Positions 1 through 64,000 of a stretch of 64,000 nt of DNA are shown here, piece by piece. The notes under the pieces are model-generated. The model searched no databases. It was given only the letters and a program-made list of their open reading frames with translations, and had not been told where the DNA came from. Source of the stretch: Lentisphaeria bacterium. GTDB lineage: Bacteria; Verrucomicrobiota; Lentisphaeria; Victivallales; Victivallaceae. The DNA is taken from NCBI GenBank assembly GCA_017450705.1, contig JAFSTC010000024.1, forward strand, positions 1 to 64,000, given 5' to 3'. Positions within the stretch are counted from its first letter, which is position 1; each line of letters begins with the position of its first letter. Both the position numbers and the translations under genes were made by a program.

Positions 1-1593
1 CGCCGCAAGTTCGGCGGGGAACTCGGCCAGAACGAACTTGATCGACTTGTCGGGCCAGAAACTCGTGGCCGTGAACTGCGCGGGAACGGCTTTGCCCGCG
101 GGAGAGACGATCCGCAGTTTGTCGATCCCGTAAATGCCGCCATCGGGGAACGGGAACCCGAACTTGACGAGGGCCGTCCGGGCGATGTTGCTCTCCTCCA
201 GAAGTTCGAAGGGGATCGCGGTCTTTTTGAGTTTACCCTTCTTCTGATCGACGGGGTACTTGATGGTGAGCGGCGGCGGAGGCGTCAACTCGATCCACGA
301 ATACTGCGCCCGGTGGACGGTGCTGCCCGGGACGCCCTTGTTCTTGAGCGGCAGATAGCGCACGATGCCGTTGTCGAAGCGGTAGTACTCCTTGGGGAAC
401 TTGTTGGGAACGGGGTCGTTGCGCCGGTCGCCGGTCGTATCTTTGACGATTTCCCCGATTCGGGCGTAAAAACGGATGATTACGGGGCGGCTCTTCACCA
501 CGGTGAGCGTCTGGCGGACGGACCGTCCGGGGGCGACAGCAGCGACGTTCCGGCCGTCTGGGGCGTCGGGAACGTTCCGGACAAGGTTTACGGGGAGACT
601 CCTCCAGCGAGCCGGCATTCCGGCCTGGACCTTCTCAAAGGAGGGATTGAGGATCTTCGTGCCCTCGGCCTCGAATCCGTCGAGGAAGACCCACGGCGTT
701 TTCCCGCCGCGGCGGCCGTCGGATTCGACATACATATTGATCCGCCCGTTGATGTCCGGCGTGAAACCGACGGCGTATTTTTTCCATTCCCCCGTCAGCG
801 GGGTCTTGCCGAGGGCGCAGGCTGTGAGAAGATCCTTTTTGCCATCGGTCCCGGAGTGGTCGAACTCAAGGCCGCCTTCGGCCGAAAGCGCGGTCATCCG
901 AACGTTGGAGGGATACTGCGCCCGCAGAAACAGACGCAGCCGCGGGCGGCCGTCTCCGGCGGAATCGCCCGGTGCGGCGGTTTTGCAAGGGGCCGTCTGA
1001 TCGGAAAAGAATCTTTCCTTCGGCATCTTCGTTGTCCCGCCGCTGCGGGCCATGAACCTCAGCGTGACCCGTTTCCCGGCGGTCACGCGGATTCCCTGGC
1101 GAATGGGCATTTTGTTGCAGACGCGGGCGTAGTTTCTGCCGTGGGCCGCGTCCCTTTGACCGAGTTTTTCCGTCATTTTCGTGTAGTAGCGCCAGCGGTA
1201 AAACTCATTTTTCACGCTCATCTGTTCGAAGGACGGATTGGCTACGGAAGAGTTGACCAGCTCCAATTTGTCGAAATCGACCCATTCGGCCTTGCCGCGC
1301 TCGCGGCTTTCGGTTGCTGCCAAACCGAGGACAACGCCCCCCGTCTTTCCGGGCGTGAAGGAGATCTCGTACGGCATCCATTCCTGCCCCGCCTCCTCCC
1401 CGGCGCTGAATTCCCAATGGTGTTTTCGGGCGGGATCGTTCGCCTGTCGGCGCCGGAAAGAAGATCCGGCAACTTCCCGCAGCCCGATCCCGGACGAGCC
1501 GGCATCCAGTTCGATGACGACCCCGGCGCCGGAAAGCATCGGCTGGCAGATGAATACAGAGGCTGCGGCGACAGCCAACGATCTTGCGAACAT
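1..1593 (-). CDS. Secreted exo-rhamnogalacturonan lyase-like protein (PcRGLX/YetA-type), 3' partial
   Basis: 531 codons are in the window; the C-terminus lies beyond position 1. I translated this frame by hand. It starts at ATG 1593 behind a GGAAGGG ribosome site and opens with a signal-peptide-like stretch (MFARSLAVAAASVFIC). Next come modules that begin with NPSFE (two copies), typical of beta-sandwich carbohydrate-binding domains. From about residue 440 the segment VPAQFTATSFWPDKSIKFVL resembles the N-terminal RIFT-barrel domain of the PcRGLX/YetA exo-rhamnogalacturonan lyases (PL26-like). The catalytic toroid domain would be outside the window, so activity cannot be judged. It lies 32 bp downstream of the GntR-GH38 gene and is probably co-transcribed with it. 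Predicted role: extracellular or periplasmic cleavage of pectin rhamnogalacturonan or a similar uronate-containing glycan. Confidence 0.6.
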   Translation of the reverse strand, partial: MFARSLAVAAASVFICQPMLSGAGVVIELDAGSSGIGLREVAGSSFRRRQANDPARKHHWEFSAGEEAGQEWMPYEISFTPGKTGGVVLGLAATESRERGKAEWVDFDKLELVNSSVANPSFEQMSVKNEFYRWRYYTKMTEKLGQRDAAHGRNYARVCNKMPIRQGIRVTAGKRVTLRFMARSGGTTKMPKERFFSDQTAPCKTAAPGDSAGDGRPRLRLFLRAQYPSNVRMTALSAEGGLEFDHSGTDGKKDLLTACALGKTPLTGEWKKYAVGFTPDINGRINMYVESDGRRGGKTPWVFLDGFEAEGTKILNPSFEKVQAGMPARWRSLPVNLVRNVPDAPDGRNVAAVAPGRSVRQTLTVVKSRPVIIRFYARIGEIVKDTTGDRRNDPVPNKFPKEYYRFDNGIVRYLPLKNKGVPGSTVHRAQYSWIELTPPPPLTIKYPVDQKKGKLKKTAIPFELLEESNIARTALVKFGFPFPDGGIYGIDKLRIVSPAGKAVPAQFTATSFWPDKSIKFVLAEFPAELAA

Positions 1594-1625
1594 AAAAGAG
1601 CCCTTCCCTTTTTCGAAGACTGTTC

Positions 1626-4265
1626 CTATGTTTCCACGGCCAAGGTTTTTATCTCGAAGGGAGCAAAATCGGCGCATCGGGCCGGAACATCCTTCAAAAA
1701 ATCTCCTTCGGGAGTGATTTCCCGAATCGTTTTTCCATCCACCCATGAACCGGAAAGAGTGACCGCGGTCTTTCTTCCGCAGAACTCGTAGAACCGCAGA
1801 ATGAGCCGCCCGTCCTTTCTCATCGCTGCGGAAAGGGCGATATTCCCACGATCCCAGGAAAGCCATTCCCCCTCGGACAGGAGGCGGCTTTCCGTCGGCA
1901 TCCGGTTCAGGATATTTCCCAGCTCGGCGGCTTTGTCGATCCCGCCCGGTTCGTGCGCTCGGAATGCAAACCGGTATTCGTGGATCCCGTTGTCATAGGA
2001 TCCGGGATCGGGCTCCAGACAACCGTCTTCCACGCCGGTCCCGCTGCGGAGAAGCGAGAACGCGACATGACTTCCGGAGACCGAACAGCCTGGCGTCCCG
2101 CTGTTCGCGATCGCCAGCGCCGTCCGGGCATCGGAGAAATCCGACCAGTCCAGAACCGGCCAATCCCCCATCGCGAAACGGGAAGATGCCTGATCCAGGG
2201 GCCTCATCGTCCGTTCGTACCGGCTTTCCACTTCAAAATAGGGTTTTCTGACCAGGGAGCCGAAGGGTACGGAATCTGTCCGCACCATGGAAAACGGGTC
2301 GAGAAGGAGCGGAAAATCCACCAGAATCTTTGTATTGCGACCTTTAAAATCCAGCGTGATCTTCAGGAAGAAACAATCCTGATCCTTCGGAAAAAGGAAT
2401 TCTTTTTTCCACGCGAGAGACCGGAATCCGTTCCATGGTTTTCCGGTGTGGCCGATCATCGCCGGTTCAGGAGCGATCCGGCCGACGGAGAACGCATGAA
2501 AAAAAATCGGTCCTTCCAACACCGTGAACGGCTCCTCCTGAGAGCATTCGTCCGCAAGCGGGGCCGCTTTGAATCGTTCCGTCCACATGGAACCGAAATC
2601 GGGCCGGATCCGAATGGCGGAAAACTGTTCTCCGAAGACGTTGAACGGCGCGGTGATTTTTGGATATTTCCCGCTGAAATCCACCGCAAAACAAGATGTC
2701 TTGATCGTATCGGCGCCGATTTTTTCCGCATGCGCCGATGGAACACCCGCGGGAAAGATTTTTCCGCCGACGGGGGGAAGGTCTGCATAGAAAAAGCACT
2801 TGTCGCCGATCATCTCGGAGACAGTCCCGGCAGGCGCCGTCTCGGAACAGACCAGCTGACGCCCGCCGACCGACGAAGTGTTCGCGACAAAAAAAGTTTT
2901 CTTCTCGGTTTTCGTTCCGGTCGGCGCGCACTGCTTTTCCGCAAAGGCCAGAACTCCTGCGATCTTTTTCGTGATGCCTCTTTGGGCGGCATCGGTGCAA
3001 CAGCCGCAGAGACTGTCGTGGAAGGCGGTGCGCAGCAGTTCTTTTTCCTGCGCCTCGGAAGCGAGTTCCCGGCCATCGGCGGCGGCAAGCATCTCGGCCC
3101 GCCGCATAAGGATCTCCGCCCGGCGAAACTGCTGTTTGTTGCCGATCCTGGTGGAGTAACACCCCGTAAAAACGGGATTGAATTCTCCCTTGTAACAAGG
3201 GTGCTCCCGTCCGGCGATCCAATCGAAATAGTCTCCGACGGCGGAAAAACGGAGCTCCCGCATACCGTACCTGTTGACCTCATCGACCAGACGGCAGAAA
3301 CTCTCCTGAAAAAGCCCCTCCTCCTTGCAGAAAACGGCGAAATGCCGTTCCATGCCGGACGCCAGCGCTTCCAGTTCGCGTTTGGATTGGGAACGGGGAT
3401 CGTATATGACAGGAACATTCGTCAGATTTCCGATATCGTTGAGTTGAACGGGGGCCGAAACGAGAACCGATGTGCCATTGGCGCCCTTCCAGCAAAAAGG
3501 CTTCCCTGTATCGAGAGGTGCCGTCGGATTCGGAAGCCGTCCGGGGATCAAATACCTGTATCCGCACAGAGCCAGGACCTGGGGCGTCTGGATCGGCATT
3601 CCGAAAGCATCGGTCAGACAGGCGATCACGGGGACGATACCGAACGTCTTTCGATAATCGGCGCGCCCCCGGAGAAGTGCGCGGATCAGCGTTTCGCCGG
3701 AGATCATGTTGAGATCCGGAATGCACATTCCTCCGATCATTTCCGCCTGGCCTGTTTTCAGGAGAGCCTCCAGTCTCCTCCGGTATTCCGGAAGTCTGAC
3801 AGGGGTTTCAGACTGTTCGAAATAAAAGTGGAAATCAGGGTTTTGTTCGGCGATATCGATCAGTTTCCCGGTCTGCCGCCGCCTGATTTTGTCGGCCTCT
3901 TCGTAAGTCCGGCGCCAAACGAGATCGGAGTGGTGGGAGCAACTCAGAAAAACGGGAGGGAGGTCGTCTGCATATCCCCCGCGGCGGGAGGCGTCCGGTC
4001 CGGGATCCGTCCCCCCGACCGATGCTCCCGCTTGCCCGACAGTGCCGCGCACATAATATCCGCTGGCGCCGCGGCATTCGATGAAACCGTCATCGACCAT
4101 ATCGTTCAAAGCATGCTGGATCACGGAAGGACTGACGCCGAAATGCGCAGACATCCTGGAGATGGGGGCAAGTCTGCTCTGCGGAGGGAGCAGATCCCGC
4201 AGAATGCTCTCCTGGATCGCCTGCTTCACAACGATGTACTTGGGTGGTTTCGACACGATGGACAT
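1626..4265 (-). CDS. GntR-type winged-helix domain fused to GH38 alpha-mannosidase-like enzyme
   Basis: 879 aa, no signal peptide, so cytoplasmic. Residues about 8-75 form a GntR winged helix (ISRMSAHFGVSPSVIQHAL then a wing). After a Gly/Ser-rich linker, residues about 104 to the end read as a full GH38 enzyme. The HxD metal motif is in HHSDLVW (H112, D114), the nucleophile motif is CLTDAFGM (D219), and the third metal-binding site is FHDSLCG (H416, D417) in the middle three-helix domain, followed by a large beta-sandwich C-terminal part. Every catalytic motif I know for GH38 is present, so the enzyme part may be active. The arrangement resembles MocR regulators, where a GntR domain is joined to an aminotransferase-like fold. 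It could sense a mannoside or regulate its own operon, which includes the pectin-lyase-like gene downstream. Domain calls are firm; the regulatory role is inferred. Confidence 0.85.
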   Translation of the reverse strand: MSIVSKPPKYIVVKQAIQESILRDLLPPQSRLAPISRMSAHFGVSPSVIQHALNDMVDDGFIECRGASGYYVRGTVGQAGASVGGTDPGPDASRRGGYADDLPPVFLSCSHHSDLVWRRTYEEADKIRRRQTGKLIDIAEQNPDFHFYFEQSETPVRLPEYRRRLEALLKTGQAEMIGGMCIPDLNMISGETLIRALLRGRADYRKTFGIVPVIACLTDAFGMPIQTPQVLALCGYRYLIPGRLPNPTAPLDTGKPFCWKGANGTSVLVSAPVQLNDIGNLTNVPVIYDPRSQSKRELEALASGMERHFAVFCKEEGLFQESFCRLVDEVNRYGMRELRFSAVGDYFDWIAGREHPCYKGEFNPVFTGCYSTRIGNKQQFRRAEILMRRAEMLAAADGRELASEAQEKELLRTAFHDSLCGCCTDAAQRGITKKIAGVLAFAEKQCAPTGTKTEKKTFFVANTSSVGGRQLVCSETAPAGTVSEMIGDKCFFYADLPPVGGKIFPAGVPSAHAEKIGADTIKTSCFAVDFSGKYPKITAPFNVFGEQFSAIRIRPDFGSMWTERFKAAPLADECSQEEPFTVLEGPIFFHAFSVGRIAPEPAMIGHTGKPWNGFRSLAWKKEFLFPKDQDCFFLKITLDFKGRNTKILVDFPLLLDPFSMVRTDSVPFGSLVRKPYFEVESRYERTMRPLDQASSRFAMGDWPVLDWSDFSDARTALAIANSGTPGCSVSGSHVAFSLLRSGTGVEDGCLEPDPGSYDNGIHEYRFAFRAHEPGGIDKAAELGNILNRMPTESRLLSEGEWLSWDRGNIALSAAMRKDGRLILRFYEFCGRKTAVTLSGSWVDGKTIREITPEGDFLKDVPARCADFAPFEIKTLAVET

Positions 4266-4316
4266 TTTATGCCGTCTTTTCTTTTACCCTTTTCGTATCT
4301 TGTCATATCTTTTTAT

Positions 4317-4345
4317 ACTATACCATATTTTCTAAAGATTTGCAA
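4317..4345 (-). promoter_or_regulatory. Promoter of the GntR-GH38 operon with possible operator
   Basis: On the minus strand a TTGCAA box (4340-4345) lies 17 bp from TATAGT (4317-4322). The start region holds the symmetric TATAGTATA and a repeated ATATG, which could be the binding site of the GntR domain. The operator idea is inference from position only. Confidence 0.6.
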
Positions 4346-4428
4346 GCATTCCCGAAAATCCCGCAGCGCGAATGCGGCGGACCGGTCGGAGGTGTCGTTT
4401 CGAACGGACGAGAATACTGCGCGATATT

Positions 4429-6477
<2,049 letters not shown>

Positions 6478-6492
6478 AAAAAAGAACCCGCG

Positions 6493-7137
6493 CTAGTCGA
6501 CGACTTTGACGCCGAAGGTGAACTTGCCGTTCATCGCCACGGCGGCGGCGCTGGTCACGGCGTTGGTGAAATTTGCGAACACGCCGCCCGAAATGACGTA
6601 TTTGACGGCGCATTCGGCACAGCCCGCGTCAAAATCCCGGTCGACATTGTCGTCACAAGGACGGTTAAGCTCATAAGTCGCCACGAAACGGGCCTCGCCT
6701 TCCTTGAGGGCGAACTCCCGGACCAGCAGCGCATCCTTGCGGATGATGCCCAGGTATCCCACGGGATCCGACACGTGGACCACGGAGACGATGCGGGGCG
6801 TATCGAGAGAATCCTTCTCGTAGTCCATGGCCAGCAGTCCCAGCGAGATCGCGTCGCGCACATTCATGCCGGAATCGATCTTCTCCGCGATGGGATCCGT
6901 TTGTGACCCGTTGGTCGCGACGGCCCAGGCGCCCTTCCCCGCGACGCGCAGACAGTTGTAGCTGATGTAGGGATTCTTCGCCAGATCCGACTCCGCCCCC
7001 GGCCGGGGAACGACGGCGATCCTGTCGCCGGTGATCACGGCGCGGCGGTTGGGGAACGACCGGGAGGAGACCCGGTACATCGCTGTGTTTTTTCCGTCAC
7101 GGGTGCGCCCGAGGGCGACGATCCTGCCGATATACAT
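6493..7137 (-). CDS. purO: IMP cyclohydrolase, archaeal PurO type
   Basis: 214 aa. The N-terminus MYIGRIVALGR and the segment YRVSSRSFPNRRAV match the PurO family (COG3363), which closes the ring of FAICAR to give IMP, the last step of de novo purine synthesis. Most bacteria use the PurH C-terminal/N-terminal fusion instead; PurO is typical of archaea and scattered in bacteria. The start follows an AAAGGGATAAAAA ribosome region. It is the first gene of a two-gene unit with the helicase. purE lies at 59.9 kb in the same window, so purine genes are dispersed. The family call is confident; activity has not been shown for this protein. Confidence 0.85.
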   Translation of the reverse strand: MYIGRIVALGRTRDGKNTAMYRVSSRSFPNRRAVITGDRIAVVPRPGAESDLAKNPYISYNCLRVAGKGAWAVATNGSQTDPIAEKIDSGMNVRDAISLGLLAMDYEKDSLDTPRIVSVVHVSDPVGYLGIIRKDALLVREFALKEGEARFVATYELNRPCDDNVDRDFDAGCAECAVKYVISGGVFANFTNAVTSAAAVAMNGKFTFGVKVVD

Positions 7138-7178
7138 TTTTTATCCCTTTCTTTTGGAGTGTGGAGTGTCACTGACAT

Positions 7179-7207
7179 AAAATGCCGCATCTTTACGCCG
7201 AAATCAA
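7179..7207 (-). promoter_or_regulatory. Possible promoter of purO-helicase
   Basis: Minus-strand TTGATT (7202-7207), 17 bp spacer, then CATTTT (7179-7184). It is weaker than other promoters in the window. Confidence 0.35.
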
Positions 7208-7288
7208 GTGGTTCCGGTGGAAAAAATCCTTTTGAGATGTTATTTTATGGCAGCAAGGAGTGTCAACAGCTTTTTCCGGAGAGTATCC

Positions 7289-8053
7289 ATGTGTCCCATC
7301 GCATTCAAGATCGGAGCCCTGACGATCCACTGGTACGGCGTCATGGCGGCTCTGGGGTTTCTTGCCGCGACTTTCGTTCTGCGCCTCACGAGACGCCGGG
7401 CGGGCATGAGCGACGACGACGTCAGCAACATCATGCTCATCGCCATGATCGCCGGCCTGGCCGGAGCGAGGATCTTTTACGTCGTCCAGTTTTTCGACCA
7501 GTTCAGACACAGACTTCTTTACGTCTTCCGGATCGATCAGGGGGGGCTGGTCTTCTACGGCGGATTCCTGCTGGCCGTCGGCTGTCTCGTCTTCTATGCG
7601 AAACGGAAAAAGATCGACGTCGTCCGCATGTTCGACGCGCTGGCGCCGGGGCTGGCCCTCGGCCACGCCTTCGGGCGGATCGGCTGTTTTCTCCACGGCT
7701 GCTGTTTCGGGAAACCGGCACCGTTCCTCGGCGTCCGCTATCCGGCGGGCAGCGCCCCTGCGCTCCGCTACGGGGAGCAGGCGCTGTATCCCGTTCAGCT
7801 CGTCGAAGCGGGAGCCAACGTCGTCCTCTTTCTGTTCCTTCTTCATCTGGCGAAGAACGGCCGCCGCGGCAGCAGCCTGGCCTGTTATTTCATCAGCTAC
7901 GGCACGCTCCGGATCCTTACGGAATTCCTGCGGGGCGACAATCCGCGCATTCTGGGACTTTTCACGCCGGCCCAGCTGATCGGTCTCGCGCTGATCCCAG
8001 CGGGCGTCACCATGCTGCTCCGCTTCAGAAAAAATGCCGCAAAAGAAGCTTGA
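7289..8053 (+). CDS. lgt: Prolipoprotein diacylglyceryl transferase
   Basis: 254 aa polytopic inner-membrane enzyme that moves a diacylglyceryl group from phosphatidylglycerol to the lipobox cysteine of prolipoproteins. The signature GRIGCFLHGCCFGKP contains the conserved HGCCFG, preceded by GGLVFYGGFL, as usual for Lgt. I place the start at ATG 7289 (MCPIAFKIG), behind GGAGAG; an upstream in-frame start at 7208 would add an atypical extension. The end overlaps the next gene by 20 nt, which suggests translational coupling. Several lipoproteins with clear lipoboxes occur in this window (28.1, 53.8 and 56.8 kb), consistent with a working Lgt. Confidence 0.95.
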   Translation: MCPIAFKIGALTIHWYGVMAALGFLAATFVLRLTRRRAGMSDDDVSNIMLIAMIAGLAGARIFYVVQFFDQFRHRLLYVFRIDQGGLVFYGGFLLAVGCLVFYAKRKKIDVVRMFDALAPGLALGHAFGRIGCFLHGCCFGKPAPFLGVRYPAGSAPALRYGEQALYPVQLVEAGANVVLFLFLLHLAKNGRRGSSLACYFISYGTLRILTEFLRGDNPRILGLFTPAQLIGLALIPAGVTMLLRFRKNAAKEA

Positions 8054-8993
8054 ACTTGAGATCCCCGCAGACTGCGCTGGGGTCCGGCTGGACAGATGCC
8101 TGTCGCGCCTGATCCCGGGTTCCTCACGGGCGTATCTGCAGAAACTTATCAAGGATGGTCTGGTGACCGTGTCGGGAGAAAACGCGCCCATTCCGCCCCG
8201 CTATCCGGTCAGGGCCGGCCAGCGTATCGAGGTCCTTATGCCGGAACCGCAGGAAACGGTCCCCCGGGCGGAGGAATTCGATTACCCCATTCTCTTCGAG
8301 GACGAGTCCATTCTGGTCATCGCAAAACCGGCGGGCGTCGTGGTACATCCGGCGGCGGGCAATCCCGACGGGACGATCGTCAACGCCCTGCTTGGGCGCT
8401 ACCCCGACTTCGCGGAGCGCTTCCAAAACGTCAACGGCCGTCCAGGCATCGTCCACCGGCTGGACAAAGACACCTCCGGGTGTCTCGTCGTGGCCAAGAC
8501 CCCCGAGGCCCTCTTCAAACTGGGGACAGCCTTTTCGGAACACCGCACGCAAAAAACCTACATCGCCCTCGTTTCCGGCGCGCCCCGGCAGCCGACGGGC
8601 GAAATCGTCAATCAGATCGGGCGGCATCCCGTGAACCGGCAGAAGATGGCCGTGGTGGAACGCAACGGGAAACTGGCCGTCACCCGCTACCGGACGGTGA
8701 AGACCGGTCTGCTGGAAGGAACGAAGATCTCCCTGCTGGAAGTCGACATCCGGACCGGCCGGACCCATCAGATAAGGGTGCATCTGGCCAGCCTCGGCGT
8801 GCCCGTTCTGGGAGACAAATTATACGGCGGCAGCCGGGCCCTGGCGGCCGATGCTTCCCGGCAGATGCTCCACGCCCGCCGGATCACCCTCCCCCACCCC
8901 GTCACGGGGGGAAGCATGACGTTCGAAGCACCCGTCCCCGAAGATATGGCGGAATTGATCGCCCGGACGGAATGGGACGTCGGTCCGCAGTGA
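8034..8993 (+). CDS. rluD: RluA/RluD-family 23S rRNA pseudouridine synthase
   Basis: 319 aa. An N-terminal S4-like RNA-binding domain (residues about 15-75, VRLDRCLSRLIPGSSRAYLQ) precedes the catalytic domain with the HRLDKDTSG motif; D144 is the predicted catalytic aspartate. RTGRTHQIRVH and GDKLYGG are further family signatures. It isomerises uridine to pseudouridine in large-subunit rRNA. The start lies inside the end of lgt, a 20-nt overlap. Assignment to RluD rather than another RluA-family member is likely from the S4 domain but not proven. Confidence 0.88.
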   Translation: MPQKKLELEIPADCAGVRLDRCLSRLIPGSSRAYLQKLIKDGLVTVSGENAPIPPRYPVRAGQRIEVLMPEPQETVPRAEEFDYPILFEDESILVIAKPAGVVVHPAAGNPDGTIVNALLGRYPDFAERFQNVNGRPGIVHRLDKDTSGCLVVAKTPEALFKLGTAFSEHRTQKTYIALVSGAPRQPTGEIVNQIGRHPVNRQKMAVVERNGKLAVTRYRTVKTGLLEGTKISLLEVDIRTGRTHQIRVHLASLGVPVLGDKLYGGSRALAADASRQMLHARRITLPHPVTGGSMTFEAPVPEDMAELIARTEWDVGPQ

Positions 8994-9008
8994 CCGGACG
9001 AAGGACGA

Positions 9009-9728
9009 TCAGGGTGTTTTTTTCGCCGTTTTCTTCCGGTCGTTGCTGGTGATCGATTCTTCCGGCAGAAAACCGACTTCGAAAAACAGCCGAACGCGGG
9101 GCGGAGCCCCCGGTGAAAACTCATACATCGAGAGACAGCAGTTCCAGTTCATTTTTTTCCACGGCCCGGAGGCACCGCATCCGGTCGCAAGCATGTGCGC
9201 CGCCTTGAGGACGGCGCCGTGAGTCACGAGAAGGACTTCCCGCCCTCCTGAGAGAGAGAGTTCATCGAGCCCCGCCCGGAAACGGTCCCGCACGCTGTCG
9301 AGCGTCTCCCGGCTCCGGATCGCCCAGTTCAGGAGCAGTTCCGGACTTGAGACAAGACGGGGAAATTCCTTTTTCAGCTCCGCGATGGGCCTTTCACGGA
9401 CGGGATGCACGCCGGGGAAGCGGACGAATTCCTGCAGAAAAGGGGCGATCATGATGGGGAGATCCAATGTTTCGGCGATGATGGAAGCCGTTTCCAGGGT
9501 CCGGCGATAGGGCGACGCGTAGATCTTGCCTCGAAACCCCATTTTTTTCAGATATCCGGCCGCGAACTGCGCCTGCTTGCGCCCCTCCGCCGTCAGCGGG
9601 GGATCGAAATCGGGAGCCAAAACAGGACACCGCTGGCCGTGACGGATGAGCCAGACTTTCCCGTCAGGCTCCGCGGCAAACAGCACACTTCCCGCGAGGA
9701 CCAGGAAAAAAAGACACGTTTTCACCAT
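9009..9728 (-). CDS. Secreted histidine phosphatase superfamily protein
   Basis: 239 aa. A cleavable signal peptide is evident (MVKTCLFFLVLAGSVLFAAE). The phosphohistidine motif is LIRHGQRCP, with the second catalytic region at VTHGAVLKAAH and the typical SPYRRTLETA. It belongs to the phosphoglycerate-mutase-like branch but is exported, so a glycolytic role is unlikely. Its start overlaps the end of the large secreted protein gene by 7 nt, which makes it the last gene of sugar locus A. It may remove phosphate from an extracellular sugar or polymer; the substrate is unknown. Confidence 0.8.
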   Translation of the reverse strand: MVKTCLFFLVLAGSVLFAAEPDGKVWLIRHGQRCPVLAPDFDPPLTAEGRKQAQFAAGYLKKMGFRGKIYASPYRRTLETASIIAETLDLPIMIAPFLQEFVRFPGVHPVRERPIAELKKEFPRLVSSPELLLNWAIRSRETLDSVRDRFRAGLDELSLSGGREVLLVTHGAVLKAAHMLATGCGASGPWKKMNWNCCLSMYEFSPGAPPRVRLFFEVGFLPEESITSNDRKKTAKKTP

Positions 9729-12700
9729 AAGGCCCTCCAGAAGGTTCCTCTTTTATACTCAAGCATGGCGCGCAGATCGGCGATCCGGTCGGCGTCTTTC
9801 AGGGGAAACGACATCCTTATTTCGAACTCTTTCTCCGGCGGGATCGGCGGATGGGGCGTCATGTACACGAAGGTATCCACGGGCACGGGCAGTTCGAACC
9901 TCGAATCCGGCAGGGAAGAAGGACGGTAATGCGCATCGGTCGCCCCGCCCCAAAGATCCCGGAAGGGCCGCATGACCTGAGGCGTCCGGGTCATGATCCA
10001 TGTGTCGGAGAAGAGCGGTTCCCCGCTTCCGCGCATGAGCGCGTGGAACAGACCGCCCCGCTCGTTGAACTCCAGAAAATGATCCGGCAGCAGACGTTCG
10101 TCCCGCGCGATCTGCTCCGCATCAGGATGAGAGGGCAGCCACGGACGGTTTTCCCGCAGCCAGCGGTTCGTCCGGGGGCTGACCACGCCGGAGATCCCCG
10201 CCAGATGGATCATGGCGCAGGCGGCCATTTCGTCCCGCTTTTCCAAGTCGCCGCACAGGTGGTAAAACTTGGCCGCAGACGCGAACGCCGCATAAAAGAT
10301 CGTGCTCTCCTGGAGCCCGTTGCCCACGCGGAGCCCGGAATGACTGTCCCACGTGACGGAATTGGCCCAGTCGAAACTGTTGAGCAGCGTGTTGAGATAA
10401 CGCTCCAGATGCTCTTTGCGCCGCTTGAGGTATTCCGGTCGCCCGCAGTACCAGGCGTAGTTCCACAGCAGGGAGATCTGATTCCCGATCCAGCAGGGGC
10501 CGTCGATCCCGCCCTCGCCGACATGGATGCCGGGAACGGCGAGGATCTTCCCCGTCACGCTGTTGGTGACATGGAGCGTGATCGCCGCCTTTTTCTTTCG
10601 GCGCTTGCCGCCGACGGACATGTCATCGGCGGTGAAACTCGTCTCCGCTTCCCGGTCGACGGCCCGCAGCAGACGAAGACGGGTGTCTTCCTTCAGGAAC
10701 GGCATGGTCAGCAGCAGATTTGTGAAACCCGGCTCCAGACCGCCCACGGAAATATTCCGCCCCGAACCGCGGAAATGGGGCCATGGATGTTTTTCGAGAA
10801 GAGGAAGCTGCCGGACGACGTATTCCTCCAGTTGGGCGGCCAGTCCGGCGTCGGTCCTGCCGTTGGGAGACACCTCCCGCTGTTCCCGGACGAAGCGCGT
10901 CAGGCCGTCGATCGCCGTCAGGGTCTCACTTCCCTCCGCGACACAGAGGGGACCGGCATTGAGCGCATAATCGAGATCCCTGACCGGACGGCTCCCGCTC
11001 ATCCGGATCAGTCCGCCCGCCGATGCGAGCATGAAACTCGGGGGCAGCGGCGCATATTTTGAAATCGGCGTGCCCCAGTCGTCGCGCCACGCCCGGTGGG
11101 TGAATTCGTCCCGGACCAGAAGACGGGATCTTTCCCAGTCGATGGAAACGAACCGTTTGACCTCGCAGGGAAGACCGGGGACGAGCCGCGCAAGATCCCG
11201 GGCGCGAAGCATATCTTTTTCGCCGAGGGGACGGGCCGGACGGGGCGTCACGCCGTAAAGAGGGACCAGCCAGACCCGGCCCGCGGCCTTGGGAAAGGAA
11301 AGCTGGACCCCCTGCCCGTCCAGGGAAACCGTCTCGGGCCGGTGCTCGAGGATGACAAGAACAGGCGTATCGATCCCGTTCCCGCTCTTTTCCCAGCTGA
11401 CGACGAAGTGGTTGCTTTTCAAGTCCGCAAGGTGCGTCCCGCCCCCGGGATACAGTTTTGCGGGGGCGGTCCCGACGTTTTTCAGGGGCCGGAAAAGGCG
11501 AATTTTGTTTGCTTCCGTGCCGAACTGCCAGCCGGGGGCGAGCTGGCTGATCGAACACGTCAAAACCTGCCCTTCCCCGTAATCGAGCCGGTAATGCCGG
11601 GATGTCCAGCTGCAGCCGGAGACCTGAAAATGTTTCAGCACGAGACCGGGCAGTTCCACGACGCCCAGCGGACGGGCCGTCGTCAGGCCGTCATACCGTC
11701 CGCCGAGACTTCGGTCGTAGTCCCTGAAATCCCACTCGGCGGAAGGAACGTCGATGTGGGTCAGAAGCGGCAGAGCCCCGTTGGCCTTTTTCCCGATCGC
11801 CAGACTCCCCGCCGCCGCGCCGCGGATCTCGGAGGCATCGGCTCTGTCGGCCAGAAACTTGCGTTTGTACAAAGTCCGGGGCCCGTTGGAGCCGAGGGAG
11901 GAAGTGTTGATCCCGAGCGCCGCCGCCCCGGAGAGGTTTTCCACGGGAAGCGTGAACTTTGGGCGCGGCTCCACCGCAAAGCGGAGTGTTTTTCGGGAAT
12001 ACTCCTTTCCGTCAAGAAACACGGTCAACTCCATCGTGTGTTCGCCGCGCCCCGGAGATGGAAAAGTGACCGTGTCCGTCACGGCGGGGACCCGCGGCAG
12101 AAGTTCGAGACGGACGGTTTTTTCCTGTTTCCCCAGACGGCAGAGGACCCGGCAATCCGCCTTCTTTCCGGAGGTCAGGAGAAATTTCTGCTGGACGGCG
12201 ACGGGGTCTTCCGGAGAAAAGACATCAACTTCTTTCCGGCCGGTCAGCTGGCGTCTCAGCGGATCGGCTTTGCCGTTTTTATGCAGAAATTCCGCAAGAA
12301 GAAGCGGCAGTTCGGCCCGGTAGACCTTCGGGGTACCATGGTACATGCCTTTCATGTATCCCAGCTGCACCTTGACGGCCAGCAGGTTTTCCCCTTTTTT
12401 GAACGGCGCGTTTTTCAGAAGATAGCGGCGGCATTTGAACGTCGCTCCCCGGTGCGGCGTCGAGGCGATCTCCCGGCCGTTGAGATAAACGGTATCCCCC
12501 GCCGAAATGTACCCCGGCTCGAACCAGACCAGTCCGGGGAATTCCCGGTCGAGCCGGAACGTCTTCCGGTACCAGACGACCGGGCCGCTGCGTCCGGATA
12601 CGGCAAGTTTCTTCTCGAGGGGCTTGCCGATCTCGACCGACTCCCAGCGGGAATCGTCGAAGTCCGGGGCCTCCGCTCCGGGGACGTCCTTGTCGGAAAA

Positions 12701-12844
12701 TTTCCAGTTCTTCGTCTCGAAACGAAAGAGCTCTTCCCTCCGGGCAGCTCCGTCCCGGATCAGCGGATCTCTTTCCTCGACGCCCGGGAGAAGAGACGCA
12801 AAAGCCGACAGAAAAAGCAGAAGCGGGAACGAAAACTTTTTCAT
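9722..12844 (-). CDS. Large secreted glycoside-hydrolase-like protein, family not recognised
   Basis: 1040 aa with a signal peptide (MKKFSFPLLLFLSAFASLLPG). Residues about 35-175 resemble the galactose-binding beta-sandwich found at the N-terminus of GH2-type enzymes (FDDSRWESVEIG, VWYRKTFRLD, YLNGREIAS, GENLLAVKV). The middle is beta-rich. The C-terminal third has helical character with tryptophan/tyrosine patches (ISLLWNYAWYCGRPEYLKRR, YHLCGDLEKRDEMAACAM), which would fit an (alpha/alpha)6 toroid. I cannot name a CAZy family. The stop of the upstream pseudopilin gene directly abuts this start codon, so the two are tightly coupled. Likely an extracellular polysaccharide-active enzyme of locus A. 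Confidence 0.7.
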   Translation of the reverse strand: MKKFSFPLLLFLSAFASLLPGVEERDPLIRDGAARREELFRFETKNWKFSDKDVPGAEAPDFDDSRWESVEIGKPLEKKLAVSGRSGPVVWYRKTFRLDREFPGLVWFEPGYISAGDTVYLNGREIASTPHRGATFKCRRYLLKNAPFKKGENLLAVKVQLGYMKGMYHGTPKVYRAELPLLLAEFLHKNGKADPLRRQLTGRKEVDVFSPEDPVAVQQKFLLTSGKKADCRVLCRLGKQEKTVRLELLPRVPAVTDTVTFPSPGRGEHTMELTVFLDGKEYSRKTLRFAVEPRPKFTLPVENLSGAAALGINTSSLGSNGPRTLYKRKFLADRADASEIRGAAAGSLAIGKKANGALPLLTHIDVPSAEWDFRDYDRSLGGRYDGLTTARPLGVVELPGLVLKHFQVSGCSWTSRHYRLDYGEGQVLTCSISQLAPGWQFGTEANKIRLFRPLKNVGTAPAKLYPGGGTHLADLKSNHFVVSWEKSGNGIDTPVLVILEHRPETVSLDGQGVQLSFPKAAGRVWLVPLYGVTPRPARPLGEKDMLRARDLARLVPGLPCEVKRFVSIDWERSRLLVRDEFTHRAWRDDWGTPISKYAPLPPSFMLASAGGLIRMSGSRPVRDLDYALNAGPLCVAEGSETLTAIDGLTRFVREQREVSPNGRTDAGLAAQLEEYVVRQLPLLEKHPWPHFRGSGRNISVGGLEPGFTNLLLTMPFLKEDTRLRLLRAVDREAETSFTADDMSVGGKRRKKKAAITLHVTNSVTGKILAVPGIHVGEGGIDGPCWIGNQISLLWNYAWYCGRPEYLKRRKEHLERYLNTLLNSFDWANSVTWDSHSGLRVGNGLQESTIFYAAFASAAKFYHLCGDLEKRDEMAACAMIHLAGISGVVSPRTNRWLRENRPWLPSHPDAEQIARDERLLPDHFLEFNERGGLFHALMRGSGEPLFSDTWIMTRTPQVMRPFRDLWGGATDAHYRPSSLPDSRFELPVPVDTFVYMTPHPPIPPEKEFEIRMSFPLKDADRIADLRAMLEYKRGTFWRALW

Positions 12845-13606
12845 CTACTGGAGATCCCAGTGATCGGCGGGCGTTCCCTCGTCCCGGGCGTAGCCGTTGG
12901 AGAAGGGTTCCTGCGTATAGGGGTTGGCGGCATTGCCCTTGACCGTGCTCAAATGCCCGTCGACCCAGGCCATGTTGACATCCTGTTCCCCCGAGTGACG
13001 CACACGGACGTGGCCCTCTTTGCTCGACGCCTTGACGCGGTTGATCAGATAATACCCCTGCTGATCGTCTCCGTCGCCGTAGGTCTTGTAGAACGCCGCA
13101 TCAGCGAGAGCGATCGTCGCGGACGCCCGCCGGACGCTCGTCCGTTTGGTCAGCGTCTTGAGTCCCGTCGCCCCGCCGCCGAGGTAGTAATAGTTGTACC
13201 CGGCGCCGCAGCGCTGCCACTGGGATTTGGTCAGTTTGGACTGCGTCGCCGCATCACCCGGATCATAGGTCATCAGCACGTTCAGCGGCGCCCGGGAGGC
13301 GACGGCGGGACAGTCGAAGATCTTCGTCGAATTCACGTGTTTGCCGTACATCGTCAGGATCGCCGTCCAGGGGATCGGCTGCGTCGCCCCAACGTCGTAC
13401 TTGTAGGGGACGAAATACTCGTCGTTGGCGTCGCAGTAACTGTGGTGCGCCATGATGACCTGGCGGATGTTCGCCGTGCATGTCGACGTTTTCGCCCGCT
13501 CCCGGGCCTGCTGAAGGGCCGGCATCAGCATGGCGGCCAATATGGCGATGATCGCGATCACGACCAGCAGCTCGATCAAAGTGAAAGTCTTAAGTTGTGT
13601 TTTCAT
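12845..13606 (-). CDS. Prepilin-type (pseudopilin-like) protein, locus A
   Basis: 253 aa. The N-terminal methylation helix [20 protein letters not shown] starts at residue 8 and keeps the Glu at position +5, but the residue before Phe is Thr, not the usual Gly. The globular part ends with an H...MAWVDGH segment like the H-X9-DG motif of the DUF1559 pseudopilin-like proteins common in Planctomycetes and Lentisphaerae. The protein should insert in the inner membrane and could assemble into a type II secretion-like pseudopilus. It lies between an FAD oxidoreductase and a large secreted enzyme in one minus-strand operon. I start at ATG 13606, after AAAGG; a longer in-frame extension upstream overlaps the oxidoreductase gene and is not credible. 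Confidence 0.88.
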
Positions 13607-13647
13607 GGTAAAATGCCTTTGTGTTATATGTTGAAGTGGTGTTTTTG

Positions 13648-14997
13648 TCACGAAAGTTCCGCGCCGAGACCGATCAGTTTTTTGCGGACAACTCTGCCGT
13701 CGATCTCCGCGGGGGAAGTGTCCGAAAGAGCGGCCAGCGCCGCGCCGACGCCCGCGCCCTGCCCGATGGAGATCGCCGTCGGCATGATCCGCAGACTGCT
13801 GTGGACCGCCGCATCGGCGGAGACCGGACGGCCGCCGACCGTCAGATTGCCGCATCCCGCAGGGACGACGCAGCGGTAGGGGATCTCATAAAACGCTCCC
13901 GGCCGGAGATCCCGCAGGACCGTTCCCGCGCCATGGGGGGAATGGATGTCGATATTGTAAGTGCTTCTTGCGATCGCATCCTCGAATCTCGCGCACGCGG
14001 CAAAATCCTTTTCCGTCAGCCGGTAGAGGCCGCGGATCCGGCGGCTTTCGCGGACGCCGATCTGCACGCCCATGGACATCAGACGGCTGTTCTCGAATCC
14101 CGGCGCCTCGCTCCGCAGGAACTTCACCAGCTCCCGGAGCTGCCGCCGTCCCTCGATCTCCGCCTGCGAAAAACTCGCGCCGTCCGTCGGATCGAACCCC
14201 TGCACCCGGGTCGTGTTGAAATGGACGACCCCCTCGTCCGCGATCTGGAAGGGAAATACCAGCAGATCCTCCCGGGGGCACCTGACGCGGCCCTGAGCCC
14301 GCGCCTGACAATAAAGGTCGTTGAGCCGTTTCTTCCATGCGGGATCCATGAAGCGCTCCCCCTCGGCGTTCGTGACGAAGGGGATCTTCACGTGGGACAG
14401 TTTGAAGCACAGCGTCATCGGCTGACAGCCGCCGTCTTCGTCGCCCATCTCGAAAGGACACCCGGCCATCGCCGCCAGTTCTCCATCGCCGGTGCAGTCC
14501 ACAAAAACCTTCGCCCGGATCACGCCGAAGCCGCCCCGGGTGTGACAGACCACCTTCCGGATCTTGCCGTCGGCAGTATCGACGGCGACCGCGCGATGGT
14601 GGTACAGCAGCCGGACGCCGGAGGCGAGAAGAAGATCCTCAGCCGCCAGAGCCGCGGCGGCCTTGTTGATCGCCCGATTGCTGTAATCCGTCGCCGATGC
14701 GACCCGGCGGCGTTCGGCTTCAGGGAGGTACTGGAGCATCGCCTCTTTCCACTCCCCGTAGACGGGCGCGTCGAGAGGATGCTGCCGCGTGCCGCTGATC
14801 ATGAAGGGTTGGACCTCGCCGACCGCCGCCATGCCGCCGGGAACGCCGTAGGCTTCGATCAAGAGCGTTTTCGCCCCGCATCTGGCGCTCATCAGCGCGG
14901 CTCCCAGTCCGCCGGGCCCGCCGCCGATGACGGCCACGTCGGCGCTGTCTATGACCGGCAAATCCGTTTCCGAAGGACAACTTCTCAGTTTCATCAT
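13648..14997 (-). CDS. FAD-dependent oxidoreductase (FAD_oxidored family)
   Basis: 449 aa. A Rossmann dinucleotide-binding motif sits at residues about 19-45 ([20 protein letters not shown]), followed by [13 protein letters not shown], and a second FAD contact at [16 protein letters not shown]. The family (PF12831) occurs often in polysaccharide loci of Lentisphaerae and Planctomycetes with unknown substrates. There is no signal peptide, so it is cytoplasmic. It is the first gene of the locus A operon and diverges from a PocR-AraC regulator. It starts at ATG 14997 behind AGGAG (a second ATG follows at once). Predicted role: oxidation of a sugar or other small molecule. Confidence 0.85.
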
Positions 14998-15021
14998 AAA
15001 AACTCCTGTTTTTCATGTCAT

Positions 15022-15027
15022 ATTATA
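15022..15027 (-). promoter_or_regulatory. -10 box of the locus A operon
   Basis: A perfect TATAAT on the minus strand, 25-30 bp before the FAD oxidoreductase start. No good -35 box lies at 16-18 bp, which would fit activation by the divergent AraC regulator. That last point is inference. Confidence 0.5.
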
Positions 15028-15124
15028 GTCGGCAGAACAACAAAAAAATGGCTCAAAACGCTATAAATCTTCACAAAAACGCTGAAAAGAACCGTCTGAC
15101 GCGCTTTGCGGGAAGAAAACGGGG

Positions 15125-15153
15125 TTGTTTTCTTTCCGCCGACGCGCTATATT
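15125..15153 (+). promoter_or_regulatory. Promoter of the PocR-AraC regulator
   Basis: TTGTTT (15125-15130), 17 bp spacer, TATATT (15148-15153). It places transcription start near 15160, which rules out longer upstream starts for the regulator. Confidence 0.65.
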
Positions 15154-15176
15154 GTTCCGCGAAAGGACGGGGTCTC

Positions 15177-15986
15177 ATGGAAAACGTGTTTGCACAGCTG
15201 GACCGGCTGCTGACGGATCTGGGGCGGCTGACGGGCTGCGGTTTCGTCTGGAAACGCTCCCGGCACTGTCTTTCGGAACACCGTCTGCGGCAGTGCAACA
15301 TCCACCGGTGCGGCTTCTGCGACGACTTCAAGCGGGCGCACGGCATCCGCCGGTGTCTGCGCCACGATACGGGAACCATTCCGAAACATCTGCCGTCCGG
15401 CGGCGATCCCGACGCCTTCGAGATCGCCTGTCCGGCCGGGGCGCTGGAACTGGTCATCCCCATCGTCCGCGACGGCAGCATCTGCGGAGTCGTTCTGGCC
15501 GGTCCCTTCTCGCAGCCGGGAAAGGATCTTCCCGGTCTGCCGATGTGGCAAAAGGAGAACAAAACGGCACTGGTTCGGCTGGCGCGGCATCTGGTGACGC
15601 CGCTGGCTCCCGCGCTGGCCCGCAGAAGCCGGATCGCCAAGGTCAGGGATCCCAGGATCCAAACGGTTTTGGAATTCTTGGATCTGCATTTCAGGGAAGC
15701 TCCAGATATCTCGGTTCTGGCGGGCATGGTGTTCCTGAGCGCCTCGCGTTTTTCGCATCTCTTCCGGCAGGAGTGCGGCGTGCATCTGTCGGCCTACGTC
15801 AACGATCTGAGACTTGCGGAAGCGCTGGACATGCTGCGCGAAAGCGACAACGGCATTGCGGAGATCGCCGCCGCCTGCGGGTTCTCCGACCCCAATCACT
15901 TCTCCACCGCCTTCAAAAAGAAGTACGGCAAGTCTCCCCGGACCGTCCGCAAAGAGTGGCTCGACGAACTTCACGGGAAGAACTGA
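15177..15986 (+). CDS. AraC-family regulator with PocR-like sensory domain, locus A
   Basis: 269 aa. Residues about 5-150 look like a PocR domain: a cysteine-rich patch (CNIHRCGFCDDF) and ACPAGALELVIPIVRDGSICG. Residues about 165-262 are two AraC helix-turn-helix units (DISVLAGMVFLSASRFSHLF and IAEIAAACGFSDPNHFSTAF). PocR domains bind small molecules such as glycols or sugars. The gene is divergent from the FAD oxidoreductase-pseudopilin operon and is followed 100 bp later by a GH20-like gene with its own promoter, so it probably controls both. Start chosen at ATG 15177 after AAAGGACGGGG because the promoter excludes earlier starts. Confidence 0.88.
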   Translation: MENVFAQLDRLLTDLGRLTGCGFVWKRSRHCLSEHRLRQCNIHRCGFCDDFKRAHGIRRCLRHDTGTIPKHLPSGGDPDAFEIACPAGALELVIPIVRDGSICGVVLAGPFSQPGKDLPGLPMWQKENKTALVRLARHLVTPLAPALARRSRIAKVRDPRIQTVLEFLDLHFREAPDISVLAGMVFLSASRFSHLFRQECGVHLSAYVNDLRLAEALDMLRESDNGIAEIAAACGFSDPNHFSTAFKKKYGKSPRTVRKEWLDELHGKN

Positions 15987-16025
15987 TTTTTTGCCGTTAC
16001 CCGGCGGAAAAACACCGCAATCCTT

Positions 16026-16054
16026 TTGTATTTTTGCAGCGGACGTGCTATATT
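16026..16054 (+). promoter_or_regulatory. Promoter of the GH20-like gene
   Basis: TTGTAT (16026-16031), 17 bp spacer, TATATT (16049-16054). It shares the sequence GCTATATTG with the promoter at 15125-15153, so the two genes may be expressed together. Confidence 0.65.
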
Positions 16055-16086
16055 GAAGCGATCCGTTTTACGAAAGGAGCATCAAC

Positions 16087-17361
16087 ATGCGCAAAAATTA
16101 TCTGCATCTGGATTTCAAGGGGATCAGCCCCTTCGCGCCGCATTGGCCCACTTACCTGAAGCACTTTCAGTCCCTCGGATTCGACGGCCTTCTCCTCGAA
16201 CTGGACTGCAAATACGCCTGGGAGAGCTGGCCCGGGGCCGCGCTCGATCATTACACGAAACAGGACGTTCTCGCCATGATCGATCTTGCGAAAGCCTCCG
16301 GCTTCGAAGTCTCGCTGCTCATCCAGGTCCAGGGCCATCTCGAGTGGGCCCTGAAGCACGACCGGTATGCCCCTTTGCGCGAGAGCGGCTTCATCAACGA
16401 GCTGTGTCCCTGCAACCCCGACGCGGTGAAGAAGGTCGAAGACTGGATCGACGAGGCCGTCGCCCTCTGCCCGGATGCGCCTTACCTGCACCTGGGAGGC
16501 GACGAGGTCTGGCATCTCTGCACCTGCGACGCGTGTCAAAAACGGGGCGAAGGGGCCGCCGACAGAAAAATGGCGGTCTACCTCGATCACGTGGGGCGCT
16601 GCTGCCGCCGCGTCGTCGGTCACGGCATGCGCCCCATGGTGTGGTCCGACATGTTCGTGAGCCGCAAGTGCTACGAGCCCATAAAGACTCTCCCCCGGGA
16701 GACGATCATCGTCAACTGGTGCTACCACGAGAAGGCCCCCTTCGCGGGGTTGAAGGAGATGCAGGGGACGGGCTACGAGATCTGGGGAGCCCCCGCCATC
16801 CGCTGCGGCTGGGGACCGGACCACCTCTCGGGCATTTACGACGAAAACGGCGTCGCCGCCCGCGTGGCCAATATCAAAGAGTGGCAACAGACGGGGATCA
16901 ATCTCATCAACACCGTCTGGGGCCGTCCCTCCAGTTTCAACGTCTTGTATCCGCCCTACCACTGTTTCGCGGAGGCCTTCGCCGCGGCCGGGACCGACGG
17001 CGCGTCGTGGCGCATCGACGGCGACGACGCCTTCGCCGTGCAGAGCCGCAGATGGCGGGAGCTGGAGACGGAGTACGACCGCCTTCTCCGGAAAGGCGTG
17101 CTGCTCTTCAAGTGGAGCGTCGGCCTCAACCGTGTCGCCCGTTACATCGGCCGCCGCCCGGGCTTGTTCAACGCCGACTGCTACAAACAGTCGGAAGCCC
17201 TCGCGAAAGATGTGGAAGCCCTGCGGAAAAAACTCTTCGACTTCTTCACCGACAACGGCCTTTCCGACGCCGAAGAGTTCATCGACGAGCGCATCTCCAT
17301 GCTGACGCCCCCCCTCGAGGAGCCCGAAAACCCGGCTTTGGAGCGCTCCGAGATCCTCTGA
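16087..17361 (+). CDS. GH20-like cytoplasmic beta-N-acetylhexosaminidase
   Basis: 424 aa, no signal peptide. A TIM-barrel with the GH20 signature HLGGDEVWHLC: the Asp-Glu pair D139-E140 matches the catalytic pair that polarises the substrate acetamido group and protonates the glycosidic bond. Preceding strands (GFDGLLLELDCKYAWE, FEVSLLIQVQGHLEWAL) also fit. GH20 enzymes normally remove terminal GlcNAc or GalNAc. Here the cytoplasmic location suggests action on imported oligosaccharides, such as host glycan fragments. It starts after AAAGGAGCATCAAC. Substrate specificity is not visible. The gene is convergent with the DUF4838 gene across a large palindrome. Confidence 0.8.
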   Translation: MRKNYLHLDFKGISPFAPHWPTYLKHFQSLGFDGLLLELDCKYAWESWPGAALDHYTKQDVLAMIDLAKASGFEVSLLIQVQGHLEWALKHDRYAPLRESGFINELCPCNPDAVKKVEDWIDEAVALCPDAPYLHLGGDEVWHLCTCDACQKRGEGAADRKMAVYLDHVGRCCRRVVGHGMRPMVWSDMFVSRKCYEPIKTLPRETIIVNWCYHEKAPFAGLKEMQGTGYEIWGAPAIRCGWGPDHLSGIYDENGVAARVANIKEWQQTGINLINTVWGRPSSFNVLYPPYHCFAEAFAAAGTDGASWRIDGDDAFAVQSRRWRELETEYDRLLRKGVLLFKWSVGLNRVARYIGRRPGLFNADCYKQSEALAKDVEALRKKLFDFFTDNGLSDAEEFIDERISMLTPPLEEPENPALERSEIL

Positions 17362-17393
17362 CCGCTGCGCCATTCCTGATAAAGAAGAGGCAA

Positions 17394-17447
17394 CCGGGGG
17401 AAGGAAAAACTTCTTTTCACGTGAAAAGAGGTTTTTCCCTCCCCCGG
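17394..17447. repeat. 54-bp near-perfect palindrome between convergent genes
   Basis: Two 27-nt arms (17394-17420 and 17421-17447) meet with no loop at CACGTG. They match at 25 of 27 positions. Each mismatch gives one G-U wobble and one A-C mismatch, in opposite order on the two strands, so either RNA strand can fold equally well. It probably ends transcription of both the GH20-like gene (plus) and the DUF4838 gene (minus), but no T-run follows. I see no second copy in this window. Confidence 0.75.
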
Positions 17448-17501
17448 GCCCCTATCCTTTTCAAGAAAAGCGGAGCATTTCAGTAGAGAATTTCCAGCCG
17501 A

Positions 17502-19793
17502 TCACAAAAGAATCGTCCGGTCGGGAACGATCTCCTGTTCTTTGAAATCCTCGATCGGGATGATTTCCAGCCGTTCATACCAGATCGCCTCGTCCCGGTT
17601 GACCAGCGAATTCATCCAAAACATGCCGAGGGAATCGGGCTGAACGAGTTTGACTTTTCCCAGAACGATCCAATGGTACTTGCCGTCGTTGTATTCCGGT
17701 TTGAACTTGCCGTCGAAAGCGCGGTTCTGCTTGAATCCGCCCCCGTGATGGAACGGCATGAAACTGAACATCGTGCCGCTGTTCCGCGGTTTTTTCAGTT
17801 CGGTCCTGACCCGCAGACGCAGGACATAGGTCTTGCCGGGAACGAGATAGTCGATGAACTTGATGTAGTTCCACTGGATCCCCCAGGGCTTGTTGCCGAT
17901 ATGCCGTGACGATTTTCCCCTGGCAGACTGCGGATCATCCAGATAGTCCGAGAAACCGTTGACGACCGTCGGCTTCCAGATCGTGACGGAGTTGGCGCAG
18001 TAATCGCCGGGCTCCCGCCCGCGTCCGGAAAACTCGATTTTGGCCTGACAGCGTTTCAGAAAGTCTTTCCTGACGGTGGCGTTGAGCGGAACGTAACCCA
18101 TCAGCGACTTCATCCGCTCATAGTTCTTTTTGTACTTTTCGATGCCGTAGACCTGAGCGTTCCCCTTGAGCTCCATCGTGAGATAACAGATGTACTCACG
18201 GGCGATACGGCCCTTCAGGACTTCGTTGTCTTCCGCTTTTTTCAGGGCGGATTCGAAGAGCTGCTGCATTTTGTCCCGCTCCTCGACGGTGTACTGGAGC
18301 ATGGTGAAGGATTCTTTTCTGTGCTGCACTATGAATCTCTGCCACGCCTTGCGCATCAGCGCGACATATTCTGTCATTTCCGGAGCGGCTTTGCCGAAAT
18401 ACGAGGAAATGAATTCGGCTATGAGGGCGTCCATATCCGCCCGGGGGTTCCACATGAGCTGGCAGTAGACCCATTTTTTCAGGGCATACATGGAGGCTCC
18501 GCCGTTGGTGCAGTCGGCAAAATAACCGATCACCTTGTTGTCCGCCAGATAGCACAGGGAGTCCCGCACCTGATCGAAGTTGGGGTATGGAGTGAAAGCT
18601 GCGATGTACTCCAGATAATCCCAGAAGAGCACGTTCATTTTTTCAGCAGCATAACTTTTTATTGCGGAGTCGATCCTCCCGATTTCGGAGAGCGGAACGA
18701 GCATATTGATCGCGTTGTAACGGGCAAGGATCGGCGCGAAGAAAAGGAGTACGGCGGGATGCGGTTTCACGGTCAGCTTGACCGGATCATACACCAGTGT
18801 CGTGATCCTTGCATTCGGATTTTCCCTGACAAGGAGCTCCGCGACCTTGTTGGCCAGCATGAGCTGAATATCGGAGGGATTGTGCTTTTTGAAAAGCGGC
18901 GCGCATTTTTCGCATTCGCACTGGGTGGAGGCACCGTCATTGACCGAAACGCTGAAGTAACAAGCGTCGGGTTCTTTTTTGATCTGCTCGCGGATCCGTT
19001 CCATCATCACCTTGGGAATATCCGGATTGGTGTAGCAGACCGCCCCGTACTGGTAATTCTGACGGACGCGCTTGCCGTTCTGAAGAGCGAAATACTCGGG
19101 ATGCTTTTCATAATATTTCTTCGGATTGACCAACGCGGTATAGGTGTGCATGAACAACCGCGAATTCAGACGGCCTCCTGATTCGGTCGGCAAATCGGTG
19201 TGATACGATATCGGCGCCAGACGGAAGAACTGCTCATCCTTCGGTCTGCCGTCGTGCCCGTAGCGGTACATGATCTCCCGGATCTCGAACGGCGGCGCGT
19301 AATCGCGGGGAACGACGGTCAGCGGCTTTCCCGCAAGTTCGGGGATACGGACTTCGCCCGGCTCCCTGCATTTGGGAATGTTGCTGTACGGAACCGCATA
19401 CCAGCGGCAGCCGAGATCTTCCTGCAGATACGAAAGAACACCGTTCAGCGGCCCGGGAAAGCCGCCGCGGATGAAGAGATTTTTACCCTTGGCCTTCAGA
19501 CTGTAACTCTGCGGTTTCAGCGCTTCGGTGAAGCCGTTGTTCTTTGCGAGAACCGTCTCGCCGACGCTGATCGTGGAACCGGAAGTTTTTCCGGGTTCCG
19601 CGACAACGGGAACTTTGACCTTGTAGAGTTTTTCCAGATATTCCGCGAGCAGCGCCGCCGAATACTTCTCCTGTTTCGTCGCCTTTTCGGGGATGATGAT
19701 CGTGTAATCCTGCATCTTGCCGAGCTTGACTGGCTCCGCGAAGAGGGCGGCGACGCCTGCCAAAAGTAAAAATGCCGTCAATATTTTTTTCAT
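17502..19793 (-). CDS. Secreted DUF4838 protein with glucuronidase/hexosaminidase-like N-terminal fold
   Basis: 763 aa with a signal peptide (MKKILTAFLLLAGVAALFAE). Residues about 28-150 match the alpha/beta domain shared by alpha-glucuronidases and GH20 enzymes (KYSAALLAEYLEKLYKVKVP, GPLNGVLSYLQEDLGCRWYA). The central region is DUF4838 (FSVSVNDGASTQCECEKCAP, NVLFWDYLEYIAAFTPYPNF), a barrel whose CxCxxC stretch is typical of the family. The C-terminal 150 residues look like a beta-sandwich that could bind carbohydrate. The enzymatic activity of DUF4838 is not established; glycosidase activity is a guess from fold. It is the last gene of locus B, 17 bp after the GH130 gene. Confidence 0.82.
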   Translation of the reverse strand: MKKILTAFLLLAGVAALFAEPVKLGKMQDYTIIIPEKATKQEKYSAALLAEYLEKLYKVKVPVVAEPGKTSGSTISVGETVLAKNNGFTEALKPQSYSLKAKGKNLFIRGGFPGPLNGVLSYLQEDLGCRWYAVPYSNIPKCREPGEVRIPELAGKPLTVVPRDYAPPFEIREIMYRYGHDGRPKDEQFFRLAPISYHTDLPTESGGRLNSRLFMHTYTALVNPKKYYEKHPEYFALQNGKRVRQNYQYGAVCYTNPDIPKVMMERIREQIKKEPDACYFSVSVNDGASTQCECEKCAPLFKKHNPSDIQLMLANKVAELLVRENPNARITTLVYDPVKLTVKPHPAVLLFFAPILARYNAINMLVPLSEIGRIDSAIKSYAAEKMNVLFWDYLEYIAAFTPYPNFDQVRDSLCYLADNKVIGYFADCTNGGASMYALKKWVYCQLMWNPRADMDALIAEFISSYFGKAAPEMTEYVALMRKAWQRFIVQHRKESFTMLQYTVEERDKMQQLFESALKKAEDNEVLKGRIAREYICYLTMELKGNAQVYGIEKYKKNYERMKSLMGYVPLNATVRKDFLKRCQAKIEFSGRGREPGDYCANSVTIWKPTVVNGFSDYLDDPQSARGKSSRHIGNKPWGIQWNYIKFIDYLVPGKTYVLRLRVRTELKKPRNSGTMFSFMPFHHGGGFKQNRAFDGKFKPEYNDGKYHWIVLGKVKLVQPDSLGMFWMNSLVNRDEAIWYERLEIIPIEDFKEQEIVPDRTILL

Positions 19794-19810
19794 CGGGATA
19801 TCCTCCTTGT

Positions 19811-20872
19811 TTATCTGCTGATCTTATATTGCTTGACGCAAGTCAATGCTTCCGAAAGGCTTGTCACGGCTGTTCCGACGGAACGGTCGCAGATGCCGTA
19901 GAAAAGCCGTATCTCATCGCCGGTGACGACGTTGGCGCAGGGGAAGATGCAGCGGGGATAAGGGCCGCCGTTACATTCGAGCTCCCCTTCCGGCTCCATG
20001 ACCGGCCGGGGCGTCCGGCACAGGACTTTGCGGGGGTCTTCCCTGTCCAGCAGGGCCAGACCGATCCGGTAAACACCCTGCCGGTCGACGCCGTGATAGA
20101 ACATGAGCCAGCCGTCATCGGTCGGGATCGGTACGCCGGAGGGGCCGACTTTCATGCTTTCCCAAGTCTGTTCCGGCTGGAGAAGCATGTAATCATCGGG
20201 AATATCGACCCCGTCCCGCAGAAGCCAGGCTTCGGCGATCTTGTTGGAACACCATCTGTTGACGGTGTCGGTAAAGAGGATCCAAGCCCGCCCCGGTTCG
20301 TAATGCATGGGCAGCAGCCAGGCCGGACCGGAACTCGGCCGGTGCAGATAAACATATTTCCCGCCGATCTTTTCCGGAAACAGCACCACGTTGGCGTCGT
20401 TCATGTGTTCGCTGGAAACGGGACCGAGCCTTTTCACCGTCTGCCAGTCGCGCGTGGCGGCGACCCCTACCCGGCGGTTGTTGCGTTCCCAGGCGATGGC
20501 GTGCTCTCCCCGTGGATCGAACTTGCGCTTCCCCGCCGCCCAATCCTTCATGTTCGTGCACCGCGCGGCGTAGGTGATGTAAAAAGTCCCCTCGAGGTAC
20601 GTTACCCGCGGGTCTTCTGTCGTTCCGTGATCGAAGGCGTTTTCATCCGGATCGGGCGGCAGAAACGGTTTTTCGTTCACGTCGAAACGAACCCCGTCGC
20701 CGCTTTCGGCATACCCCAGCTGGATGCAGCCCTTTCCGTCGTTTCCGGAGAAAACCATCCGGTATTTCCCCTTGTCGTAAACGACGCCCGGATTGAAGAC
20801 GCAATGCGTCGTCCACGGCAGATCCGGATCCGGTTTCAGGATCGGATTCTTTTCCCGAGTGATTTTCAGCAT
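19811..20872 (-). CDS. GH130-family beta-mannoside phosphorylase/hydrolase
   Basis: 353 aa, cytoplasmic. Five-bladed beta-propeller features: FNPGVVYDKGKYRMVFSG, then TTEDPRVTYLEGTFYITYAA, whose EDPR holds the conserved proton-donor aspartate of GH130, and NDANVVLFPEKI. GH130 enzymes mostly phosphorolyse beta-1,2 or beta-1,4 mannosides to mannose-1-phosphate, saving ATP; a minority are hydrolases lacking the phosphate-binding Arg/Lys/His set. I cannot decide between the two from sequence alone. It lies in one operon between the pseudopilin (24 bp upstream) and DUF4838 genes. With the GH38 fusion at 1.6-4.3 kb it points to mannose-containing substrates. Confidence 0.85.
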   Translation of the reverse strand: MLKITREKNPILKPDPDLPWTTHCVFNPGVVYDKGKYRMVFSGNDGKGCIQLGYAESGDGVRFDVNEKPFLPPDPDENAFDHGTTEDPRVTYLEGTFYITYAARCTNMKDWAAGKRKFDPRGEHAIAWERNNRRVGVAATRDWQTVKRLGPVSSEHMNDANVVLFPEKIGGKYVYLHRPSSGPAWLLPMHYEPGRAWILFTDTVNRWCSNKIAEAWLLRDGVDIPDDYMLLQPEQTWESMKVGPSGVPIPTDDGWLMFYHGVDRQGVYRIGLALLDREDPRKVLCRTPRPVMEPEGELECNGGPYPRCIFPCANVVTGDEIRLFYGICDRSVGTAVTSLSEALTCVKQYKISR

Positions 20873-20896
20873 ACTCCGCTTCCGCCTTTACCTTAC

Positions 20897-21571
20897 TTAT
20901 TTCGTCAGAGAAAAATGGGATTTCCCCGAGCCTTCGAATTCATCCTGCGTAACGGAAGAAACCGAGCCGTTGATCTTGGCCATATTGGCCCGTGCGGAAT
21001 GCCGCAGACAAATCGGCCGCCAGGCGCCCGCTTCTCTTCCGGGCAAACGGGCCGTTTCCTGAAAACACGCGCCGCCAGTACTGTTGTCGATCAACCACTT
21101 CGCCGACATTTCCGAGATGTAGATGAACCCCGGATTGACCTTGCCGACTTTCAGTTTGCCGGCCCCCTGGTTAGTTGCACTGTATGCGGCATAAACGGAA
21201 CCGACGATGGTATTATTGGGCGCTCCCGCAACTCTCGTTTCGGAAGGACACTCACCGATTTTGGATTTATACGGAACATATGCCTGCAGCCTTTGCGCTC
21301 CGTTCCAGTACCCCGTCACGAAGTTTTCGAGATTCCAGGACCAGCCGTTGGTCGGCGGCAGCATGTCGTTCCAGTCATGGGAATAGGCAAGAGCCCCGGT
21401 CATCATCTGCCGCATATTGCTCATACAGGAAGCGGAACGCCCCTTCTCCCGCGCCTGCTGGAGCGCGGGCATGAGCATGGCGGCGAGGATCGCGATGATC
21501 GCTATGACGACCAAAAGTTCTATTAAAGTAAAACGGCGACCCGACGACACACGGCTGCGATTTGATTTCAT
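20897..21571 (-). CDS. Prepilin-type (pseudopilin-like) protein, locus B
   Basis: 224 aa from ATG 21571; a GTG two codons upstream (21577) is also possible because of the AAGGAAAGGA ribosome site. The helix [20 protein letters not shown] follows SSGRR, so the residue before Phe is Arg, not Gly. The C-terminal segment [15 protein letters not shown] is a variant of the H-X9-DG motif with Asn in place of Asp. It is the first gene of an operon with GH130 and DUF4838 and is divergent from an AraC regulator. Expected to be an inner-membrane, type II secretion-related minor pilin; that function is inferred from the family. Confidence 0.86.
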
Positions 21572-21637
21572 TTTCACGATATCCTTTCCTTTCGAATCGT
21601 TCCGGCATCCTCAAAATGCCGTCCCGTGACATTTTTT

Positions 21638-21666
21638 AACATAACATGCGATGGGGGAATGCGCAA
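21638..21666 (-). promoter_or_regulatory. Promoter of the locus B operon
   Basis: Minus-strand TTGCGC (21661-21666), 17 bp spacer, TATGTT (21638-21643), 60 bp before the pseudopilin start. Confidence 0.5.
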
Positions 21667-21836
21667 GGAGCTGAAAATCCCAAAACATATCTGAAAATCC
21701 CTGATTTTTCGCGGCTGGAAAAATGAGGTGGCTTTTCATAACTCGCATATAAAAAAGAGGGTTCGATCTATCTTACCTTTTCCGCCCGAACAGCTGAAAA
21801 TATACGAATATGCCCATTTTTATTCCAGTTTTTCAC

Positions 21837-21866
21837 TTGAAAACGGCGGCAGAACGGGCTAAAGTA
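21837..21866 (+). promoter_or_regulatory. Promoter of the locus B AraC regulator
   Basis: TTGAAA (21837-21842), 18 bp spacer, TAAAGT (21861-21866), 30 bp before the start codon. Confidence 0.5.
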
Positions 21867-21895
21867 ACACCGGAACAACAAAGGGATTTTTGAAA

Positions 21896-22789
21896 ATGGC
21901 ATCTCCGGAAAATATCAGCGTCAACTCTTCCGTCAATTACCTCTCCATGCTAAACAGGGAGGACGATTTCCGCATCCGCTACACCGACTGCAACAAAACG
22001 CTGGTCACGGCCGACGGATTCTGGGAGACCCATACGCAGATCAGCTGCGAGATCATTCTCATCGAACGGGGCACCTACCGGTGCGAACTCAACGGGCGCC
22101 TGATTACCCTGAAACCGTGGGATATGCTGATCGTCCAGCCGGGGCAGAAACACAGGGACTTTCTTTACAAGGGATGCTCGTTCTTCGCGTTCCATTTCCA
22201 CCTGCTGCCCGGCAACGGAAAATTTCCGCCGCCCGTCTTCGCGCCCGAAGTCGCGCCGGAACAGCAGATCCTGCACCTCAACGACCGCAAGTTTTTCATG
22301 TTCCTGACGGAAAATCTGATGGAGAAAAAATCCGCCCCTCGAAAAGGAACGGGACGCTTCCATCTCGACAACGCCCTGTTCGAGGCGTTTTTCCGAAAAA
22401 TCATCCTCCTCTATCCCGACAAAGTTCTCAGCGAAGCGATCCAGGATGAAATCGACTACGATGCCGATTCGGAATTGCTCTACGCCGTATTCTCCCGCCA
22501 TCTCACAAAAATGCCGCAGTTGGAGACGCTGTGCAGGGAGTGCCGGATGAGCCGGAGCGCCTTGCACCGGCTCTGCCAGAAGACCTTCGGGATGCCGCCA
22601 AGGAAAGCCTTCATGCACTGCAAGATCCTTCAGGCGCGGAGTTTCATTCTAAGGAATCCGGGGATCCGGGTCAAAGAGGTCGCGGAGGTCTTCGGTTTCA
22701 AAACACCATATCATTTCTCCCGGATCTTCCTCCGGGAAACGGGAAGTTATCCCAAAAAATTCACCAAGGCGGACACGTCCGCGGAATGA
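21896..22789 (+). CDS. AraC-family regulator with cupin-type sensor, locus B
   Basis: 297 aa. The N-terminal part has the beta-barrel pattern of AraC sugar-binding domains (SCEIILIERGTYRCELNGRL, MLIVQPGQKHRDF). The C-terminus has two helix-turn-helix motifs (LETLCRECRMSRSALHRLCQ and VKEVAEVFGFKTPYHFSRIF). It is divergent from the pseudopilin-GH130-DUF4838 operon, which it probably regulates in response to a sugar. Start at ATG 21896 after AAAGGG; the in-frame TTG at 21890 is less likely. Convergent with pgk. Confidence 0.88.
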   Translation: MASPENISVNSSVNYLSMLNREDDFRIRYTDCNKTLVTADGFWETHTQISCEIILIERGTYRCELNGRLITLKPWDMLIVQPGQKHRDFLYKGCSFFAFHFHLLPGNGKFPPPVFAPEVAPEQQILHLNDRKFFMFLTENLMEKKSAPRKGTGRFHLDNALFEAFFRKIILLYPDKVLSEAIQDEIDYDADSELLYAVFSRHLTKMPQLETLCRECRMSRSALHRLCQKTFGMPPRKAFMHCKILQARSFILRNPGIRVKEVAEVFGFKTPYHFSRIFLRETGSYPKKFTKADTSAE

Positions 22790-22821
22790 CAGCCCTCCCC
22801 TGAAATATGCCGTTTTTCTTG

Positions 22822-22862
22822 AAAAAAACGCAGCGGCCGGAAATTTCTTTCGCGGCCGCTGC
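22822..22862 (-). terminator. Rho-independent terminator of gapA-pgk
   Basis: On the minus strand a 10-bp GC-rich stem (arms 22853-22862 and 22830-22839) is followed by a run of T residues (plus-strand A-run 22822-22828). It lies about 20 bp beyond the pgk stop codon. Confidence 0.85.
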
Positions 22863-22882
22863 GGAGGGAAACGCTGCGTTCT

Positions 22883-24130
22883 TCAGTTGAGAGCGGCAAC
22901 CCCGGGCAGTTCCTTGCCTTCCAGATATTCCAGGGAGGCGCCGCCGCCGGTGGAGATATGGCTCATCTGAGAAGCCATGCCGGACTTGTTGACCGCGGCC
23001 ACGCTGTCGCCGCCGCCGATGATGGAGACGCCGCCGTTGGCCTTGACCTTGGCCACCGCCGCGCAGACACCAAAGGTGCCCTTGGCGAATTTTTCCATCT
23101 CGAAACAGCCCATGGGGCCGTTCCAGACGACGGTCTTCGCGCCGGAAATGGCCTGCGCGTAGAGTTCGACGGTCTTGGGACCGATATCCAGCCCCATCCA
23201 GCCTGCGGGGATCTCGTCGCCGACGATCTGCGTGTTGGCCTCGGCGTCGAATTTATCCGCCGCGATGTTGTCCACGGGCAGCAGGAGTTTCACGCCGCGG
23301 GACTTGGCCTGTTCGATCATCTCCTTTGCGTAGTCGATCTGGTCGGCTTCGCAGAGGGAGTTGCCGATCTCGTGGCCCTGGGCCTTGAGGAAGGTGTAGG
23401 CCATGCCGCCGCCGATAATCAGCGTATCGACCTTGGTCAGCAGATTGCGGACAACCGCCAGCTTGTCGGAGACTTTCGCGCCGCCGAGGATGGCGACGAA
23501 GGGACGGACGGGATTCTCGACCGCGTTGCCGAGGTACTCGATCTCCTTTTCCATCAGGAAACCGGCGACCGCGGTTTTGATGTATTTCGTGACCAGCGCC
23601 GTGGAGGCGTGGGCGCGGTGGGCGGTGCCGAAGGCGTCGTTGCAGTAGACGTCGCCGTAGGAGGCCAGCTTCTCGGCGAGGACCAGCTGCTTGGCCTTGA
23701 GGTCGGCCTTGCGGGCCTTGAAGTCGGCGTCGGACTCGCCCTCTTTCTGCTTGGCCTTGGCCTGCTCTTCCTTGTGGTAGCGGGTGTTCTCCAGCATGAC
23801 GACGTCACCGGGCTTCATGGCGGCGACTTCGGCGTCCGCGGCGGCGCAGTCGGCGACGAAGGTGACCTTCTTGCCCAACAGTTTGCCGAGGTATTCGGCC
23901 ACGGGCGCGAGCGTGGTGTCGGCGGTGATGCCCTTTTCGTCGGGACGGCCGAGGTGGCTCATCAGAACGAGGCTGCCGCCCTGCTCCAGAACATACTTGA
24001 TGGAGGGCAGAGCGCCCTTGATGCGGGTGTCGTCCTTGATGACGCCCTCTTTGATCGGCACGTTGAAGTCGACGCGCATGAGCACGCGTTTGCCTTTGAG
24101 ATCGATGTCGCGCAAAGTTTTTTTGTTCAT
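22883..24130 (-). CDS. pgk: Phosphoglycerate kinase
   Basis: 415 aa, typical length. It transfers the acyl phosphate of 1,3-bisphosphoglycerate to ADP, giving ATP and 3-phosphoglycerate. Signatures: [24 protein letters not shown], and the nucleotide-site [14 protein letters not shown] near the C-terminus. A lysine/alanine-rich helical insert lies at about residues 125-150 ([20 protein letters not shown]), longer than in many bacterial PGKs. It is downstream of gapA with a GC-rich hairpin between them and a strong terminator after it. Starts behind AGGAG. Confidence 0.97.
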
Positions 24131-24171
24131 CGCAATTTTCTCCTGAGATCGGATCTTTGTTTATAAGGAAA

Positions 24172-24199
24172 AGGGGGCGCGCCGAAAAGCCCGCCCCCT
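24172..24199 (-). terminator. Hairpin between gapA and pgk
   Basis: Perfect 8-bp arms (24192-24199 and 24172-24179) followed on the minus strand by TTTTCC. Probably a partial terminator or RNA-stability element that sets the gapA to pgk ratio; inferred. Confidence 0.5.
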
Positions 24200-24230
24200 C
24201 TTGTCGTCTCGAGAATTTATCCCGGTCAGG

Positions 24231-25738
<1,508 letters not shown>

Positions 25739-25797
25739 ATAAAGATCCTTGTTTTTAACCGGTGCGGAAAAACACGCCGCACCCATGCGTCCACGGT

Positions 25798-25825
25798 ACT
25801 ATATTGACTGTTTTCGATTTGTCAA
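25798..25825 (-). promoter_or_regulatory. Near-consensus promoter of the acidic zinc-ribbon gene
   Basis: Minus-strand TTGACA (25820-25825), 16 bp spacer, TATAGT (25798-25803), 60 bp before the start codon. The best -35 box in the window together with that of purE. Confidence 0.75.
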
Positions 25826-25838
25826 ATGAAAAATCGAA
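25813..25838. promoter_or_regulatory. Inverted repeat over the -35 box, candidate operator
   Basis: Perfect 8-bp arms TTCGATTT (25813-25820) and AAATCGAA (25831-25838) with a 10-bp spacer that contains most of the -35 box of the acidic zinc-ribbon gene. The symmetry suits a dimeric repressor; which one is unknown. Confidence 0.5.
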
Positions 25839-25900
25839 TTTTTTTTGTTTTTTTTCGTTCTTTCCCGGAGAAACGCCTTTTTTCGCGCCGCCCGCCCCTG

Positions 25901-25928
25901 AAAAAGACCTCTCCCGAGGAGGTTTTTT
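25901..25928. terminator. Terminator-like hairpin in divergent region, both strands
   Basis: Arms AAAAAGACCTC (25901-25911) and GAGGTTTTTT (25919-25928) with a 7-nt loop. U-runs end the stem on both strands. No known transcript runs into it, since flanking genes point away. Confidence 0.45.
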
Positions 25929-26004
25929 ACCGGAGGGAAGACCGTTTCCGGAGTCCTGCGGGCTTTTTTTTGCAATTTTGTAAGAAAAAAACGCGTGATC
26001 TCCC

Positions 26005-26033
26005 TTGACCGCGCGGCGGAAGGATGCTATCTT
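26005..26033 (+). promoter_or_regulatory. Promoter of rnr
   Basis: TTGACC (26005-26010), 17 bp spacer, TATCTT (26028-26033) with an upstream TGC. It fixes the rnr start downstream at 26112. Confidence 0.65.
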
Positions 26034-26111
26034 GTCACTGTGGAAGCGACATGTGAGGAAACGCCGCCGGGATCCCTTCGGGAGACGGCGGCCGTCACTG
26101 CGGAGGCAACG

Positions 26112-28088
26112 ATGAAAAAGACGAAGAAAAAAAGGCTGCAGCGCCTCGCCGACAGACGGAAACAGCGTACGGAGACCCGCGGCGGCCGGGCGGTCGAAGG
26201 CGTCATCAGCATGACCAAATCCGGTTTCGGTTTCGTCCGGCCCGGGGGGGAAAACGGCCCGTCCGCCGAGGACATTTTCATTCCGGCAAAATTCGTCAAC
26301 GGCGCCATCGACGGCGATCTTGTCCGGGTGGAACTGCTGCCGCGGATCGGCGATGTCGACAGGGGGCCCGCGGGAAGAGTCCGCGAGATACTCAGCCGCT
26401 CCAAATCGGAATTCGTCGCGGAGCTTCTGGCCGGCGGCAGACTGCGTCCGCTGGATCCGAAACTTCCTGAAGACGTCTTCCTCCACGGTCCCAGAAAGGG
26501 CGCGGTCAAGGGCGACTGGCTCAAGGTCCGGCTGGACGAGGACCGCGGCGACGGCGAATTTTATGCGTCCGCCGAAAAGGTTATCGGCAAAACGGGCGTC
26601 ATCGCATCCGATCTGGACGCGATCATGACGGAATTCGGCCTGGAGGCTCCCTACACCGAAGAGGAAAACGCCGCGGCCATGGCTGTGACGCCCCGGAAAA
26701 TCGAAAGAGCCGACCGCACGGACCTTGCCGCCGTGACGATCGACCCCGTCGACGCAAAGGATTTCGACGACGCGCTCTCCATCCGGCCGGGAGCGGACGA
26801 GTCAAGCGTCATCATCGGCGTCCACATATCGGATGTGGCGGCTTACATCGCGCCGAAGTCCCGCTTCGACCGGGCTGCGGGGAAAAGAAGTTTTTCCTGC
26901 TATCTCCCCGGCCGGACCCTGCCGATGCTTCCCGCCGCGCTGACGAAAAAGATCAGCCTCCAGGCAGGACAGGATTCCCTGGCTCACACGGTGTTTCTCA
27001 CCGTCGACAAAAAAACAGGCCGGGTCATCGAAACCGCGAGGGAACACTCGCTGATCCGCGTGGCCGCCCGCCTGGATTACGAAACGGTGCAGACCTTCTG
27101 CGACACGGGCAAAGCGCCCTCCGGCTGGAGCGGCGCCCTCAAAAAAGACATCCGCGAGCTGATCGAAGTCACGCGCAAGATGCGCGCCTTCCGGGCTGCC
27201 CGGGAGAATTTCATCGATCTGCCCATCCCCGAGATCCGCGTCGTCTGCGAGGAAGCGGCCAACCGCATCGACGGTCTGTCGAAAAAGATCTCGAGGGAAT
27301 CTGAAAATCTGGTTGAGGAGTGCATGCTCGCCGCCAACAGCGCCGTCGGGAACGAACTGGTCGAAAAGGGCATCGCGGGATTGTTCCGGGTCCACCCCTC
27401 CCCCGATGCGGAGAAGATCGCCGAATTCTGCGACATGATCGAGAGCTCCTTCGGATTCACGCCGGGAGACGTCTCGGACAGAAAGAACTGCAACAAATTC
27501 GTGGCAGGCCTCGCCGACGATCCGGTGAAGCCCGTGATCCTCAGTCTGCTTCTGCGGGCCATGCCGCGGGCGGGGTATGCGGCCAAAGCGGAACTGCATT
27601 TTGCCCTCGGGAAAACCCGCTACAGTCATTTCACAAGCCCGATCCGCCGCTATCCGGATCTGCTGGTCCACCAGCAGCTGTGGAACAGCGACTCGCGTGT
27701 GCGAACGCGCGACAGAAAAACGCTGGAACAGTGGGCCGTGTATTGCTCCGAGGCAGAGGAAAACAACGACAACGCCTACTACGCCGCTTCCGACCGGCTG
27801 AAACTGCGCTACCTCGAAAATCTGCTGGATGCGGGGGCCGACAACATGTACGAAGGCGTCATCGTCAAAGCCCTCAGCTCCGGACTGCAGGTCGATATCG
27901 GCGAACTGGGGCTTTACGGGTTCGTTCCCCGCGAACAGCTCTTCGGCGGCGAGTTCCACAGATCCGGGTATGCCCTGCGGCAGAACAGAGGGAAACGCGT
28001 CTACAAGACGGGCGATTTCATCTATCTTCGTCTGGCCCGGATCGATCATGCCCGGGGCAGCGCGATATTCGTACCGGCAGGCAGATAG
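26112..28088 (+). CDS. rnr: Ribonuclease R-type 3'-5' exoribonuclease
   Basis: 658 aa. A basic N-terminus (MKKTKKKRLQRLADRRK) is followed by cold-shock/OB domains (GVISMTKSGFGFVRPGG), the RNB catalytic domain (VTIDPVDAKDFDDALSIR, with the metal-binding aspartates; then GVHISDVAAYI, and LGKTRYSHFTSPIRRYPDLL) and a C-terminal S1 domain (MYEGVIVKALSSGLQVDIGE). It degrades structured RNA from the 3' end and takes part in RNA quality control. It is slightly shorter than E. coli RNase R, with a short C-terminal tail. Start at ATG 26112 after CGGAGGCAACG. A lipoprotein gene follows after 4 bp. Confidence 0.95.
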   Translation: MKKTKKKRLQRLADRRKQRTETRGGRAVEGVISMTKSGFGFVRPGGENGPSAEDIFIPAKFVNGAIDGDLVRVELLPRIGDVDRGPAGRVREILSRSKSEFVAELLAGGRLRPLDPKLPEDVFLHGPRKGAVKGDWLKVRLDEDRGDGEFYASAEKVIGKTGVIASDLDAIMTEFGLEAPYTEEENAAAMAVTPRKIERADRTDLAAVTIDPVDAKDFDDALSIRPGADESSVIIGVHISDVAAYIAPKSRFDRAAGKRSFSCYLPGRTLPMLPAALTKKISLQAGQDSLAHTVFLTVDKKTGRVIETAREHSLIRVAARLDYETVQTFCDTGKAPSGWSGALKKDIRELIEVTRKMRAFRAARENFIDLPIPEIRVVCEEAANRIDGLSKKISRESENLVEECMLAANSAVGNELVEKGIAGLFRVHPSPDAEKIAEFCDMIESSFGFTPGDVSDRKNCNKFVAGLADDPVKPVILSLLLRAMPRAGYAAKAELHFALGKTRYSHFTSPIRRYPDLLVHQQLWNSDSRVRTRDRKTLEQWAVYCSEAEENNDNAYYAASDRLKLRYLENLLDAGADNMYEGVIVKALSSGLQVDIGELGLYGFVPREQLFGGEFHRSGYALRQNRGKRVYKTGDFIYLRLARIDHARGSAIFVPAGR

Positions 28089-28092
28089 ACCC

Positions 28093-29097
28093 ATGAAAAA
28101 GAGATTCTCCATTCTGCGGATCGCCGCATATTTTCTTCTCCTGCTGCCGGCGGCCGGATGCCTTTCCGGTTCCGGAGGGCAGAAACCGGGGGTGCAGCCG
28201 GAGGCAAAGCCCACGCTGGCGCTGATGACGGAGACAGCCGTCAAAAAGAGCGTCGACACGCGGGTCCTGGAGTCCCTGCAGACCATTGCCCGGGAGCATG
28301 TGGAAAAAAGCCGTCTGCTGGAGATCCCGGGAATGATCTACGATCTGCCGCGACGTCTGCCGGATCTGACAATTGAAAACGATTTCCGTCTGCGGGTGCT
28401 GGACCACGCCCTCGAATCCTGCCGGATCCTGACCCGCCCGGCAAAAACCGACCTGAGCCGCATCCAGCGCCCGGTCGAAGAGCGCAAGATCGCGCTGGAA
28501 CAGGCCGTGCTGTGGTCGAAACTCGATCACGCCAACCGCCTGATACGGGCGGGGCTTTCGTCGCCCGACACCGAGATCCTGCGGAAGGACGTCACACTGG
28601 AACTTGCCATCTCCTCCGGGATCCCCGAAGGGATGATCGAAAAATTCGATTTTTCCGGCCTTCCGCAGCCGAAAGCGATCGAACAGCCGCCCCGGCCGGG
28701 GTATCTCCTGAAGATCACGTCCTTTTACGGAAACGAGCCGGATGCGGCGCTGCGCTTCGCCGATATCGTCTACCGTCTGCCGTCGGAACTGCTCCGGCGC
28801 AGCGACAGCGATTTCGATGCGGCCTTTCGGCTGACCCTCGCGGCGGGAACGGCGATCAAACTCGGGATCGTCCGGCAGTATCTGGAGGATGCGAAAAAGA
28901 AATACGATGCCGCCGAGGAAAAAGCGCGGCGTTCGACGGCCGTCCCCGCCGCCGTCCGCCTGGATCTCGAACAGGCGCGTCTGGCGTGGCGGATCGCTTA
29001 TTTCAGGATGAAATACGACGCTCTTCCCTATCCGCCGGCGGCGGACAAAAAGGAACTGGCATTCCTCGCGGATCTCCTCTCCCTGCAGGGCAAGTGA
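28093..29097 (+). CDS. Lipoprotein with helical, TolC-like coil segments
   Basis: 334 aa. Signal peptide with lipobox LLLLPAAGC, so it is probably lipid-anchored. The rest is helical, with heptad-like stretches; the C-terminal segment VRLDLEQARLAWRIAYFRMK resembles the coiled-coil arms of TolC-family outer-membrane efflux proteins, but the length is less than a full TolC and no beta-barrel segment is obvious. No confident function. Co-transcribed with rnr (4-bp gap) and convergent with the LolA-like gene. Confidence 0.75.
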   Translation: MKKRFSILRIAAYFLLLLPAAGCLSGSGGQKPGVQPEAKPTLALMTETAVKKSVDTRVLESLQTIAREHVEKSRLLEIPGMIYDLPRRLPDLTIENDFRLRVLDHALESCRILTRPAKTDLSRIQRPVEERKIALEQAVLWSKLDHANRLIRAGLSSPDTEILRKDVTLELAISSGIPEGMIEKFDFSGLPQPKAIEQPPRPGYLLKITSFYGNEPDAALRFADIVYRLPSELLRRSDSDFDAAFRLTLAAGTAIKLGIVRQYLEDAKKKYDAAEEKARRSTAVPAAVRLDLEQARLAWRIAYFRMKYDALPYPPAADKKELAFLADLLSLQGK

Positions 29098-29110
29098 TCC
29101 CGCAAGACCG

Positions 29111-29830
29111 TCACTTGCCGGGGGAGAGTTTGCGGATGAGGTCTTTCGGAGCGGACTCCGGCTTGTAGAACCCGAGCTCGGCCTGATCGAACTCGATGCG
29201 CGTTCTCCAGCCCGGCCCCTCGATCCTCAGGCGTCGGACGTAGTAGAGACCGTTTCTCTGGGTGAAGCCGCCCGTCTCGAGGATCCGCCACGGTTCCTTT
29301 TCTCCGGACCGGAAGAACTCCGCCCGAAGGGGAAAGTAATGGGACTTCGAGAGGAATACCCGGACCGTTTCTTTTTTATCCGGAGAACAGAGCCTCATCA
29401 CACGGCAGGGCACGAATCCGCCCAGTTTTCTTTCCTCCTCCTCCTTCTCGAAGTCATAGTAAAGAAAGTCGAGCGTGAGATCGGAGGCCCTCACGCCTGT
29501 CCGGTCGATCAGGGCCGTGCTCTTCTGCATGGGAATGACGGAGGAACCGGTCCGGGTCTTGGCCTGCCCCAGCAGATAGCCCTCGCGCCCGTCGAAAATC
29601 AACTGTCCGGTGGAACGGCTCTTCTGGATGATGACGGCGAAATAGATGGACATCTTTTCGACGGGCAGAGACGCTCTGCGGTGCTGGAGCGTTCCGCCGA
29701 GCATGGCAAAGGTGTCGGCCTGATTCGGATTCCTCGCCCGGTCGAGAAAAGCCCGGGAGGACAGCTCCGTCTCCCCGAAACCGACTGCGCAAAAACAAAA
29801 AAGACAGAGCAGAACAAAAAAATTCTTCAC
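29111..29830 (-). CDS. Secreted LolA-like outer-membrane lipoprotein-sorting protein
   Basis: 239 aa with a signal peptide (MKNFFVLLCLFCFCAVGFGE). The body is beta-rich, with repeated strands like those of the LolA/LolB fold and the COG2834 'outer membrane lipoprotein-sorting' family (LIFDGREGYLLGQAK, VRVFLSKSHYFPLRAEFF, GLYYVRRLRIEG). Such proteins carry lipoproteins or lipids through the periplasm. Its start overlaps the end of lon by 4 bp (ATGA), so it is translationally coupled to lon. The family call is moderate because the fold is poorly conserved in sequence. Confidence 0.6.
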   Translation of the reverse strand: MKNFFVLLCLFCFCAVGFGETELSSRAFLDRARNPNQADTFAMLGGTLQHRRASLPVEKMSIYFAVIIQKSRSTGQLIFDGREGYLLGQAKTRTGSSVIPMQKSTALIDRTGVRASDLTLDFLYYDFEKEEEERKLGGFVPCRVMRLCSPDKKETVRVFLSKSHYFPLRAEFFRSGEKEPWRILETGGFTQRNGLYYVRRLRIEGPGWRTRIEFDQAELGFYKPESAPKDLIRKLSPGK

Positions 29831-32259
29831 CTTTTTCCTCCCTTCCCGGCGGGGAACGCGATGCGGGCGGCCTCATCGATATCCCTGACGAAGTGGAAGA
29901 CGAGCTTTTCCTTCACCTGTTCCGGCAGCTCGTCGAAATCTTTGCGGTTTTCTTCCGGCAGAATGACTTCGCGGATCCCGGCCCGGAGCGCCGCGACGCA
30001 TTTTTCGCGGAGTCCTCCGATGGCGGTGACCCTGCCATGCAGCGTGATCTCGCCCGTCATGGAGACGTAACTCCTGAGTTTTTCCTTCCTGATGAGCGAG
30101 AGGAGCGCCAGGGTCATGGTGATGCCCGCAGACGGACCGTCCTTGGGCGTGGCCCCGTCGGGGACATGGATATGAAAATCGTTTTCCGCGAAAAAAGCGG
30201 GCTCGGCATACTTTCCGCAGGCGATGCCGCGCGCAAGGGAAAAGGCCGTTTCGGCGGATTCCTGCATGACTTTGCCGAGACTTCCCGTGAGCTTGAGATT
30301 CCCCTTCCCTCCCGGAACGGCGGATATTTCCACCGGCAGGATGGTTCCTCCGGCGGCCGTCCACGCCATGCCGACGGCGTATCCGGGTTCGCGGCATTCG
30401 ACGGCGGAGTCCTGAAGAAATTTTCTCGGCCCGAGCAATTCACGGATCGTCTTGCCCGACACCCGGACGACTTCGCCGGAAGCGATCTCGCCCGCGACGA
30501 GTTTCCTTGCGATGCGGCGGCAGACGCGTCCGGCGGTCCGTTCCAGTTCGCGGACTCCCGCCTCCATGGTGTAGAAGGAGATCATCTCGTCTATCGCGGA
30601 CAAGCCGAACTTGACGCGGGCCGGATCGAGACCGTTCTCGGCGATCTGCCTCGGGACGAGGTAGCGTTTCGCGATCTCCCGTTTCTCGAGGGAGGTATAC
30701 CCCGGGATGCGAATCACCTCCATGCGGTCGAGCAGCGGGCCGGGGATCCCCTCGAAAGTATTGGCCGTCGCGATGAAAAAGACTTTGGAGAGATCCACGC
30801 CGAGCTCCACGTAATTGTCCGTGAAGGAGTTGTTCTGAGCGGGATCCAGCACCTCGAGCAGAGCGGCTCCCGGGTCGCCGTGGTTGTCGCGGGCCAGCTT
30901 GTCCACTTCATCGAGCATGAACACCGGATTGGCGGATCCGGCCCGCTTGAGATTCTGGACGATCCGGCCGGGCATAGCCCCCACGTAAGTCCTCCTGTGT
31001 CCGCGGATCTCGGCTTCGTCCCGGACGCCGCCGAGAGAGACGCGGATGAATTTGCGGTTCATGGCCCGGGCGATGGATTGCCCCAGCGAGGTCTTGCCCA
31101 CCCCGGGGGGGCCGATCAGACAGAGGATCGGCGCGCGGCGGGCCGGATCGTCCCGCTTGAGCTGGAGAACGGCGAGAAACTCGAGGATGCGCTTTTTCAC
31201 ATCCTCCAGTCCGTAATGGTCGGCCTCGAGAACATCCGATGCGGCGGCGCAGTCGAGACGATCCTCCGTGAAGATCCGCCAGGGGATATCCAGCAGCCAG
31301 TTGAGATACGTGTAGCTGATGTTGTATTCGGGGGACGCCTGGGGGATGAGGGGCAGCCGTTCCATTTCCTTGACGACGACCGATTCGACCTCTTCCGGCA
31401 GGGACAGCTTCCGGTGTCTGGCGTCCAGTTCGACGATGTCGGGGTTGCGGGTGTCCTCATCCAGCTCCGCCTTGATCGCCCGGAGCTGTTCCCGCAGATA
31501 AAACTCCCTCTGGGAAGCACCGAGGGTCTGCTGGACCTCGCTCTGTATTTTGATGCCCAGCCGCAGGGATTCCAGCTCCCTGTTGAGCCAGGCGGCGAGG
31601 ATGCGGCAGCGGGTCTCCGTCGAAGACAGGATCAGGATGACCGTCTTCTCGGCGAGACTCAGGGGAAGAGCCTCGGCCACGATATCGACGATCCGTCCCG
31701 GAGAGGCGGTGCCGGCCGCCCCGGACAGGACCTCCTCGGGGATCCCCGGGGTCATGGAGGCAAACTCCTGGAAAGCCAGCTGGATGCTTTTTTTGTATGC
31801 GTTCAGCTCCCGGGTTTCCGCCGCGGAGAAGGTCTCCTCCCGGACGGCATAGCGCAGTTTCACGAGCGGAGATTCTTCCCCTCTCGGCAAAAACTCCTTG
31901 AAGAGGATGCGCCGCACGCCCCGGACAACGGCCCGGACCGAACCGTCGGGCAGCTCCATCTGCTTGAGGACCCGAACGAGCACGCCGGTCACCGAACGGC
32001 GTTTCCCATCGTACTCGAACGTGGGAAATTCCAGTTTTTCGGGGACGGACTGGAGTTCGGCGGGATCCGGCATCTCGGGAAAAAGAGCCAGCAGCCGGTC
32101 CCTCTGCAAAGTCTCGCGCAGAACGGCCCGGTTGTACTCCCCCGTCACGGAGATCGACACAAGGCTGAAGGGGTAGACCACCGCGTCGGCAAGATCGAAA
32201 AACAGAGCCTCCGGAAAAACCGCGGCAAGTCCCCTGACGCTGATCGTCGAAATATCCAT
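29827..32259 (-). CDS. lon: ATP-dependent protease Lon
   Basis: 810 aa, usual length. An N-terminal substrate-binding domain is followed by the AAA+ module with Walker A GPPGVGKT (residues 383-390) and Walker B VFMLDEVDK, and then by the protease domain. The catalytic Ser-Lys dyad is visible as S709 in PKDGPSAGI and K752 in GGLREKCVAA. It degrades misfolded and regulatory proteins in the cytoplasm. It lies 15 bp after a PfkB-kinase gene and overlaps the LolA-like gene downstream, an unusual operon. No strong ribosome site precedes the ATG. Confidence 0.97.
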   Translation of the reverse strand: MDISTISVRGLAAVFPEALFFDLADAVVYPFSLVSISVTGEYNRAVLRETLQRDRLLALFPEMPDPAELQSVPEKLEFPTFEYDGKRRSVTGVLVRVLKQMELPDGSVRAVVRGVRRILFKEFLPRGEESPLVKLRYAVREETFSAAETRELNAYKKSIQLAFQEFASMTPGIPEEVLSGAAGTASPGRIVDIVAEALPLSLAEKTVILILSSTETRCRILAAWLNRELESLRLGIKIQSEVQQTLGASQREFYLREQLRAIKAELDEDTRNPDIVELDARHRKLSLPEEVESVVVKEMERLPLIPQASPEYNISYTYLNWLLDIPWRIFTEDRLDCAAASDVLEADHYGLEDVKKRILEFLAVLQLKRDDPARRAPILCLIGPPGVGKTSLGQSIARAMNRKFIRVSLGGVRDEAEIRGHRRTYVGAMPGRIVQNLKRAGSANPVFMLDEVDKLARDNHGDPGAALLEVLDPAQNNSFTDNYVELGVDLSKVFFIATANTFEGIPGPLLDRMEVIRIPGYTSLEKREIAKRYLVPRQIAENGLDPARVKFGLSAIDEMISFYTMEAGVRELERTAGRVCRRIARKLVAGEIASGEVVRVSGKTIRELLGPRKFLQDSAVECREPGYAVGMAWTAAGGTILPVEISAVPGGKGNLKLTGSLGKVMQESAETAFSLARGIACGKYAEPAFFAENDFHIHVPDGATPKDGPSAGITMTLALLSLIRKEKLRSYVSMTGEITLHGRVTAIGGLREKCVAALRAGIREVILPEENRKDFDELPEQVKEKLVFHFVRDIDEAARIAFPAGKGGKR

Positions 32260-32274
32260 ATCAAAAAGAACGGA

Positions 32275-33288
32275 TCACTCGGGGATCGGATAGTATTCGC
32301 AGTCCTTCAGGAAGTCCAGCATCTTCTCCAGCGGAACGGCACCGCCGCTGGCGGAGGCGCACAGCAGATTGAAGTGGCTGGACGCGCCGCCCAGACGGAG
32401 GGACTTTTCGAGGTCCCATCCGGCGTGGAGCCCGTAGATGGCACCGGCGGCGAAGGCGTCGCCGGCGCCGTTGGTCCCGACGATGTCGGAAGGATCGATC
32501 CGGGGCGCGGGGACGTACATGTACTTGCCGCCGGCCGACCGGGCCCCGGCGCCTTCGGGGAAATGGACGATGACCGTCTCCTTCACGCCCTTTTCGAACA
32601 TGAAGTCGACGGCCGCGGGCAGATTTTTGACCAGCAGTTTCCCGTCGTCGGAACGCAGGGGGATGCCGCTGAGGATCCCCAGCTCCACCTCGTTGATGAA
32701 CATGATGTCGATGTAGGGCAGCGCCGGGATGACGACGCTGCGGAAACGGTCGGGAGCCTCGGAAACCAGATCGACGATGGTTTTGTACCCCTTGCCGCGC
32801 ATGAGATCCAGCACCTTTGCGGCGACGGTCCCGTACTTGGGATCGGCGCTGTCCATTTTGGCCAGCAGGAGCAGATAGCCGAGATAAAAGAATTTCGCGG
32901 GCACGTCGATGCTCTCGAAATCGGGATAATCCAATTTGTCGTTGGCGCCCCGGCAGTGGAAGAACGTGCGCTTGCCCTCGGCGGACATCACGTCGGTGAA
33001 ACTCGTGCTGACGCCGTCGAGCTGACGCAGGTAGCGGACGTCGATATTGCGCTTTTTCGTCTCCTCGAACAGCCATTCGCCGGGCTCGTCTTTCCCGAGG
33101 AGTCCCGATGCGTACAGCGGCAGATCCTTGTCCATGGCGGCCAGGTCGAAGAGCACGTTGGTCGGTCCGCCGCCGGGAGCCCGGACCATGCTCAAAATGT
33201 TGCAGAGATTCCCCTCTCCGGGCCAGCGGTCGAGGGTCTTCACGTTGTCGTATATCCAGTTTCCGGAACCGATGATGCCGTTTCTCAT
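32275..33288 (-). CDS. PfkB-family carbohydrate kinase
   Basis: 337 aa ribokinase-like fold. Residues about 40-45 contain a glycine-rich sugar-binding start (APGGGPTNVLFDLA). The C-terminal signature is VGTNGAGDAFAAGAIYGLHA, with the catalytic Asp in GAGD; the preceding Asp of the usual DTxGAGD is Asn here. It phosphorylates a sugar or nucleoside with ATP; the substrate is not predictable. First gene of an apparent pfkB-lon-LolA-like operon. Start behind AGGAG. Confidence 0.88.
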   Translation of the reverse strand: MRNGIIGSGNWIYDNVKTLDRWPGEGNLCNILSMVRAPGGGPTNVLFDLAAMDKDLPLYASGLLGKDEPGEWLFEETKKRNIDVRYLRQLDGVSTSFTDVMSAEGKRTFFHCRGANDKLDYPDFESIDVPAKFFYLGYLLLLAKMDSADPKYGTVAAKVLDLMRGKGYKTIVDLVSEAPDRFRSVVIPALPYIDIMFINEVELGILSGIPLRSDDGKLLVKNLPAAVDFMFEKGVKETVIVHFPEGAGARSAGGKYMYVPAPRIDPSDIVGTNGAGDAFAAGAIYGLHAGWDLEKSLRLGGASSHFNLLCASASGGAVPLEKMLDFLKDCEYYPIPE

Positions 33289-33324
33289 TTTCAGAACTCC
33301 TGTTTTAGTCCGATCCGTTGACGC

Positions 33325-33352
33325 TGTATATAAGATATCCCGGCAAAGACAA
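33325..33352 (-). promoter_or_regulatory. Promoter of the pfkB-lon operon
   Basis: Minus-strand TTGTCT (33347-33352), 16 bp spacer, TATACA (33325-33330). An alternative pair, TTGCAT with TATCTT, overlaps. Confidence 0.45.
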
Positions 33353-33411
33353 AATGCAACTTTTTTTCACGAAAAACGCCCGCCCCCGCCCGTTCGGTAA
33401 AAGTCTCCCTG

Positions 33412-34278
33412 TCATTTCCCCGAGCCGCGGAGGACAAGTTTCCGGTAGGCGCCCGGCGTCATGCCCGTATGCCTGCGGAACGCCCGGATGAAGTGGCTCG
33501 TGTCGTAAAATCCGACGGAAACGGCGATCTCGGAGACGCTTTTCTCCGTATGTTCCAGCAGGTCCCGGGCCTGTTCCACCCGGCAGCGGATCACGTATTC
33601 CGCCGCCCCCTGCCCGATGGAGCGGCGCATGAATTCGTTGAGATAGCCCGGAGAAACGCCGGCCGCCCCGGCCATCCGCGCCCGGGAGAGTTTTTCGCAG
33701 GAATGGGTGGTGATGAAGTTGAAGAGCGAACTCAACTGAAGATCGCGGCGGCTGGAGCTTGCACCGACGGGCGTTCCTTTCCCGAGGATGATGAAAAGCA
33801 GTCTCAGCAGGAGCGCCCGGCGCAGAACGCCGTTGCAGCGTCCCGGTCTCTGACACTCGGCGGCCAGTTCGTCGAAGGCGGCGTCGAGTCCCCCCGCCGC
33901 GGCCACGGGGAACGACAGTTTTTTCTCCCGGAAACTCCCGGGACGGCACCAGCAGGAAAAGAGGGGATTCCCCAAAAGCTCCGCCCGCTCCTCCGGAGAA
34001 AACAGCTCCATGGAAAACAGCAGCGTATCGTAACTCAGCGGCCCCGAGATCGAAAACGAATGGACGTCCCCGGGGGAAAAGGCATAAACGTCTCCGCGCA
34101 CCACCGGATAATGCCGGTCGTTGACCCGGCAGCACGCCGCGCCGCCGCGGATATACATCAGTTCCATGCAGTCGTGCGTGTGCGAGGGCTCGGGTTTGGT
34201 CCGGCGGAACACGTGCTCCACCCACACGGGGGGCGCATCGGGGGGACGCAGGTAGGCGCTGATGCAGTAATGTTTCAT
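33412..34278 (-). CDS. AraC-family regulator, locus C
   Basis: 288 aa from ATG 34278. Its N-terminal cupin-like half has a short RGGAACCRVNDRHYPVVRGD segment and PGDVHSFSI; the C-terminal half has two helix-turn-helix motifs (LSRARMAGAAGVSPGYLNEF, then VSEIAVSVGFYDTSHFIRAF). Its own promoter ends near 34305, so the longer start at 34308 is unlikely. It diverges from the DUF6259 operon and presumably activates it in response to a sugar. Confidence 0.88.
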   Translation of the reverse strand: MKHYCISAYLRPPDAPPVWVEHVFRRTKPEPSHTHDCMELMYIRGGAACCRVNDRHYPVVRGDVYAFSPGDVHSFSISGPLSYDTLLFSMELFSPEERAELLGNPLFSCWCRPGSFREKKLSFPVAAAGGLDAAFDELAAECQRPGRCNGVLRRALLLRLLFIILGKGTPVGASSSRRDLQLSSLFNFITTHSCEKLSRARMAGAAGVSPGYLNEFMRRSIGQGAAEYVIRCRVEQARDLLEHTEKSVSEIAVSVGFYDTSHFIRAFRRHTGMTPGAYRKLVLRGSGK

Positions 34279-34311
34279 ATTTTTATCCAGTCCGGCGTAA
34301 AAAAACACCTT

Positions 34312-34340
34312 ACTATACTGTTGAAAATGCGCAAAATCAA
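34312..34340 (-). promoter_or_regulatory. Promoter of the locus C AraC gene
   Basis: Minus-strand TTGATT (34335-34340), 17 bp spacer, TATAGT (34312-34317). Confidence 0.65.
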
Positions 34341-34413
34341 GTCCTTTGAAAATTTTCTTTGTTTTTTACAATCATTTCCCAAAAAAATCCTATCTAATTT
34401 TTCTCCGGAGGGG

Positions 34414-34419
34414 TATACT
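34414..34419 (+). promoter_or_regulatory. -10 box of the locus C operon
   Basis: TATACT 27-32 bp before the first DUF6259 gene. No good -35 box is seen at 16-18 bp, as expected for an activator-dependent promoter facing an AraC gene. Confidence 0.5.
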
Positions 34420-34445
34420 ATGGGTGTGACGGAAAGGCTGGTGTC

Positions 34446-36527
34446 ATGGAAGAATTTGTTTTGGATTGCCCCCACGGGACGCTGCGCTGCGACGAAAAAG
34501 GCCGGGTGACCGGGCTGCGGCATAACGGCGTCGAAACGGCCGCGCGGGCCGAAAATGCGTTTCTGCTGGGATTCCGGGATCCCCGGCGGGATCTCGTCAT
34601 CCTGACGGACGCGGATTTTTCCGCATGCCGCGTCGAAGCGGAAGAAAAAAGGCTCCGTTTTTCCTACACCGGCAACGATCGGAATCTGGAGGCCGGTATT
34701 GAAATCCTCTCCACGGCGGCGGGGTTCGAATTTTATTCCGAGGTCCGGAACATCCCCGACGACTTTCCTCTGGAGTGGGTCGACGCCCCCTCAGTGTGCG
34801 TGCGCAAAGCGGGACTTCTGCTGTGGCCCCGTTGCGAAGGCGTGCTCATCGACGGCTCCGACCGCCGGGAAGAGTACGGTCCGTGGCACACGGCAGGATT
34901 CGTCGACACCTTCCCCGGGGGATTCTATCCCGGCCACTGCCAGATGCAGTTTCTCTGCCACTGGGACGACAGCGGCGAAGGGCTTTATTTCGAGGCGGCG
35001 GATCGGACCCATACCCTCAAAAACGTGGATTTCGCTCCCGCGGGAAATAATCGCAGGCTTTCGCTGCAGACCTTCTGCGGCGGGAGAGTGGAAGGCGGCG
35101 TTTACCGCAGTCCCTTCGCCTGTCTTCTGCGGGGATTCTCCGGCGACTGGCGCGACGGCTGCGCCATTTACCGCGACAGGATCGAGTCCGATCCCGTTCT
35201 GCCGGAAAAGGGCAACTACCATCCGCTCATGCGCCGTTCTCCCGTGGTCGTGATCTACCCGGTGCAGGGAGAAGGGAAAGACTGCGGCGCCATGGGCCCC
35301 AACGAATACTATCCCTACACCCGCGCTCTGCCCGTATTGGAGGAACTTTCGAAAAAACTGGAGAGCCCCGTGATGAGCCTCCTCATGCACTGGGAGGGGA
35401 CCGCGCCGTGGGCGCCGCCCTATGTCTGGCCGCCGCTGGGCGGGGAGGCGCTTCTGGGCGAGTTCCGCGACAAACTCCACGAGAAGGGAAACTATCTCGG
35501 GCTCTACGCCTCGGGAACGGCCTGGACCCAGACCAGCAGCATCAACGATTACAGCTGCGAAAGGCAGTTTGAGGAGGAACATCTCGTCACGGAAATGATC
35601 CGCGGGCCCCACGGCGAGATCAAGGCGGTCTCGTGCAACGGTCCCAAGGCCCAGCGGATCGGATACGACATGTGCATGGCAAGGAAGTGGTGCCGCGAAA
35701 CGGTGAAGAAGGAGATCTCAAAAATCAGCGCTTTCGGCGCGGACTACATCCAGTTTTTCGATCAGAACATCGGCGGGCGCTTTCTGCCCTGCTACGCGCC
35801 GGACCACGGCCATCCGGAACTGCCCGGCGTGTGGCAAACCGAGGCGATGAAGAGCCTTTACCGCGAAACCGTCGCCGAAACCGGCGCGCTGCTGGGGTCG
35901 GAGGCGGCGGCCGCTCTCCCCTACATAAAGGAACTTCCCTTCAGCGATCTGCGCGACAACTTCGACTGGCCCTACGGCGAGCCCGTGCCCGCCTATGCGT
36001 TCGTCTTCCACGAATACACGGTGAATTTTTCGGGCAACCAGTGCGGGCTCAACTATCATCTTGATCTGGAGGGGGCGCCGGTCAACATGCTCTACCGCAT
36101 CGCCTACGGATTTTCGGCGGGCAATCTGCTCTCGGTGGTGCTCAAGGACAAGGGGCACATCCACTGGGGCTGGGGCGTGCCGTGGACCACGAAGGAGCCG
36201 GATCAGGAGAGCGTGCTCACCTTCATCGCCCGGCTGAACAGGGTCCGCAGGGAATATCCGGAGTTCCTGCTGGAAGGGCGCATGGAGAAGCCGTCCGCAA
36301 AGATCGAATGCGGCAACGCGTTCCTGCTGCGGAAGAACGGAGAAAAGATCGCCGTTCCCGAGGTGCTTTCCGTCCAATGGCGCTCCCCCGCGGGGAAACG
36401 GGCGCTGGTTTTGACCAATTATCACGGGAAGCAAGTCGAAGTCGAACTCGACGGGAGATGTATGGAGATCCCGCCCCTTTCCGCAGTCCTGATCGATATA
36501 TCATCCAACGACGGAGGTGTTCAATGA
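34446..36527 (+). CDS. Cytoplasmic DUF6259-type glycosidase-like protein
   Basis: 693 aa, no signal peptide. An N-terminal beta-sandwich (residues about 1-230) precedes a TIM-barrel-like region (VMSLLMHWEGTAPWAPPYVW, GADYIQFFDQNIGGRFLPCY, NFSGNQCGLNYHLDLEGAPV) and a C-terminal beta domain. The pattern fits DUF6259, a barrel family related to clan GH-D-like glycosidases; an Asp at the FFDQN strand could be catalytic. Activity unknown. First gene of the locus C operon; its stop overlaps the start of the next gene by 4 nt. Ribosome site AAAGGC. Confidence 0.7.
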   Translation: MEEFVLDCPHGTLRCDEKGRVTGLRHNGVETAARAENAFLLGFRDPRRDLVILTDADFSACRVEAEEKRLRFSYTGNDRNLEAGIEILSTAAGFEFYSEVRNIPDDFPLEWVDAPSVCVRKAGLLLWPRCEGVLIDGSDRREEYGPWHTAGFVDTFPGGFYPGHCQMQFLCHWDDSGEGLYFEAADRTHTLKNVDFAPAGNNRRLSLQTFCGGRVEGGVYRSPFACLLRGFSGDWRDGCAIYRDRIESDPVLPEKGNYHPLMRRSPVVVIYPVQGEGKDCGAMGPNEYYPYTRALPVLEELSKKLESPVMSLLMHWEGTAPWAPPYVWPPLGGEALLGEFRDKLHEKGNYLGLYASGTAWTQTSSINDYSCERQFEEEHLVTEMIRGPHGEIKAVSCNGPKAQRIGYDMCMARKWCRETVKKEISKISAFGADYIQFFDQNIGGRFLPCYAPDHGHPELPGVWQTEAMKSLYRETVAETGALLGSEAAAALPYIKELPFSDLRDNFDWPYGEPVPAYAFVFHEYTVNFSGNQCGLNYHLDLEGAPVNMLYRIAYGFSAGNLLSVVLKDKGHIHWGWGVPWTTKEPDQESVLTFIARLNRVRREYPEFLLEGRMEKPSAKIECGNAFLLRKNGEKIAVPEVLSVQWRSPAGKRALVLTNYHGKQVEVELDGRCMEIPPLSAVLIDISSNDGGVQ

Positions 36528-39481
36528 TGAAAAGAGCGCTGTTTTTTCTGACGGGGCTTCTTCTTGCCGGAAGCGCCGGCGCGGAGGAGTTTGCCGGAGA
36601 CAAGCTCATCCTCAAGGGCGGAGCGAAGATCGAAGACGGCGTCCTCCGCCTCAACGGCAAAAGCGCCTACGCTCTGCTGCGGGGGACGGAAAAGTACAAC
36701 ATAGCGAGGGCGGGGCTCACGCTGGCCTGTTCCGTCAGGCTGCTCGACGACAAGACGCGGACGAACGACGGCGATCCGGCCGGGTTCGACATGTTTTTCT
36801 CCAAGGGCGACACGGCGTTCGTCTTCGGCAGATACCTGGAGAAGATCTACACCAACATCAAAAACGCGGCGAACAAGAACCGGTTCGGGTGCGCAACGCG
36901 GACCTTCCGCATCCCATCCGCCGGCGTCTGGACCCATATGGCGGCGACGTTCCGGTATTACGATCACCACGAACAGGGCGAGACGGGGTACCTCGTCACG
37001 GTCTACCTCAACGGCGACCGCGTAGCCCGGATCAGACACAAGGGTTTGGTTCCCGTCGTCAATGATTCTCCTCTGGACGTCGGCAAGGGCTGGGGCAGCG
37101 TGTGGATGCTCAACGGCGATGTCGCGGAGATCTTCGCCGAAAGGCGGGCTCTCAACGACGCCGAGATCGCGGCGCTGGTCGAGAAAAGCCGTTTCGTGAA
37201 GCCCCAGTCCGGCGCGCACAATCGGGCTTTGGACGGGATCAGGCCGCAGGCCCCCGCGGGGAAATGGCTTCTTTCGGCCCTGCACCGGGTCCGTTCCGAA
37301 AAGCGGGGGACGGCTTTGGCGGAACGGTTGAGCCCGGCGTGGAAGGCAAAGGAGGACGAAAGCGTCTTCGCTCTCCTGCGGGCCAATGCCGACGAACTCC
37401 GGTTCTTTGCGGAGAAAGACCTGCTGCTGCTGCTGGACACGAAAGCCGTCCGGGGCAACCCGATCCTCGGCCTGTACGACCGGACCGCCCGCCGCCCCGT
37501 CACGGAGGAAAAGATGATGGACTGGGAGATCCACGCCAAGCGGAAGGGAAAGGCGCTTGTTTTCAGTTCCGACGACATGCCCTGTTCCGTCGGGGATATC
37601 ACGGATGCGGGATTCTCGGTCCGGTGGAAAAGCGGCGGCATCGGGGCGAGAGCTTCTTTCCTTCTGGAAGAAAACGGCCTGTCGGCGGATTTTGCCGTCG
37701 CCGATCCCGACCGGGACACGCTCCTGCGCTCCGTGATCTTCCCCGTGGTCAGATGTCCGCGGTACGGCCGGAATGATGCGCTTCTCTATCCCTACATGTG
37801 CGGCGCGGTGGTGAAGGATCCCACGGTCAACGTCTTTGCCCGGGGGCAGGACGGGAATTATCCGACGGCGACGCTGTCGATGCAGTTTTCGGCCTATTTC
37901 GGAGACGGGCGGGGCATGTTCCTCGGCTGGCGCGATCCCGCGGGAACGGTGAAATCCCATCAGGTGACCGGACGGCGGGGCGGTGTCGAATTCTCCTGGC
38001 GTCAGAGCGTGCCCCGGCCCCTCGCGCACCCCGCGGGCGGGAACGGTTACGCCAGTCCCGGCAAAGTGCGGCTCGAACTTTATTCGGGCGAATGGTTCGA
38101 AGCGGCGATGATCCACAAAAAGTGGGCGCTCTCCAAGGCAGACTGGCGCGTTCCCCTGCCCCGGCGGGAAACGCCCGAATGGTACCGGAAAGTCCCCGTG
38201 GTTTTCGCCATGCGCGGCTACTCGCCAAAGACGGCGCAAGCCAATTACGCGTGGTACAAGTATCTGCGGAGCTACCTCGAGACCCCGGCGCTCATCACGT
38301 GGATGCACTGGTTCTTCCTGGATCAGGAGACGTGGCCGGAATATCCGGAGCGGCCCTACGTGCGGGCCGTTTTCGAGGACATGATCCGCACGGGCAGCTA
38401 CACCGAACCGTACCTCGACGGACGGCTCTGGTGCACCGTCGATCACATCAAGAACAAGGGGAACGAGCGATATGAGGCCGTCGGCAAAAAGATCGCGGTG
38501 AAACTGGAGGACGGCTCCATCCCCGTGGAGGTCTACGGCAGCGACGCCTACGCGGTCATGTGTCCCGTCACGGAGGCCTGGCAGCAGAAACTCCTCGCCA
38601 TGGCCCGGCAGATCGCGCCCTTCGCCTCGGCCTTCTACTTCGATCAGGTGACAGCCGGGGCGGGGCTGGGGTGTTTCGATCCCTCCCACGGTCATGCGCT
38701 CAATGACCCTTCGGTCTGGATCGCCAGGGGATACCGCCCGGCGCTCAAACGCATCCGGCAGGCCTTCCCAAATGTGCCGCTCTGCAGCGAGGACGCGGCG
38801 GAGGCCTATCTGGATCTCTTCGACGGCGGCCACATCTGGCGCTGGTCCTTCCCCGGACTGGTCCCCGCCTTCCAGGCCATCTACGGCGGCCGGATGCAGT
38901 ATTACGGACTTCTGTACGACAAGACGAGGGGCAAAGGCTCCATGGAGTCCAACTTCTACAAGACGGCCGCCTCATGCGTCAACGGGCTCAAGATCAGCCG
39001 GACTGGCGTGGAGGAGCTGGAACCGGCGGATGAAAACAGGGTGTTTTTCAAAAAAATGGTCCATCTGCGTTCGGCCCTCACCGGTTACTTCGACGCGGGG
39101 GAGATGCTGGCGCCGGTGCGGTTCCGAACCCCGATCCCCGAACGCGAACTGGTATTCTCCATCCCCGGCGGAACGGAACGGTTTGCCGTCCCGCTTGCGG
39201 CGGTCAATGCCTACCGTCTCGGCGAGACGCGCGTTTACATCTTCATCAACACCTCTTCCGACCCCGTCGTCCTGTCCCCGCAGCTTCCCGAATCATGGCT
39301 GTGCGTCGAGGGAGAAGAGCTCCCGAGACGGTTTGACGGACAGTTCACCCTGACGGGACGCCGGAGCGCCGTCGCCGTGTGCGGTCCCGAAAAGGAAGCC
39401 CGGCGCCTGGCGCAGACGCTGAAGAAGATCTCCGGGTTCACACAGGGCATTTCGCGAAAAGATTTCGATAAAATCAAGTAA
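36524..39481 (+). CDS. Secreted LamG plus DUF6259-type glycosidase-like protein
   Basis: 985 aa with a signal peptide (MMKRALFFLTGLLLAGSAGA). Residues about 25-200 look like a LamG/concanavalin-type jelly roll (GLTLACSVRLLDD, WTHMAATFRYYDH, GYLVTVYLNGDRVARI, GDVAEIFAERRALNDAEIAA). The remainder resembles the DUF6259 protein just upstream: ALITWMHWFFLDQETWPEYP, ASAFYFDQVTAGAGLGCFDP and a C-terminal beta domain. It is probably exported to degrade a polysaccharide, with the cytoplasmic paralogue acting on products. Start ATG 36524 overlaps the previous stop (ATGATGA). Enzyme specificity is unknown. Confidence 0.78.
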   Translation: MMKRALFFLTGLLLAGSAGAEEFAGDKLILKGGAKIEDGVLRLNGKSAYALLRGTEKYNIARAGLTLACSVRLLDDKTRTNDGDPAGFDMFFSKGDTAFVFGRYLEKIYTNIKNAANKNRFGCATRTFRIPSAGVWTHMAATFRYYDHHEQGETGYLVTVYLNGDRVARIRHKGLVPVVNDSPLDVGKGWGSVWMLNGDVAEIFAERRALNDAEIAALVEKSRFVKPQSGAHNRALDGIRPQAPAGKWLLSALHRVRSEKRGTALAERLSPAWKAKEDESVFALLRANADELRFFAEKDLLLLLDTKAVRGNPILGLYDRTARRPVTEEKMMDWEIHAKRKGKALVFSSDDMPCSVGDITDAGFSVRWKSGGIGARASFLLEENGLSADFAVADPDRDTLLRSVIFPVVRCPRYGRNDALLYPYMCGAVVKDPTVNVFARGQDGNYPTATLSMQFSAYFGDGRGMFLGWRDPAGTVKSHQVTGRRGGVEFSWRQSVPRPLAHPAGGNGYASPGKVRLELYSGEWFEAAMIHKKWALSKADWRVPLPRRETPEWYRKVPVVFAMRGYSPKTAQANYAWYKYLRSYLETPALITWMHWFFLDQETWPEYPERPYVRAVFEDMIRTGSYTEPYLDGRLWCTVDHIKNKGNERYEAVGKKIAVKLEDGSIPVEVYGSDAYAVMCPVTEAWQQKLLAMARQIAPFASAFYFDQVTAGAGLGCFDPSHGHALNDPSVWIARGYRPALKRIRQAFPNVPLCSEDAAEAYLDLFDGGHIWRWSFPGLVPAFQAIYGGRMQYYGLLYDKTRGKGSMESNFYKTAASCVNGLKISRTGVEELEPADENRVFFKKMVHLRSALTGYFDAGEMLAPVRFRTPIPERELVFSIPGGTERFAVPLAAVNAYRLGETRVYIFINTSSDPVVLSPQLPESWLCVEGEELPRRFDGQFTLTGRRSAVAVCGPEKEARRLAQTLKKISGFTQGISRKDFDKIK

Positions 39482-39543
39482 ATCATTTGAAAAAAAGGGC
39501 AAACGGGTGCATTTTACATTCCGGGACCGTCAAGGGAGCAATG

Positions 39544-40326
39544 ATGAAAAAGATCAGCGTCGTCATCTGGAACGAATTCGTTCACGAGCGTGAAGAGGGC
39601 ACGGTCGGCGATATCATCCGCCGGCACTACCCAGAGGGGATCCACCGTCACCTCGCTTCCTTTCTGGCGGAAGAGGATCTCGAAATCACGCCCGTTTCGC
39701 TGGACATGCCCGGTCAGGGACTGCCGGACGAGCTTTTGAACGGGACCGACGTCCTTCTCTGGTGGGGGCATTGCGCCCACGGCGCGGTCGACGACGCGCT
39801 GGTCGAACGCATCCACAAGCGGGTCCTGGCCGGCATGGGACTGGTAGTCCTTCACTCAGGCCATCTCTCGAAAATTTTCCGGAGTCTCATGGGGACGGCC
39901 TGCCGGCTCCGCTGGCGCGAAGCCGGGGAAAAGGAACGGCTCTGGGTGGTCTCCCCCGGTCACCCCGTGGCCCGGGATCTGCCGGAGACCTTCGTCATCC
40001 CCCATCAGGAGATGTACGGCGAGCCTTTCGACATCCCGCAGGACGGCAAGATCGTTTTCATGTCCTGGTTCGAGGGCGGGAACATCTTCCGCAGCGGCGT
40101 CGCCTTCGAGCGCGACCGGGGACGGATATTCTACTTTTCGCCGGGGCACGAGACCTACCCGGTCTACCACGACCCGAACGTGCGGCGGGTGCTCCTCAAC
40201 GCCATCCGCTGGACCGCGCCGGACGTCATCGCCGCCGACCGGGTGACCCCCATGCCGAAACCGCTCGAAAAGATCTGCTCGGCCGATCCGCTGGCCGGTG
40301 TCGACACGGCACATCTTCACAAATAG
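39544..40326 (+). CDS. ThuA-like protein (trehalose-utilisation family)
   Basis: 260 aa. Class I glutamine amidotransferase-like fold typical of ThuA: VVIWNEFVHEREEGTVGDII at the start, DVLLWWGHCAHGAVDD, GLVVLHSGHLSKIF and GRIFYFSPGHETYPVYHDPN. ThuA with the dehydrogenase ThuB takes part in 3-keto-disaccharide (trehalose, sucrose) breakdown in rhizobia. Here the next gene is a ThuB-like Gfo/Idh/MocA dehydrogenase. Two adjacent ATGs (39541 and 39544) are possible; the second has the better spacing from AAGGGAG. No signal peptide. Confidence 0.85.
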   Translation: MKKISVVIWNEFVHEREEGTVGDIIRRHYPEGIHRHLASFLAEEDLEITPVSLDMPGQGLPDELLNGTDVLLWWGHCAHGAVDDALVERIHKRVLAGMGLVVLHSGHLSKIFRSLMGTACRLRWREAGEKERLWVVSPGHPVARDLPETFVIPHQEMYGEPFDIPQDGKIVFMSWFEGGNIFRSGVAFERDRGRIFYFSPGHETYPVYHDPNVRRVLLNAIRWTAPDVIAADRVTPMPKPLEKICSADPLAGVDTAHLHK

Positions 40327-40339
40327 GGAGACGGTCTTC

Positions 40340-41398
40340 ATGAAAAGAATCAAAACGGGGATCATCGGTCTCGGGCGCATCGGACGCATGGGGCACATCA
40401 GCGAACTCCTCGCCTGTCCGGAGCAATTCGAGATCACCGCCGTTGCGGACCACGCCCCCGACCGCCTGACGGGACTGCCCGATGCCCTTACCGACGCGAA
40501 AAAATATCCCGATCTGGAGTCTCTCCTCCAGGACGACGATGTGGAAATGATCACCATCGGCGTCCGCCATGCCGACCACGTGCCCATGGCGCTGAAGATC
40601 CTCGCCGCGGGGAAGATCGCCGTCGTCGAAAAGCCCGTCGCCACCTCCACGGCCGAGATGGATCAACTGCTCGAGATGGGAAAAAAACATCCGGAAAAAC
40701 TCTTCTTCCGGCACAACCGCCGCTTCGAACCGGCCTTCGTCAAGGTCCGTCAGCTGATCGACTCCGGGATCATCGGAGAAGTCCAGTATATCAAACTTTA
40801 CCGCAGCGTGGGGTACTGCCGCCGCAACGACTGGCTGACCATGTCCGAGTTCTACGGCGGTCTCCTGACTAACTGGGGCCCCCATCTCATCGATCAGGCG
40901 CTGCGGTTCCTCGATTCTCCCGTCGTCGATCTCTGGGCCGACGTGCGTCACGTCATAAGCATCGGGGACGGCGACGACCTCTTCAAAATACTTCTCAAGG
41001 GCGCCAACGGCCGTCTGGCCGATGTGGAAGTCACCGGCGCCAACACCATGCCCGGCAGGGAAATGGAGATCATCGGCAGCCGCGGGACCATCGTTTTTGA
41101 CGGCGGCAAAACGATCGACGTCAGGCGCATCGATCCCGCCGTCGTGCTGAAGAAACTTGCGCCCCATCCGGAAAATCCGCCCCTCAAGTACGGCAATTTC
41201 GACGAGACGCTCTATTTCGTCGAAGAGAAATATCAGATCCCGGACATCCCTGCCTGCGAGATATGGAAACATATCTGGAAATCGGTGGTCGAGCACGTCC
41301 CCTTCCCCGTCACGCCGGAGCAGGCCCGGGAGGTCGTGCGGGTGACAGAGGAGGCCTTCCGCAAGAGCGGGTTCCCCGCTCCGAAGGGAAATTCCTGA
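40340..41398 (+). CDS. Gfo/Idh/MocA-family NAD(P)-dependent oxidoreductase
   Basis: 352 aa. The N-terminal Rossmann motif is TGIIGLGRIGRMGHISELL; the EKPVATS motif (residues about 94-100) carries the catalytic lysine; the C-terminal domain has LTNWGPHLIDQALRF, with the conserved His. Members oxidise or epimerise sugars, often at C3. Placed 13 bp after thuA, it could make the 3-keto sugar that ThuA acts on, by analogy with ThuAB. Start at ATG 40340 behind GGGAG. Confidence 0.92.
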   Translation: MKRIKTGIIGLGRIGRMGHISELLACPEQFEITAVADHAPDRLTGLPDALTDAKKYPDLESLLQDDDVEMITIGVRHADHVPMALKILAAGKIAVVEKPVATSTAEMDQLLEMGKKHPEKLFFRHNRRFEPAFVKVRQLIDSGIIGEVQYIKLYRSVGYCRRNDWLTMSEFYGGLLTNWGPHLIDQALRFLDSPVVDLWADVRHVISIGDGDDLFKILLKGANGRLADVEVTGANTMPGREMEIIGSRGTIVFDGGKTIDVRRIDPAVVLKKLAPHPENPPLKYGNFDETLYFVEEKYQIPDIPACEIWKHIWKSVVEHVPFPVTPEQAREVVRVTEEAFRKSGFPAPKGNS

Positions 41399-41472
41399 AA
41401 ACGGGGCGGTTTTGAAGTCAACAACACTCCATCGACATGGAACCAAATGATATGCAAAAGAAAGGAACGATC

Positions 41473-42276
41473 ATGAAACACGCGTCAGACCACATCAACC
41501 GAAAAGAGCAGAGGGCTTTCACGCTGATCGAGCTCCTGGTCGTCATCGCCATCATCGCCATTCTGGCGTCGATGCTGATGCCGGCCCTGCAGCAGGCCCG
41601 GGAGCGGGCCAAATCGGCCAACTGCGTTTCGCAGCTCAAGCAGGTCTCTCAGGCGACGATCCAGTACGCCAATGATTTCGATGGCTGGATCTGCTCCACG
41701 GACAACACCGTTCGGGACACGGGGACCTGGATGGGGATCATGACGGGACAGTTCAAGTGGGCGAAAAAGGCCTATATCCCCGCCAAAGTCCTCCGGTGTC
41801 CCTCCGTTCCGAAGTGGCAGGAGGGTGGCGATCCGGGCAATCCTTCCTGGCCCTTCGGGACCTCCTGCAACCGCAACACGTACGGGATGTGGGTATTCGC
41901 CAAAACCACGGAACGGACCCTTTCCTACGTGCCGGAGCGCATCGCCAATATCGGACCCATAAGCGGCAGATTCGAGAGCGGCGCCAACCTGATCGGATAT
42001 CTCAAGTACGAAGGAATGAAAAATCCCTCGGGCACGGTCCTGCTGGCCGATTCCGGCTTTGAATGCACCAACGCCAACTACGGTCAATGCGCCTATCTTG
42101 TCGCCACGAATGCGACGACGTCGTGGACCAACCTCATCTGGCGTCTTCACAATGACCGTGCTTCCACGGCGTTCCTCGACGGACATGTGGCCCAGCTGAG
42201 CGGCGGCGAATTGCTCGCCACTCCCATGCGGGTCAATGTTTCCCTCAGCGGAGCCGGCATCAAGGAAACGAGGTAA
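41473..42276 (+). CDS. Prepilin-type (pseudopilin-like) protein, locus C
   Basis: 267 aa. The helix [20 protein letters not shown] follows EQRA, so Ala precedes Phe where Gly is usual; Glu+5 is kept. The C-terminal [19 protein letters not shown] fits the H-X9-DG motif exactly. The cysteine pattern and the NRNTYGMW segment resemble DUF1559 proteins. I start at ATG 41473 after AAAGGAACGATC; two earlier in-frame ATGs lack a ribosome site. Last gene of the locus C operon, 74 bp after the dehydrogenase gene, so it could also have a separate promoter, though none is obvious. Confidence 0.88.
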
Positions 42277-42315
42277 GACTTCCGAACTTTTTTCGCGGGA
42301 TGTTTTGTTTCGGGC

Positions 42316-42344
42316 TTGTTTTCACGAAAAAAACCGGTTATATT
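42316..42344 (+). promoter_or_regulatory. Promoter of the DUF1846 gene
   Basis: TTGTTT (42316-42321), 17 bp spacer, TATATT (42339-42344). Confidence 0.65.
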
Positions 42345-42391
42345 ATCACCCCGGAGACATCAACCCCTCTTACGACAAACGCAGGGAAAAA

Positions 42392-43906
42392 ATGAAAATC
42401 GGTTTTGACAGCGAAAAGTATCTCCGGGAACAGTCGGAGTCCATCCTCGAGCGCGCGGGCAAATTCGGCGACAAACTCTACCTCGAATTCGGCGGAAAAC
42501 TCATCTGCGACTACCACGCGGCAAGAGTCCTGCCGGGGTTCGATCCCGACGCCAAGATCAAACTGCTGCAGCGCCTCAAAGACAAGGTCGACATCGTCAT
42601 CTGCATCCACGCCGGAGCCATCGAGGCCAAGAAGATGCGCGCGGACTTCTGCGTCTCCTACGACATCGACACCATGCGCACCATCGACAATCTCCGGGAC
42701 TGGGGACTTCAGGTGCGGGCCGTCGTCATCACCCGCTACCGCGATCAGCCCGCGGTGAACGTCTTCATCAACCGCCTCGCACGCCGGGGGATCAAGGTCT
42801 ACACACACCGCTTCATCCAGGGGTATCCCACCGATGTCGACACCATCGCCAGCGATCAGGGCTACGGGGCCAACGAGTACATCGAAACGGAGCGTCCCAT
42901 CGTGGTCGTGACGGGCCCCGGCCCCAACTCCGGCAAGATGGCGACGTGTCTTTCCCAGGTCTACCATGAATTCCGCCGCGGCGTCAAGGCCGGGTACGCC
43001 AAGTTCGAGACGTTCCCCGTGTGGAATCTGCCGCTGAAACACCCGGTCAACCTCGCCTACGAGGCCGCGACAGCCGATCTCGGCGACGTCAACATGGTCG
43101 ATCCCTTTCATCTCGAAGCAAGGGGGATCACCGCCACGAACTACAACCGGGACGTGGAGATCTTCCCCGTGGTGAAACGGATCTGCGCCAAGATCATGGC
43201 GCCGGACCAGCTGTACGCCAGTCCCACGGAAATGGGCGTCAACCGGGTCGGGTTCGCCATCACCGACGACGCCGTTGTCCGGGAAGCGGCGACCCAGGAG
43301 ATTATCCGCCGCTACTTCCGCGCCCTCTGCGATTACGCCACGGGAGCCGGATCGGAGGAGCCGGTCAACCGGATCAAAATGCTCATGGACGGACTCAACG
43401 TCAGCGCGACCGACCGCAAAGTCGTCTCCGCCGCCCGGGATGCCGCAAAGGAAGCCGAACACGCGCCCGGGAAAGGCTGCGACAATGTGTTCTGCGGCGC
43501 CGCCATCGAGCTTGCCGACGGAACGATCATCAAGGGGAAAAACTCCCCCCTGCTCCATGCGGCATCAAGCTGCATCCTCAACGCGATCAAGCATCTGGCC
43601 GGTCTTCCGGACGATCTTCACCTCATCGCGCCGGAGATCATCGACTCTCTGGGCAATCTGAAGCGGGAGGTCCTCAAGAACAGGCAGATCAGTCTCTCCG
43701 TCAGCGAAACGCTCACGGCGCTCAGCGTCAGCGTTCCCTCCAATCCGGCGGCCTCCATGGCCATGAAGCAGCTGGCAAAGCTCAGCGGATGCGAGATGCA
43801 TACGAGCCACATGCCCGGCGGCGGAGACGAGGTCGGCCTGAAGAAGCTGGGGATCAACCTCACCAGCGAACCGGTTTTCGCCAGCAGAAACCTCTTTATA
43901 GAGTGA
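42392..43906 (+). CDS. DUF1846 family protein
   Basis: 504 aa, about the full family length (PF08903). Typical segments: FGGKLICDYHAARVLPGFDP at the start, VVTGPGPNSGKMATCLSQVY in the middle (P-loop-like, with SGK), and a C-terminal domain with MPGGGDEVGLKKLG. Structures of the family exist but the biochemical role is unknown to me; nucleotide binding is plausible. It has its own promoter and starts at ATG 42392 after AGGGAAAAA. Neighbours give no functional clue. Confidence 0.88.
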   Translation: MKIGFDSEKYLREQSESILERAGKFGDKLYLEFGGKLICDYHAARVLPGFDPDAKIKLLQRLKDKVDIVICIHAGAIEAKKMRADFCVSYDIDTMRTIDNLRDWGLQVRAVVITRYRDQPAVNVFINRLARRGIKVYTHRFIQGYPTDVDTIASDQGYGANEYIETERPIVVVTGPGPNSGKMATCLSQVYHEFRRGVKAGYAKFETFPVWNLPLKHPVNLAYEAATADLGDVNMVDPFHLEARGITATNYNRDVEIFPVVKRICAKIMAPDQLYASPTEMGVNRVGFAITDDAVVREAATQEIIRRYFRALCDYATGAGSEEPVNRIKMLMDGLNVSATDRKVVSAARDAAKEAEHAPGKGCDNVFCGAAIELADGTIIKGKNSPLLHAASSCILNAIKHLAGLPDDLHLIAPEIIDSLGNLKREVLKNRQISLSVSETLTALSVSVPSNPAASMAMKQLAKLSGCEMHTSHMPGGGDEVGLKKLGINLTSEPVFASRNLFIE

Positions 43907-43922
43907 TTTTTACGAAACCGAT

Positions 43923-43951
43923 TTGAAAAGAAGCCTTCGGCGCGTTATTTT
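43923..43951 (+). promoter_or_regulatory. Promoter of the rubrerythrin gene
   Basis: TTGAAA (43923-43928), 17 bp spacer, TATTTT (43946-43951). Confidence 0.6.
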
Positions 43952-44003
43952 AACAGCGAAGACAGATCGGTAGAGTCTTCGCAACAAATTCAAGGAGAAA
44001 AAA

Positions 44004-44540
44004 ATGGCTGAGCTCAAAAACAGCAAGACCGCGGCAAATCTGGCGTTTGCGTTTGCCGGTGAATCCCAGGCCCGCAACAAGTACACCTATTTCGCCGGCG
44101 TCGCCAAAAAGGAAGGCTTCGAGCAGATCGCGGCCATCTTCGAGGAAACGGCGAACAACGAAAAAGAGCACGCGAAACTCTGGTTCAAGGAACTGGGGCT
44201 CCTGGGCGACACCGCCGCCAACCTGGCCGCCGCGGCCGCCGGGGAACACGAAGAGTGGACCGACATGTACAAGAAGTTCGCGGAAGAGGCCGATGCCGAG
44301 GGATTTTCCGCCATCGCCAACCGTTTCCGCCGCGTCGCCGACATCGAGAAACGCCACGAAGAGCGTTACAACAAACTGCTCGCCAACATCAAAAACAACG
44401 AAGTCTACGTCAAAACCGCGCCGACCCGCTGGGAGTGCCGCAATTGCGGGCACGTGGTCATCGGCGAAAAAGCGCCGGAAGTCTGCCCGGTCTGCAACCA
44501 TCCCAAGGCCTATTTCCAGATCGAGCCGCTCAACTTCTGA
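44004..44540 (+). CDS. rbr: Rubrerythrin
   Basis: 178 aa. An N-terminal ferritin-like four-helix diiron domain shows [15 protein letters not shown] and [14 protein letters not shown], with the ExxH ligands. The C-terminal rubredoxin domain has two knuckles, ECRNCGH and CPVCNHP. It reduces hydrogen peroxide in anaerobes and microaerophiles, taking electrons from rubredoxin/NADH pathways. A strong ribosome site (AAGGAG) and a clean terminator indicate a single-gene, well-expressed unit. Supports an anaerobic lifestyle. Confidence 0.96.
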
Positions 44541-44561
44541 GCCGCAGAAAAGCTTCCCACG

Positions 44562-44591
44562 GAGGCGGGCGTCGAGCCCGCCTCTTTTTTT
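44562..44591 (+). terminator. Rho-independent terminator of rbr
   Basis: Perfect 9-bp stem (44562-44570 with 44576-44584), 5-nt loop, followed by T7 (44585-44591). Located 22 bp after the rbr stop. Confidence 0.92.
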
Positions 44592-44605
44592 GTGCGGGCA
44601 GCGGG

Positions 44606-45868
44606 TCAGAAGAACAACCGGGGCGGCGGCGGGAGGGAGCGGTCTATGTAACGCTCCATGAGGTCGCCGAGGGTGTTCCATGAGGCGTAGTCGCGGGCGT
44701 ACAGGGGCTGTCCCGAGTCACCGTCGACGTTTTCGGAGAGGGATCCCTGAATACTCAGACTGCGGCAGATGCTTTTGAGGATGTCGCGGGAAAGCGCGGC
44801 GGCCTCCTCCTCGAACCCGTAGCGGAGAAGCGCATGAAACACCATCCAGCCCAGCGGGATCCAGACGGGGCCCTGCCAGTTGGAGTTGGTGAGTCTTTCG
44901 TATTCGTCGAAACGGCCGGGATTGCCGATCACGGCGCAATTGTAGTACTCGCTTTTGCGGGAGAGACTCCGGATGCCGAAAGGACTGCGGAAATGCTCCG
45001 GCGAGAGGACGTAGCGGCCGATCATCTCCCGGGCATGTTCGCAAGAAGCGGCCCCCGTGTACAGCACCGGAAGCGCGGAACAGCTCAGATAGGCGAAGGC
45101 CCCGAAGCCCTCCGGATGGTCGGCGTCGCCGAAGCTGACGCGCACCCGGTCCCGGCCGGTATCCCTGGCGCCGAAAGATCCTATGACATCGCTCCAGAGC
45201 CAGCGGTTGACGGCGTCCTTGAGGACCGCGGCCCGTTCCCGATACATGTCGGCCTTGCTGTCGTCGCCGAGCCGGGAGGCGATGTGGGCCAGAGACCGCA
45301 GTTCGGCATAAAGGTAGCCGTTGAGATCCGGGGAAATGATCGTGGAGGGGTGAATGATCGAGCTCAGGATCTCGTTGTCCATGCCGGAAAAATAGGCCGG
45401 TCCGTCCCAGCGGCAGAGCCCGTGGGCGGCTCCGTGGGCGGAAAACCAGAAACCGATGAACTTTTCGAGGATCGGGAGATCCTTCGCGGCGCCGTCGAGA
45501 TCGCCGCTCAGCTCGAGAAGCTGGGCCGCCGCCTGACAGAGAAAGGGCTGGCAGGTGAACCCGGGGTGAAAATAATTGGGCCCGCCGTCGGCCAGGATCG
45601 CATTGGGGATGAACCCGTCGGAGCGGCGATATTCGAACATGTTGTCGAGAAAATCGCGCAGGTGCGAGAAGTCGCCGTCCGCGGCGATGCGAAGGGCGGA
45701 AAAATAGTTGTCCCAGCAGAAGAGCAGTCCCGAATAAAAGGATCCGGCCGTGATGGCCAAATAGGGATGGCGGATCGCCCCCTCCGGTTTTCGCCGGATG
45801 AGCCGGCACAATTCCGTGATGAAGGCGTTGACCCTCGCCAGGTCTTCCCGCTGTGATGAGGCGGCCAT
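44606..45868 (-). CDS. GH63/GH37-like (alpha/alpha)6 glycoside hydrolase
   Basis: 420 aa, no signal peptide. Helical toroid signatures of the trehalase/glucosidase I/MGH clan: LLFCWDNYFSALRIA (with the Asp often used as acid), RRSDGFIPNAI, LCRWDGPAYFSGMDNE and TNSNWQGPVWIPLGWMVFHA. Substrate could be trehalose, glucosyl- or mannosylglycerate or an alpha-glucoside; sequence does not decide. Start at ATG 45868 behind AAGGAGG; a longer start at 45907 adds 13 residues without a ribosome site. Divergent from the ankyrin protein gene. Confidence 0.8.
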   Translation of the reverse strand: MAASSQREDLARVNAFITELCRLIRRKPEGAIRHPYLAITAGSFYSGLLFCWDNYFSALRIAADGDFSHLRDFLDNMFEYRRSDGFIPNAILADGGPNYFHPGFTCQPFLCQAAAQLLELSGDLDGAAKDLPILEKFIGFWFSAHGAAHGLCRWDGPAYFSGMDNEILSSIIHPSTIISPDLNGYLYAELRSLAHIASRLGDDSKADMYRERAAVLKDAVNRWLWSDVIGSFGARDTGRDRVRVSFGDADHPEGFGAFAYLSCSALPVLYTGAASCEHAREMIGRYVLSPEHFRSPFGIRSLSRKSEYYNCAVIGNPGRFDEYERLTNSNWQGPVWIPLGWMVFHALLRYGFEEEAAALSRDILKSICRSLSIQGSLSENVDGDSGQPLYARDYASWNTLGDLMERYIDRSLPPPPRLFF

Positions 45869-45916
45869 GGCATATTCCTCCTTTTCGAAAGACGCTCCGT
45901 TCGCCAAGTCCCGGTT

Positions 45917-45945
45917 AATATACCTGTCCCGCCCGGAAAAATCAA
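45917..45945 (-). promoter_or_regulatory. Promoter of the GH63/GH37-like gene
   Basis: Minus-strand TTGATT (45940-45945), 17 bp spacer, TATATT (45917-45922). Confidence 0.65.
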
Positions 45946-45976
45946 GACCTTTCCGCGCTCGGCCGGCTCCCGGGGG

Positions 45977-46005
45977 TTGATTTTTACGTCCTCCTGTGAT
46001 ATAAT
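45977..46005 (+). promoter_or_regulatory. Promoter of the zinc ribbon-ankyrin gene
   Basis: TTGATT (45977-45982), 17 bp spacer, TATAAT (46000-46005). Its -35 box lies 31 bp from that of the divergent promoter. Confidence 0.7.
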
Positions 46006-46044
46006 AAGGTTTTTCGACAAAGGAGGTCCTTCCGGAGCGGAGGT

Positions 46045-47793
46045 ATGGAAATATTCAGTTTCGAGTGCGGCAAATGCGGGCAGAAGTTCGAAGCGGATTC
46101 GACGCTTCGCGGCGGAACGACCCGCTGTCCCCGATGCGGAGAAAAAGTGGCGATCCCCGCCCCGACCCGGGAAAGATCTTTTCTGAGGTACATGACCGAT
46201 CCGGAGAACCGCTTTTTCCTCTCTCTCCTTTTCGGGAACGGGATCGTCGTCGCACTGTGCTGCTGTCTGGTACTCGGGATGCAGCTGAAGCAAAAGCGTG
46301 AAAGGGAACTCGCCCGGATCTTCGGCGAGAGACACCGGGCGGCGGCTTACGGCAGAATAGCCCGGAACCGCGTCCTCAGAGAGCGGGAAATCCGGGCCGC
46401 GGCGGCACGCCGGGCCCGGACGGAAGCGGGGAAACGCCTCCCGCCCCCCCTGCCCGCCCCTCCGAAGCCCGTCACAAAAACAGTACCGGCGGAACCGAAA
46501 ACACACATGGCCCCTGCCCCCTCCGCATCCGCCCGTCCCGCCGGAGCGGAACTTCTCGAACTTTCCCGCAAAAGGATCGAGCGGCTGAACGCCGTCGGCA
46601 GACGGCTCGAAGATGTCAATACCCGGCTGAGCGAAGAGCTCCGCTCACGGAAAACGCCCGATTCACGGACATTTCTGCGCAGGGAGATACTCAACCGTTC
46701 GACCCAGCTCCTCAAATTCAGCCGGAAGCGCATCGAGGAGATCACCCGGCGGGACAGCGCCGTCGCCGCAGCCGCCGCGCTGCAGGGAGACCCGGAAAAA
46801 GGCAGGGAGCTCCAGCGGGTTTTCAGGGATTACACGCTCCCCTCCGGGAGGCCGGGCGCCGCGGGGAAACACCGTCTCGGCACAAAACTGCTCCAGCTTC
46901 TGGACGATCCGCAGACCGATCCCAACATCATCCTGACGGATGCGGGGAAACCGGGCCGCAGCGGGCCGGCCCTGCTCGTCGTCGCGTCGAACATCTCCCC
47001 GATCCGGAACGAACTGCTGAAAAAACTGATCCGCCGGGGAGCCGATCCAGCCTGTCTCGAGAGCGGCGGCTATTTCCCTTCGTCCCAGCTCATTTCCTAC
47101 GGACTGCCCGAAAAGGAACTCGGGCGCGCCATGGACATCACCATGGGAAATGTCCTCAGGGGAAGCATCCACGGAACGCATGAGCTTTCCTGTCTCATCT
47201 GCGACGGTGCCCCCATGGAAACGCGTCACCTCAAAACCGCCGTCAGGGCCGGACGATGGGATATCCTTCTTCTGCTGCTGGCTGCGGGATATCCCCCGGA
47301 CATGAGCGACGATTCGGGCGAGACGGCCCTCTTCGACGCCGCCCGCATCGCCGACGGCAAGCTGTTTTCGGACCTGCTTCTGGCCGCAGGAGCCGATCCC
47401 GGGATCCGCAGCCGGACGGGCCGAACCGCGGCCTCCTTCAGCGAAACGGGACGCTTCAACACGCTGTGGAAACACAATCGGTGGCGGGAAGTCGAGAGCC
47501 TGCTGAAAAAAGGATACAGCGCCGATTCCATCCTGCCCGGCGGCCTGAGTCTTCTGGCGGACGCCTGCCGGCGGAATTCGCCGCAGGGCGTCGCGCTCCT
47601 CCTCAAATACGGCGCCGATCCCCGAGCGGGAAAACGAAACGGGCTTTCGCCCTTTTATTTCGCGGAACGGAACCGGCGGAGCGCAAAAAGCGGCGCGGAC
47701 AAAAGAGACAGCGCCGAGATCCTCCGTCTGCTGAAACAGGCGGCCGACCGCCGCGGGGATGGTCCCGCGGCCCGAAAGCGGCCCGTCCGCTGA
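46045..47793 (+). CDS. Zinc ribbon, transmembrane and ankyrin-repeat protein
   Basis: 582 aa. Residues 8-31 are a zinc ribbon of two CxxC pairs (C8/C11, C28/C31). One transmembrane helix lies at about 57-79, with Cys-rich CCCLVLG. A basic, proline-rich and coiled-coil region spans about 80-250. Ankyrin-like repeats follow (about 280-570), for example DILLLLLAAGYPPDMSDDSG, LFSDLLLAAGADPGIRSRTG and GVALLLKYGADPRAGKRNG. The zinc ribbon is probably cytoplasmic, so the repeats lie outside the inner membrane if the helix spans once. Function unknown; ankyrin repeats indicate protein binding. Followed closely by an EI24-like gene. Confidence 0.82.
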   Translation: MEIFSFECGKCGQKFEADSTLRGGTTRCPRCGEKVAIPAPTRERSFLRYMTDPENRFFLSLLFGNGIVVALCCCLVLGMQLKQKRERELARIFGERHRAAAYGRIARNRVLREREIRAAAARRARTEAGKRLPPPLPAPPKPVTKTVPAEPKTHMAPAPSASARPAGAELLELSRKRIERLNAVGRRLEDVNTRLSEELRSRKTPDSRTFLRREILNRSTQLLKFSRKRIEEITRRDSAVAAAAALQGDPEKGRELQRVFRDYTLPSGRPGAAGKHRLGTKLLQLLDDPQTDPNIILTDAGKPGRSGPALLVVASNISPIRNELLKKLIRRGADPACLESGGYFPSSQLISYGLPEKELGRAMDITMGNVLRGSIHGTHELSCLICDGAPMETRHLKTAVRAGRWDILLLLLAAGYPPDMSDDSGETALFDAARIADGKLFSDLLLAAGADPGIRSRTGRTAASFSETGRFNTLWKHNRWREVESLLKKGYSADSILPGGLSLLADACRRNSPQGVALLLKYGADPRAGKRNGLSPFYFAERNRRSAKSGADKRDSAEILRLLKQAADRRGDGPAARKRPVR

Positions 47794-47805
47794 AAGGTCC
47801 TGTCC

Positions 47806-48567
47806 ATGGTCTTTCTCCGGAATTACCTCGACGGCGTTTCGGCCTTCTTCTCCGCAAGCGCGGTCTTCTTTCGCGACAGGAGCCTGTGGAAATACGCACT
47901 CCTGCCCATGCTTCTGATGGCGGCGGTCTACATTTCGGGGGTCATGCTCGTTCTTTACCTGAGCGCACGACTCGCCGCACGACTGGAAACGTGGATCGCA
48001 GCCCTGCCCCGCTGGATCAGCTGGATCGCGGGCTTCGCCGCGGGCGGGCTGGTCGTCATCGCATTTCTGCTTGCCGTCGTCGTCGCCGTGTTCACCGTAT
48101 CCGCCGTCTACGGGATCGTCGGAAGTCCCTTCTTCGACAGACTGATCCTGCAGTACGAGGAGAAATATCACGGGGAAAAACTCTCCGAACCCGGCCTGAA
48201 GAAAACGCTGATCTTCATGCGCGACACGGCTGTTTACAGTCTGGCGACCCTTCTCGGGATGCTCTTCTGGATGGCGGCGGGGCTTTTCGTTCCTGCCGCA
48301 GGCCCCCTGCTGCTTTTCGTTTTTTTGAGCGTCCGCCTGGGCGCGGCCTTCGTCATGCCCTCCGGATTTCTCCGGGACATGGGGCTCCGGCAGCAGAAGC
48401 GTCTGCTCTCGAATCACACCATGCGTCTGCTGGGGTTCGGATCGGTCGCCTATCTCGTTCAGCTGATCCCGGCGGCTCCCGTGCTGCTGTTCCCCGGCCT
48501 CGTTCTCGGCGGATCGGAGCTTCTGCACAGGATCGGGAAAGGAGAAGAAGAGACTTCCCGGTCCTGA
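47806..48567 (+). CDS. EI24/CysZ-like multi-pass membrane protein
   Basis: 253 aa with about five hydrophobic helices (YALLPMLLMAAVYISGVML, LVVIAFLLAVVVAVFTVSAV and two C-terminal hairpins). The order of helices and the PFFD motif (VGSPFFDRLILQYE) fit the EI24/CysZ family. CysZ carries sulfate in proteobacteria; for other members the substrate is unknown. It lies 12 bp after the zinc ribbon-ankyrin gene, so the two probably act together. Starts after AAAGG. Convergent with hrpA. Confidence 0.78.
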   Translation: MVFLRNYLDGVSAFFSASAVFFRDRSLWKYALLPMLLMAAVYISGVMLVLYLSARLAARLETWIAALPRWISWIAGFAAGGLVVIAFLLAVVVAVFTVSAVYGIVGSPFFDRLILQYEEKYHGEKLSEPGLKKTLIFMRDTAVYSLATLLGMLFWMAAGLFVPAAGPLLLFVFLSVRLGAAFVMPSGFLRDMGLRQQKRLLSNHTMRLLGFGSVAYLVQLIPAAPVLLFPGLVLGGSELLHRIGKGEEETSRS

Positions 48568-48582
48568 GACGATCGGGAAAAG

Positions 48583-51500
48583 TCAAGTCAGCCGGAGAGA
48601 CTCCCACGCCGCGGCAAGCGCAGCGGCCGTCGCCCCCTTCCGGATCCCCAGTTCCGGCGAAAAGACGGCGATGCGCGCCTCCTGGAGCAGCAGGAAGAAA
48701 TCCAGCAGTCCGGCATGCCGGGAGAGATCCGTCTTGCCGGCGGCCAGCCGGAAACGGGAGATGAAGGGAACGAGAGCCTCGCCTTTCTGTTCGTCCTTGG
48801 CCCAGCCCGCGCCGACGGCCCTTTCCAGACGGCGGAGGAGCGACTTGAGGCAGCGGGGATACATGTCAAAAGCCTCCGCGCTCCGGAGAAACCCGGGCCG
48901 CAGAAGTCCGGCCAGCTGCGCCGAGACGTCGGAGCAGCTCCAGGAATCGGCGGGAAGGCGGCGGAGAAGCGCGTTGACGCGGTCGACGTTTTGCGACAAC
49001 TCCTCCAAACTTGCCGTGACGCGACGGGACTCGGGGCCGATTTTCTCCAGCGCCTGCTCCATTTCCCGCTCGAAATGCGCCTTTTCCCTGATATCGGCGG
49101 GATCGGTCTCCAGGGCGGAAAGCAGGATCAGATCGAGCGCATCCTCCTTCCACTCGGGGTACCGGAGGAAAAGCGTGAGCTGGACTTCGTTGGAGACTTT
49201 CAGTTTGTTTTTCCAGTAATCCGTCTGTATCTTCGCCTTGAGGCGGAACAATCGCAGGATCGCCGCCCGGTGGATCAGACCGGCCTCGCGTTCATCCAGA
49301 AAAGAGGAACTGCCGACCAGCCCGTTCTCCACCGTCAGCGCGGGATAAATGGTCCTTTCGCCGCCTTCGGTGAGGCGGGCGGAACGGGGCAGAGAAAGGT
49401 TTGCGGGCCAATCCGCGCCGGAGGCGCTGAAGAATTTCCGGGCCTCGGGCAGAGCGCGGCTCAGCCGGGACCCCAATTCCCCCCGTCCGGGAAAGGCGCG
49501 CAGGACCTTCTTCACCCGTCCGTTTCCATCCAGAAGGGCCAGTTTTGTCACGAGGTATTCCGGATAATCGATGTTTTCGAGGATCGGCGGCGGGACATCC
49601 AGATCGAGCCTGTCGTGCAGAAATTCCCGTACGGCCTCGACGAGGGGCTGCTCCGTCAGTATTTTCTTTTCTTTGAAAAGGGTCATGAAGTCCGCGGCGC
49701 ATTCGCCGACGGGCTGAAGCGCCCGGCGGAAATTTTTCGGGAGAGCCCGGAACATATGCCCGATCTTCCAGGCGAGATACCCGGGAACGCCGTAGTCGAG
49801 GATGTTCCGTCCGACGAGATTGAGCTCATCCTCCCCGACGCACAGGGTAACGCCGTCGCAGGGATCCTCCGGATCAAAAACATATTTTGCGGGCAGTTTG
49901 ACGCCGCCGCTCACGACAAAATCGGGAAAACCGGAGCTGTCCCGCAGCATGTCGGGATAAAATACGATCTCCTCCGGTTCCGGCACAAAGGATCGCCGCA
50001 CCCGCTGCCAGTGTTTTTTCACGGCCGAACAGGAGTTCATTTCAGGCGGCAGGACACGGTCGAACCAGTCGAAGAGGGCCTCCTCGTCGATGAATCCGCC
50101 GGGGTGGCGCATGCGGATCTCCAGCTCTCTGAGCATCTCGAGCAGCAGCTTGTATTCACTGACCCACGGGCAGCCGGGGACCTCCGCCAGTCCGGGGACC
50201 AGACCTTCGCGGATGAATACCTCCCGGGCCTGGACCGGGTCGACGGGCGCGTAATCCCGCCGCCGGCCGGGAGTGATGGTCAAAGCCCCCGCGGTGATCC
50301 GTTCCCGCGCCCGGACAAAACCGCTGCGCGGGTCGAAATGGATCTCGTCGTAAACGGCCTTGCAGAGATGGGGCGCGACTTCATAGAGCCATTCGCTTTT
50401 CACGGCGGCGCACTCCCGTCCGAAGACCCGGCTGGTTTCCATCAGCGCGAAAAACATCAGCCAGTCGGGCGCCTTTTTCCGCCTGGCGAGGCCCGAAGCG
50501 GGAAACGGCAGGAAAAGCTTCCCGGTCATATCACGGAAACTGTTTTTCTCCCGGTCGAAAACCGCCATCTGCCGGGGCAGTCCGGAGAGGATGCTCTTGT
50601 GGATGGCATCGTACTCCATGCGGGCCTTTTCGGAATCGACGGCATCGGGCGAGGAAGAAAAGTTTTCGGCCAGCTCGAAAGCGAGGTTCCGCCACTCGTG
50701 CATGCGTTTGTAATTGAGAAAATTCTGCTTGCAGAACCGCCGCAGGGCGCTGTTGGAGCCGTTGTTTCCGCGGGCCGCTTCGGCAGCCGTCCAGAGGTTG
50801 ATGATGCCGAGAAAATCCGACTCGTCCGACCGGAAGCGCCGATGGGCCTCATCGGCGGCCTTGATCTCCTCGAGAGGCCGTTCGTGGGGATCGGAAACGC
50901 TCAGATATGCGGCGATGACGGCGAGGAACGGCAGGACGCCGGCTTTCTCGGCGGCAAGAAGCATCTGTCCGAGATGGGGATCCACCGGCAGAGCGGCCAG
51001 ACGTCTGCCGCTCTCCGTCAAGCGGCCGTTGTCCAGCGCATGCAGATCGTCGAGGGTCCTCAGACCCTCGCGGATCAGCGCCGGTCCCGGGGGATCGACA
51101 AAGGGAAATTCCGTGATCGGCGGCAGTTTCAGAAGCGCCATCTGGAGGATGACGCCGGCCAGACTGCTGCGCTGGATCTCGGGCGGCGTGTAATCGGGAC
51201 TCTTCGCAAAATCCTCCTCCGAATACAGCCGCACGCACACGCCGTCGCTGAGACGTCCGCACCGTCCGCGCCGCTGCCGGGCCCCCGCCTTGGAAACGGC
51301 TTCCACCCGGAGTTCCTGGATCCGCGTCCGGGGGTTGTACCGGGAGAGACGCACCAGCCCGGAATCGACGACGAAACGGATCCCGGGGATCGTCAGAGAG
51401 GTCTCCGCGACGTTGGTGCTCAGGATCACGCGGCGGAAACGGCTGCGCTGAAAGATTTTTCCCTGTTCGGCGGCGCTGAGCCGGCCGAAGAGAGGCAGGA

Positions 51501-52443
51501 TTTCGGTATGCCGCAGGCGCCGGCCCCCAAGAAACTCCATCATGTCCCTGATCTCCCGTTCTCCGGGGAGAAAGACGAGGACATCGCCGAGGGGGTCCAG
51601 TTCGAAGAGAAAATCGAGAGCCCGGGCGATGCAGTCGGACATATCCTCGTCCTCCTGCGGCGGCATCCAGACGTCTTCGATGGGATACAGTCCGCCGGGG
51701 ATCTCGATGACGGGAGCGCCCCCGAAAAAGGCGGAGATGCTGCCCGACTCAAGCGTGGCGGAGGAGATGACGACCTTGAGATCCCGGCGTTTGGAAAGAA
51801 GCTTCCGGACGTAGCCGAGCAGAAAATCGATGTTGAGACTGCGCTCGTGGACCTCGTCGAGGATCAGACAGTCGTACTGCAGCAGATCGGGATCGGAACG
51901 GGTCTCGGCAAGCAGGATCCCGTCCGTCATGAATTTCACCACGGTCGCGTCGCAGGTCCTGTCGTCGAAGCGGATCTTGACCCCGACTTCACGGCCCGGC
52001 TCGACGCCGGTCTCGAAGGCGAAACGCTCCGCCAGCGCGGTGGCGGCCAGACGGCGGGGCTGGGTGCATCCGATCATGCCCGTGCGGCCGAGGCCGGTCT
52101 CGAGCAGCGCCTTGGGCAGCTGGGTCGTCTTTCCGGAACCGGTCGCGCCGCAGACGACGAAGACGTCATGTTCGGCCAGCGCCGCCTTGACGGCGGGAAT
52201 GAAAGGGGTGATCGGCAGTTCTTCCGGATAAGCCGTGACGAGCCGGGAAGCGGGCGCGGCAAGGGATCTCGATGCGGCCTCTTCCAGACGCCGGAGGAAT
52301 GCCCGGACAGCATCGGCCTCGTCCTCAGCCCGGCCGGAACGGAGGCATTCGATCAGTTTTCTTTTGCCCGGACCGAGCCGGGCTTTGTCGCTGCGGCGGA
52401 GCGTGGTCCAAACCGACTCGAGTTTTTCCAGAACGGGATCCAT
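48583..52443 (-). CDS. hrpA: ATP-dependent RNA helicase HrpA
   Basis: 1286 aa, full HrpA length. DEAH-box helicase: Walker A GATGSGKT (residues 99-106), motif II DEVH (196-199), SAT and the QRRGRCGR motif VI region. A winged-helix/ratchet (HA2) part and OB fold follow, then a long C-terminal DUF3418 domain, which separates HrpA from HrpB. It acts on structured RNA and stalled ribosomes. Start at ATG 52443, 4 bp after the EamA stop; earlier in-frame starts overlap that gene. Last gene of a lipoprotein-EamA-hrpA operon. Confidence 0.93.
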   Translation of the reverse strand: MDPVLEKLESVWTTLRRSDKARLGPGKRKLIECLRSGRAEDEADAVRAFLRRLEEAASRSLAAPASRLVTAYPEELPITPFIPAVKAALAEHDVFVVCGATGSGKTTQLPKALLETGLGRTGMIGCTQPRRLAATALAERFAFETGVEPGREVGVKIRFDDRTCDATVVKFMTDGILLAETRSDPDLLQYDCLILDEVHERSLNIDFLLGYVRKLLSKRRDLKVVISSATLESGSISAFFGGAPVIEIPGGLYPIEDVWMPPQEDEDMSDCIARALDFLFELDPLGDVLVFLPGEREIRDMMEFLGGRRLRHTEILPLFGRLSAAEQGKIFQRSRFRRVILSTNVAETSLTIPGIRFVVDSGLVRLSRYNPRTRIQELRVEAVSKAGARQRRGRCGRLSDGVCVRLYSEEDFAKSPDYTPPEIQRSSLAGVILQMALLKLPPITEFPFVDPPGPALIREGLRTLDDLHALDNGRLTESGRRLAALPVDPHLGQMLLAAEKAGVLPFLAVIAAYLSVSDPHERPLEEIKAADEAHRRFRSDESDFLGIINLWTAAEAARGNNGSNSALRRFCKQNFLNYKRMHEWRNLAFELAENFSSSPDAVDSEKARMEYDAIHKSILSGLPRQMAVFDREKNSFRDMTGKLFLPFPASGLARRKKAPDWLMFFALMETSRVFGRECAAVKSEWLYEVAPHLCKAVYDEIHFDPRSGFVRARERITAGALTITPGRRRDYAPVDPVQAREVFIREGLVPGLAEVPGCPWVSEYKLLLEMLRELEIRMRHPGGFIDEEALFDWFDRVLPPEMNSCSAVKKHWQRVRRSFVPEPEEIVFYPDMLRDSSGFPDFVVSGGVKLPAKYVFDPEDPCDGVTLCVGEDELNLVGRNILDYGVPGYLAWKIGHMFRALPKNFRRALQPVGECAADFMTLFKEKKILTEQPLVEAVREFLHDRLDLDVPPPILENIDYPEYLVTKLALLDGNGRVKKVLRAFPGRGELGSRLSRALPEARKFFSASGADWPANLSLPRSARLTEGGERTIYPALTVENGLVGSSSFLDEREAGLIHRAAILRLFRLKAKIQTDYWKNKLKVSNEVQLTLFLRYPEWKEDALDLILLSALETDPADIREKAHFEREMEQALEKIGPESRRVTASLEELSQNVDRVNALLRRLPADSWSCSDVSAQLAGLLRPGFLRSAEAFDMYPRCLKSLLRRLERAVGAGWAKDEQKGEALVPFISRFRLAAGKTDLSRHAGLLDFFLLLQEARIAVFSPELGIRKGATAAALAAAWESLRLT

Positions 52444-52447
52444 GGCG

Positions 52448-53338
52448 TCAATCCGCCAGAGCCAGGACCGCAACGCCCAGCAGGATCAGCACCAGAGCGC
52501 AGAACTTGCGGCGGATGTTGAGATCGTGAAAGTACCAGACGCCGAAGACGAAAGTGACGACGCAGCTGCACCGGCGTACGAGGGAGAGTATGGAGATGCG
52601 GATCTCCGGCAGACTCACCGCGTAAAAGTAGAGGTAATCCGCCGCGATGAGCAGGATCCCCGTCAGAGGGATCGTCCAGCGCCACTGAAAGGGGATCCCG
52701 TGCCTGAAAACGAACCGGCGGACCGCATACGCCGTTCCGAGAACGAGGACGAGATCGACGGAGAAATAAAACTGCAGCATCTCCCGGGGGATCCGGCAGA
52801 CGTTGAGAAGATACTTGTCGTAGAGGGCGGACCCTGCACCGAGCAGCGTCCCGGCGAGGATCAGGATGACGCTCCGGCTCAGCGGCGGGAACCCCTCCTG
52901 CTTTCCCAGTCCGGCGAAGAGCCAGTAGCCCGCGAAGATCGCGGCCATGCCGAGAAGCTGATATCCCGACGGCAGTTCACCGAAAAGGATGATGCCGCCG
53001 ATGACGGTCCACAGGGGCGAACTTGCCCGGATGGGGGATGCAAGACTGATCGGCAGATCCCGCATGGCGTAGTAAACGCAGATCCAGCTGGATGAGACCA
53101 GCAGGGATTTCAGGAGGACAAGAAGAAACTGCGTCATCGTGCAGACGACCGCTCCGGAAAGCCTGCCGCAGCCAGCGAGGACGGCCACATAAAGCGCGCT
53201 CCCGGAAAGCGTCGCGAAAAACAGGACGGGCATGACCGAGTTCCGGTTGACCGCATGCTTTTTGGCGATATCGTAAAATCCGAGGGAAAAGGCCGACAGC
53301 AGCGTCGGCAGGAACCAGGCGGGAACAAAGGAAGGCAT
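52448..53338 (-). CDS. EamA/DMT-family transporter
   Basis: 296 aa with about ten hydrophobic helices in two EamA repeats. Each repeat ends in the usual pattern; the first has PIRASSPLWTVIGGIILFGE, where the Pro/Glu pair is a family mark. These permeases export or import metabolites by secondary transport; the substrate is unknown. It starts 3 bp after the lipoprotein stop and ends 4 bp before the hrpA start, so it is co-transcribed with both. Confidence 0.88.
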   Translation of the reverse strand: MPSFVPAWFLPTLLSAFSLGFYDIAKKHAVNRNSVMPVLFFATLSGSALYVAVLAGCGRLSGAVVCTMTQFLLVLLKSLLVSSSWICVYYAMRDLPISLASPIRASSPLWTVIGGIILFGELPSGYQLLGMAAIFAGYWLFAGLGKQEGFPPLSRSVILILAGTLLGAGSALYDKYLLNVCRIPREMLQFYFSVDLVLVLGTAYAVRRFVFRHGIPFQWRWTIPLTGILLIAADYLYFYAVSLPEIRISILSLVRRCSCVVTFVFGVWYFHDLNIRRKFCALVLILLGVAVLALAD

Positions 53339-53341
53339 CGG

Positions 53342-53845
53342 TCACTTTTCCGGAGAAGGAGCGATCTTCTCTTCCGCCGAGTACTTCAGGAATTCCGCGC
53401 GGATGACCCGCCGGTAGGAGTTGACCGATTCGATATTGGAGGTCTTTTTCCGCCCGATCTCGCCGTAAGTCAAATCGAAATCCCGGTCCAGCTGCTGCCA
53501 GCTGCGGTTGGTGTCGTTGAAATCATAAGCCGTGTCGAACGCCGGCCGGCTGACTTCTCCGGCGGGCAGCACCTGCTGCTCGACGATGAGGATCGCGTCG
53601 GCGCCGCACTTTTTGGCGCGGGAAACCATTTTTTCCATCATCCTCTCGCGGCTGACATCGCGATAGTTGCCGGAGACGACGGCGCGTCCGAGGACGCGGT
53701 AGGGCCGGTCGATCTTCGACGAATCCGTAAAAATGCCCACACGCTCGGTCTCGGCTCCGGCGGACTCGCCGCTGTATTCGCAGGAAACGCACCCGGCCAG
53801 CAGCCCGATCGCCGCGGTCAGAAAAAACATCGCAGACATTTTCAT
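53342..53845 (-). CDS. Small lipoprotein of unknown function
   Basis: 167 aa. Signal peptide ending in lipobox IGLLAGC, so probably lipidated at Cys 19. The domain includes RPYRVLGRAVVSGNYRDVSR and AKKCGADAILIVEQQ, a pattern seen in YgdI-like or DUF4156-type stress lipoproteins, but I cannot name the family with confidence. First gene of the operon with the EamA transporter and hrpA. Ribosome site AAGGAG. Confidence 0.78.
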   Translation of the reverse strand: MKMSAMFFLTAAIGLLAGCVSCEYSGESAGAETERVGIFTDSSKIDRPYRVLGRAVVSGNYRDVSRERMMEKMVSRAKKCGADAILIVEQQVLPAGEVSRPAFDTAYDFNDTNRSWQQLDRDFDLTYGEIGRKKTSNIESVNSYRRVIRAEFLKYSAEEKIAPSPEK

Positions 53846-53889
53846 CGCAGGTTCTCCTTGACTTTTGAAAAAACACCCGTCAGCGTATT

Positions 53890-53918
53890 AATATTGTCCG
53901 TCCGGCCTTTTTTTTCAA
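53890..53918 (-). promoter_or_regulatory. Promoter of the lipoprotein-EamA-hrpA operon
   Basis: Minus-strand TTGAAA (53913-53918), 17 bp spacer, AATATT (53890-53895). Confidence 0.45.
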
Positions 53919-53938
53919 ATTAAAGCGGGGGAATATGA

Positions 53939-53967
53939 TTGATTTTTCCCCGGGGAGGTGTTACTTT
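53939..53967 (+). promoter_or_regulatory. Promoter of dapA-dxs
   Basis: TTGATT (53939-53944), 17 bp spacer, TACTTT (53962-53967), 45 bp before dapA. Confidence 0.5.
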
Positions 53968-54011
53968 ATCTTTTGAACAGAAAACAACCGCAATCGAAAG
54001 GCATTGTTGAA

Positions 54012-54884
54012 ATGTTGAAGCTTTCCGGCGTATATACGGCGATGGTCACCCCTTTCAGGGATGGCAAGGTCGACTATGAAACTCTGGCCGCCCTGGTGGA
54101 GGAGCAGATCTCGGGAGGCGTCGCGGGCCTGATCCCTGTGGGGACTACCGGCGAATCGCCCACGCTCGACTGCGACGAACACCTCGAAGTGATCGCCAAG
54201 ACCATCGAATTCGCCGGCGGCAGATGCCAGATCATCGCGGGAACGGGGGCCAACTGCACAGCGGAAGCGATCAAGCTCACCCGGGCGGCGAAAGCCCTCG
54301 GGGCCGATGCCTCTCTTCAGGTCACCCCCTACTACAACAAGCCGACGCCCGAAGGGCTGTACCGGCACTTCTCCACGATCGCCGACGAGACGGGGCTTCC
54401 CGTCGTGCTCTACAACGTTCCGGGCCGGTCGGGCGTGCCGATCCCCGTGGACACGGTCGTCCGCCTTTCGGAGAATCCCCTGATGATCGCCGTCAAGGAA
54501 GCCGCCGGAAACGTGGACCGCGTCTCCGCGATCAAGGACCGCTGCGATATCACCGTTCTCTCGGGAGACGACTCCCTGACGCTGCCGATGATGGCCGTGG
54601 GCGCCTCCGGGATCGTCAGTGTGGCCTCGAACCTCATACCCCGCGACCTGTCGGAGATGGTCCGGCTCGCGCTGGCGGGGGATTTCAGGGCGGCGGCTGT
54701 CCTGCACAGAAAATATTATCGTCTGTTCGTCGATCTTTTCATCGAGAGCAATCCCATTCCCGTCAAGGCCGCGATGGAGCTCGCGGGCAAATGCCGGGCG
54801 GAGTACAGACTGCCGCTGTGCGGTCTCACCGCGCCCCATCTCGAGCAGCTGCGCGCGACGCTGACCCGCTGCGGGATCATCTGA
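54012..54884 (+). CDS. dapA: 4-hydroxy-tetrahydrodipicolinate synthase
   Basis: 290 aa, standard length. The TIM-barrel shows PVGTTGESPTL, YYNKPTPEGLYRHF with the catalytic Tyr, YNVPGRSGV, and the Schiff-base lysine in IAVKEAAGNV. It condenses pyruvate and aspartate semialdehyde on the way to diaminopimelate and lysine. Start at ATG 54012, as the longer frame begins before the promoter. The dxs gene follows 17 bp later. A sugar-acid aldolase of the same family is possible but the GTTGE and YNVPGR motifs favour DapA. Confidence 0.93.
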   Translation: MLKLSGVYTAMVTPFRDGKVDYETLAALVEEQISGGVAGLIPVGTTGESPTLDCDEHLEVIAKTIEFAGGRCQIIAGTGANCTAEAIKLTRAAKALGADASLQVTPYYNKPTPEGLYRHFSTIADETGLPVVLYNVPGRSGVPIPVDTVVRLSENPLMIAVKEAAGNVDRVSAIKDRCDITVLSGDDSLTLPMMAVGASGIVSVASNLIPRDLSEMVRLALAGDFRAAAVLHRKYYRLFVDLFIESNPIPVKAAMELAGKCRAEYRLPLCGLTAPHLEQLRATLTRCGII

Positions 54885-54901
54885 CCGGTCCGGGACGCTT
54901 C

Positions 54902-56764
54902 ATGCTGCTGGATTCCGTAACATCCCCCGCGGATGTCGCGCGCATGTCCGTCGGAGAACTCGATTCCCTGGCGGAGGAACTGCGCCGGGTCATCATCGAG
55001 TCCGTCGGAAGAAACGGTGGCCATCTTGCTTCCAATCTCGGCAGCGTCGAACTGACACTGGCACTCCATCACGAGTTCGACATCCCCCGCGACGCGCTGG
55101 TCTTCGATGTGGGCCATCAGGCGTATGCGCACAAACTGCTCACCGGCCGCCGGGACGGCTTTTCGGCACTCCGGCACGCCGACGGATGTTCCGGGTTCCC
55201 CTCCCCCGGGGAGTCGCCCGCGGATACCGGCGTCTCCGGCCACGCGGGCGTGGCCGTCTCCCTTGCCCGCGGGATCGCAAGCGGCAGGAAGAAAAACGGC
55301 GATGAGGGCCGGGTGATCGCCGTCATCGGCGACGGCTCCCTGACCAACGGCATAACCTTCGAGGGGCTCACCTCCGGCAGGGATTCGGCGAAAAAACTGA
55401 TCGTCGTCCTCAACGACAACAAAATGTCGATCTCGAAAAATGTGGGCGGCGTTTCCCGGTGTCTCAACAGGGTCATTTCCGGAAACTTCTACAATCGTCT
55501 GCGCAGCATGCTCCGGGAGTTCTCACGCCCCCGCAAGAGACTTTATTCTCTGCTCTCCCGGATCGACGACGCCGTCAAATCCCTGATCCTGCCGCCGGGG
55601 CTGCTGTTTCAGGAGCTCGGATTCCGGTATTTCGGTCCCGTTGACGGCCACGATCTGGCGGGACTGCTGGTCCTGTTCCAGCGGATCAAGCGGCTCGACG
55701 GCCCGATCCTCGTGCATGTTCTGACCACCAAGGGCCGCGGATGCGACTTTGCCGAAAAGAAGCCGGCCCGGTACCACGGCGTGTCGGGCTTCGACCCGGT
55801 GACCGGCAGCGTTCCCCCTTCGGGCGGAAGTTTCTCCGGGACCTTCGGGGAATGCCTGCTCCGCCAGGCGGAAAAGGACGAACGGATCGAAGCCGTCTCC
55901 GCGGCGATGATCGACGGAACGGGCCTGCGGCGCTTCGCCAAAGATTACCCAACCCGGTGTCATGACGTCGGCATCGCCGAGGCTCACGCCGTCATCTTCT
56001 CCTGCGGGCTGGCCATCGCGGGACGGAAACCCGTGTGCGCGCTGTACTCCACCTTTGCCCAGCGGGCCTTCGACTGCATCTACCACGATGCCGTTCTGGC
56101 AAAACTGCCGGTGGTTTTCGCTCTCGACCGGGCGGGGATCGTCGAGGACGGACCGACCCATCACGGCATTTACGATCTTGCCTTCCTGACCGCCCTGCCG
56201 GAGATCGTCATCATGGCGCCGCGGAATTACAAGGCCCTGGAGCTCATGCTGGATCTCGCATTGAAACGATCCGGGCCCTCCGTTCTGCGCTACCCCCGGG
56301 GCGGCGAAGGTCCCCGCGCCGCGGCCGCGGGCTGCGCTCCGCTGGAAACGGGCAAAGCGGAGGTCATCCGCGCGGGCAACGGTCCTGTCATCTGGGCTCT
56401 GGGCGCCGAGGCGGAAACGGCGCTTGCCGCGGCGGAGATACTCAAGAGGGAAGCCGGTCTGGAGTGCTGTGTCATCGACCCGCGGTTCCTCAAACCCTTC
56501 GACGAAGCGACCGCGCGGCAATATGCGGAAAGAGATGTGATCGTCATCGAGGATCATGCCGTCGCCGGCGGGCTCGGCGCTCTCCTTTTCCGGCTGATCC
56601 CGGACGACGGGACGCACCTCAGGCTTGATTTCGGCTGGCCCGACGAGATCATCGGACACGGACGGATCTCCGAACTGAGGACACGGTACCGGCTGACGCC
56701 CGAACTGATCGCGGAGGATATTTCCAAACGGCTTGCCGCCCGCGGGAGCGCGGCGGGAAATTGA
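54902..56764 (+). CDS. dxs: 1-deoxy-D-xylulose-5-phosphate synthase
   Basis: 620 aa. Thiamine-diphosphate site GDGSLTNGITFEGL through VVLNDNKMSISKNVG, and the second domain DRAGIVEDGPTHHGIYDLAF with the catalytic Glu. A transketolase C-terminal domain ends the protein. It joins pyruvate and glyceraldehyde-3-phosphate to start the non-mevalonate isoprenoid pathway. The GDG motif differs from the E. coli GDGAITAG but keeps the key residues. Start at ATG 54902, 17 bp after dapA. Confidence 0.94.
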   Translation: MLLDSVTSPADVARMSVGELDSLAEELRRVIIESVGRNGGHLASNLGSVELTLALHHEFDIPRDALVFDVGHQAYAHKLLTGRRDGFSALRHADGCSGFPSPGESPADTGVSGHAGVAVSLARGIASGRKKNGDEGRVIAVIGDGSLTNGITFEGLTSGRDSAKKLIVVLNDNKMSISKNVGGVSRCLNRVISGNFYNRLRSMLREFSRPRKRLYSLLSRIDDAVKSLILPPGLLFQELGFRYFGPVDGHDLAGLLVLFQRIKRLDGPILVHVLTTKGRGCDFAEKKPARYHGVSGFDPVTGSVPPSGGSFSGTFGECLLRQAEKDERIEAVSAAMIDGTGLRRFAKDYPTRCHDVGIAEAHAVIFSCGLAIAGRKPVCALYSTFAQRAFDCIYHDAVLAKLPVVFALDRAGIVEDGPTHHGIYDLAFLTALPEIVIMAPRNYKALELMLDLALKRSGPSVLRYPRGGEGPRAAAAGCAPLETGKAEVIRAGNGPVIWALGAEAETALAAAEILKREAGLECCVIDPRFLKPFDEATARQYAERDVIVIEDHAVAGGLGALLFRLIPDDGTHLRLDFGWPDEIIGHGRISELRTRYRLTPELIAEDISKRLAARGSAAGN

Positions 56765-56767
56765 AGG

Positions 56768-56795
56768 TTGTTTTTCGCAACTTTCGGTGTATATT
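56768..56795 (+). promoter_or_regulatory. Promoter of the Mla-like operon
   Basis: TTGTTT (56768-56773), 16 bp spacer, TATATT (56790-56795), directly after the dxs stop. Confidence 0.6.
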
Positions 56796-56832
56796 AGGTC
56801 TGCGCCAAAATTTCTTCACTTAAGAACAGCGG

Positions 56833-57378
56833 ATGGTAAAAATGCGTTCCCTGCCCGAAAAAGTTTTTTTCATGGTCCTGCCGGTCCTCTTTCTGATTTT
56901 CCTGTGCGGGTGTTTCATGCCAGCCTACCGGAGTACGCAGGACTTCGATCTGGATGTCGAGCCTGTTCCCTGTTCCGGAAAAGTCAGCGTTTCCTACATG
57001 CGCAACGCATCCAGCGCCGGGACGCGGATCCAGTGGCGCTCGTATTTCGACCTCACCCGGGATCCCTACAACGTCTGGGCGCTGGAGCCGGGAGCACTGG
57101 TCTGCTGCGCCCTGAACCGGGCCCTCTGCCGGGACCGGGTGCAGCCTGAGATCACCCTGTGCGGCGAGATCGAGTGCTTCGAAGCGGATACCACCAACCG
57201 GGTCTTCCGTCTTTCCGGTTTTTACCGCAGGACGGGGACATCCGAAAAGATCCGTTTCGACATCACCTCCCCCCTGCGCGCCCACTCTGTGGAAAACATC
57301 GTTCTGGCCGCTTCGGAGTCCGTGCGCAAGCTCGCCCGCCGCATGGCCGACTGCGAAAACGGGAACAAACGCAAATGA
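56833..57378 (+). CDS. Lipoprotein, probable ABC-transport auxiliary component of the Mla-like system
   Basis: 181 aa. Signal peptide with lipobox FLIFLCGC. After it the protein has a mixed alpha/beta pattern with ITLCGEIECFEAD and a C-terminal helix SVENIVLAASESVRKLARRM, which resembles the ABC_trans_aux (PqiC-like) lipoproteins. Context supports this: its stop overlaps the MlaE-like permease gene by 4 bp, and an MCE-domain gene comes next. ATG 56842 is an alternative start. Confidence 0.6.
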   Translation: MVKMRSLPEKVFFMVLPVLFLIFLCGCFMPAYRSTQDFDLDVEPVPCSGKVSVSYMRNASSAGTRIQWRSYFDLTRDPYNVWALEPGALVCCALNRALCRDRVQPEITLCGEIECFEADTTNRVFRLSGFYRRTGTSEKIRFDITSPLRAHSVENIVLAASESVRKLARRMADCENGNKRK

Positions 57379-58187
57379 GATCGGCGCCGCTCCGGGAAAT
57401 CTGTCTTCAGATCGCAGACGGTTCCATCGGACTTTTCGACAATATCCGCCAGTACATCTCCTTTATGCGGAAGGTGTCCCGGGCCTTTTTGCGGATCTTG
57501 CGCCACCCCTCCCGGATCCGCCGGGACCTCGTCCTGTTCTACATGGACACATGCGGCAGCGACGCCACCCCCATCATCTCCCTGCTGGGACTGCTCATCG
57601 GCGTCATCCTCGCATTTCAGGCGATCGTCCAGCTGGGGCGTTTCGGCGTCCAGAGCTACGTGGTGAACCTCGTCGGGACCGTGATCGTCACGGAGCTTGC
57701 CCCGCTGGTCACCGCAGTGGTCCTCGCGGGAAGGACCGGTTCGGCCTTCGCCGCCGAACTGAGCTCCATGAAGAACGACGATGAACTGGATGCGCTCGTG
57801 ACCCTGGGGATCGACCCCTGCGAGTACATGCTCCTGCCGAAATTCATCGCCATGATCCTCGTTCTGCCCTGTCTCACGATCATTTCGGATATCTGCGGCA
57901 TCGCGGGCGGCATGATGATCGTCTGCTCCATGCTGGACGTGAGCATCTCGGAATACATCAACAAATGCATCGAAGTCATCCACGTGGTGGATCTCACCCA
58001 GGGATTGACCAAAAGCTGTTTCTTCGGCTACATCGTGGCGACCATCGGCTGCATGAAGGGCATGTACGCCGAACGCAATGCCCGGGGGGTGGGCAGCTCA
58101 ACGACCTCCGCCGTCGTTTCGGCCATTTTTCTCATCGTCGTCATGGACGCCGTGATCACGGCCCTGTTCGGCCTCACCTCGTCCTGA
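57375..58187 (+). CDS. mlaE: MlaE-family ABC lipid-transport permease
   Basis: 270 aa, about five to six transmembrane helices. Family motifs: GLLIGVILAFQAIVQLGRFG, TELAPLVTAVVLAGRTGSAF, and a C-terminal KGMYAERNARGVGSSTTSAV, the usual MlaE ending. Forms the membrane part of MCE-type phospholipid transporters between inner and outer membranes. Start at ATG 57375, overlapping the lipoprotein stop. The MCE gene follows after 24 bp; no ATPase gene lies in the operon. Confidence 0.92.
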   Translation: MRSAPLREICLQIADGSIGLFDNIRQYISFMRKVSRAFLRILRHPSRIRRDLVLFYMDTCGSDATPIISLLGLLIGVILAFQAIVQLGRFGVQSYVVNLVGTVIVTELAPLVTAVVLAGRTGSAFAAELSSMKNDDELDALVTLGIDPCEYMLLPKFIAMILVLPCLTIISDICGIAGGMMIVCSMLDVSISEYINKCIEVIHVVDLTQGLTKSCFFGYIVATIGCMKGMYAERNARGVGSSTTSAVVSAIFLIVVMDAVITALFGLTSS

Positions 58188-58211
58188 CGGAATACCAGAG
58201 GAGCTTTTCTT

Positions 58212-59234
58212 ATGAACGAAGCCAACAAAATCAAGCTGGGGGCATTCATTCTGATCTCCGCCACACTGCTGATCGTCGCCTTCATCGCGGCGGGAGCTCT
58301 GCGCGTGTTTTCGCCGCGGATCCGCGCCATGACCGAAGTCTATTCCTCCGTGGAGGGGCTGACGGTCGGCGCCCCGGTCAAGTATCTCGGCATGCCCGTG
58401 GGAAAAGTCACTGCCATGCACATGCGCAGCAGCGACGGCCGGATCCTGATCTTTTTCGATATCTTCGGCGAGGCCTTCCGGGGCGATTTCGATTCGAGCG
58501 ACGCCGACGGCGTATTCGACAGGAGAGATCTTGACAAGATGGTCAGCCGCAACATGCTGAGCTGTTACGTCAACGCCTCGGGACTCATGGGGGGATCGCA
58601 CCTGGAACTTGTCCGTGACACGCCCAGCAAACTCATCGCAAAAAATCCGCCCCCCCGCTCCATTCCCGACGGCGTAAGTTTCGTTCCCTCCAATCCCTCG
58701 CACATCGGCAACGCCATCCAGAACGTCAGCCGGATGCTCGAAGAGATGAAATCCATCGACTGGAACGGCTTTGCCGAAAAGATCAACGGCAGCTTGGACA
58801 ACCTAAACGCCCTGCTCGACAAAAAGGAGATCGAGGCCACGCTGAAAAAAGCCGAACGCATCGGCAACAGTCTGGAGCAGACCGCGATCCGGCTGGAGAA
58901 GATCGTCACGCAGGAGAACGTCGACCGGATCAACACCGCTCTCGACAATCTCAATCAGAGCATGCAGAACCTGCTGAAGGCCAGCACGAGCAAACAGGTG
59001 GAGGACACGCTGGCCAATCTCAATGCCTTCCTTTTTGCCGCGAAACGGATCATCGAAAAGACCGACGACTCGGCCGGTCCCGTCAGATCGGAGCTCAAAA
59101 TCTTCATCTCGAATCTTGAGAACTCCCTCATCCGGCTGGAAAACAACGTTCTCAACATCAACCGCGCCCTTCAGGACTTCAGCAGGGATCCCGCCCAGCT
59201 GATCCAGGGCCGCCGGGAGCCGAAAGTCCGCTGA
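58212..59234 (+). CDS. mlaD: MlaD-family MCE-domain protein
   Basis: 340 aa. One N-terminal membrane anchor (LGAFILISATLLIVAFIAAG), an MCE domain at residues about 40-150 (SSVEGLTVGAPVKYLGMPVG, SGLMGGSHLELV), and a long coiled-coil C-terminal part of about 180 residues with repeated LDNLNALLDKK-type heptads. MCE rings bind phospholipid on its way across the periplasm. The extended coil is longer than in E. coli MlaD and could form a tube or stalk. Ribosome site GAGGAG. Confidence 0.92.
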   Translation: MNEANKIKLGAFILISATLLIVAFIAAGALRVFSPRIRAMTEVYSSVEGLTVGAPVKYLGMPVGKVTAMHMRSSDGRILIFFDIFGEAFRGDFDSSDADGVFDRRDLDKMVSRNMLSCYVNASGLMGGSHLELVRDTPSKLIAKNPPPRSIPDGVSFVPSNPSHIGNAIQNVSRMLEEMKSIDWNGFAEKINGSLDNLNALLDKKEIEATLKKAERIGNSLEQTAIRLEKIVTQENVDRINTALDNLNQSMQNLLKASTSKQVEDTLANLNAFLFAAKRIIEKTDDSAGPVRSELKIFISNLENSLIRLENNVLNINRALQDFSRDPAQLIQGRREPKVR

Positions 59235-59244
59235 AGACCGCGTT

Positions 59245-59853
59245 CTATGCGACGGGACGGAGGAAGTTCCTGACGCCCTCGAAGATGATCTGAGCGGCCA
59301 GCGCCACCAGGTACATGCCGGTGAGCTTGCTCAGGATCGTGATCCCCTTGTGCTTGATGATCCGGGCGATGTACTCCGAGTAGTTGAGCACGAGAAAAAT
59401 GACCGTCGACGCGATGGCGATGGAAAGCAGTCCCACGATCTTCTCGGTGGCGCCGTGAGCCGCGGCTCCCATGACCAGCAGCGCGCCGATGGTCCCGGGG
59501 CCGACGGTGGTGGGCAGCGCCAGAGGCACCACGGAGATGTCCCCGTCAGTCTCCACCTGCCGCCCGGGCACGGAGGTCTCCCGCACCATGGAAACACCGT
59601 TGAGGAGCAGGACCAGCCCCGCACCGATCCGGAAAGCGTCCAAACTGATGCCCAGATAGCGGAAAAGCGTCTCCCCGATCAGATAGATCACCATGCAGAT
59701 GACCATCACGGCGACCCCGGTCCGCCGGGCCAGAGTGGACCGCGCCTTCTGCGGCCACCCTTCGCAGCAGGAAATGAAGACGGCAAGTACGAAAAACGGC
59801 GTCATCAGCAGCGTCAGCCGGACGACGGTCCCGATCAGCTGATTGACGCTCAT
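59245..59853 (-). CDS. MarC-family integral membrane protein
   Basis: 202 aa with six hydrophobic helices (TLLMTPFFVLAVFISC, FRIGAGLVLLLNGVSMV, IVPLALPT-like PLALPTTVGPGTIGALLVMG). The PTTVGPGT loop is typical of MarC/YhgN proteins, whose function remains unclear. Overlaps the end of purE by 4 bp (ATGA), so both are transcribed from the purE promoter. Confidence 0.9.
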   Translation of the reverse strand: MSVNQLIGTVVRLTLLMTPFFVLAVFISCCEGWPQKARSTLARRTGVAVMVICMVIYLIGETLFRYLGISLDAFRIGAGLVLLLNGVSMVRETSVPGRQVETDGDISVVPLALPTTVGPGTIGALLVMGAAAHGATEKIVGLLSIAIASTVIFLVLNYSEYIARIIKHKGITILSKLTGMYLVALAAQIIFEGVRNFLRPVA

Positions 59854-60350
59854 TCGGAGAAGAGTTCCTTCTGCAGTTCCTCATCGGCGGACAAAACCTG
59901 CGCCTTCTGCTTCTTGCGGAAAGCGGCAAGTTTTTCGGCCAGGACTTTGTCGGAAAGGGCCAGCATGGAAATGGCGTAAAGCGCGGCATTCTTGCCCCCC
60001 GCCTTGCCGGCGGTCACGACACCGACGGGAATCCCCGGAGGCATCTGCACCATGGAGAAAAGGGAGTCCAGCCCGTTGAAAGGCGCCGACGCAACCGGGA
60101 TGCCGATCACGGGCAGAGTCGTGTGCGCCGCAATGACGCCCCCCAGATGCGCCGCCATTCCCGCGGCGCAGATGATCACTTTGACGCCGTCCTTTTCGGC
60201 ATTTGCGGCGAACTCGGCCGCCTCGACAGGCGTCCGGTGGGCCGACAGGACCCGCCCGACACAGGGAACGCCGAACTCCTTCAACACATCGAAAGCCCCG
60301 CGAACGACCTCAAGATCGCTCTTGCTTCCCATCACGACTGCCACGCTCAT
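59850..60350 (-). CDS. purE: N5-carboxyaminoimidazole ribonucleotide mutase
   Basis: 166 aa. Class I PurE marks: VVMGSKSDLEVV, SAHRTP and AAGMAAHLGGVIAAHTTLPV, and SMVQMPPGIPVGVV. It converts N5-CAIR to CAIR in purine synthesis. Start at ATG 60350 behind AAGGAG; a longer frame up to 60416 begins at or beyond the likely transcript start. First gene of purE-marC. Together with purO at 6.5 kb it shows de novo purine synthesis is spread over the chromosome. Confidence 0.96.
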   Translation of the reverse strand: MSVAVVMGSKSDLEVVRGAFDVLKEFGVPCVGRVLSAHRTPVEAAEFAANAEKDGVKVIICAAGMAAHLGGVIAAHTTLPVIGIPVASAPFNGLDSLFSMVQMPPGIPVGVVTAGKAGGKNAALYAISMLALSDKVLAEKLAAFRKKQKAQVLSADEELQKELFSE

Positions 60351-60401
60351 CTGCAACAACTCCTTCGTTTCAGCATCGGAACACGGAACATGCGAGCTTA
60401 G

Positions 60402-60430
60402 AATATACACGTCCAAGCCGGCAATGTCAA
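60402..60430 (-). promoter_or_regulatory. Consensus promoter of purE-marC
   Basis: Minus-strand TTGACA (60425-60430), 17 bp spacer, TATATT (60402-60407). The closest match to the sigma-70 consensus in the window. Confidence 0.8.
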
Positions 60431-60507
60431 GACGTGCCTCCCCTTCGGAATGCGCGGGAGGTCCGTTTGAACGGCGGCGTTTTTTTCTCTTTTTTCTTTT
60501 TTTTCAT

Positions 60508-60536
60508 TTGCATTGGCGGCGAAAGTGCGATATTTT
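60508..60536 (+). promoter_or_regulatory. Promoter of the GT2 gene and 160-nt leader
   Basis: TTGCAT (60508-60513), 17 bp spacer, TATTTT (60531-60536). The leader to the start codon is about 160 nt. It holds a small hairpin (60617-60622 with 60633-60638); no known riboswitch was recognised. Confidence 0.55.
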
Positions 60537-60699
60537 AACCCCCGTGCGTGTACCGAGGGGTCAAAAAACGGTCTCCCGAATGCAAGTGGCCCGGAACGGA
60601 CGGGAAAAGAGGAAACAACCGGCTCTGTCCGCCCGGTTTCGCGGCTGTCTTCGAAGATCGTGACGAAACAAAATCTCATTTCAAGAAGCCGATAGAAAA

Positions 60700-61884
60700 A
60701 TGTCCTACGAGAAACCGAAAGACCGGAAGATCCGTTTGAGCATCCTCATCTCGTGCTGCAGCAGGCTCCCGTACTTTTCCGATGCACTGGATTCGTTTCT
60801 CAACAGCGGATATCACTTCCGCAACACCGAATTCGTGATCTGCGACGACGCCTCGCCCGCCGGCGGCGACGGCGAAACGGCGCGGCGCTACATGGAGAGA
60901 CATCCCGACCTCTTCCGCATGATCCGCCACGGCGAACGGCAGGGGATCGCCCGCTCGTATCACGACCTCGTCGAGGAGGCGCGCGGGGACTATGTGCTTA
61001 TCTTCGACGCCGACGACATCTTCGTGCCCTTCGACATCGACGGTTCGATGGACTATCTCGACGCCCACCCCGAGTGCGCCGCAAGTTACGGCCGCAAACG
61101 TCTCTTCAACGACGAGGAGGGCGACATCGGCCAGGTGCACGGAGGCGAATCGAGCCTCTTCGCGATGACCTTCGACCCGCGGATCGTCCACAACGCCATG
61201 CTGATAAGGGTCAGCGACCTCAAGGCGGCCGGCAGTTACCAGCCGACCAACCTCGGACGCGACGGCAGCGCGGCGGACATCTCGATGTGGATCCGGCTCG
61301 GTTTGCTGAAGGATCTGCATTTCGAGTTTCCGCTCCGGGCGTTCTTCCGCGTACACAAGCGCCAGAAAAGCAGCGCCGACAACAGCCGCTACCGCGAGGA
61401 ATACCGGTACCTCGGCGACAAACTGATCAGTGCCGATCCCGGGCTCTACAGCGCGCTCGAAGCGTGCCGGCAGGTGACGATCAGCGCCCGGCAGCGGCGT
61501 ATCGCGGTGATGATGCTCGGTCTGCTCTACAGCCGGACGACGGATCTCAACTTCAAGCTGAACTACCTCTACGCCGCCGAGCAATTGATGCCCGATGATT
61601 ACGCGATCTACGAGCTCAGGGCGGAACTGCTCCTCAACATGGGACGCTATCAGGAGGCTTTCGAAAACGCCTTCCGCCTGTTCCTGCTGCACCGCAACGG
61701 CGGCTATGCCGCCTATCAGGGAGCGCTGAAGGCACGTCAGGCGGCGGAGAAACTGGGGTACTCTCCCGCGATCTACTCCGCCGTGGAACAGCAGATACTG
61801 AGACAGATCTTCACGCTGAGCGAAAGTCAGCGGAAACTCTTCGATTTTGCCATTTCCACCGGCAGACGCGCAAGCCGGGCGTAA
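60700..61884 (+). CDS. GT2-family glycosyltransferase with helical C-terminal extension
   Basis: 394 aa. The N-terminal GT-A domain (residues about 12-230) has LSILISCCSRLPYFSDALDS, FVICDDASPAGG and the metal-binding DXD as IFDADDIF. It transfers a sugar from a nucleotide donor, probably to a cell-surface glycan. The last 160 residues are helical with a TPR-like run (YLYAAEQLMPDDYAIYELRA, LLLNMGRYQEAFENAF). No strong ribosome site precedes the start. Monocistronic, since a GC-rich hairpin follows. Confidence 0.85.
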   Translation: MSYEKPKDRKIRLSILISCCSRLPYFSDALDSFLNSGYHFRNTEFVICDDASPAGGDGETARRYMERHPDLFRMIRHGERQGIARSYHDLVEEARGDYVLIFDADDIFVPFDIDGSMDYLDAHPECAASYGRKRLFNDEEGDIGQVHGGESSLFAMTFDPRIVHNAMLIRVSDLKAAGSYQPTNLGRDGSAADISMWIRLGLLKDLHFEFPLRAFFRVHKRQKSSADNSRYREEYRYLGDKLISADPGLYSALEACRQVTISARQRRIAVMMLGLLYSRTTDLNFKLNYLYAAEQLMPDDYAIYELRAELLLNMGRYQEAFENAFRLFLLHRNGGYAAYQGALKARQAAEKLGYSPAIYSAVEQQILRQIFTLSESQRKLFDFAISTGRRASRA

Positions 61885-61942
61885 ACGCCTGCGGCATCGT
61901 TCCCGTCGGTGTGACTTCGCGCGGACGCGCTCACCAGCGCGA

Positions 61943-61966
61943 GTCGGACGGAGCGGACCGTCCGAC
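61943..61966 (+). terminator. GC-rich hairpin after the GT2 gene
   Basis: Perfect 9-bp stem (61943-61951 with 61958-61966) and 6-nt loop, preceded by a smaller stem at 61926-61941. No T-run follows, so termination is uncertain. Confidence 0.45.
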
Positions 61967-62013
61967 CGCCCCCTCTTCCTTGCCCCGTTCCCCGGCTCCG
62001 CAGGGAGAACGGG

Positions 62014-62042
62014 TTGTAAAAACGGCAAAAAACGTGTATATT
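62014..62042 (+). promoter_or_regulatory. Promoter of rpe
   Basis: TTGTAA (62014-62019), 17 bp spacer, TATATT (62037-62042). Confidence 0.65.
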
Positions 62043-62097
62043 AATCGGACGTGTACTTTTTGGAAACACTGCAAAAAATAAGGACTTCTTCGAAAAA

Positions 62098-62808
62098 ATG
62101 AAATACGATTTAAGACAGCTCCCCATTGACCGCGTTCTCGTTTCCCCCTCGCTTCTGGCGGCGGATTTCGGCAATCTGGACCGGGATATCGCGGAGGTCA
62201 CGGCCGCGGGAGCGGACATGCTGCACCTCGATGTGATGGACGGCAGCTTCGTGCCCAACATCTCCTTCGGAGTCCCCGTCATCAAGAGCATCCGCAAAAA
62301 CAGCACGCTGCTCTTCGACGCGCACCTGATGATCGACCATCCCGGGAAATATGCCGAAGTCTTTTCTTCCGCCGGCGCGGATCACATCACCTTCCATGTG
62401 GAGTCTCTCGACGATCCGGCGGAGGTGATCGCCGCCATCCGCGGGGCGGGATGCACGGCGGGGATCTCCGTCAAACCCAAGACCCCCGCCTCGGCCATCA
62501 TGCCCTATCTGGACAAAGTGGACATGGTCCTCGTCATGACGGTGGAGCCGGGTTTCGGCGGACAGAGCTTCATGGCCGATCAGATGCCCAAAGTCGCGGA
62601 GATCCGCAGGGAGATCCTCCGTCGCGGCCTCAAGGTCCAGCTCCAGACCGACGGCGGCATCGATGCGAAAACCTCTCCCGTCGCCGCCGCATACGGATCC
62701 AATCTTCAGGTGGCGGGGACCGCGGTCTTCCGTCATCCGGAGGGCATGAAAAAGGCCGTCGAGATCATTCACGGCTCCACCGCCGCCCTCGACAGCAATC
62801 TCAAGTAA
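62098..62808 (+). CDS. rpe: Ribulose-phosphate 3-epimerase
   Basis: 236 aa TIM-barrel. Signatures: VSPSLLAADFGNLDRDI, LHLDVMDGSFVPN, the MTVEPGFGGQSF phosphate-binding turn and QTDGGIDAKT. It interconverts ribulose-5-phosphate and xylulose-5-phosphate in the pentose phosphate pathway. Its own promoter precedes it; the GH20-like gene starts 14 bp after its stop, so sugar uptake and pentose flux may be co-expressed. Confidence 0.96.
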   Translation: MKYDLRQLPIDRVLVSPSLLAADFGNLDRDIAEVTAAGADMLHLDVMDGSFVPNISFGVPVIKSIRKNSTLLFDAHLMIDHPGKYAEVFSSAGADHITFHVESLDDPAEVIAAIRGAGCTAGISVKPKTPASAIMPYLDKVDMVLVMTVEPGFGGQSFMADQMPKVAEIRREILRRGLKVQLQTDGGIDAKTSPVAAAYGSNLQVAGTAVFRHPEGMKKAVEIIHGSTAALDSNLK

Positions 62809-62822
62809 AGGGAAAACGCCCC

Positions 62823-64000
62823 ATGGAGATCATGTCGAAACTGGTCTGGTCGGCCGCCGACACGCCTGAAGAGCTGGCGCCGCTGCTCACCAATCTCGCG
62901 GAGGAATTTCCCGTTTCCGACGGAGGCCGGGGGCTCAAACTCAAATTCAAACGCATCAAAGGCGACGAGACCGTCACACGGGTCACCCGGTCGAAAGGCG
63001 GGGTCCTGGTGGAATACACCTCCATTGCCGCCGCGGCCCGGGGCATCGGCAGCGCCCTCTCCCGGCTGGACGGCGAGAACAGGACGCCCTTCTCCACGCT
63101 GGGGATCATGCTCGACGTCTCCCGCAACATGGTCATGACGGCGGACCATCTCAAAATGTGGCTGCGCCGCCTGGCCCTGGCCGGATGCAATCTCGTGATG
63201 CTCTACTGCGAGGACACCTACGAACTGGAAGACGAACCCATGTTCGGGTACATGCGCGGCGGCTACACCTTCGAGGAGATCCGCGAGCTGGATGTCTGCG
63301 CAAAAAGTCTCGGCATCGAACTTGTCGGCTGCATCCAGACACTGGGCCACCTGGAGCAGATCCTGCGGTGGAGCGATTTCTCCGATGTCAAAGATACGGC
63401 AAGAGTCCTCCTCGCCGATCAGCCCCGGACGTACGAACTCATCGAAAAGATGATCAAGTTCTGGAGCACCGCCCTCGACAGCCGCCGCATCCATATCGGC
63501 ATGGACGAGACTCACGACCTCGGCAGAGGCGCTTTTCTGGACCGCTTCGGATACGAGCGCGGGTTCGACATCTTCAACAGACATCTGGCCAAGGTGAACG
63601 AGATCTGCAAGAAGCACGGTCTCGCCCCCATGCTGTGGTCCGACATGTATTTCCGGCTGGCCAACGAAAAGCAGGAGTACTACGACCTGACCTCGAAGAT
63701 CCCCGACGACGTGAAGGCGGCGATCCCCCGGAACGTCCGGCTGGTCTACTGGGACTATTATCACACCGACGAAAAAGACTACTGTGCGATGATCCGGCGT
63801 CACAGGGAGCTGGGCTTCGATCCGGTCGTCGCCTCCGGCATCTGGACGTGGACGAAGCTGTGGTACGACCACGAACAGACCCGCAGGACCGCCCTGCCCT
63901 GCATCCGGGCCTGCCGGAAGGAGAAGATCCGGGAACTTTTCTTCACCATGTGGGGCGACGACGGGGCCTACTGCAATATGGATTCCGCCCTCGCAGGGAT
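62823..64000 (+). CDS. GH20-like beta-N-acetylhexosaminidase, 3' partial
   Basis: 392 codons in the window, running off the right edge. No signal peptide. Residues about 5-90 form the GH20b-like alpha/beta domain (VEYTSIAAAARGIGSALSRL), then the barrel begins (LGIMLDVSRNMVMTADHLKM, LVGCIQTLGHLEQ). The catalytic pair is D228-E229 in RRIHIGMDETHDLGRG, and ASGIWTWTKLW is a later strand. It probably cleaves terminal hexosamines from imported oligosaccharides. It is a different subtype from the GH20-like protein at 16.1 kb, which lacks the N-terminal domain. Start ATG 62823; ATG 62832 is an alternative. Confidence 0.85.
   Translation, partial: MEIMSKLVWSAADTPEELAPLLTNLAEEFPVSDGGRGLKLKFKRIKGDETVTRVTRSKGGVLVEYTSIAAAARGIGSALSRLDGENRTPFSTLGIMLDVSRNMVMTADHLKMWLRRLALAGCNLVMLYCEDTYELEDEPMFGYMRGGYTFEEIRELDVCAKSLGIELVGCIQTLGHLEQILRWSDFSDVKDTARVLLADQPRTYELIEKMIKFWSTALDSRRIHIGMDETHDLGRGAFLDRFGYERGFDIFNRHLAKVNEICKKHGLAPMLWSDMYFRLANEKQEYYDLTSKIPDDVKAAIPRNVRLVYWDYYHTDEKDYCAMIRRHRELGFDPVVASGIWTWTKLWYDHEQTRRTALPCIRACRKEKIRELFFTMWGDDGAYCNMDSALAG

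Follow-up and report, generated by a model that had tools for sequence, protein, structure and literature searches.

To our knowledge, the bacterial GntR regulators with a sensor derived from an enzyme belong mainly to the MocR aminotransferase type. In MocR/GabR proteins, an N-terminal GntR winged helix is joined to a whole enzyme fold that acts as the sensor, and direct-repeat operators are common (PMC5320631, PMC4494728). NanR of E. coli, a sugar-responsive GntR protein, binds cooperatively as three dimers to a (GGTATA)3 direct-repeat operator situated downstream of the polymerase site (PMC8012715). In plants, BZR1-BAM7 and BZR1-BAM8 consist of a DNA-binding domain and a beta-amylase fold; they are listed as catalytically inactive, and mutation of the predicted ligand-binding Glu reduced the transcription-factor activity (PMC6394054). 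A GH38 effector domain occurs in none of the GntR subfamilies that PMC4494728 lists.

Here, we analyzed a stretch of 64,000 nucleotides (the window) from a Lentisphaeria bacterium (GCA_017450705.1, contig JAFSTC010000024.1), which encodes a fusion of a GntR domain to a GH38 glycoside hydrolase (Table 1). We consider it probable that this protein acts as a one-component regulator of its own operon, which serves polysaccharide degradation, and that its GH38 part is a sugar-sensing, possibly still catalytic module. A previous sequence-only reading had seen the two domains in one uninterrupted frame. Indeed, the single ORF begins with ATG and has no internal stop, and both domains are recovered by Pfam and by predicted fold. 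The Pfam matches are GntR (PF00392) at residues 12–72, with 27.3 bits barely above the cut-off of 27, Glyco_hydro_38N at residues 111–277 (E 1e-21), Alpha-mann_mid at residues 366–440 (E 1e-8), and Glyco_hydro38C2 at residues 816–875 (22.2 bits, cut-off 22). The last GH38 domains are thus marginal in Pfam, yet their predicted fold is complete. According to Pfam and NCBIfam, what follows the HTH is GH38 domains and no other effector domain. An aminotransferase domain was sought among the profile matches of the fusion protein and none was found, the PdxR/MocR matches being essentially confined to the HTH.

Table 1. Features of the GntR-GH38 locus, in positions of the window; residue numbers refer to the fusion protein.
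Feature	Position	Strand	Remarks
GntR-GH38 fusion gene	1626..4265	-	879 aa; 15 full-length members aligned, 6 further loci
GntR winged helix-turn-helix, residues 8–73	4047..4244	-	Pfam GntR; AF2 superposition on AraR-DBD/operator complexes 1.1–1.2 Å; dN/dS 0.02–0.11
Variable linker, residues 74–102	3960..4046	-	pLDDT <50 at residues 76–100; mean pairwise identity 12%; relaxed dN/dS
GH38 domain (barrel, three-helix, beta-sandwich parts), residues 103–879	1629..3959	-	Pfam; fold matches 2wyh/2wyi, 5kbp, Ams1
HxD metal motif, H112 and D114	3924..3932	-	invariant 18/18
D219 (DAFG), predicted nucleophile/metal ligand	3609..3611	-	invariant 18/18
E315-E316, column of the GH38 acid/base Asp	3318..3323	-	E315 invariant 18/18
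FHD motif, H416 and D417	3015..3020	-	invariant 18/18
Operator candidate, four 10-bp direct repeats TATAAAAAGA TATGACAAGA TACGAAAAGG GTAAAAGAAA	4278..4317	-	directly downstream of the -10 box
-10-like box TATAGT	4317..4322	-	read from sequence
-35-like box TTGCAA	4340..4345	-	read from sequence; 17 bp from the -10-like box
Next operon gene, signal-peptide-like start, PcRGLX-like domain	1..1593	-	starts 32 bp past the fusion stop; cut by the contig end

The AlphaFold2 model (mean pLDDT 83.5, from an alignment of 18 sequences) is composed of a winged helix (residues 9–72), a low-confidence linker (residues 76–100) and a GH38 body. Residues 97–879 fit whole GH38 enzymes, with the S. pyogenes enzyme as the best superposition (2wyh; Z 31.6, rmsd 3.3 Å over 723 residues). 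Modelled alone, residues 1–80 superpose closely (rmsd 1.1–1.2 Å) on the operator-bound AraR-DBD (5d4r/4egy; Z 13.6–13.8), and also on the DNA-binding domains of YvoA, NanR and GabR (Z 12–14, AraR-DBD included).

The enzyme part had been described as a complete GH38. This holds for the fold, which is whole in the model, and for the metal and nucleophile residues, with the HxD motif, D219 and H416 kept; it is qualified by a Glu where GH38 enzymes usually have their acid/base Asp, and by the marginal Pfam matches of the last domains. Across 15 fused proteins and three stand-alone relatives (n = 18), H112, D114, D219, H416, D417, Q151, R243 and E315 are invariant, and the metal and nucleophile residues are unchanged despite a mean pairwise identity of about 41%. 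Glu (E315/E316) occupies the acid/base column in the fused proteins and in their nearest stand-alone relatives, where the majority of the other sampled GH38 clades have Asp. Since the nearest stand-alone relatives share the Glu, the Asp-to-Glu change is older than the fusion. Stand-alone GH38 relatives with no GntR domain were seen at L106, L107, L108, L168 and L158, and the three that were aligned likewise carry Glu in this column. The Glu could serve as a catalytic carboxylate, and the GH38 module is possibly still catalytic.

Alternatively, the GH38 part might mainly be a working cytosolic glycosidase, as in trigger enzymes, with the HTH adding autoregulation and with turnover, rather than simple binding, setting the switch. 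Such a role would explain why the metal and nucleophile residues together with E315, R243 and Q151 are invariant in fused and stand-alone proteins, and why dN/dS is similarly low in both domains. However, Glu stands where the acid/base Asp is usual, our search found no characterized enzyme in this GH38 subfamily, and one genome (G249, L104) already encodes a conventional GH38 protein adjoining its fusion. We regard the working-enzyme account as tenable but less likely than the sensor reading.

A palindromic operator was rejected after a scan of 15 upstream regions, which gave no shared inverted repeat, and direct repeats were therefore examined. Most fused genes have tandem 10–11-bp direct repeats, TAYRAAAA-like, at the promoter. 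In the window, the candidate operator (4278–4317) overlaps the region 4290–4350 singled out in the sequence-only reading; the tandem repeats themselves are absent from that reading. At L103, the units are TATGAAAAGA TATGATATAA TATGGAAAGA TACGAAACAA TATGAAAAGA TATACAGGAG; at L101, the repeats follow in 11-bp steps; and at L100, they stand in the other orientation (GTATTTTTTT GTATTGTTTT GTCTTTTTTA GTATTGACAT). A test for TAYRA chains was too rigid, under-counting L101, L103 and L100, and a lag test was therefore used instead. Exact 5-mer repeats were counted in 12 non-redundant upstream regions: lag 10 gave 14, lag 11 gave 11, lag 20 gave 16, and lags 12–18 gave none. In shuffled controls, the counts at lags 10 and 11 averaged about 1.3 and never exceeded 8. 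Lags 10, 11, 20 and 21 together gave 45 repeats, whereas windows of matched AT content drawn from these contigs gave 5.3 ± 2.8, and none of 5000 draws was as high.

The layout of the repeats relative to the promoter bears on the direction of control. In the window, they extend from the -10 box in the downstream direction, which is a repressor position. Repeats also overlap or follow the -10 box at L032, L036, L038, L101 and L103, filling the spacer and stretching past the -10 in the last two. On the other hand, they lie upstream of the -35 at L033, L034, L035, L037, L099, L100 and L105. These seven loci would suit an activator, which from such a position recruits polymerase once the glycan is bound. 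As a general account, however, activation is unlikely given the six loci with repeats at or past the -10 box, and given that L034 and L099 have them on both sides. The upstream and two-sided arrangements nevertheless make activation possible in some members. For the window copy, repression remains the direction that we favor.

The patterns used for searching were drawn up after the promoters had been viewed; thus, the fair tests are the held-out loci and the rest of the genomes, where the patterns are nearly absent. In 8 whole genomes, GTATNNTTTTGTATNNTTT has four matches, all 80–120 bp upstream of a fused gene, and zero in the reversed control. In 9 further genomes it has two exact matches, one of them lying at the G426 fused gene and the other elsewhere. 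The exact match in G406 (L174) was considered as a regulon member and rejected, as it lies at the boundary of WYL-like and DnaK-like genes and looks like background. Pattern scans for a second target operon found none; one-mismatch matches are common in AT-rich genomes. Throughout the 4-Mb genome that contains the window, TAYGAAAMRNTAYGAAAMRNTAYR with up to two mismatches matches at the two fused paralogues only (4294–4317 in the window), where the motif has opposite orientations relative to the genes. As for the held-out promoters, the distantly related L170, L171 and L172 all show the repeats. L154 is closely related to L103, and L167 gives a weak case; no repeats were found at L157 and L159 (different recognition helix) or at L156 (inside another operon). 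Nor were any found upstream of the stand-alone GH38 genes L168 and L158. Furthermore, the fused proteins of L036 and L038 have the recognition helix SVAYRAL instead of SVIQxAL, and their repeat is changed too, to GAAACAAAAA.

In the genome that contains the window, further GntR genes (L092, L072, L079 and L080) have promoter-near direct repeats with a period of 10, 11 or 21 bp and of other sequence, and direct repeats may be common among GntR regulators of this group. This observation lends something to the notion that the tandem repeats serve another regulator, the fused HTH binding elsewhere or nowhere. We find that notion improbable, because in 17 genomes hardly any exact or near-exact match lies away from a fused gene, the stand-alone relatives L168 and L158 have no repeats, and at L036/L038 a changed recognition helix goes with a changed repeat. 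The repeats are accordingly taken as the predicted DNA site of the fused HTH.

How widespread the fusion is was examined by searching near relatives, the phylum (388 genomes), the order (137 genomes) and plasmid records, along with a contig pattern scan that found close relatives only. Fifteen full-length fused homologues, 36–62% identical to the window protein, were aligned. The same genome has a second full-length fusion on contig C94 (38% identical), and relatives have them in G012, G052 (two) and G057 (two); a Lentisphaeria contig from sheep colon (L032) encodes one that is 62% identical. The phylum and order searches added fusions in G324, G356 and G249 (two each), G306, G406, G407, G409, G422 and G425, the order-wide search contributing 6 further fused loci (18 with E <= 1e-100 among 137 genomes). 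One copy in G406 shares its start region with L032 and another has an internal TAA; in G423 and G426, contig ends or a break in frame interrupt the fused gene. Outside the phylum, the search covered plasmid records and the contig scan; the plasmid records gave distant GH38 matches only, none of which covers 80% of the query. In all, full-length fusions span about a dozen genomes.

In a maximum-likelihood tree of the GH38 parts, all 15 fused sequences fall in one clade (100/100), sister to the stand-alone L106 and L107; the HTH parts likewise group in a single clade when placed among 45 GntR domains (SH-aLRT 96). A single fusion event explains both. Pairwise dN/dS is 0.02–0.11 for the HTH, the most constrained part of the fusion, and 0.06–0.14 for the catalytic part, with a relaxed linker (mean identity 12%). 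Judged by these ratios, both ends of the fusion are under purifying selection and the linker is not. Thus, the search for other proteins with GntR followed by GH38 yielded an entire clade, and the outcome that would have undone the sequence-only reading, a sequencing error with no homologue of the same architecture, did not occur. The GntR-GH38 fusion is real. That two genes were joined by error, or that a vestigial HTH sits on an enzyme, is thereby ruled out for practical purposes: the genome is a draft of 117 contigs, but one clade of full-length fusions in about a dozen genomes, 36–62% identical and with the HTH most constrained, speaks against it. The sequence-only reading knew of no described GntR-GH38 class, and our literature searches (GntR with GH38, regulator-glycoside hydrolase fusions, trigger enzymes and Victivallis GntR, most subscription journals lying outside their coverage) likewise gave no description. 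GntR-GH38 looks like a conserved family of gut Lentisphaeria, previously undescribed as far as we found.

At most loci, the fused gene is followed by neighbors on the same strand. Besides the PcRGLX-like gene of the window, the downstream neighbors encode prepilin-like (N_methyl), GDSL esterase, pectate-lyase-like, PcRGLX-like, GH3, beta-helix, CBM4_9 and DUF4838 proteins. Large secreted neighbor proteins are homologous among L033, L034, L100 and L101, and also between L036 and L103. The neighbors vary among loci and none points to mannose; as a set, they fit a polysaccharide-degradation operon, without naming mannose. Of the mannoside/pectin operon proposed in the sequence-only reading, then, the secreted polysaccharide-degrading surroundings stand, whereas mannose finds no pointer. 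In G249, the gene for the conventional GH38 protein, which has no HTH (L104:11425–13917), lies immediately upstream of the fusion gene and shares its strand; a similar large ORF is found at the same place and strand in G356 (L102:10506–13001). Elsewhere in the window, prepilin-like proteins are encoded beside secreted-protein genes (12845–13855, 20897–21577 and 41437–42276), an arrangement shared with fusion operons in other genomes. Genes for a GH130 mannooligosaccharide phosphorylase-like protein (19811–20872), a DUF4838 protein (17502–19793) and an MGH1-like glycoside hydrolase (44606–45907), all on the minus strand, lie at least 13 kb away from the fusion. A second regulator-enzyme fusion was noticed on contig C72 of the same genome (L109:130–2280, plus strand): 716 aa, with GntR at residues 24–86 and DUF4434 at residues 416–694, its stretch 18–342 matching regulators of about 357–370 aa. 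No relative with this GntR-DUF4434 fusion was found in 60 genomes.

In the mechanism that we infer, the family would go back to one ancestral event, in which a free-standing cytosolic GH38 enzyme gained a GntR winged helix. On the direct repeats at the operon's own promoter, phased at 10–11 bp, several copies of the protein would sit side by side; the array bound in the window, extending from the -10 box downstream, would block transcription. The operon would supply secreted polysaccharide-degrading proteins. A glycan fragment entering the cytoplasm could then act as inducer by docking in the GH38 active site, shifting the domain arrangement and releasing the promoter; if the GH38 part is still active, the enzyme would destroy the inducer and reset the switch. 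The regulator role raised by the sequence-only reading is supported by a conserved class, the strongest constraint on the DNA-binding domain, a dedicated repeat operator candidate and polysaccharide-degrading neighbors. More tentatively, a catalytically competent glycoside hydrolase might be the sensor of a new GntR subfamily, which reads a glycan by both binding and cutting it and switches the operon for that glycan through assembly on the repeat array.

If true, a glycoside hydrolase sensor with constrained metal and nucleophile residues would represent a second route from enzyme to transcription factor. The dedicated repeat operator candidate makes the proposed sensor role directly testable. 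Lentisphaeria are rich in both polysaccharide operons and GntR genes, with 46 GntR matches in the present genome; we found little published work on the control of these operons. A defined regulator-operator pair therefore provides a handle on them, and might also be used as a glycan biosensor part.

Having proposed a sensor derived from a glycoside hydrolase, we would place it among known systems as follows. First, what is common with MocR/GabR is only the GntR-plus-enzyme architecture: the MocR fold is a PLP-binding fold-type-I aminotransferase, and here it is GH38. Likewise, the C-terminal effector domains characteristic of the FadR, HutC, YtrA, AraR and PlmA subfamilies are absent, GH38 taking their place. 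Second, NanR resembles the fusion in its GntR winged helix, its direct-repeat operator and the position of that operator downstream of the polymerase site in the window layout; it differs in having a non-enzyme effector domain and 6-bp repeat units, as opposed to GH38 and 10–11 bp. Third, the GH38 part shares its whole fold and its metal and nucleophile residues with stand-alone bacterial and fungal GH38 proteins (2wyh/2wyi, 5kbp, Ams1 6lz1 and Bl_Man38A 7ufr), but stand-alone GH38 alpha-mannosidases have no DNA-binding domain and, in most sampled clades, an acid/base Asp instead of the Glu. Fourth, like BZR1-BAM, the fusion joins a DNA-binding domain to a glycoside hydrolase fold; the plant proteins, however, combine a eukaryotic BZR1 domain with a beta-amylase, whereas here a GntR domain is combined with a GH38 that keeps its metal and nucleophile residues. 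On the best reading, GntR-GH38 works like MocR/GabR or BZR1-BAM, and is a member of neither.
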